A stretch of DNA of 23,554 nucleotides from a virus. Of this stretch, positions 1 to 23,554 are shown piece by piece. The position numbers were made by a program, and so were the translations under genes. The stretch covers positions 1-23,554 of IMG/VR virus record IMGVR_UViG_3300030104_000277; one strand, written 5' to 3'. Each line of letters opens with the position of its first letter. Positions within the stretch are counted from its first letter, which is position 1. The notes under the pieces are model-generated. The model was not told the DNA's origin and did no database searches. It saw only the letters and a list, made by a program, of their open reading frames with translations.

Positions 1-1
1 C

Positions 2-277
2 GCAGGTCAAGGCTCTATAAGAAATGGTCTTGTATCTAGTGGTAAACTAAGAGGATTTGACATGTACAAATCTAACAACGTTGCTGCTACTAGCACATGT
101 ACTGGCAAGGTTCTTGCTGGACACATTTCTTCTACTGCAACTGCTCAAACTATCATCTCAACTGAGGTCCTAAGAGACCCTAGTTCTTTCGGTGATATCG
201 TAAGAGGATTGCACGTATACGGAGCTAAGGTCCTTAGACCAGAAGCTTTAGTCGGTGCTTTTTACACAGTAGACTAA
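2..277 (+). CDS. Major capsid (coat) protein, C-terminal part
   Basis: The reading frame is open from base 2 with no stop before 277, so this is the end of a longer gene cut by the window edge; the internal ATG at 62 is not its start. The 91 visible residues end with FGDIVRGLHVYGAKVLRPEA, followed by a short hydrophobic tail. This 'G-x-KVLRPEAL' ending is what I associate with coat proteins of marine podoviruses with an HK97-type fold. Position supports this: a strong terminator follows at once, as is common after highly expressed coat genes, and small virion genes and tail genes come next. The family assignment rests on the C-terminal tail only, so another abundant head protein is possible. 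Confidence 0.72.
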   Translation, partial: AGQGSIRNGLVSSGKLRGFDMYKSNNVAATSTCTGKVLAGHISSTATAQTIISTEVLRDPSSFGDIVRGLHVYGAKVLRPEALVGAFYTVD

Positions 278-287
278 TATTAAAGTT

Positions 288-317
288 GGGGGAGTCTTCG
301 GACTCCTCCGCTTTTTT
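288..317 (+). terminator. Rho-independent terminator after the coat gene
   Basis: A 9-bp stem (288-296 with 301-309, one G-T wobble) is closed by a TTCG tetraloop and followed by a run of six T (312-317). The C(UUCG)G loop is exceptionally stable in RNA. It lies 11 bases after the coat stop codon and just before the next ribosome binding site, so it probably lowers read-through from the coat gene into the tail operon. Confidence 0.92.
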
Positions 318-321
318 AATC

Positions 322-327
322 AAGGAG
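322..327 (+). promoter_or_regulatory. Ribosome binding site of the 38-residue gene
   Basis: AAGGAG lies 5 bases before the ATG at 333. It supports a real small gene immediately downstream of the terminator. Confidence 0.75.
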
Positions 328-332
328 ATACA

Positions 333-449
333 ATGGAAAAACAAATTAGTTATTACGAAACGATTCATGAAAAAGAAGAAAAGTGTTCAGAGATGGTAGG
401 TCACAACACTATGAGATTTGAATACGAAGAAGACAAGGGGGAGAAATAA
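333..449 (+). CDS. Small acidic protein, 38 residues, unknown
   Basis: This is a short open frame with a good AAGGAG five bases upstream of its ATG, sitting between the coat terminator and another small gene two bases on. The product begins MEKQISYYETIHEKEEKC and is hydrophilic and rich in Glu and Lys, with one Cys and no membrane segment or signal peptide. I do not recognise it. The ribosome binding site, the tight spacing and the intact frame are the only evidence that it is expressed. A small virion or assembly protein is a guess from position alone. Confidence 0.6.
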   Translation: MEKQISYYETIHEKEEKCSEMVGHNTMRFEYEEDKGEK

Positions 450-451
450 CT

Positions 452-607
452 ATGATGTACGGAATGAAAAAAGATAAAAAGAAAAGAAAGGGCATGATGT
501 ACGGTGGCATGGGTAGAAAACAAGCTAAACATGGTGGACCACATAATAACATGGATAGGATTGGCATGGCTATGGGCGGTGCTATGAATGTTCAAGACCC
601 TAATTAA
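452..607 (+). CDS. Small Met/Lys/Gly-rich basic protein, 51 residues
   Basis: The frame starts two bases after the previous stop. GGGGGAG, overlapping the end of the upstream gene, can serve as its ribosome binding site. Ten of 51 residues are Met, and there is a dense Lys/Arg cluster (KKDKKKRKG) flanked by two MMYG motifs. There is no membrane segment. I recall Met/Lys/Gly-rich mini-proteins of this style beside capsid genes in marine phages, but none with a proven function. Its basic charge would suit contact with DNA or an acidic virion surface; that is inference. The antisense frame here is a shadow. Confidence 0.6.
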   Translation: MMYGMKKDKKKRKGMMYGGMGRKQAKHGGPHNNMDRIGMAMGGAMNVQDPN

Positions 608-609
608 TT

Positions 610-756
610 ATGAAGGTTAAAGCCCCTAAAGGCTATCATTGGATGAAACAAAAAAATGGTAGTTTTAAATTAATGAAACACAAAGGTAAGTTTGTTCCTC
701 ATAAAGGAGCTAGTTTAACTGCAAACTTTGCAATACAAAAGGTACATAAAAAATAA
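610..756 (+). CDS. Small Lys-rich protein, 48 residues (KAPKGYHWM type)
   Basis: The product starts MKVKAPKGYHWMKQKNG and has 13 Lys and 4 His in 48 residues, so it is strongly basic, with aromatic and Gly residues spaced along it. Its stop overlaps the next start (TAATG), which argues for translational coupling with the adaptor-like gene. The KAPKGYHWM opening and the later LMKHKGKFVPHKGASL segment look like a small conserved family I have met next to head genes in marine phages. The function is unknown. It may be a minor virion protein, given its place between the coat and tail genes. Confidence 0.68.
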   Translation: MKVKAPKGYHWMKQKNGSFKLMKHKGKFVPHKGASLTANFAIQKVHKK

Positions 757-1520
757 TGGCTAATACGTATTTAGAATTAACTAATGAAATTTTACAAGAG
801 TTAAATGAATTAACTTTAACTTCTGTAAATTTCGCTAATGCACAAGGTTTTCAAAAGTTTGTAAAAGATGCAATTAATAAATCTATTTATGATATTGCTA
901 ATGAAGAACCACAATTACCTTTTTTTTCAGCAGGGGTAAGTGGAGGTACAGACCCATTTTATGGGAATGTTACTGTTGCCACAGTTGCTGGACAACGTTG
1001 GTATACTTTAAAATCAGATAGTAGCAGTATTATAACTGACTATGCTTCTGTTGACTGGGATGATTTTTATATTACTACAATTAATGTTAGTGGTGAATCT
1101 AGTCCATTTGTTTCAAAAGGATTAAGATTATTAAATCATGCTGATTGGCGAAGATATTATCGTGATAGTGAAAATATAGATGATGCAAATTCTACTCATG
1201 GTGAACCTAAATTTGTAATTAAGTCACCAGATAATAGAAAGTTTGGATTAAGTCCAATACCAGATAAAGTCTATAATGTGCATTTTTATGCTTTTAATAG
1301 ACCTACAGCATTAAGTGCTCATAGTGATGAAATAGTATTCCCAGAGCAATACAGCAATGTAATTACTGCAAGAGTACGTTACTATGTTTGGCAGTTTAAA
1401 GAAAGTCCACAACAAGCATCTTTTGCTTTAGATGATTACAGAAAAGGTTTGAAGTATATGAAATCAAATCTTATGAATCCAACACCAAGACGAATGACGG
1501 ATGACCGTACATATTTTTAG
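756..1520 (+). CDS. Tail adaptor-like protein (head-tail connection, gp11/gp4-like)
   Basis: This 254-residue protein is probably the adaptor ring that joins portal to tail, the role of tail tubular protein A (gp11) in T7 and gp4 in P22. The N-terminal third is helical (TYLELTNEILQELNEL, then FQKFVKDAINKSIYDIANEE), the middle is beta-rich, and the last part returns to a helix containing QYSNVITARVRYYVWQFKES. The size and the place after the coat gene fit. The start overlaps the previous stop and has only a weak upstream AAAGG, so expression probably depends on coupling. The call rests on family style and position, without a decisive motif. An uncharacterised virion structural protein is the fallback. 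Confidence 0.6.
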   Translation: MANTYLELTNEILQELNELTLTSVNFANAQGFQKFVKDAINKSIYDIANEEPQLPFFSAGVSGGTDPFYGNVTVATVAGQRWYTLKSDSSSIITDYASVDWDDFYITTINVSGESSPFVSKGLRLLNHADWRRYYRDSENIDDANSTHGEPKFVIKSPDNRKFGLSPIPDKVYNVHFYAFNRPTALSAHSDEIVFPEQYSNVITARVRYYVWQFKESPQQASFALDDYRKGLKYMKSNLMNPTPRRMTDDRTYF

Positions 1521-1523
1521 GAG
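1519..1523 (+). promoter_or_regulatory. Ribosome binding site of the lectin-like fibre gene
   Basis: AGGAG overlaps the TAG stop of the adaptor-like gene and lies 6 bases before the ATG at 1530, fixing that start. Confidence 0.7.
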
Positions 1524-1529
1524 ATATAA

Positions 1530-2639
1530 ATGACAACTAAAATACCTGCAGAATTAGTAAGCGACCAAGTGTTGAGTCGTAAAAATTTAGTAATAAACGG
1601 TGACATGAGAGTAGCACAAAGGGCAACTTCAGCTACACTTGACCAAGATGACGATGGTTATAATGTTTGTGATAGGTTTTACTACGAAGCCACTAATTCT
1701 GGCGGTATTACCATGTCGCAAAGCACAGACGTACCTACAGGCGAAGGTTTTGCTAATTCTACAAAACTTGCTTGTTCAACTGCCGATACGAGTGTAGCAG
1801 CAGGTGACTATGTTATAGTTGGTTACCACCTAGAAGGCAAAGACGTTCAACAGTTAAAATATGGTACATCCTCTGCTGAGAGTTTAACTTTAAGTTTTTG
1901 GGTTAAAGGTAACGCTAGTGCAACTTACGTTGTAGAGTTTATAAATCAAGACACGTCGCCAAGAAGAAGCAGAAGTAATACTTTCTCGGTAACATCCTCT
2001 TGGAGCAAAGTTGAGATAACTATTTCAGGAGATACCGCAAGCGGTAAAACTTTTAATAACGACACAGGCACATCTTTTGGTCTTTTCTTTTGGTTAATGG
2101 CAGGCTCTACTTATTCAGGCGGTACTTTGCACACAGGTTCGTGGCAAGATATGGTAAATAACGAAAGGGCAGGAGGCGCAGATAATATTCTATCTAGCAC
2201 AAGTAATGAACTTTATGTGACAGGCGTACAATTTGAGGTAGGGTCAACTGCAACAGCTTTTGACCATAGGTCGTATGGAGAAGAATTTCAGGATTGTAAA
2301 AGATATTTTGAAAGATTAAATTATGTAGATGCTTCAGTTGCTTTTAATGGCAACTCATTTTCTGCTAATGGAGCTTTTGGAGCTTTACCTTGGACGGTTC
2401 AAAAAAGAGGAACTCCCTCGGTAACATTAAGTGGGGTAGGTCAAAGTTCTGGTCAATGGAGCTATCTTACATCTAATGGTGGTTATCCTAGTACAACAGG
2501 GTCAACAACAGCAGGAAATATTAACACTCATCAATGTAGAATAAATGCTACAGGATATGCAGGTTTGACTGATGACAGTATATCTGGCTTTTATTGTCAG
2601 GGAGCTAGTTACATAGATATAGATGCGGAGCTATCGTAA
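1530..2639 (+). CDS. Tail fibre / receptor-binding protein with lectin-like beta-sandwich
   Basis: Length is 369 residues. After a short N-terminal anchor comes SRKNLVINGDMRVAQRATS, then DRFYYE, LTLSFWVKGNASATYVVEF, a Trp- and Gly-rich strand region, and YVTGVQFEVGSTATAFDHRS followed by EEFQDCKRYFERL near residues 245-262. This order is typical of phage fibre domains with a carbohydrate-binding-like beta-sandwich. The last 100 residues are Gly/Ser-rich and probably form the variable tip that contacts the host. It starts a four-gene cassette inserted between adaptor and nozzle genes. Base and codon use in its first two thirds looks richer in TCG, ACG and GGC codons than its neighbours, a hint of transfer. 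Receptor binding is inferred from the fold pattern. Confidence 0.72.
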   Translation: MTTKIPAELVSDQVLSRKNLVINGDMRVAQRATSATLDQDDDGYNVCDRFYYEATNSGGITMSQSTDVPTGEGFANSTKLACSTADTSVAAGDYVIVGYHLEGKDVQQLKYGTSSAESLTLSFWVKGNASATYVVEFINQDTSPRRSRSNTFSVTSSWSKVEITISGDTASGKTFNNDTGTSFGLFFWLMAGSTYSGGTLHTGSWQDMVNNERAGGADNILSSTSNELYVTGVQFEVGSTATAFDHRSYGEEFQDCKRYFERLNYVDASVAFNGNSFSANGAFGALPWTVQKRGTPSVTLSGVGQSSGQWSYLTSNGGYPSTTGSTTAGNINTHQCRINATGYAGLTDDSISGFYCQGASYIDIDAELS

Positions 2640-2827
2640 TGGAAAAAGAAATTAAAATAACTTCGGCTAAATATTTGAAAGATGTAATATCTAATGAAAC
2701 TGATACGATTCTTGCAGTTATAAACGGTAAAGAAATATGCGTACCTATAGATGATGATAATAGACACTATCAAAGCATCAAACGACAAGTTGACGCAGGA
2801 ACACTAACGATAGAGGAGGCAGACTAA
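2639..2827 (+). CDS. Short fibre-associated protein, 62 residues
   Basis: The start overlaps the stop of the lectin-like fibre gene (TAATG), so the two are probably translated together. The product contains ITSAKYLKD, a beta-hairpin-like ILAVINGKEICVPID, and DDDNRHYQSIKRQVDAGTLT near the end. I recognise this pattern (NRHY..I.RQVDAG.LTI) as a small family found beside tail fibre genes in many phages, without a firmly known role. It may help fibre assembly or attach to the fibre; neither is shown by the sequence. No membrane segment is present. Confidence 0.7.
   Translation: MEKEIKITSAKYLKDVISNETDTILAVINGKEICVPIDDDNRHYQSIKRQVDAGTLTIEEAD
2814..2820 (+). promoter_or_regulatory. Ribosome binding site of the 423-residue fibre gene
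   Basis: GAGGAGG lies inside the end of the 62-residue gene, about 6 bases before the ATG at 2827. With the TAATG overlap it confirms that start. Confidence 0.65.
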
Positions 2828-4098
2828 TGGCACTAACAAAAGCATCACTAATAGATTTAAATGGACAAGAACTTATTCTTGATGCCGATGCAGATACATC
2901 AATAACTGCAGATACTGATGACCAAATAGATTTTAAAATTGGTGGTACAGATGTTGCTACTTTAACTGCTGGAACTTTAAAAGTAGTCAATACAGGTAAT
3001 ACCGACACTTTAATTTTAGAATCTACTGATGCTGATGCAAATACAGGTCCAGTAATGGTTCTTCATAGAAATTCAGCTTCACCAGCAGAAGGAGATTTGG
3101 CTGGAGAAATAAGATTTGATTCAGAAGATACAGCAGGTAATCAAACAACTATTGCAAAAATACAAGGCATATTAGGGCATCCTAATCATGGTCAATCTTA
3201 TGCCGAAGATGGAAGATTAACTTTTAGTATTATAAAAGATGCAAGTTTAACTGAAGTTATAAGGATATCTGAAGATGCAAGAGTTGGGATTGGTACTAAT
3301 GACCCTGCACAAAATTTACATATTCATTGTGATAGTGGTGATGAAGGTATTCTTTTAAAAAGCACAGGTAATACATCCAATGCTATAACAATAGATGCAA
3401 ATAGAAGTAGTGGAGGTGGAGCATTAGGTGAAATTCGTGGTTTATGGAATGGAACAGAAGTTGCTCGTATAGTATTAAGAGGTGGTGATGATACTACTAA
3501 CAAAGATGATGGTTTTATAACATTTGCTACATCATCTGCTGATAATATTTCAGAAAGAATGCGTATTGCAAGTGGTGGTCAGGTAACAATAGGCACTACA
3601 AATACAGACCAAGCATCGGGTGCAGGGATAAAACTTTTTAATGATGGTAGTCAAGCAAGATGTTTTTTAGTAGGTAGTGGTTCAGGTGGAGAAGGGTTTT
3701 CCATGTATGATGGAAGTAATTACAAATTTTATGTTGGTTATAATGGAACTATAAATGCTACCAATAATTCAATTTCAACTATTTCAGATGAAAGACTAAA
3801 AGAAAATATAAGAGATTTAGATAAAGGACTAAATGATATTCTTAAATTAAAACCAAGACGTTTTGATTGGAAAACAGGCGAAGGTTCAGATACAAAAAAT
3901 GTTTCTGGATTTGTAGCACAAGAATGTGAAGAAGCAGGTTTTGATGAGTTTGTCGGAGATTTTAAACATAAAGAATTAGATGATGCAAAATCTTTTGGTC
4001 AGGGAGGTCTTATTCCTGCATTAGTAAAAGCAATCCAAGAACAACAAACACAGATTGAAGCCTTACAATCTGAAATTAACACTCTAAAAGGAGAATAA
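2827..4098 (+). CDS. Tail fibre with C-terminal S74 intramolecular chaperone
   Basis: This 423-residue fibre has an N-terminal stretch of Asp/Thr-rich beta repeats and a middle with RVGIGTNDPAQNLHIH and SERMRIASGGQVTIGTT, the usual phage fibre beta-helix motifs. The C-terminal domain starts at SDERLKENI, with Ser320 and Lys325. In the S74 family (endosialidase-type chaperones) a Ser and a Lys five residues later form the self-cleaving dyad. The domain assists trimer folding and is then released, so a mature fibre of about 319 residues is expected. The C-terminus is a short coiled coil (EEQ..IEALQSEINTL type). It belongs to the fibre cassette and has a strong ribosome binding site. The receptor is unknown. 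Confidence 0.85.
   Translation: MALTKASLIDLNGQELILDADADTSITADTDDQIDFKIGGTDVATLTAGTLKVVNTGNTDTLILESTDADANTGPVMVLHRNSASPAEGDLAGEIRFDSEDTAGNQTTIAKIQGILGHPNHGQSYAEDGRLTFSIIKDASLTEVIRISEDARVGIGTNDPAQNLHIHCDSGDEGILLKSTGNTSNAITIDANRSSGGGALGEIRGLWNGTEVARIVLRGGDDTTNKDDGFITFATSSADNISERMRIASGGQVTIGTTNTDQASGAGIKLFNDGSQARCFLVGSGSGGEGFSMYDGSNYKFYVGYNGTINATNNSISTISDERLKENIRDLDKGLNDILKLKPRRFDWKTGEGSDTKNVSGFVAQECEEAGFDEFVGDFKHKELDDAKSFGQGGLIPALVKAIQEQQTQIEALQSEINTLKGE
3784..4098 (+). other. S74 self-cleaving chaperone domain (first copy)
   Basis: The domain runs from Ser320 to the end of the fibre. It shows the S-D-E-R-x-K motif, LKPRRFDWK, and GFVAQECEEAG, in the order expected for the family. Cleavage is predicted just before Ser320. 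Confidence 0.82.
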
Positions 4099-4100
4099 AA

Positions 4101-4457
4101 ATGGCAATATCATACGCATGGAATGTAAATACAGTTAACACTTACCCTACAAAAGATTCTAAGTCCGATGTAGTGCACAATGTTCACTGGATACTAACAG
4201 CTACTGATGATAGTAATACTGTAAAAGATATAGAAGGTAATGACGTTCCTGCTACTTCTCAAAGTTATGGTAGTCAATCAGTAGATACTTCAGACTTATC
4301 AAGCTTCAAAGCTTTTGCAGATTTAACTGCAAGTGATGTGCAAGGTTGGGTTGAAGCAGCTTTAGGAGCTGATGAAGTTACTAAAATGAAAGCTGGTCTT
4401 GATTCTGAAATAGCTGAAAAAGTTACACCTACATCTGTCACTAAAACTATAGGTTAA
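4101..4457 (+). CDS. Small fibre-cassette protein, 118 residues, function unknown
   Basis: An AAGGAG inside the end of the previous gene sits 7 bases before this ATG. The product opens MAISYAWNVNTVNTYP and continues with DVVHNVHWILTATDD, then a helical C-terminal third with ADLTASDVQGWVEAALG. I recall this MAISY.W.V....YP...DVV..VHW.LT pattern as a small widespread phage family without known function, commonly near tail fibre genes. The N-terminal half looks like a beta-sandwich. A fibre tip, fibre adaptor or assembly factor are all possible. It ends one base before the nozzle-like gene, so the cassette is in one transcription unit. Confidence 0.68.
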   Translation: MAISYAWNVNTVNTYPTKDSKSDVVHNVHWILTATDDSNTVKDIEGNDVPATSQSYGSQSVDTSDLSSFKAFADLTASDVQGWVEAALGADEVTKMKAGLDSEIAEKVTPTSVTKTIG

Positions 4458-4458
4458 T

Positions 4459-6069
4459 ATGGCTCGAAGTCAACCTTATACCGTAGCAGTTAACGGAGGT
4501 CTAGTTAAGTCTTCAAATGTAATAGACTTACTTAAAACTCCGGGAGTTGCTAAAGATTTACGAAACTTTGAAGTTTCTATTGAGGGAGGCTATAGACGTA
4601 TTAATGGGTATCAAAAATTTGGTACAACAAGTGCAGTACAACCAACTGGTGGTACAACTAATATTTTAGGCACTATACCTTATGCAGATGGAGTTGTTGC
4701 TTGTGCAGGTACAAGTATTTACTTTAGTCAAACTGGTACATCTTGGACCGAAATAAATAGAAGCAGTGTTGCTAGTAGTGGGGATAATCATACAGCTTTT
4801 ACAGGTCGTAGTGTTTTAACAAGAACTAGTCAAGGGCAAAGTAGTTTTGCTTTATTTGAAAGTGCTACGTCTGATTACGGTACATTAATTATTGCCGATG
4901 GAGTAAATAAACCTTACTTTTTTAGAATGGAAGGTACAGGTGCAAATATAAATACTAGAACATTTTTTGGGGGAGAAATAACAGTTACTGGTACGAAAGG
5001 AGTAAAACATGTAACTGTTCACGATAAACATTTAATAGCTGCTGGAGTTGAAGATAATTTAAATACAATTTTTTATAGCGGTACTTTAGACCCAACAGAT
5101 TTTACTAGTTCTGGTTCAGGTTCAATAGTTTTAGAAGACCAGATAGAAGGTATTAAAAGTTTCCGTAATGAATTATTTATATTTTGTACAAATAGTATTT
5201 TTAAATTAATAAATATAAATGATTCAAGTAATATTGCAATTGTACCGGTTACTAAAAACGTAGGTTGTTTAAGTGGCTACAGTATTCAAGAGATTGGTGG
5301 TGACTTAATATTTTTAGCACCAGATGGATTAAGAACCGTAGCAGGTACAGCAAGAATTGGTGATGTTGAGTTAGGAACTATTAGTCAAGCTATTCAACCA
5401 ATTGTAACTTCTCTAGCTGAATCAGTAGATAGTTTTGTTATTTCAAGTGTTGTACTTAGAGAAAAATCACAGTACAGATTATTTTACACTGATACTGGAG
5501 CATCTAATTCAGCACAACGAGGAATTATAGGCACGTTAAGACCCGATGGTTTTCAATGGTCTGAAACAAGAGGCTTAGAAGTTACAGGTATTGGTTCAGG
5601 TTTTGATAACAATAATGTTGAACAATACTATCATGGCGATACAAATGGTTTTGTTTATCAACATGACATAGGAAATAGTTTTGATGGTACTAATATTTTA
5701 GCAAGATTTGAAACACCTAATTATGATTATGGAGATTTAGGTACATTAAAAACTTTACATTATATAAGAGTTTCAGCAAGTTCAGAAGGTATTGTTGAAC
5801 CGGATGTTCAAGTTAGATTTGATTATGGAAATACAGAAGTTCCACAACCGGGAAGTTTATTTGATATCGGAATAATAAATCCACCTTCAAAATTTGGAGA
5901 TGCAGTTTTTAATACAAACGTATTTGGTGGAGGCGATAACCCACTAATTAGAGTTCCTTTACAAGGTAGCGGAACAAGTAACAATTTTACTTTTTTAAGT
6001 GAAGATAGTAAAGCACCGTATACCATAAATGGTTTTTATGTAGACTTTATACCTTCAGGTAGGAGATAA
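4459..6069 (+). CDS. Tail nozzle-like / stabilisation structural protein (beta-propeller type)
   Basis: At 536 residues this is probably the tube or nozzle protein that continues the tail below the adaptor, the part played by gp12 in T7 or gp10 in P22. It opens with a virion-type N-terminus, then NVIDLLKTPGVAKDLRNFEV and IEGGYRRINGYQKFG. The rest is beta-rich with propeller-like blades (GVVACAGTSIYFSQTG, LIIADGVNKPYFF, KHLIAAGVEDNL, LFIFCTNSIFKL, LIFLAPDGLRTVAG). No signal peptide or membrane segment is seen. The ribosome binding site is weak (ATAGG). It is separated from its usual partner, the adaptor, by the fibre cassette. The nozzle role is inferred from fold and place. Confidence 0.6.
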   Translation: MARSQPYTVAVNGGLVKSSNVIDLLKTPGVAKDLRNFEVSIEGGYRRINGYQKFGTTSAVQPTGGTTNILGTIPYADGVVACAGTSIYFSQTGTSWTEINRSSVASSGDNHTAFTGRSVLTRTSQGQSSFALFESATSDYGTLIIADGVNKPYFFRMEGTGANINTRTFFGGEITVTGTKGVKHVTVHDKHLIAAGVEDNLNTIFYSGTLDPTDFTSSGSGSIVLEDQIEGIKSFRNELFIFCTNSIFKLININDSSNIAIVPVTKNVGCLSGYSIQEIGGDLIFLAPDGLRTVAGTARIGDVELGTISQAIQPIVTSLAESVDSFVISSVVLREKSQYRLFYTDTGASNSAQRGIIGTLRPDGFQWSETRGLEVTGIGSGFDNNNVEQYYHGDTNGFVYQHDIGNSFDGTNILARFETPNYDYGDLGTLKTLHYIRVSASSEGIVEPDVQVRFDYGNTEVPQPGSLFDIGIINPPSKFGDAVFNTNVFGGGDNPLIRVPLQGSGTSNNFTFLSEDSKAPYTINGFYVDFIPSGRR

Positions 6070-6072
6070 TAA

Positions 6073-9000
6073 ATGGCACAAACATATACAAGACAAAGTT
6101 CTTTTATTGATGGTGATACTATCACCGCAGCATTATTTAATGATGAATACAATCAGTTAGTAAATGCATTTGCATATTCATCTACAAGTGCTAGTAATAC
6201 TGGACACAGACACGATGGCACTGCGGGGCAAGGTGGTAATATTCCACAAATTGGTGATTTAGATTTTTTAAACAAAATAGTTGTTGATAGTAGCAATAAT
6301 AGATGGGGATTTTATGTCGAAGTATCTTCTGCTGCAGTAGAACAAATTAGAATACAAGATGGAGCTATTGTTCCTGTTACAGATAATGATATAGATTTAG
6401 GAACAAGCTCTTTAGAATTTAAAGATGCATTTTTTGATGGCACTGTAACTACAGATGCTTTAGTAGCTGACACTGCAGATATAAATGGTGGTACTGTTGA
6501 TGGTGCTACTATAGGAGCTAACTCAGCTTCTACTGGTGCATTTACTACTGTTACTACTACAGGTAATGTAGATGTAGGTGGTAATCTTACAGTCACAGGT
6601 ACAACAACATTTAATGGTGGTACATTAACTCTAGGTGATGCTAATACAGATAATATTGTTTTTGGTGGAGAAGTAGATTCTAATATTATTCCTGACGATG
6701 ATGATACACACGATTTAGGTAGCTCTTCAAAACAATGGAAAGATATATACATAGATGGTATTGCTTATGTAGATGGTATAAATTTTGATGGTACAGCAAT
6801 CACATCAACAGCAGCAGAAATTAATATTCTTGATGGGGTAACAAGTACTGCTGCAGAACTAAATATTTTAGATGGTGTTACATCAACTGCAGCAGAACTA
6901 AACATACTTGACGGAGTTACTTCTACTGCTGCTGAGTTAAATATTTTAGATGGAGTTACTTCAACTACTGCCGAACTAAATATTCTTGATGGTGTTACAT
7001 CTACAACAGCCGAACTAAATATTCTTGACGGTGTAACTGCTACTACAGCAGAGCTTAATATTATGGATGGTGTTACTGCTACTACAGCAGAACTCAACAT
7101 TATGGATGGTGTAACTTCTACAGCTACAGAACTAAATATTGTAGATGGTAATACGTCTGCTACATCCACTACACTTGCAGATGCTGACAGAGTGGTAGTA
7201 AATGACAACGGTACTATGGTACAAGTTGCCTTGACAGACTTTGAAACTTATTTTGAGTCTGCCCTTGATACACTTTCTAATGTTACAACTGTAGGAGCAC
7301 TAAACGCAGGTAGCATTACAAGTGGCTTTGGAGCTATAAACAATGGCTCATCTGCTATTACAACTACAGGTACAATTACTTACGGTTCTTTATCAGATGG
7401 TACAATAACTGTTACAGCTTTTGTAGATGAAGATGATATGGCTTCAAACTCTGCAACGCTTATACCAACTCAGCAATCTGTTAAAGCTTATGTAGACACA
7501 CAACTAACTGCAGAAGACTTAGATGTAACAACTGATAGCGGAACTATTGCGATTGACTTAGATAGTGAAACGTTAACAGTTGCAGGTGGAGAAGGTATAG
7601 ATACATCTGCTACTTCTAATACAATAACAATAGCTGGTGAAGATGCTACAACATCTAATAAAGGTATAGCTTCATTTAGTTCAGATGATTTTACAGTTTC
7701 TAGTGGAGCAGTTAGTCTTGCAACTACTTCAACTGCTGCAGAGTTAAACATTCTTGATGGAGCAACAGTTACTACTGCAGAACTTAATATACTTGACGGT
7801 GTTACATCAACTACTGCAGAACTTAATATCTTAGATGGAGTTACTGCAAATGCAACAGAATTAAATTTACTTGACGGTGTAACTTCTACAACTGCTGAAT
7901 TAAATATTCTCGATGGTGTTACCTCTACTACTGCAGAGTTAAACATTCTTGATGGTGTAACGTCAACCACTGCAGAATTAAATATTTTAGACGGAGTAAC
8001 AAGTACAACAGCAGAATTAAATATTTTAGATGGAGTTACCTCTACTACTGCTGAGTTAAATATATTAGATGGAGTAACCAGTACTGCTACAGAAATTAAT
8101 TTACTTGATGGCTCTACAGCTAATACAGTAGTAAATAGTAAAGCAGTTATTTATGGTTCTAGTGGAGAACTAGCAGGAACACTTTCAACTGCAGCACAAA
8201 CAAATGTTACCAGTGTTGGAACTTTATCAAGCTTAACAGTTTCTGGTGATGTTACTGTAGATACTAATACTCTTAAAGTTGATAGCTCTAATAATAGAGT
8301 AGGTATCGGTAATGCTTCTCCAGATGTATCTTTGGATATTGGTAGCTTTACAGATGCTATACACGTACCAGTTGGTACAACAGCACAAAGACCGGGAAGC
8401 CCTGCAGCAGGATACTTTAGATATAACAGCACAACTGGTGGCTTTGAAGGTTATACAGACGAATGGGGTGCTATAGCCGGTGGTGGTGCAGGAAGTTCTT
8501 CTACTTTTGCTAAGAATACTTTTACTGGAGATGGCTCTACTACAGCCTTTACATTATCTACAAGTATGACCAGTGAAGATGGTCTGATAGTATTTATTGA
8601 TGGTGTTTATCAAGCTGATAATGTTTACTCAGTTTCTGGTACTACTCTGACTTTTGCAACTGCTCCTGTTAATGGTAGAGTTATTGAAGTCTTTCAATTA
8701 GAAGGTGGTATTGTTGGAGTTGCTCCAGTAATTGCTACTATGACTGGTGATGGCTCAGATACTACTTTAGACTTAACTACAAGTCCTGATTCAGAAAACC
8801 AAACATTCGTAACTATTGATGGTGTTGTTCAACATAAAGACACTTACTCAATCTCAGGTAGCACACTAACTTTTAGTGCTGCTCCTCCTAACGGAACTAA
8901 AGTAGAAGCTATTATCTTTAACAATGTAAGTGTTGCAACTTTCCAAGATGCTGATGGCGATACTAAGATTCAGTTAGAAGAAACTACTGACGATGACACT

Positions 9001-10386
9001 ATTAGAATGGACATTGCTGGTACTGAGGTACTAACATTAACTAATAGTGCTATGACACTGAAAGGCACAACACCTACTTTAACTATTGGTGATGCAGGTG
9101 CAGAAGATACTAAGATTGTTTTTGATGGTAATGCTCAAGACTTTTATGTAGGACTAGATGATTCTGCTGACGATTTAATTATTGGTTTAGGTTCAACAGT
9201 TGGTACAACTCCGATAATGTCTTTTGATGAAAATAAAGATGTAACAATTAATGAGGGTAAATTAACAACTTCTGGAGCAAATGGAGTTGACAATCAAGGT
9301 CTTAATATCACTGATACAGGTTATAGCAAAACGCATAAAATTTATGGCGATAACTCATTACACATACAAGCTGATTCATCACAACAAATATTATTCAAAC
9401 CAAATGCAACAGAGGCAGCTAGGTTTAATACTGATGGTAAGCTACTTATTGGTGATACAGCAAGTCATGTTGATGATTTACTGCAAATAGAAACTCCGGC
9501 TTCTGGCGGTGGTCATGGAATTCAACTAAGAAGGAATGATTCTAATACTGACCAAGGTATAGGTCGTGTTATGTTTGGTAATAATACCGATACAGACTTA
9601 GTAACTGTTTCAGCTAAAACAGACGGAGCAACAGATAGCGGAGCTTTGTTATTTTCTACACAAGCAACAGGCGGTGCTTCAACAGAGAGAATGAGAATTG
9701 ATTCTTCTGGAAATGTTGGTATTGGCTCTACTCCAGTTTCAACTTTAAGAAATGATGTTCATTCAACAGAAAAAGGATTACAAGTAGGCAGAGCAGCTAT
9801 GTTATTTTCTGACTCAGGTGTGACTACAGATTTACAAAATAATTCACATTTAAATAATGATGATAATAGAGTTGCTATGACTGGAACTCTAGGAGGTAGT
9901 TTTTATCAACAATATGGTGGTATACACGGATTTTATACAGCACCTGCAGTAGCAGCACCTAATACACAAACACATACTTTAAGATTTAGAATTGCTTTAG
10001 ATGGTACTTTAGCTGGTACAAGTACCACTATATCTTCTTTATCAGATGAAAGAGCAAAGAAAAATATAGAAGACTACACAGGTGGTTTAGATTTAATTAA
10101 AAGTTTAAGACCAAGAACTTTTGAATTTAAAGATACTACAGGAGTAAGAAAAACAGGAACTCAAAGAGGTTTTATTGCACAAGAAATTTTAGAGCAAGAT
10201 TCTTATTGGGTTACAGAAGAAGACGCTTCTGATACTAAAGATGCAGAATATGAATACACAAAAGATACAGAAAAAAGGTATTTAACAACTTTAAATGATA
10301 AAGATGCTGTACTTATTTCTGCAATAAAAGAATTAGAAGCTGTCGTAGCAGATTTAAAATCAAGAATAGAAACATTAGAAAGCTAA
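6073..10386 (+). CDS. Very large tail fibre (1437 residues) with repeats and S74 chaperone
   Basis: The start has TAGGAG seven bases upstream. Order of parts: an N-terminal anchor (RQSSFIDGDTITAALFNDEY, then GHRHDG), beta-strand repeats to about residue 240, nine copies of a 13-residue repeat TTAELNILDGVTS (246-362), a spacer, ten more copies (554-683), AIHVPVGTTAQRPGSPAAGY near 762, two tandem 60-residue domains starting GDGS (817-876 and 890-949), VGIG-type beta-helix segments, and an S74 chaperone from Ser1324 with Lys1329. The AELNILDG repeat is typical of long shafts in cyanophage and marine phage fibres. Mature fibre length after self-cleavage would be about 1323 residues. It is probably the main host-range fibre. 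Antisense frames across the repeats are shadows. Confidence 0.88.
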   Translation: MAQTYTRQSSFIDGDTITAALFNDEYNQLVNAFAYSSTSASNTGHRHDGTAGQGGNIPQIGDLDFLNKIVVDSSNNRWGFYVEVSSAAVEQIRIQDGAIVPVTDNDIDLGTSSLEFKDAFFDGTVTTDALVADTADINGGTVDGATIGANSASTGAFTTVTTTGNVDVGGNLTVTGTTTFNGGTLTLGDANTDNIVFGGEVDSNIIPDDDDTHDLGSSSKQWKDIYIDGIAYVDGINFDGTAITSTAAEINILDGVTSTAAELNILDGVTSTAAELNILDGVTSTAAELNILDGVTSTTAELNILDGVTSTTAELNILDGVTATTAELNIMDGVTATTAELNIMDGVTSTATELNIVDGNTSATSTTLADADRVVVNDNGTMVQVALTDFETYFESALDTLSNVTTVGALNAGSITSGFGAINNGSSAITTTGTITYGSLSDGTITVTAFVDEDDMASNSATLIPTQQSVKAYVDTQLTAEDLDVTTDSGTIAIDLDSETLTVAGGEGIDTSATSNTITIAGEDATTSNKGIASFSSDDFTVSSGAVSLATTSTAAELNILDGATVTTAELNILDGVTSTTAELNILDGVTANATELNLLDGVTSTTAELNILDGVTSTTAELNILDGVTSTTAELNILDGVTSTTAELNILDGVTSTTAELNILDGVTSTATEINLLDGSTANTVVNSKAVIYGSSGELAGTLSTAAQTNVTSVGTLSSLTVSGDVTVDTNTLKVDSSNNRVGIGNASPDVSLDIGSFTDAIHVPVGTTAQRPGSPAAGYFRYNSTTGGFEGYTDEWGAIAGGGAGSSSTFAKNTFTGDGSTTAFTLSTSMTSEDGLIVFIDGVYQADNVYSVSGTTLTFATAPVNGRVIEVFQLEGGIVGVAPVIATMTGDGSDTTLDLTTSPDSENQTFVTIDGVVQHKDTYSISGSTLTFSAAPPNGTKVEAIIFNNVSVATFQDADGDTKIQLEETTDDDTIRMDIAGTEVLTLTNSAMTLKGTTPTLTIGDAGAEDTKIVFDGNAQDFYVGLDDSADDLIIGLGSTVGTTPIMSFDENKDVTINEGKLTTSGANGVDNQGLNITDTGYSKTHKIYGDNSLHIQADSSQQILFKPNATEAARFNTDGKLLIGDTASHVDDLLQIETPASGGGHGIQLRRNDSNTDQGIGRVMFGNNTDTDLVTVSAKTDGATDSGALLFSTQATGGASTERMRIDSSGNVGIGSTPVSTLRNDVHSTEKGLQVGRAAMLFSDSGVTTDLQNNSHLNNDDNRVAMTGTLGGSFYQQYGGIHGFYTAPAVAAPNTQTHTLRFRIALDGTLAGTSTTISSLSDERAKKNIEDYTGGLDLIKSLRPRTFEFKDTTGVRKTGTQRGFIAQEILEQDSYWVTEEDASDTKDAEYEYTKDTEKRYLTTLNDKDAVLISAIKELEAVVADLKSRIETLES
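6808..7158 (+). repeat. First block of 13-residue (39-base) fibre repeats, 9 copies
   Basis: Nine consecutive in-frame copies follow the consensus T-[TA]-A-E-L-N-I-L-D-G-V-T-S. The last two thirds of the block vary (IMDG twice, IVDG once). Codons differ between copies, so the repeat is conserved at protein level more than at DNA level. Confidence 0.95.
7732..8121 (+). repeat. Second block of 13-residue fibre repeats, 10 copies
   Basis: Ten in-frame copies of the same repeat, 573 bases after the first block. Five neighbouring copies are identical at protein level (TTAELNILDGVTS) but use different codons. The end copies diverge (NATELNLLDG, TATEINLLDG). Confidence 0.95.
8521..8919 (+). repeat. 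Two tandem 60-residue fibre domains
   Basis: Residues 817-876 and 890-949 of the large fibre align without gaps: both begin TGDGS, have a central IDGV..., then YS[VI]SG[TS]TLTF and a final AP.NG..[VI]E. They are separated by 13 residues. This looks like an internal duplication of a small beta-sandwich domain. Confidence 0.82.
10042..10386 (+). other. S74 self-cleaving chaperone domain (second copy)
   Basis: It begins at Ser1324 with SDERAKKNI, giving the Ser/Lys pair five residues apart, then LRPRTFEFK and RGFIAQEILEQ, and a C-terminal coiled coil. It is clearly diverged from the copy in the 423-residue fibre, so the two are not a recent duplication. Confidence 0.85.
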
Positions 10387-10387
10387 T

Positions 10388-10630
10388 ATGGAAATATCTA
10401 CATATCTATTATGGAATGCTTTTATAACTTTAATATTAGCTCCAATACTTTATAACATTAGACAGAACACTCAAGAAAATAAAAGGATTGATATTTTATT
10501 AAATAAAACTAGAGAGGAAATTGCCAGGGAGTATGTCACTAAATCTGAATTAAAAGATGACATGGATAACCTTATGGATAGACTGGAAAAGTTAGACGAA
10601 AAACTTGACAGACTCATAGAAAATAGGTAA
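10388..10630 (+). CDS. Small single-segment membrane protein with coiled coil, 80 residues
   Basis: Residues about 6-24 (YLLWNAFITLILAPILYNI) form one hydrophobic segment. The rest is charged and helical, ending in heptads (MDRLEKLDEKLDRLIENR). There is no typical cleavage site after the hydrophobic part, so it is probably an anchored protein with the coiled coil on one side of the membrane. It starts one base after the large fibre stop, with a weak ribosome binding site. I recall the same plan (LWNAF.TL.LAP....R....E.KRIDILLNKTREE) in marine phages without proven function. Candidates are a lysis accessory protein (holin partner or spanin-like) or a minor virion protein. Confidence 0.7.
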   Translation: MEISTYLLWNAFITLILAPILYNIRQNTQENKRIDILLNKTREEIAREYVTKSELKDDMDNLMDRLEKLDEKLDRLIENR

Positions 10631-10635
10631 ACTAT

Positions 10636-12702
10636 ATGGGTAATAAAAATAAAAACAGACGAGCTGGTATTAGCTCTGTACGTCAAGACTATCGTTCTGG
10701 TGGTCTAGTATCCAAAGAAGGTAATCGACTTAAATTTGACATAGGTGGCGAACCTCCCTTTATAGATGAGAGAGATATATACTTTCCCCCCGGTATAGGA
10801 GGTGGAGGTGGAGGTGGCTCTGGAGGTGGCTCTGGAGGTGGCGGAGGCAGTGATGACTCTGACAACATAACAATTACAGGAGACGTACCAATGTCAACAG
10901 ATGTAGAAGCAACTAGAAAAAAATTAAAAGAACAAGCAGCAGGTCAAGGTGTAAAACTAGATGCACCTCAGTTTCAAAACGTTCAAGCATCGCCTGATTC
11001 TTTCCTTCAACAAGGAACAGGAAACATTACACAACAAATTGAAGCAGACGAATTTACTGCTGCTGCTCCAAGAACAGAACAAGTATCTACCATAACTGCT
11101 CCGTCTCAAGTTCAAGCTCCTACAGTTGCCCCTACTCAAACTGTTTCTCCTCGAGTTACTACTTCAGCCGGTGTTACAAGAGCTGAAGGTGAAGTAAGCG
11201 AAGGTGCTCAAGTTGGTGAAACATCTATAGATAGAGTAGCTCCTATTGAAGGAGTTGATGTTACTCCTGTTGAAGGTGCAGTTGCTCAAAGAGTTGTAGC
11301 TCAAATGTCTCCAGATGCAGTTGCTCAAGCTGCAGAAGTTAGCGGTTTAGATGTTAGAAGAGTTACCAGAGCAAAAGAAGAATTACGAACAGCCGGTGTA
11401 GATGATTTAACAATTGCACAATTAGGTAATGACCCTAAAGCTCTTGAAGCGGAGTTAATGAATTTAACTGACGAGCAAAGAGGTTTAGTAGAAGGATTAC
11501 CTCAAGAAGCTTTAGTAAGTAATCAAATGGATGCCTTACTAAAAGGTATTGAAGATGGTTCAATTCCTGCATGGGCAAGACCAGCAGTTGCAGCAGTTGA
11601 CCAAGCATTAGCAGCTAGAGGTTTAGAAGCTTCAACAGTTGGTAGGGATGCATTATTAAATACTATTATTAGAAATGCATTACCACTAGCCCAACAAAAT
11701 GCTCAAGCTATTCAAGCTAGTATAGCTCAAGAAAGAGGCATTGAAGCTCAAGTAGCAATAGAAGAAGCTAGGTTTTCGCAACAAACTGCATTACAAAATG
11801 CTAATAATGTTTTTCAATTAAATTTAGCTCAGTTTAGTGCTGACCAACAACGAGAAATAGCAAATAGTAAATTTTTACAAACTGTTTCATTAACAAATGC
11901 TAATAATGACCAACAAGCAGCTATTCAGAATGCAGTTTTATTATCGCAAGTAAATTTAGCTCAAGCAAGTATTGACCAACAAAGACAAGTTACTAATGCT
12001 AAAGCATTTTTGTCAATGGACCTTGCTAATTTAACTAACGAACAACAAGCTAATATTTTAAATGCTCAACAACAACAACAAGTTTTATTGAGTAATCAAG
12101 CAGCAGAAAATGCAGCAAGACAGTTTAATGCTACAAGTGAAAATCAAAGAAATCAGTTTATGGCAACTTTAGCTGTTGATGTAGGTAAATTCAATGCAAA
12201 TCAAATGAATTTAATTAATCAGTTTAATGCTACACAAAAGAATGCTGCTGAAGCTAGAAATGTTCAAAGAGAAGTAGATTTAGAAAAATTTAATACAACA
12301 ACAAGAAATCAAATAGAACAATTTAATACAGCTATTGAAAGTAATAGAGTAGAGTTTAATGCAAAAAATGCAATGGTTATTGCTCAATCTAATGCTCAAT
12401 GGCGAAGACAAATAAATACTGCAGATACTGCTGCAGCTAATGCTGCTACTGAAATTGCTGCAAAACAAGCTTTTGATTTAACAGCTCAAGCTCAAGCAAA
12501 TCTATGGCAAGACATGAGAGACCAAGCAGGTTATTTATATGATAAAAGCTTACAAGACCAGAACATCGCTGCAAAATTAACTGCAGAATTTTTGGCTGGA
12601 CAATATACAGATAACAAAGCACTGTCAAATAGTTTTAAGGTAATGCGAGATATGATTCATAACTTAACAGACTATACAGTGAATTATCAAAATTTAGGAT
12701 AA
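10636..12702 (+). CDS. Internal virion (ejection) protein with hendecad coiled coil, 688 residues
   Basis: This is a probable internal head or ejection protein, first of five in a row. Residues 1-52 are basic then acidic. Residues 53-72 are a natural Gly/Ser linker. Residues 75-330 are Ala/Gln/Thr/Val-rich and end in the helical PAWARPAVAAVDQALAARGL. Residues 374-605 form an unusually regular ladder of 11-residue repeats with a hydrophobic at position 2 (examples NLAQFSADQQR, KFNANQMNLIN). The C-terminal 80 residues are a mixed helix (LWQDMRDQAGYLYDKSL). There is no Cys, signal peptide or membrane segment. The place matches T7 gp14/gp15 in an ejection set. The function is inferred from context and helix content; a weak AGG serves as ribosome binding site. 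Confidence 0.68.
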   Translation: MGNKNKNRRAGISSVRQDYRSGGLVSKEGNRLKFDIGGEPPFIDERDIYFPPGIGGGGGGGSGGGSGGGGGSDDSDNITITGDVPMSTDVEATRKKLKEQAAGQGVKLDAPQFQNVQASPDSFLQQGTGNITQQIEADEFTAAAPRTEQVSTITAPSQVQAPTVAPTQTVSPRVTTSAGVTRAEGEVSEGAQVGETSIDRVAPIEGVDVTPVEGAVAQRVVAQMSPDAVAQAAEVSGLDVRRVTRAKEELRTAGVDDLTIAQLGNDPKALEAELMNLTDEQRGLVEGLPQEALVSNQMDALLKGIEDGSIPAWARPAVAAVDQALAARGLEASTVGRDALLNTIIRNALPLAQQNAQAIQASIAQERGIEAQVAIEEARFSQQTALQNANNVFQLNLAQFSADQQREIANSKFLQTVSLTNANNDQQAAIQNAVLLSQVNLAQASIDQQRQVTNAKAFLSMDLANLTNEQQANILNAQQQQQVLLSNQAAENAARQFNATSENQRNQFMATLAVDVGKFNANQMNLINQFNATQKNAAEARNVQREVDLEKFNTTTRNQIEQFNTAIESNRVEFNAKNAMVIAQSNAQWRRQINTADTAAANAATEIAAKQAFDLTAQAQANLWQDMRDQAGYLYDKSLQDQNIAAKLTAEFLAGQYTDNKALSNSFKVMRDMIHNLTDYTVNYQNLG
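10792..10851 (+). repeat. Gly/Ser linker tract
   Basis: Twenty codons, nearly all GGN with scattered serines, encode residues 53-72 of the 688-residue protein. It separates a small N-terminal domain from the long helical body and would be disordered. Confidence 0.85.
11755..12450 (+). repeat. Hendecad (11-residue) repeat ladder, about 21 units
   Basis: Written in rows of 11 residues, residues 374-605 of the 688-residue protein align through ten units, one 12-residue unit (LLSNQAAENAAR), then ten more. Position 2 is Leu, Ile, Val or Phe in most rows, and position 3 or 4 is usually Asn, Ala or Gln. The early part also reads as four 22-residue repeats (each ending near ..DQQR.I.NA..L..V). Such periodicity predicts a long right-handed coiled coil or helical bundle. 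Confidence 0.82.
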
Positions 12703-12723
12703 CAACAAAGCAAAGTAAATTGT

Positions 12724-12731
12724 AGGAGGTG
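12724..12731 (+). promoter_or_regulatory. Perfect Shine-Dalgarno that points to an ATA start
   Basis: AGGAGGTG is fully complementary to the 3' end of bacterial 16S rRNA. It lies 9 bases (counted from AGGAGG) before ATA at 12739. The first in-frame ATG is 120 bases further on at 12859 and has no such site. This decides the start of the next gene. Confidence 0.8.
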
Positions 12732-12738
12732 CGACTTC

Positions 12739-13725
12739 ATAAAGAAATTATTTAAAGGAATAGGAAAAGCCGTTAAAAAGGTTGTTAAAGGTGTTAAGAA
12801 AGTTGTTAAAGAAGTAGCTCGAGGAGTTAAAAAACTTGCTAAAAACAAGTTTATTCGTATGGCTGCTTTGATAACTGCTGGTATCTTTCTGCCCCCGGTG
12901 TTCATGGCATCAACCGGTGCTCTTGGATTTGGTTTGAGTAGTGTAGCAGCAGGTGCTTTATCTGGTGCTGTAGCTTCTGGTGGATTAAGTATTTTAGCTG
13001 GAGAAAAACCTAAAGACTTCTTAAAGTCTGCAGCTTTAGGTGCTGCTATGGGTGCTCTTGGTGGTAAATTACAACAAGGTAAATTTGAAGCTCAAGCATT
13101 TGCAAGAGATGCAAAAGCAGTAGCTGAAGGTGCAACTACAACTAGTACTGTTATTTCATCTTCTGGTCCGGGTTCTATTACAGTAACTCCCGCAACTGCT
13201 GCTGATTATACTGTAGGTTCTGCTAATTATAATGCATTAGCTGAATCATATGGAGCTACTATAGTTGATGGTAAACCAGTGTTTGGTGGTGGTTTTCAAC
13301 CTAGTGTAGATGCAGGAAAAGTTACTGGTGCTGAAAGACTTGTCGAAGGAAGTGCTTTAGCTAAGAGTGCTGCTGATGCCGGAATAGCTAGTTCAAGTAA
13401 ACTTGGTGATTATGCAACTCAAGCAGCTATTACTGCTGGTGTCAACACAGGCATGGGAGTTTTAACAAACCAAATGACTCAAGAAGACCCACCGGTTAAA
13501 TTTGGCGGAAGTGCTGGACAGTATTATCAAGGTGTTCGAAATGCTGTAGCAAACCTAACTAGAAATTATATTTCTTCTGGAAGTCCTTCAGGGAATAGTA
13601 CAGCAGCAATATATGCTAGTATGGCTAATAACCTAAGTTATGGAACTGGTAGTATTGATTATAATCAACATGCTAGTCTTGGATTAATGAGAGGTATTAA
13701 CGTTCCAAGCTTACAATACACGTAA
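12739..13725 (+). CDS. Internal virion protein with cationic amphipathic N-terminus, probable ATA start, 328 residues
   Basis: The start is placed at ATA (12739) because a perfect AGGAGGTG precedes it and the extra 40 codons encode a typical basic helix: KKLFKGIGKAVKKVVKGV and on to LAKNKFIRM. Starting at ATG 12859 would lose this whole helix. After it come hydrophobic Gly/Ala segments (LITAGIFLPPVFMASTGALG, then LSSVAAGALSGAVASGGLSI), and SAALGAAMGALGGKL. The C-terminal half is Gly/Ser/Ala-rich with YYQGVRNAVANLTRNYI. The plan suggests a membrane-active ejection protein that helps DNA cross the host membrane; this is inference. ATA is a rare initiation codon; an ATG-to-ATA change or sequencing error is the alternative. 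It shares the frame of the upstream gene, with one stop between. Confidence 0.7.
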   Translation: MKKLFKGIGKAVKKVVKGVKKVVKEVARGVKKLAKNKFIRMAALITAGIFLPPVFMASTGALGFGLSSVAAGALSGAVASGGLSILAGEKPKDFLKSAALGAAMGALGGKLQQGKFEAQAFARDAKAVAEGATTTSTVISSSGPGSITVTPATAADYTVGSANYNALAESYGATIVDGKPVFGGGFQPSVDAGKVTGAERLVEGSALAKSAADAGIASSSKLGDYATQAAITAGVNTGMGVLTNQMTQEDPPVKFGGSAGQYYQGVRNAVANLTRNYISSGSPSGNSTAAIYASMANNLSYGTGSIDYNQHASLGLMRGINVPSLQYT

Positions 13726-13729
13726 TATT

Positions 13730-14533
13730 ATGGCAGAAGAAAAGAAAATAAGACCGATAATAGCTACCTCGCCTAGTGAGGCAGCTTTACAGACTATTGA
13801 TGAATTGAATGCTAAAGATATTTCACTTGAGGAATTTTTAGGTCCTGATTTAGCTAAAACTATTGATGAACCTAAAGTTCCTTTAAGTGAAAAATCTAGC
13901 GAAGTTAATCAGTCTGAAAACTTAGAAGAAGTTGTTAAACACTTATCAGATAAACAAGAAGTACCCGGGAGTTCATTAGCGAGAAGCCCAGACAATGCTT
14001 TTCCTTGGGAAAGCCCTCCAACATTTGCTAGTCCGAGAGAAGCTCAAGATGCTATGTTTGGCATGTTGTCTACCCCCGAAGTAACTGAAAATATTTTAAA
14101 AGGTTTAAGTATGGGAATGCCTGTTACAGATTTAACAAGTATTTTAGTATTTAAAGGTTTTATTGATGGAGCTTATAATCCAGATGTAGCTTTACTTATT
14201 AGTGAGCCAGTAGCATTTTTTATTATGGCTCTAGGAGAAAAAGCTAATATTGATTACAAAATAGAAAGCGATGACTCAGACTTAGATGACTTAGAAAGAA
14301 CTTCAATAGACGATAGAGCTTTAGAAGAACTTGAAAAAGCTGGTGGTATTGGACAGATTCAAAAAGCTATAAAAGAAAAAGAAGTATCAAAACGTAATAT
14401 TCCAGCAGATATTGTTAAAGAAGTAGAACAACGAGTAACACCAAGTTTACTAGCACCTTCTACAGATACGCCAGTTGAAGCAGAACCAGAACAAACAGAA
14501 AATAAAACAGAAAGTTTATTAAGTAGGACATAA
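13730..14533 (+). CDS. Probable virion structural protein, 267 residues
   Basis: The N-terminal 85 residues are acidic and probably disordered (Glu, Ser and Lys-rich). A conserved-looking core follows: NAFPWESPPTFASPREAQDA, then a helical part with LKGLSMGMPVTDLTSILVFK and FIDGAYNPDVALLISEPVAF. The last 95 residues are charged and helical, ending in Pro/Glu-rich sequence. The hydrophobic stretch around residues 140-170 is interrupted by charges, so it is more likely a buried helix bundle than a membrane segment. The start is 4 bases after the previous stop. I recall the PWE...F.SP..A...GFI.GAY.PDVA..ISEP core in marine phage virion proteins, but no defined role. Confidence 0.62.
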   Translation: MAEEKKIRPIIATSPSEAALQTIDELNAKDISLEEFLGPDLAKTIDEPKVPLSEKSSEVNQSENLEEVVKHLSDKQEVPGSSLARSPDNAFPWESPPTFASPREAQDAMFGMLSTPEVTENILKGLSMGMPVTDLTSILVFKGFIDGAYNPDVALLISEPVAFFIMALGEKANIDYKIESDDSDLDDLERTSIDDRALEELEKAGGIGQIQKAIKEKEVSKRNIPADIVKEVEQRVTPSLLAPSTDTPVEAEPEQTENKTESLLSRT

Positions 14534-14535
14534 TC

Positions 14536-16371
14536 ATGGCAGAAAATAAAGAATTAAATCTAGACTCGTTGTTAGCAGCAAAGCAATACGAAACATCATC
14601 TAGAAAAAAAAGAGAAGATAAACAATACATCAAAGAAGTTCTAACTGATTTTGGTAGTAGATTTATGAGTTCTTTATTAATTGACCAACCGGCTGCTATG
14701 CGTAAAGAATTTATACAAGCTAATTTACAAGATGCTAAATTTCAAGCAGCTATTGAAAGAGAAAAAATAAAACATAAAACAGCTTATGTAGCAGATAGAA
14801 AAGAAGACTTAGATTTTGTTAACTCATTTTCGACTCCAGATATTGGATTTTATAAGTTAGCAGAAAAAAACTTTTTAGCTACTGAAGAAGGTAAAAAATA
14901 TATTGAGTTAGGTGCAGATGATGCTTATTTAGATTTTCCTACAGAAGTTACTGACAGTATTATAAAAAGTAAAAAAGATTTTTTAACAAGTGAAGGTGAA
15001 AGACTAAAGAACTTATATCAACCTTATATTGATAACCCTGATTTAATTATTGAACAATTAACTGCTCCAGACAGATTAAGTAAACAAGTAAGAGATTCAT
15101 TGTATGCTAAGACTTATGCAGATGCAGAGGCTCAGTTTGGAACTTTTAATTTTATTAAAAATTTATTTGGAGCAAACGTTGCTACACATTCTAGATATAC
15201 TTATTTACAAGATGAAATTGAAGCAAGAATAGAAGCTGAAACTCAAAAAATTAAAGAGATAGCAGACTTTAATACTTTTGCTGACGGTAAAAAAGCAAGT
15301 GAAACAACATTAACTTCCCCGTTTGCATTAGGAGCTTCTTATAAAAACAGATTTACTAAAATGAATACTGCTTTTAAAGATATGAGTACAAAAAATGCTC
15401 AACAAAGAGCTAAAGAACTTTTTACAGTACCACCAAAAAGAATACTGGTACTAGAAGACTCAGCTCAAGCAGATGGAGAGTTAATATCTGGTGCTCTATT
15501 AACATCTGAACAAAGAACTAAACTTAGAGAAGATAATAAAACTAATCAGTTACCGCAAAACATATTTTTTGAATCAACTACTGAAGGTTATATTTATGGA
15601 CAATATGATGGAGATGAGTTAAGAAAACGTAAAAGTGTAGAGTTAGGTCTTAATCCTGATTTAGACCCAACACAACAAGTTAAAGTTAGGGCAAAGACTG
15701 TAGACAAAGATGGTAATATTCGTTTTGTAGAACAAAATATTGGTCTGAATGAAGCTTTAATAGCAGACGTTACTTTAGGAGCAGAATTTTTTAGACATAA
15801 AGATTTAACAGAAACTAAGGATATGACCCTAGTTCAACAGAATGATGTTGGCTTTAATTACGAAAGACAATATGTAAAATTCTTAGTAGAGTCTGGTAAT
15901 ATCTGGTATGACCGTAATGGAGTATTACATTATGACCGACCTTCATTAGCTAGAGATTTAACTCAAGCCAATGATGTTTCTAAAGGTTTTAATGAAGCAG
16001 ATGTTATAAATGCTAGATTAACGAGTCAATTAGACAAAGAATCTTTAACAACTGAAGACTTTTTTAATCAAAGTATTGATATAAAAATTAACACTATTAG
16101 AAATTCTAATATGCCACCAGATTTACTAGAAGAAAAACTTGGTCAACTCGAAAATTTAAATACCGAAAAAGATAGACAACAAGAGTTTTTAATTAATCTT
16201 GTTATGCCACCAAAAGATTTAAGAGGCACAATTGTAAAATATAGTAATCATTATTTCTCAGCCGGTGAATTAACTGATAGACAAAAAGAAGCTTTATACA
16301 ATCGTTTTATAATGGACTTTAATGACAATGAAGACTTTCCATTATTAAAAACTATCTTTCAAATTAAATGA
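14536..16371 (+). CDS. Internal virion protein, 611 residues (gp15-like position)
   Basis: The protein is hydrophilic and mostly helical in the N-terminal 270 residues (many Lys/Glu, for example SSRKKREDKQYIKEVLTDFG, then a helical array to about residue 270), more mixed with strands around 300-440 (RILVLEDSAQADGELISGAL, NIFFESTTEGYIYGQYDGDE), and helical again at the end. There is no Cys, signal peptide or membrane segment. It sits directly before the 1331-residue gp16-like protein, and their genes overlap (ATGA), as expected for partners made together. T7 gp15 forms the middle part of the trans-envelope channel; the same role here is inferred from order and size only. AGGA lies upstream of the ATG. 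Confidence 0.6.
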   Translation: MAENKELNLDSLLAAKQYETSSRKKREDKQYIKEVLTDFGSRFMSSLLIDQPAAMRKEFIQANLQDAKFQAAIEREKIKHKTAYVADRKEDLDFVNSFSTPDIGFYKLAEKNFLATEEGKKYIELGADDAYLDFPTEVTDSIIKSKKDFLTSEGERLKNLYQPYIDNPDLIIEQLTAPDRLSKQVRDSLYAKTYADAEAQFGTFNFIKNLFGANVATHSRYTYLQDEIEARIEAETQKIKEIADFNTFADGKKASETTLTSPFALGASYKNRFTKMNTAFKDMSTKNAQQRAKELFTVPPKRILVLEDSAQADGELISGALLTSEQRTKLREDNKTNQLPQNIFFESTTEGYIYGQYDGDELRKRKSVELGLNPDLDPTQQVKVRAKTVDKDGNIRFVEQNIGLNEALIADVTLGAEFFRHKDLTETKDMTLVQQNDVGFNYERQYVKFLVESGNIWYDRNGVLHYDRPSLARDLTQANDVSKGFNEADVINARLTSQLDKESLTTEDFFNQSIDIKINTIRNSNMPPDLLEEKLGQLENLNTEKDRQQEFLINLVMPPKDLRGTIVKYSNHYFSAGELTDRQKEALYNRFIMDFNDNEDFPLLKTIFQIK

Positions 16372-19300
16372 ATAGATACACTATAGAAGAACCTGATTTT
16401 TTTTCTATTGCGGAAACTCCTACTTCTAAAGAAGTCGAAGAAGAAAAAATAGCAATAGACAATAAACCATACAGATATAGAATTGATGACAGAGCAGACA
16501 TTGATTTATTTGGCTCTGAGGTAAAATCACAACCTCGTCAAACTTTTCAAAGCGTATATGAGTTTGAAAATGATGAAGATGTTTTAAAAGATTGGGATAT
16601 TCTTGCCAATGCTATTAATGAAAATGGCGAAGGTATAGCTGAGACTTTAAGAGACACAGACTTTAATTTAACAAAAGCTATGGTAAGAGCTGGTCAAACA
16701 AATCAATTTACTCAGCAAGAAAAAGATGCTTACAATCGATTACGAACTAAATTTGCTAATACAAAATTAAAAGGCTTTTACGAATACTTTGAATTAATAG
16801 GTAATGCAACTGTTGATACTGTATTCGACCCTTTTACCTTAGTAGCTTTAGTAGCAGCTCCTTTTACTGGAGGAACTTCTTTAGCAGCCAAACAAGCAGC
16901 AGCTACAGCAGTTTTACAAGGTTCGAAAAGATATGCATTAGCTAAAGCTATTCAAGCAACAGCAACTAAACCTGTTACCTATACAACTCTTGAAGGAGCA
17001 GCTTGGAATGGACTTCACAACTATTACAATCAAGATATAGATGTTGATTTAGGTAATCGAGACAATATTGATTGGAAAGAAGTTGGAACATCTTCAGCAA
17101 TAGGAGGAGGAGTTGGTCTTGGTCTTGGAGCTGGTGTTGGCTTATACAGTGGAGCAAAATATTATAATAGATTGCAACGTTATCATAATGAAGATTCGAT
17201 TTTAAAATATATAGATGGTTTAGATAAAGAAGCTGTTAAAAGTGTAGACGAAGTTACCGGAGCTAATAAAAAGTTTTATGAAGGCAAAAAAAGTATTGCG
17301 GGTAAAACAGCTTCAGAGTGGGTAGATTATACAATATCTAGATTACCTATGTTTGGTAAAGCTACCAGTGAATTTTTATCTTTAGCAAAAGGTGCAGACA
17401 GTGTTAAAGATTTTATTTTAAAACTTAGATACGATGGCACAAGAACTATCTTTGGTACAAAACAAGCTGGTGATTCAGTTGGAGCATTATCTTATTTTGA
17501 AAATTTAGCAAACTATAATGGTAAATATGCTGGTATAGGTATTAATCGAGCATTTAATCATATTGGTTATGGTCCGGGAAGAAAATTAACTGCTAAAGAT
17601 AATAATGCTTTACATCAATTAATGTTAGATGATAACACTAAAAAGTTTATACATACTGATGGTGTTGAATACGACATACCTAAAGAAGTACAAGAAGCTT
17701 ATTTTGGTAAAAAAGAAATAGGTTTAGTAGGTATCAAAGATATTATGGATGATATTTTTGAAGAGGGAGTTAAATTAGGCGAGTTTACTCCGGGTCAAAA
17801 AGTTCTTAATTATTTTCCAAGAGTATTTAATTACGGAGCACTTTCTAAAAATCAAGATAGATTTAAAAAATTATTAAAGAAATACGGTACAACCGATGAA
17901 ACTACTGGAGAGTTTACTCCTTATGCTGCTACCGATGCAGATGCCGATGCAATTGTAAAAGACATGTTAGACTTGAGATATAGTCAATTTGATGTTAAAC
18001 CAAAAGGCAGTGGCACTAGAAGCTTTCAACAACATCGAGTATTTAGTGAAATACCTGATGAAGAGTTAGGTTTCTTTTTAGATAATACTGGCAGTTCTTT
18101 TGTTAGCAATAATGTGATGGAAGTTCTAAGTGAGTACGTAGGCAGTGTTGCACAATTATATGCTCGTAAAAAAACTTTTGGAGTTAGAAATATAGAACAG
18201 TTTGAAAATACTACATTAAAAAATATTAAAGACGAATTAAAACTGTTAGGTGCAAGTGATGAACAAATAGCTACCACTGCTAATGGGCTTACAAATTTAT
18301 TCGGAGAAGTTACAGGATTATCTGGAAAAGGATTAGCACCTGAAGGACCATTAGGCAGAGCTGGAAACATTGCTTCTGAATCTGTTAGATTAATTCAACA
18401 AGCTGCTCACTTAGCCCTTGCAGTGCCTTCAAGTATTACTGAACCTTTATTAATGTTTCAAAGAGTTGGGATTAGAGATTATCCCAGAGTAGTGCATAAT
18501 ATTGCTCAAGGTATTTGGAAAGAAATAACAAAAAATACCGACCAACTTTATCAAATAGGTAAAGCTAGACTAGGACTAGGTAAAGCTAAGTTCAAAGATT
18601 TAGATGATGAATACTGGCAAGAATTATATGCTGGTGGAATGGCTATTGAAAACAATATTCTTGAAGGTTTAGATAGATTAGCAAGTGGTGAAAGATTTTA
18701 TAACAAACGTTTAAGAACTTGGTCTGATAGATTTTTTAAAATGAATTTATTAACACAGTGGACTAGAGCTGTGCAAGGTGCAGCTTTTACTTCCGGAAAA
18801 CTTTTAATTAGAAGAAACCTACAAAAACTTTACGACCACAAATTAGGAGTTGCAAAATTAACTGAAGGTGACTTTAGAGGTCTAGGTATGAACAAAAAAG
18901 AATACTTAGAAAAGCAACTACAAGAGTTAGGTATTGACCCTGAAGAAGGCATGGCTTGGTATCGAAGTTCATTAGATGACAATTTAGACTTTAATGTAAA
19001 TAAATCTCAGCAATCTCCTTTTTATAAAGAAAAGTATTTAGAAGGGGCTAAGAGATTTACTAATGAAACTATTTTAAACCCTAATAGAGCAGCAGCAGCT
19101 AAATCAATATTAATGCAAAGTGGTTGGGGTAAACTTGCATTTCAATTTATGAGTTACCCGACTTTATTTAATAATGTAGTAATAAAAAGAATGTTAAATG
19201 AACTTAGAGAATATCCAGTGCAGACTTCACCTAAACTTTTAATTACAGGATTTTTAATGACTTCTATTGCTATGCAAATGAATTTACTTAGGAATCCAGA

Positions 19301-20363
19301 AAGACATACTAAAATGTCGGATGAAGAAAATGTTTTAGAAGCAGCAGAAAGATGGGGTGCATTAGCTCAAGGTTCAATGGTGAAAAGAACTGCCGAAGCT
19401 GCTAAGTACGGTTCAGGATTTACAGGCTCTTTAACAAGAGGAGTCTTTGGTCCATCTGTAGGTGATGCTTTAGATTCTATTGAATATAAATTAGGTCCAA
19501 CTTCTATTGTTGCTCGAAATATACCTTTTTCGCAAGTTATAAAAAGATTAGAACCAGAAAAATATAAAGAGTTTCAAACATGGGCTAAAGAAATGGATGA
19601 AAGTTATTTTGGTTTACTTGATGATGAAACTTCTTATCAAGAATATAGCTCATATAGAACTGGAGGTTTAGTAACAAATGTGCCTAATGCTGCTCCAGAA
19701 CCAGAAAAAAGAGTTAATAAAATGACTGGTGTGCCTTATGATATTGAAGCTGGTCCATCAGCACAGCCAGAAAAAACCAGAGCAGGTTTGAGTGAGGAAG
19801 GTAAGTTACTAGCTACATTAGCTCGTAGACAAAAGCTTAGTGAAGGAGGACAGCCTCAAAGTTATCAAGATATTTTGTTTAATTTTATCGCACAAGCCGA
19901 AGATGCTAAATTATATGAACGTATGTTAAAAGGAGAAAATCCTGAATTAACAGCATATTTACCAACTCCCAATGATGTACAAACTATTGGGTTTGGTAGA
20001 ACTAGAGGTGTAACTAAAGACACAAAAAGCACTTTAGAAGAAGAAAAAAATAAATTAAGAGAAGAACTTGAATTATTTGAAAGAGAAACAATTAAGAGTA
20101 TTGGTCAAAAAAGATTTGATAGTTTAAATAATAATCAAAAAGCAGCAGTAGTAAGTTTAATTTTTAATGTTGGTCGAAGTGCATTCGATGGAACAAACGC
20201 ACAAAAAGCAATAAAATCTGGAGATTTGGATACATTTATGAAAGAAGCATTTGACCCGCAACTAGGCTTTACAAAACAAAGAAATGCTGATGGACAACTA
20301 GAAATTTTAGAGGGCTTAAAAAATAGAAGACAAGCAGAGAAAGATTTATTTTTAAGAAACTAA
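16368..20363 (+). CDS. Large ejection protein (gp16-like) with C-terminal GH24 lysozyme domain
   Basis: At 1331 residues it is close to T7 gp16 (1318). Residues about 140-180 hold VFDPFTLVALVAAPFTGGTS; TTLEGAAWNGLHNYYNQ and a Gly-rich hydrophobic IGGGVGLGLGAGVGLYSG follow near 205-265, all typical of marine phage gp16-like proteins. A long helical body runs to about 1080, then GGLVTNVPNAAPEPEKRVNK and TGVPYDIEAG. The last 165 residues are a phage-lysozyme (GH24) domain: GENPELTAYLPTPNDVQTIG, LNNNQKAAVVSLIFNVG and GLKNRRQAEKDLF. Candidate catalytic residues are Glu1190 and Thr1206; the usual Asp position is occupied by Pro/Thr. The likely job is to enter the periplasm at infection, cut the cell wall and form a DNA channel. 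The start overlaps the previous stop and lacks a clear ribosome binding site. Confidence 0.8.
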   Translation: MNRYTIEEPDFFSIAETPTSKEVEEEKIAIDNKPYRYRIDDRADIDLFGSEVKSQPRQTFQSVYEFENDEDVLKDWDILANAINENGEGIAETLRDTDFNLTKAMVRAGQTNQFTQQEKDAYNRLRTKFANTKLKGFYEYFELIGNATVDTVFDPFTLVALVAAPFTGGTSLAAKQAAATAVLQGSKRYALAKAIQATATKPVTYTTLEGAAWNGLHNYYNQDIDVDLGNRDNIDWKEVGTSSAIGGGVGLGLGAGVGLYSGAKYYNRLQRYHNEDSILKYIDGLDKEAVKSVDEVTGANKKFYEGKKSIAGKTASEWVDYTISRLPMFGKATSEFLSLAKGADSVKDFILKLRYDGTRTIFGTKQAGDSVGALSYFENLANYNGKYAGIGINRAFNHIGYGPGRKLTAKDNNALHQLMLDDNTKKFIHTDGVEYDIPKEVQEAYFGKKEIGLVGIKDIMDDIFEEGVKLGEFTPGQKVLNYFPRVFNYGALSKNQDRFKKLLKKYGTTDETTGEFTPYAATDADADAIVKDMLDLRYSQFDVKPKGSGTRSFQQHRVFSEIPDEELGFFLDNTGSSFVSNNVMEVLSEYVGSVAQLYARKKTFGVRNIEQFENTTLKNIKDELKLLGASDEQIATTANGLTNLFGEVTGLSGKGLAPEGPLGRAGNIASESVRLIQQAAHLALAVPSSITEPLLMFQRVGIRDYPRVVHNIAQGIWKEITKNTDQLYQIGKARLGLGKAKFKDLDDEYWQELYAGGMAIENNILEGLDRLASGERFYNKRLRTWSDRFFKMNLLTQWTRAVQGAAFTSGKLLIRRNLQKLYDHKLGVAKLTEGDFRGLGMNKKEYLEKQLQELGIDPEEGMAWYRSSLDDNLDFNVNKSQQSPFYKEKYLEGAKRFTNETILNPNRAAAAKSILMQSGWGKLAFQFMSYPTLFNNVVIKRMLNELREYPVQTSPKLLITGFLMTSIAMQMNLLRNPERHTKMSDEENVLEAAERWGALAQGSMVKRTAEAAKYGSGFTGSLTRGVFGPSVGDALDSIEYKLGPTSIVARNIPFSQVIKRLEPEKYKEFQTWAKEMDESYFGLLDDETSYQEYSSYRTGGLVTNVPNAAPEPEKRVNKMTGVPYDIEAGPSAQPEKTRAGLSEEGKLLATLARRQKLSEGGQPQSYQDILFNFIAQAEDAKLYERMLKGENPELTAYLPTPNDVQTIGFGRTRGVTKDTKSTLEEEKNKLREELELFERETIKSIGQKRFDSLNNNQKAAVVSLIFNVGRSAFDGTNAQKAIKSGDLDTFMKEAFDPQLGFTKQRNADGQLEILEGLKNRRQAEKDLFLRN
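19860..20363 (+). other. GH24 (T4-lysozyme-like) domain at the end of the ejection protein
   Basis: Residues 1165-1331 contain the substrate-cleft motif TIGFGRTRGV preceded at the right distance (16 residues) by Glu1190, then the helical LNNNQKAAVVSLIFNVGRSA and the closing NRRQAE. No in-frame start with a ribosome binding site precedes it, so it is part of the larger protein. Confidence 0.82.
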
Positions 20364-20605
20364 TGTTATTGTATACAGAAAAACAACTAGATAGAGCTTA
20401 TCAGATAGACTGTAGAGCTCGTACTCGCAACAATACTCCTTGGATAAAAAGAGAAGAGTTTAGAGACATTTACGAAGATTTGATGGAAATCTATATGTTG
20501 CAGTTAGACAAACATCATGCATTAGACCCCGATGCTCCAGATTTTATTTTAGATTCATTGAACGAAATAATAGGACAAAGTTTGCATTTTGAACCGGAGG
20601 ACTAA
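20363..20605 (+). CDS. Small conserved phage protein, 80 residues, unknown function
   Basis: Both ends overlap neighbours by one base (TAATG), so it is coupled to the ejection protein before it and the holin-like gene after it. The product starts MLLYTEKQLDRAYQIDCRAR and is helical and acidic, with EEFRDIYEDLMEIYMLQLD in the middle and a Cys at residue 17. There is no membrane segment or signal peptide. I recall the MLLYTE.QL..AY...EEFR.I.ED.ME pattern in many marine phages at the same place, between the ejection and holin-like genes. No function is known to me. A role in lysis timing or virion assembly would fit the place but is a guess. Confidence 0.68.
   Translation: MLLYTEKQLDRAYQIDCRARTRNNTPWIKREEFRDIYEDLMEIYMLQLDKHHALDPDAPDFILDSLNEIIGQSLHFEPED
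20596..20600 (+). promoter_or_regulatory. Ribosome binding site of the holin-like gene
   Basis: GGAGG lies 4 bases before the ATG at 20605, inside the end of the 80-residue gene, alongside a TAATG overlap. Confidence 0.65.
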
Positions 20606-21039
20606 TGGGTTTTCCGTTTGAGATTATAACAATGCTAGGCTCTACCGTATTGGGTGGGGTCATGAGTATATGGGCAGAAAATAGAAAAGCTAAAGCCGAA
20701 GAACAAAGACTTCTTATCACAAGAGGCGAGTTTGAAATGAAAGCAGTAAAAGCTGCTAGAGATAATAAAGATGTAGGCTTTCAATGGACTCGTAGAATTA
20801 TCGCACTAACTGCAGTTTTTGCAATTATTGTTTTACCTAAACTTGTAGCAATATTTGCTCCAGATGTTTCAGTAACTGTTGGGTATACACAATTTAAACC
20901 CGGATTTTTATTTTTTACTAAAGATGTAGAAATATTTAAATGGGTTACATTTGAAGGGTTAGTAATTACGCAGTTAGATACTAATTTAGTATCAGCTATT
21001 ATAGGAATGTATTTTGGTGGGAGTCTAGTCAAGAAATAA
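20605..21039 (+). CDS. Holin-like membrane protein with three hydrophobic segments, 144 residues
   Basis: Hydrophobic segments lie near residues 5-22 (FEIITMLGSTVLGGVMSIW), 62-86 (TRRIIALTAVFAIIVLPKLV) and 120-142 (ending SAIIGMYFGGSLVKK). The linker between the first two is a charged helix (NRKAKAEEQRLL). Three segments, small size and a place after a lysozyme-bearing protein fit a phage holin, and the ending resembles the three-segment holins of gene-transfer-agent type. VSVTVGYTQFKPGFLFF between segments two and three is a pattern I recall from marine phage proteins often labelled holin. A holin would form holes in the inner membrane to time lysis. Lysis activity has not been shown; a virion membrane protein is possible. 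Confidence 0.68.
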   Translation: MGFPFEIITMLGSTVLGGVMSIWAENRKAKAEEQRLLITRGEFEMKAVKAARDNKDVGFQWTRRIIALTAVFAIIVLPKLVAIFAPDVSVTVGYTQFKPGFLFFTKDVEIFKWVTFEGLVITQLDTNLVSAIIGMYFGGSLVKK

Positions 21040-21041
21040 AA

Positions 21042-21047
21042 AAGGAG
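21042..21047 (+). promoter_or_regulatory. Ribosome binding site of the Asn/Thr-repeat gene
   Basis: AAGGAG in an A-rich intergenic stretch, 5 bases before the ATG at 21053. It is the one clear spacer in this part of the operon and suggests independent initiation. Confidence 0.7.
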
Positions 21048-21052
21048 TAAAA

Positions 21053-22075
21053 ATGAAAAGAGGGCTAATTGTTGGGGCGATATTATTATTTGCATTAAAT
21101 GTGCAATCAGACCAGACAGGTGACTGTACTGCTGGTACGCAATATTGTGAGCAAAATAGTTTAAATACTACTAATAATACTACTACGAATAATACTAATA
21201 CAAATACTAATACCAATAATAATACTAATACTAACACAAATACCAATACCAATACTAATACCAATACTAATACTAATACTAATGTAAATACAAATACTTC
21301 TACAAATACAAATGTAAATACAAATACGTCAACAAATACTAATAATAATAATAACGTAAATACTAATACTAATACTTCTACTTCTAATTCAACTGTTAAT
21401 TCAACAGTTAATCAAAACGTTAATAACAATAACACTAGTACTTCGACAAACACTAATAACAATACAAATACTAATAATACGACATCTGATAATACTAATA
21501 AAAATTACAATGAATCTAATTCAAATTCAAATGTAAACACTAATAATACAAATACTAATAATTCTACAGCTAATAATACTAATAATAATTATAATAAATC
21601 AGAGTCTACACAAACAATAAATCAAAATATAAATCAAAAAGCTCCTCCAGCTTCTGCGATTGCACCGAGTATTATGTCTTACTCACAGGACCTTTGTACC
21701 ACTGGAGTCTCTGGAGCTTTTCAAGGTCAATTATTTGGTATCTCTGGCGGTAAAGCAATTCGAGATGAAAACTGTGAGAGATTAAAATTATCAAAATATT
21801 TATACGATACTGGTATGAAAGTAGCAGCAGTGTCTATTCTTTGTCAAGACCCTAGAGTATTTAAAGCTATGAGCAATGCTGGAACTCCTTGTCCATACAA
21901 AGGTAAAATAGGAGACGAAGCTAAAGTTGCTTGGGCAGCAAACGTAGAAGAGACTCCAACATATAAAGAAGATTTAAAAAATTACGTTGCTAAGTGTAAA
22001 AAGACTAGAAATCTAAAAGGTATAAAAAAATCTGGCAGCACTTGTCGTAGAGAATTTCATGCACAAAGTAGCTAG
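21053..22075 (+). CDS. Exported protein with Asn/Thr repeat and Cys-rich C-terminal domain, 340 residues
   Basis: A Sec-type signal peptide is clear: MKRG, a hydrophobic core LIVGAILLFAL, and likely cleavage after VQS at residue 19. Next is a short part with two Cys (GDCTAGTQYC), then residues 38-196 made almost only of Asn, Thr and Ser. The C-terminal 144 residues form a conserved-looking domain with six Cys: SYSQDLCTTGVSGAFQGQLF, NCERLKLSKYLYDTGMKVAA, VSILCQDPRVFKAMSNAGTP. Eight Cys in all fits disulfides outside the cytoplasm. I recall this C-terminal domain (APPSAIAP..M.YSQD.C..G.SGA, NCER.KLS..L) in uncultured marine phages. Function is unknown. The repeat probably makes a long flexible stalk; surface display or secretion are possible. 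Confidence 0.75.
   Translation: MKRGLIVGAILLFALNVQSDQTGDCTAGTQYCEQNSLNTTNNTTTNNTNTNTNTNNNTNTNTNTNTNTNTNTNTNTNVNTNTSTNTNVNTNTSTNTNNNNNVNTNTNTSTSNSTVNSTVNQNVNNNNTSTSTNTNNNTNTNNTTSDNTNKNYNESNSNSNVNTNNTNTNNSTANNTNNNYNKSESTQTINQNINQKAPPASAIAPSIMSYSQDLCTTGVSGAFQGQLFGISGGKAIRDENCERLKLSKYLYDTGMKVAAVSILCQDPRVFKAMSNAGTPCPYKGKIGDEAKVAWAANVEETPTYKEDLKNYVAKCKKTRNLKGIKKSGSTCRREFHAQSS
21164..21640 (+). repeat. Asn/Thr low-complexity tract of about 159 codons
   Basis: The tract is built mainly from AAT/AAC and ACT/ACA/ACC codons, alternating as Asn-Thr over long runs, with blocks of Asn, Ser and Val (NVNTNTSTN type). Part of it (about 21195-21290) is a near-perfect 6-base repeat. All units keep the frame. 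Confidence 0.93.
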
Positions 22076-23554
22076 TGAAAAGATTAGGATTAATTTTTTT
22101 ACTGTTAATTAGTGCAAATATATCTGCTCAGTATATTTACGAATCTAATCAAGATTTATTTGATTTAACTAATCAATCTAATACAACAAATTTAAATAGC
22201 GGTGATGACCAACTATCTGCTGCTTTTAATTTAGATTTTACGTTTCAGTTGTATGATAATTCTTATACATCTGCACGTATGGCAACTAATGGTTGTCTAC
22301 ATTTTGGGTTAGGAACTGGCAATGTAAATTTTAATAATTACTGCGGTGACTATACCCCTGACCCACTGCCCCAATACACTAATACACTGTTTCCTTTTTG
22401 GACTGACTTAATACGAGATGGTGGGTCACAAATGTTAGCTAAGAATTTTAGCGATAAATCTGTATTTGGTTGGTATGATTTAAGAGAATTTAATCGTGCT
22501 AATTCAGACAATAGTTTTGAAGTTATACTTTGGACTGATAGCACTTTTGAGTTTCGTTATGGTGAATTAGATGTTATAAACCATGATGTCTTGATAGGTG
22601 AACAAGGTAATTCATCGCAGATTTATATGTACCTTTTTCATGACGAGTGTTCCACAGGCACAACAAATGTTTCAGGTACATGTGTCAATATTAATTGGAA
22701 CAATACCGTTGCTAATAGTTTATTAGAAAACGGTGGGTCATTGTATGGCAGTAATCTAGATTGTAGTGACCCTTTAAATGATTCGGCATGTCCGGGTTAT
22801 TGGGAAGCTTTTGATGATTTACAATGTGATTTAGACCCACAGTATGCACCCTCTTGTCCGGGCTATAGCTTTGAAAATGACATTGGCTATTTTGTATTAG
22901 AAGAAGATTTTGGTTATACCGAAGAATATGAACAAGACCAATTAGGGTATGACGAAGATTATGAAACAGAACAGTTTGGATATTCTGATGATTGGCTTGA
23001 AGATGATGGGCAATTTTTAGGACAAGAACCAATTGAAGACTGGCTTGAACCTGAAACTATATTTACTGAAGAGGGTCTTATAGTTTTAGAAGAGTATGAT
23101 AGCATGAACGAAGAGGTCTACATAGACTTTGATGTTCAACCGTTTGATGATGAGCCTATGTTAATAGCTTTACCATCGATTGAATATGACCCATTACAAC
23201 GTTTAAATGTTCTTGATACTAGAGAATTAGTAGACTTGTATGAATTTGAAACAATAATTAGAGACGAGATATTAAATGAAGAAGAAATTAATGACGTGGC
23301 TTTTGAAGACTTCGAAGAAATTGAAGAATGGTTTGAAGAAGAGTTGGAAACAATTTCACAAGATGATGAAGTCATCGAGATTGTCCAAAATAGTGAACAA
23401 CCTCTATCCGAAATCGAAGAAGAACAAGAAGTCATAGAAGAGATAGCCGAAGCCGACCCCACAATCAGAGAGGAAGGAGGTCGAAGTAACATGGATATGA
23501 ATGTTGCTATGTCTATTGTGGCTAATACTATAACAACTGCTGTTAACAGTGTGA
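22075..23554 (+). CDS. Exported protein with nidogen-like domain and acidic C-terminal half (partial, GTG start)
   Basis: The frame opens at GTG overlapping the previous stop (TAGTG) and runs without a stop to the window edge, 493 codons. A signal peptide follows (MKRLGLIFLLLISANISA, cleavage after residue 18). Residues 50-195 resemble a NIDO (nidogen-like) domain: SARMATNGCLHFG, LPQYTNTLFPFWTDLI, SVFGWYDLRE, NSFEVILWTDSTFEFRYG. Residues 230-264 are Cys-rich with two CPGY motifs around YWEAFDDLQCDLDPQYAPS. From about 274 to 465 the sequence is extremely rich in Glu and Asp, with FGYTEEYE/LGYDEDYE repeats. The end visible here (MDMNVAMSIVANTITTAVNS) looks helical. It is the second exported protein in a row. 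Adhesion or a role at the host surface is inferred from the domain; I know of no proven function. Confidence 0.75.
   Translation, partial: MKRLGLIFLLLISANISAQYIYESNQDLFDLTNQSNTTNLNSGDDQLSAAFNLDFTFQLYDNSYTSARMATNGCLHFGLGTGNVNFNNYCGDYTPDPLPQYTNTLFPFWTDLIRDGGSQMLAKNFSDKSVFGWYDLREFNRANSDNSFEVILWTDSTFEFRYGELDVINHDVLIGEQGNSSQIYMYLFHDECSTGTTNVSGTCVNINWNNTVANSLLENGGSLYGSNLDCSDPLNDSACPGYWEAFDDLQCDLDPQYAPSCPGYSFENDIGYFVLEEDFGYTEEYEQDQLGYDEDYETEQFGYSDDWLEDDGQFLGQEPIEDWLEPETIFTEEGLIVLEEYDSMNEEVYIDFDVQPFDDEPMLIALPSIEYDPLQRLNVLDTRELVDLYEFETIIRDEILNEEEINDVAFEDFEEIEEWFEEELETISQDDEVIEIVQNSEQPLSEIEEEQEVIEEIAEADPTIREEGGRSNMDMNVAMSIVANTITTAVNSV
22222..22659 (+). other. Nidogen-like (NIDO) domain
   Basis: The region shows the NIDO order: a strand with ATNG.L.FG, then LP...T.L.PFW.DL, a V.GWY strand and a F.V.L..D...F.YG strand. 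NIDO domains are extracellular in animals and occur in some bacterial surface proteins. The match is by motif order, read by eye. Confidence 0.55.
22894..23470 (+). repeat. Acidic repeat-rich region of the exported protein
   Basis: About 190 codons are dominated by GAA, GAT and GAC. The first part has spaced GY[TD]E motifs about ten residues apart; later it becomes long Glu runs broken by Ile, Phe and Trp (EEIEEWFEEELE type). Confidence 0.8.

Follow-up and report, generated by a model that had tools for sequence, protein, structure and literature searches.

Towards the 3ʹ end of the window, a stretch of 23,554 nucleotides from an IMG/VR virus contig of 36,268 bases (G000), the plus strand carries a gene for a large internal virion-type protein (16368..20363, PHROG 7348), a gene for a small membrane protein in a holin-like position (20605..21039, PHROG 38283), gene A (21053..22075) and the 5ʹ 493 codons of gene B (22075..23554). 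The virion-type protein ends in a phage lysozyme domain (residues 1193-1324; PF00959, E 1.3e-16). Gene B is the middle gene of a three-gene late cassette, A-B-C, in which A encodes a secreted protein with four cysteines, B a protein with an exchangeable N-domain on a conserved tail, and C a membrane protein. The product of gene A has a signal-peptide-like start, Asn/Thr-rich repeats (window positions 21113-21620), the length of which is very different among relatives, and a conserved four-Cys domain (PHROG 20531). The TAG stop codon of gene A and the GTG start codon of gene B overlap by one base.

The initial annotation had drawn attention to a long GTG-started frame running off the edge of the window, and our analysis confirmed that this frame is a real gene. 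The GTG at 22075 is followed by 493 stop-free codons up to the window end, whereas none of 200 mononucleotide shuffles of the window had an open run longer than 152 codons, and relatives start at the same place, with GTG in the close ones and ATG in other clades. Gene B halts at the window edge only because of a scaffold gap: ten Ns follow directly (G000 23555-23564; L002:3556-3565), and beyond them the frame is seemingly shifted. A frameshift just past the window had been named as evidence that would count against the gene; it is only apparent. The flanks of the gap overlap by six bases (GTGTGA), and the relative L003, whose protein is 98% identical to that of the window, is unbroken through the gap region (AACAGTGTGAGTGG). 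Thus gene B is intact and ends at G000 24238, a true frameshift is ruled out, and the break in the gene is an assembly artefact. In the same clade, relatives with an intact gene encode 712-720 amino acids, and in near-identical phages the gene is a single frame of 715 residues.

The product of gene B is a secreted, adhesin-like phage protein. Its parts, in order, are a putative signal peptide, a NIDO-like beta domain, Cys repeats, an acidic stretch and a Ser/Thr linker, with a conserved tail at the C-terminus. The signal-peptide-like start, read from the sequence, covers residues 1-18 (22075..22128) and has the form MKRLGLIFLLLISANISA-QYIY; family members conserve a hydrophobic start that leads into QYIYE or a variant of it, in agreement with the Sec signal peptide noted at first. 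The beta domain (residues 19-224, 22129..22746) is supported by the structural model, a sub-threshold PF06119 match, a match to the N-terminal part of RemA, and dN/dS. The Cys-rich region (residues 225-268, 22747..22878) contains the two CPGY motifs reported initially, at Cys 239 and Cys 261, and the corresponding C-x-GY-x2-A-x4-QC type repeat is found in one to five copies among relatives. Weak matches of the Cys repeats to cathepsin L and CPW_WPC were taken as chance hits on Cys-rich sequence. The acidic stalk (residues 269-472, 22879..23490), recognized by composition and disorder prediction, is predicted to be disordered; with 74 D/E and 5 K/R among its 204 residues (36% D+E), it corresponds to the Glu/Asp-rich part of the earlier description. 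The start of the Ser/Thr-rich linker occupies 23491..23554, up to the window edge, past which the conserved C-terminal tail is encoded. All of these parts are on the plus strand.

A nidogen-like domain had been proposed at residues 50-195, and the similarity proved to be real, but below the Pfam level. The N-domain has the NG..F and W-D-L features of NIDO (PF06119), as well as the later Trp/Phe/Tyr and Gly positions; however, the PF06119 scores were 13.4 bits for L003, 12 bits for the own genome, where the match consists of two collinear sub-threshold pieces, and 18.7 bits for the best relative, L206, so that the gathering cut-off of 25 bits was not reached by the gene B N-domain or by any scored relative. 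Structure prediction yielded a confident beta domain (pLDDT 87 and pTM 0.80 for the N-domain with the Cys region), but no NIDO structure was recognized: the best PDB chain in the fold search with the N-domain model had a Z of 4.8 and the matches were to parts of sugar-active enzymes, and neither the full 715-residue model nor the domain alone gave a significant match. No bona fide bacterial NIDO proteins were found for profile comparison in the genomes searched, and our literature search found no paper on nidogen-like phage proteins.

A clearer relationship emerged from profile searches against the PDB, where a profile of eight diverse N-domains (A6) had a sole match, RemA of Flavobacterium johnsoniae (PDB 8gl6 chain D; residues 49-223, E 7.5e-11). 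A narrower ten-member profile matched RemA with E 2.9e-6, and a 49-member profile (A4) did not list it. RemA was also absent from the fold-search matches, which does not exclude a relation. These profile matches indicate homology of the N-domain to the N-terminal part of RemA, about 175 residues. RemA is an adhesin of the cell surface that is used in gliding; it has a lectin domain and, at its C-terminus, a type 9 secretion domain (PMC12618676). Sec export and an adhesin character at the surface are features that the gene B product would share with it, but RemA differs in its C-terminal domain: the type 9 C-terminal NCBIfam families gave no match, at E up to 1, in the gene B proteins scanned. 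To judge by these comparisons, we call the N-domain NIDO-like and RemA-N-related, and not a NIDO member. The initial reading of the domain order as that of an adhesin with a charged stalk fits well with this relationship, and the view that gene B is a late gene for a secreted protein, and not for a usual virion protein, also gained support.

Judging by substitution rates, the N-domain is under strong purifying selection and is the best conserved part of gene B, with the stalk evolving loosely. In comparisons of L003 with relatives, dN/dS was 0.06-0.09 for the NIDO-like domain and 0.30-0.41 for the stalk and linker, values for which some dS were near saturation. In one relative (L184) the NIDO-like domain is kept and the acidic part is nearly absent, with at most 14% D+E per 80 residues versus a median of 50%. 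The acidic part, being variable and nearly missing in this case, is thus replaceable. Binding of divalent cations or cationic polymers, one of the purposes suggested initially, was rejected as unsupported, since the acidic part is the least conserved, and dispensable.

With the window protein as a query we found 32 loci in IMG/VR, and the profile search of this database extended the NIDO-type gene B to at least 515 confirmed loci; the phage records, 50,697 in all, contained no convincing match, and no match was found in the 84,980 prokaryote genomes searched. Gene A, with at least 588 confirmed IMG/VR loci, was present in 11-12 of the same phage records and on 14 contigs only in the prokaryote genomes, nearly all of them metagenome bins. 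A host origin of the gene was rejected on its distribution in these 84,980 genomes. Hundreds of phages from the sea and other environments carry the cassette. To examine its composition, we took the 80 gene A loci most similar to that of the window (out of at least 588), 54 of which have a complete next gene. The B tail motif was found in 53 of these 54 loci, a protein C ending in NPL followed in 53, and A and B overlapped in 52; the NIDO-like N-domain was present in 45, a share biased upward by the ranking on similarity to the window gene A.

The four-Cys domain of gene A also occurs in cultured pelagiphages and roseophages. In the cultured pelagiphages, the gene next to A encodes a secreted protein whose N-domain is unrelated or CBM_4_9-like and which also has an acidic stalk and a tail, and directly after this B counterpart comes a small protein with a TM segment and a coiled coil. 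The same slot, after A and before C, is occupied by the 'carbohydrate binding domain' protein of AP013540; it shares the signal peptide, beta domain, acidic stalk and tail, and differs in its own N-domain, which is CBM_4_9-like and likewise sub-threshold. The passages of Mizuno et al. considered here do not note the cassette. Comparison of B tail profiles between the window family and the CBM-type cultured phages was weak (7% probability). In a set of 504 ORFs from phages, the top matches included the B genes of HTVC023P, Baldr, HTVC033P and HTVC202P, though with E of only 0.07-0.6; HTVC115P gp53 matched significantly (E 5.6e-5). With such weak tail comparisons, the homology of the CBM-type tail rests mainly on gene order. 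The window phage is closest to the pelagiphages HTVC115P, HTVC103P and HTVC104P in its polymerase and tail protein, and HTVC115P carries a gene B with another N-domain.

Comparison of cultured phages showed horizontal transfer of the cassette, with exchange of the N-domain. HTVC033P, HTVC202P and Baldr have B N-domains that are 73-76% identical and A proteins that are 65-73% identical, yet the terminases of these phages could not be aligned or reach 22-23% identity over short stretches, which shows that the cassette moves between unrelated phages. HTVC023P and HTVC033P are 59% identical in A, 69% in C and 48% in the B tail, and only 29% in the N-domain, so that the B tip must either be replaced or diverge independently.

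Gene C encodes an inner-membrane protein with a periplasmic coiled coil and NPLA at its end. Hydropathy analysis gave one TM segment in all 65 proteins, whose summed net charge was +79 on the N side of this segment and -85 on the C side. The positive N side and negative C side place the coiled coil in the periplasm, and strongly suggest an N-in, C-out topology with the coiled coil outside. Export of A and B is likewise strongly suggested by their starts. Gene C thus has the i-spanin features, an N-in TM segment and a periplasmic coiled coil, in 65/65 proteins, as well as a weak match to PHROG 739, and like the Rz/Rz1 spanins it lies among lysis genes. The cassette differs from these spanins in having no lipoprotein partner, and in some phages Rz-like spanins stand beside it. 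With a simple pattern, no o-spanin lipobox was found in A, B and C of the window phage or elsewhere in the 36 kb record, and membership in the two-component spanins was rejected for lack of a lipobox lipoprotein. The Mu gp25 releasin (DUF2730) is similar to gene C in its small size, its single N-terminal TM segment and its position near the endolysin, but its topology is N-out, C-in (PMC9239132), opposite to that predicted for gene C by charge balance. Since the score of gene C against DUF2730 (PF10805) was also below the cut-off (18.7 versus 24.9 bits, with a coiled coil that matches many families), releasin membership was rejected.

The most likely reading is that A-B-C forms a late, envelope-spanning, surface-binding complex. 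It would be made late and placed in the host envelope, with C in the inner membrane and its coiled coil in the periplasm, and with A and B exported by Sec. The conserved C-terminal tail of B would dock on C and/or A, the linker would act as a spacer, and the NIDO/RemA-like N-domain would bind a host surface structure, probably an outer-membrane glycan. We infer late timing from the position beside tail and lysis genes, and docking from conservation and from the distance correlation of the B tail with C (r 0.87; 0.59-0.86 for the other pairs, with 0.86 for the B tail and A), a correlation that shared ancestry alone could give. The RemA match together with the strongest conservation suggests the N-domain as the binding domain. 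As for the purpose, we tentatively propose, at somewhat less than even odds, a masking role: the complex may tie up surface sites on late-infected cells and on lysis debris, so that progeny or competing phages would not re-adsorb. There is a precedent for a phage protein that acts in the envelope to block a receptor of the cell surface, the superinfection-exclusion lipoprotein Llp of T5, which is small, lipidated and binds FhuA from the periplasmic side (PMC9586334). Gene B differs from it in its large size and in a signal-peptide-like start with no lipobox Cys, and the absence of a lipobox from A, B and C of the window phage speaks against masking, as does the conservation of the N-domain, which does not resemble the pattern of an arms race over receptors. 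We found no way for the gene B product to cross the outer membrane, so that B may stay periplasmic until lysis and the display on the infected cell suggested initially is no more than a possibility.

Alternatively, A-B-C could be an accessory lysis factor that links the inner membrane, through C, to the outer membrane, through the glycan-binding domain of B, and helps to break the envelope in a spanin-like way with no lipoprotein. We consider this unlikely, yet it accounts for the i-spanin-like topology of C and the lack of a lipobox ORF in the window phage, as well as for the holin, endolysin and lysozyme genes around the cassette in many loci. Among 99 flanking ORFs from 35 diverse loci, five matched endolysin families, four Rz-like spanin, two phage lysozyme and one a GTA holin. 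No more than three genes past C, L206 has a holin, L175 a GH19-type endolysin, and L149 an Rz-like spanin that a lipoprotein ORF overlaps. These neighbours indicate that the cassette is often among lysis genes, and that it is not the spanin in those phages. An Rz/Rz1-like pair adjoining the cassette in some phages (checked in L149) argues against a lysis factor, and so do HTVC202P, Baldr and Mosig, in which the cassette is away from annotated lysis genes.

Still less likely is an attachment or aggregation factor, in which B, released or displayed at lysis, would stick debris, progeny or infected cells to hosts or particles and raise contact in dilute sea water. The adhesin-like domain order, the signal-peptide-like start and the surface adhesin RemA as a relative are all consistent with it, but the presence of gene C and of the conserved tail points to an anchored B, and a secretion route across the outer membrane was not found. 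Finally, B could be a tail adhesin of the virion that recognizes the host. Such a role has been inferred for the carbohydrate-binding counterpart of metaviromic islands, and the AP013540 protein that bears this name is a B of the cassette. We regard this as improbable, since a signal-peptide start and a membrane partner are unusual for virion proteins assembled in the cytoplasm, and the same N-domain is found in phages with unrelated terminases.

The late surface-binding complex is apparently undescribed as a cassette: in the literature searched, which included few subscription papers, we found no description of the cassette, of its NIDO/RemA-like version or of the A and C partners. It may represent a new phage machine, a possibility to which we give rather less than an even chance: a mobile late cassette, distinct from holin, endolysin and spanin, for a complex that would span the envelope, bind glycans through an exchangeable tip and control the contact of released progeny or rival phages with host surfaces. 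On this reading, it is carried by phages that infect SAR11, Roseobacter and further aquatic bacteria. The cassette is found in cultured phages of SAR11, which is among the most abundant cells of the sea, and if it alters adsorption, superinfection or lysis, it bears on phage spread in dilute water. It also gives context to a commonly reported variable marine phage gene, that of the 'carbohydrate binding domain' protein, and brings genes labelled 'hypothetical', 'OmpA', 'tonB' and 'lysozyme' into one testable system.

Several annotations of relatives are likely to be incorrect. The 'putative lysozyme' gp73 of CRP-207 resembles gene C (TM segment, coiled coil and DNPL at the end; L126:3292-3873), the 'OmpA family protein' gp53 of CRP-810 is a relative of gene A (L127:4276-5031), and the 'transport protein tonB' of MW202481 is the gene adjoining A (L124:4739-5845). 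HTVC115P has two C-like proteins, gp49 and gp52 (L115:11234-11662 and 12005-12367), of which gp49 matches gene C from environmental contigs of the L198 type more closely. In L149, an Rz-like i-spanin with an out-of-frame, o-spanin-like lipoprotein ORF was located at 8279-9047, directly after the cassette, and a staphylococcal-nuclease-like gene was seen in cassette flanks in eight cases (e.g. L130:3398-3826). In the window itself, 6073-10386 encodes a very long tail protein in which many near-identical copies of a TAELNILDGVTST repeat occur and which has a chaperone motif, S74-like, at its C-terminus, and the gene at 2827-4098 ends in a second S74-like C-terminus.

Follow-up and report, generated by a model that had tools for sequence, protein, structure and literature searches.

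A widespread family of predicted exported phage proteins with an unusual, two-faced Asn/Thr stalk

Results

We analysed a stretch of 23,554 nucleotides (hereafter the window), which is part of a 36,268-base virus record, IMGVR_UViG_3300030104_000277. Gene A, an open reading frame (ORF) with an ATG start at 21053..22075, encodes a putative exported stalk protein of 340 amino acids, whose residues 120-300 match the PHROG 20531 profile (E 2e-14). By reading, the protein starts with a signal peptide (residues 1-19, 21053..21109), MKRGLIVGAILLFALNVQS followed by D, with KR in the n-region, a hydrophobic core and V-Q-S ahead of the break at about residue 19, a layout seen across relatives. Then come a conserved N-terminal segment (residues 20-37, 21110..21163) with two cysteines, C25 and C32, in DQTGDCTAGTQYCEQNSL, which is retained in window-clade relatives, a 159-residue Asn/Thr/Ser stalk (N38-K196, 21164..21640) and a C-terminal domain of 144 residues with six cysteines (residues 197-340, 21641..22072), delimited by alignments and AlphaFold2. 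Between the first two invariant cysteines of this domain, a beta-hairpin is predicted (21698..21763) from AlphaFold2 strands in two models, one of them of low confidence. All of these features lie on the plus strand. The arrangement of signal peptide, 159-residue stalk and six-cysteine domain, proposed in an earlier note made from the sequence alone, was thus found in full in the ORF. The stalk had also been called nearly pure in Asn, Thr and Ser; the bias is indeed strong, but purity is about 87%, or 137 of the 158 codons at residues 36-193 (N 72, T 49, S 16).

Upstream of gene A, we found a gene for a 1331-aa protein with a phage lysozyme domain at its end (Pfam E 1.3e-16) and two small genes. 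The upstream neighbour at 20605..21039 (plus strand; PHROG 38283, E 6e-10) encodes a 144-aa membrane-type protein that is absent from most relatives. Downstream, the start of gene B (22075..23553, plus strand) overlaps the stop of gene A. Gene B is an ORF that runs past the window, and a complete relative of 712 aa is present in L014; its putative exported product has a NIDO-like, lectin-like N-terminal part followed by Glu-rich and Ser/Gly-rich parts. Elsewhere in the window, a long tail-type gene carries 39-base tandem repeats with a TAELNILDGVT unit at 6812-7164 and 7725-8111, as detected by TRF.

The signal peptide is kept by nearly all relatives. Of 265 hits whose 5' end is intact, 262 were positive by a signal-peptide heuristic; of the three misses, L058 looks truncated and the other two show a signal by eye. 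Allowing any start within the first 60 codons, the heuristic accepted 248/251 gene A sequences versus 255/584 control ORFs, and 220/251 versus 212/584 if only the first start was considered. As the control rate is high, the heuristic alone is weak and our judgement on export rests also on the sequences inspected. No lipobox was found in the 262 A proteins. Taken together, export of the gene A product is well supported by its predicted signal peptide, presumably via Sec to the periplasm of the infected cell. Relatives lacking both the signal peptide and the repeat did not occur.

The family is widespread. A tblastn search with the C-terminal domain matched 11 of 50,697 phage records, namely six Pelagibacter phages (including the myophage Mosig), two Roseobacter phages, two phages from spring water and one uncultured Mediterranean phage. 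A first scan of viral contigs yielded at least 597 confirmed relatives, 80 of which were retained, and further scans with Mosig, Roseobacter and Mediterranean queries gave 201, 120 and 11 confirmed stretches, respectively, with the overlap between scans left uncounted; genome contigs contributed 17 loci. The domain profile was positive in 281 of 281 records examined. A structure search led to the Achromobacter phage phiAxp-2 (viral structure library, E 0.03), which was confirmed by the profile (E 3.6e-7), and further searches led to other contigs and to Agrobacterium phage JP1 (profile E 3.5e-9). In the last eight records the profile matched six, the exceptions being HTVC008M and the L288 record. 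The Achromobacter and Agrobacterium phage members are distant relatives. PHROG 20531 also matches HTVC033P, Mosig, CRP-207 and the Achromobacter-type relatives tested, with the exception of L287. This PHROG carries no function annotation, and the stalk register and partner genes described below lie outside its definition. Our literature search on the stalk or the family found neither a paper pointing to either nor a described function.

That the C-terminal domain is the conserved part, as the earlier note had supposed, is borne out by the hundreds of contigs found with it across marine viruses and by four of its six cysteines (C215, C241, C264 and C280), which do not vary in any of the 59 aligned relatives. 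The domain probably holds two disulfides, as these cysteines suggest. AlphaFold2 predicts a beta-hairpin followed by six helices, with ten-residue blocks mostly at pLDDT 74-97. No PDB relatives of the domain were found by sequence, Foldseek searches of the PDB with both models (full and domain) gave nothing at E <= 0.001, and the best VIA Z-score was 4.0 with the full model, where the match fell on the low-confidence stalk, against 2.6 with the domain model. All eight matches in the viral structure library at E <= 0.001 are uncharacterised or unnamed proteins. We considered a membrane-inserting hairpin, i.e. a pore, between the first two cysteines as a candidate reading and set it aside.

Measured from the heuristic cleavage site, the segment ahead of the domain spans 9-408 residues in relatives, so that repeat length is variable. 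Several relatives are almost stalkless, so the core function does not require a stalk. At L095:1422-3011, the stalk has 408 residues and consists of NVNQNINSGTMTNINQNT-like units, closer to a classical beta repeat than the stalk of the window. In the window clade, stalks between two conserved anchors have 113-273 residues; their length is odd in all 57 distinct sequences, and in 28 of 28 once near-duplicates are removed; since the stalk sequences share ancestry, neither number counts independent trials. Six 5'-truncated loci (L016, L020, L032, L068, L081, L085) and L058 were left out of this measurement. Parity varies in the adjoining parts, the C-terminal domain having 141, 142, 143 or 145 residues (103 in one cut locus) and the signal-to-Cys segment being even in 39 and odd in 18 cases.

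A period of two is also apparent along the window stalk, in which the eight strongest autocorrelation lags are all even. Across the window clade, Asn lies mostly on one alternating face (57% vs 18%). The distribution of charges is more one-sided still. In the cores of the 28 non-redundant stalks, from which the first 14 and last 12 residues were omitted, charged residues occupy 0 of 2204 positions on the Asn/Ser face and 182 of 2176 on the Thr face; in 2000 shuffles, the minimum on the Asn/Ser face was 69. With the stalk ends counted, the numbers are 28/2568 versus 256/2540, and the 28 are mostly or all Glu directly after Cys. The distant members L095-L097, with the register taken from the C-terminal domain end, carry 2 vs 13, 0 vs 9 and 1 vs 14 charged residues per face. 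Hence, we regard the two-face pattern as well supported.

Could such a pattern arise by chance? Between the stalks of the window and L017 we counted 16 synonymous and 3 non-synonymous changes over 158 codons, and 15 and 0 over 154 codons for the window and L014; stalk dN/dS was 0.00-0.23 (12/14 pairs computable), similar to the folded domain. TRF detected only a decayed hexanucleotide repeat with 73% matches in the stalk. The excess of synonymous changes and the decay of the repeat together argue against chance. The stalk DNA resembles itself more at a shift of 6 than at a shift of 3 in 28 of 28 sequences, and slippage in hexanucleotide steps could alone preserve the odd lengths, but it does not explain the one-sided charges. 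A single base change turns an Asn codon into one for Lys or Asp; that neither residue occurs on the Asn/Ser face would therefore point to selection rather than mutation.

From its regular pattern, the stalk looks like an ordered, two-faced beta rod with one face packed. AlphaFold2 draws strands here at a pLDDT mostly below 50 and thus does not predict an ordered fold. This very low pLDDT, the freely varying length and the mostly uncharged, soluble residues would suit a disordered Asn/Thr linker with no other task than to keep the C-terminal domain off a surface, in line with the flexible spacer of the earlier note. Set against that proposal are the strict alternation, the invariant odd length (57/57), the confinement of charges to a single face and the strong purifying selection on stalk residues, and a featureless spacer therefore appears rather improbable to us. 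Glycosylation, which the earlier note raised for a host that glycosylates, is not suggested by the sequence: the stalk has 21 N-x-S/T sites but not one D/E-x-N-x-S/T site. The latter is the sequon of the bacterial oligosaccharyltransferase PglB, and we rejected bacterial N-glycosylation of the stalk as no acidic-type sequon is present. As far as the available excerpts describe them, beta-solenoid proteins with Asn/Thr ladders (ice-binding, ice-nucleation, HET-s) share the alternation of inward and outward residues and the stacking of polar side chains. In contrast to these proteins, no turns or rung length are recognisable in the stalk, so the likeness is one of pattern only; the same applies to an antifreeze-type TxTxT use.

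Gene A is usually paired with another gene for an exported protein, in most marine phages one for a lectin-like acidic protein. The NIDO assignment (Pfam PF06119, cut-off 25 bits) is below the cut-off for gene B of the window (14.4) and above it for its relative in L072 (30.5). Complete examples of gene B encode mostly about 590-860 aa (430 in L051); their N-terminal part is NIDO-like or lectin-like in another way, and beyond the Glu-rich and Ser/Gly-rich parts they also share a conserved end. In the first scan, an ORF of more than 300 aa follows A in 61 of 64 complete cases, while the remaining three start with a short extra exported gene; in L053, L064 and L083, an exported-looking gene of 130-133 aa stands directly after A at the usual place of gene B. 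A long ORF follows A in 64/73 cases of the second scan, 10/10 of the fourth, 0/80 of the Roseobacter scan, 8/11 phage records and 8/10 genome contigs. Gene B of HTVC033P matches five of the 50,697 phage records, all of which carry A; gene B of the window clade had no match in the phage records.

Other partners occur elsewhere in the family. Directly upstream of A, a putative exported, Gly/Ser/Ala/Asn-rich repeat protein is encoded in 12 of 12 Achromobacter-type loci, i.e. four Achromobacter phages plus eight contigs related to them (L286 is close to those phages; L285, which is phiAxp-2, was not counted a second time). Such genes adjoin the A relative at L281:45216-45710 (minus strand), L282:2409-2918, L283:2269-2775 and L284:2323-2814, and in JP1 the repeat gene lies downstream of A. 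Both genes of the phiAxp-2 pair were found together in the same five records; in the four Achromobacter phages, whose genome types differ, the two genes appear to travel as a unit. In Roseobacter-type contigs (loci L191-L270), a small ORF with A's four-Cys core lies just upstream of or overlaps A in 71 of 80 cases, and 7 of the other 9 contigs end too soon upstream; the overlap may shrink if A starts after the heuristic start. This lipoprotein-like copy of the core, e.g. at about 414-662 in L220 and about 1710-1937 in L010, is also present in two of three Roseobacter-type phage records, L013 having none. A strict lipobox was found in 35 of 73 of these ORFs (two phage records included) and a looser one in the rest. 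Near A outside the Roseobacter group, such a copy was found in 0 of 198 loci, 21 of which have no upstream room. In the CRP-207 record, no gene is annotated in the frame of this ORF.

The earlier note had placed gene A in a lysis region. The lysozyme domain upstream agrees with this, but holin and spanin families had no match among the window neighbours searched, and relatives of A occur among replication and early genes. In Mosig (the record taken as circular), A and its partner have primase/ribonucleotide reductase genes on one side and methyltransferase/DNA polymerase genes on the other. In four Achromobacter phages, A is next to genes for cysteine dioxygenase, a helicase or a polymerase, and in JP1 it is surrounded by small genes, helix-turn-helix proteins being among their products. 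These positions favour an accessory envelope function over lysis or a virion role. In two-component spanins such as Rz/Rz1, the lipoprotein gene overlaps or abuts its partner gene. Gene A might likewise encode a spanin-like lysis helper, an exported rod across the periplasm that would act together with its partner to disrupt or fuse the outer membrane late in infection. In favour of this, A comes after the lysozyme-domain protein in the window, 6 of the 11 phage records found by tblastn (HTVC033P, HTVC023P, AP013540, CRP-207, CRP-810 and MW202481) have an annotated lysozyme or peptidase no more than 5 kb from A, and a lipoprotein-like gene overlaps or abuts A in Roseobacter-type phages. Spanins and the putative A module would alike be exported envelope proteins. 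We nevertheless consider such a helper unlikely, as A varies in position and is often distant from lysis genes, shows by reading no transmembrane anchor, in the inner membrane or elsewhere, besides its cleavable-looking signal, lacks a lipobox throughout and has a Cys-rich core.

Curli or type VIII secretion operons (CsgG, CsgF, CsgA/B) of pelagiphages have been described, and they resemble our module in that SAR11 phages encode exported repeat proteins as accessory genes in variable regions (PMC9599517, PMC7029224, PMC9004378). CsgG was found in 0 of 58 records bearing the A family (0/48 and 0/10), many of which are fragments. As a positive control, CsgG was detected in HTVC008M (E 1.8e-54), which has no A. 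The related SAR11 myophages differ in this respect: HTVC008M (L295, L297) has CsgG without A, and Mosig (L008, L299) has A without CsgG. With E values of up to 10 allowed, no curlin-repeat Pfam match was obtained for A of the window, L091, L095-L097, L109 or L191, although filters can lose weak matches. With CsgG missing from these 58 records and curlin matches missing for these proteins, we rejected gene A as a curli substrate. The module is thus separate from curli, but may serve a similar end.

Discussion

The existence of a widespread family with a predicted export signal and an unusual stalk is a firm observation. From the earlier note's interpretation, the export signal, the conserved C-terminal domain and the variable repeat stood. 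The flexible spacer was not supported, glycosylation was not suggested by the sequons, and a lysis role was not suggested by gene position. What might such proteins do for the phage? Following its Sec-dependent passage into the periplasm, which the signal peptide suggests, the stalk may adopt an ordered beta fold whose two faces differ, the charge-free Asn/Ser face packing inside or against another chain and the Thr face pointing all charges outward. The rod would join the conserved N-terminal two-Cys segment to the small, probably two-disulfide domain. Together with a second exported protein, which depending on the phage may be the lectin-like gene B product, the Gly/Ser/Ala-rich repeat protein or the lipoprotein-like core copy, A could form an assembly located on the outer membrane or on the surface of the cell. 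We see roughly even chances that gene A belongs to such an envelope or surface module of infected cells. The lack of a fold match for the C-terminal domain gives no hint of an activity and counts against the proposed role.

The partner genes also bear on an opposite arrangement, in which the structure is attached to the virion. Among the named genes of metaviromic islands, the annotation 'putative carbohydrate binding domain containing protein' leads with 14 cases and was read as host recognition (PMC3909814). The same annotation stands on gene B of HTVC033P and of the uncultured phage AP013540, so that gene B might be this receptor protein and A its stalk, as a decoration or receptor-binding part of the particle; that the 14 island genes correspond to gene B would follow from the shared annotation only. 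Virion proteins of tailed phages are assembled in the cytoplasm, which is at odds with the Sec-type signals on both A and B, and A is found among replication genes in several phages. No virion proteome of any A-bearing phage was found in the literature covered. A virion part is the reading we find hardest to believe.

If gene A does belong to a surface module of infected cells, its most likely use would be to alter that surface, either by masking receptors against other phages or released progeny or by sticking cells together. We put forward receptor masking or adhesion tentatively, as one possible use. The mode of working would resemble a phage-encoded surface fibre or adhesin rather than CsgG-type curli. 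More speculatively, the proteins might form a CsgG-independent family of phage surface fibres, in which a two-faced beta rod bearing a new disulfide-type domain, paired with an interchangeable partner of the lectin or repeat kind, coats the cell surface or cross-links it; in this complete form we hold the proposal to be doubtful.

Gene A occurs in hundreds of marine viral contigs and in cultured phages of SAR11, Roseobacter, Achromobacter and Agrobacterium. If the surface-fibre proposal is true, the module would span phages from SAR11 to Achromobacter and Agrobacterium and its proteins would be among the commonest exported virus proteins of the ocean. Should A remodel the surface of infected cells, the 'carbohydrate binding' partner, which is hypervariable and at present taken for a receptor-binding protein, would get another meaning, and the finding would be relevant to how the most abundant bacteria of the ocean aggregate and undergo superinfection. 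Through its relatives in Achromobacter and Agrobacterium phages, this question comes within reach of culturable hosts.
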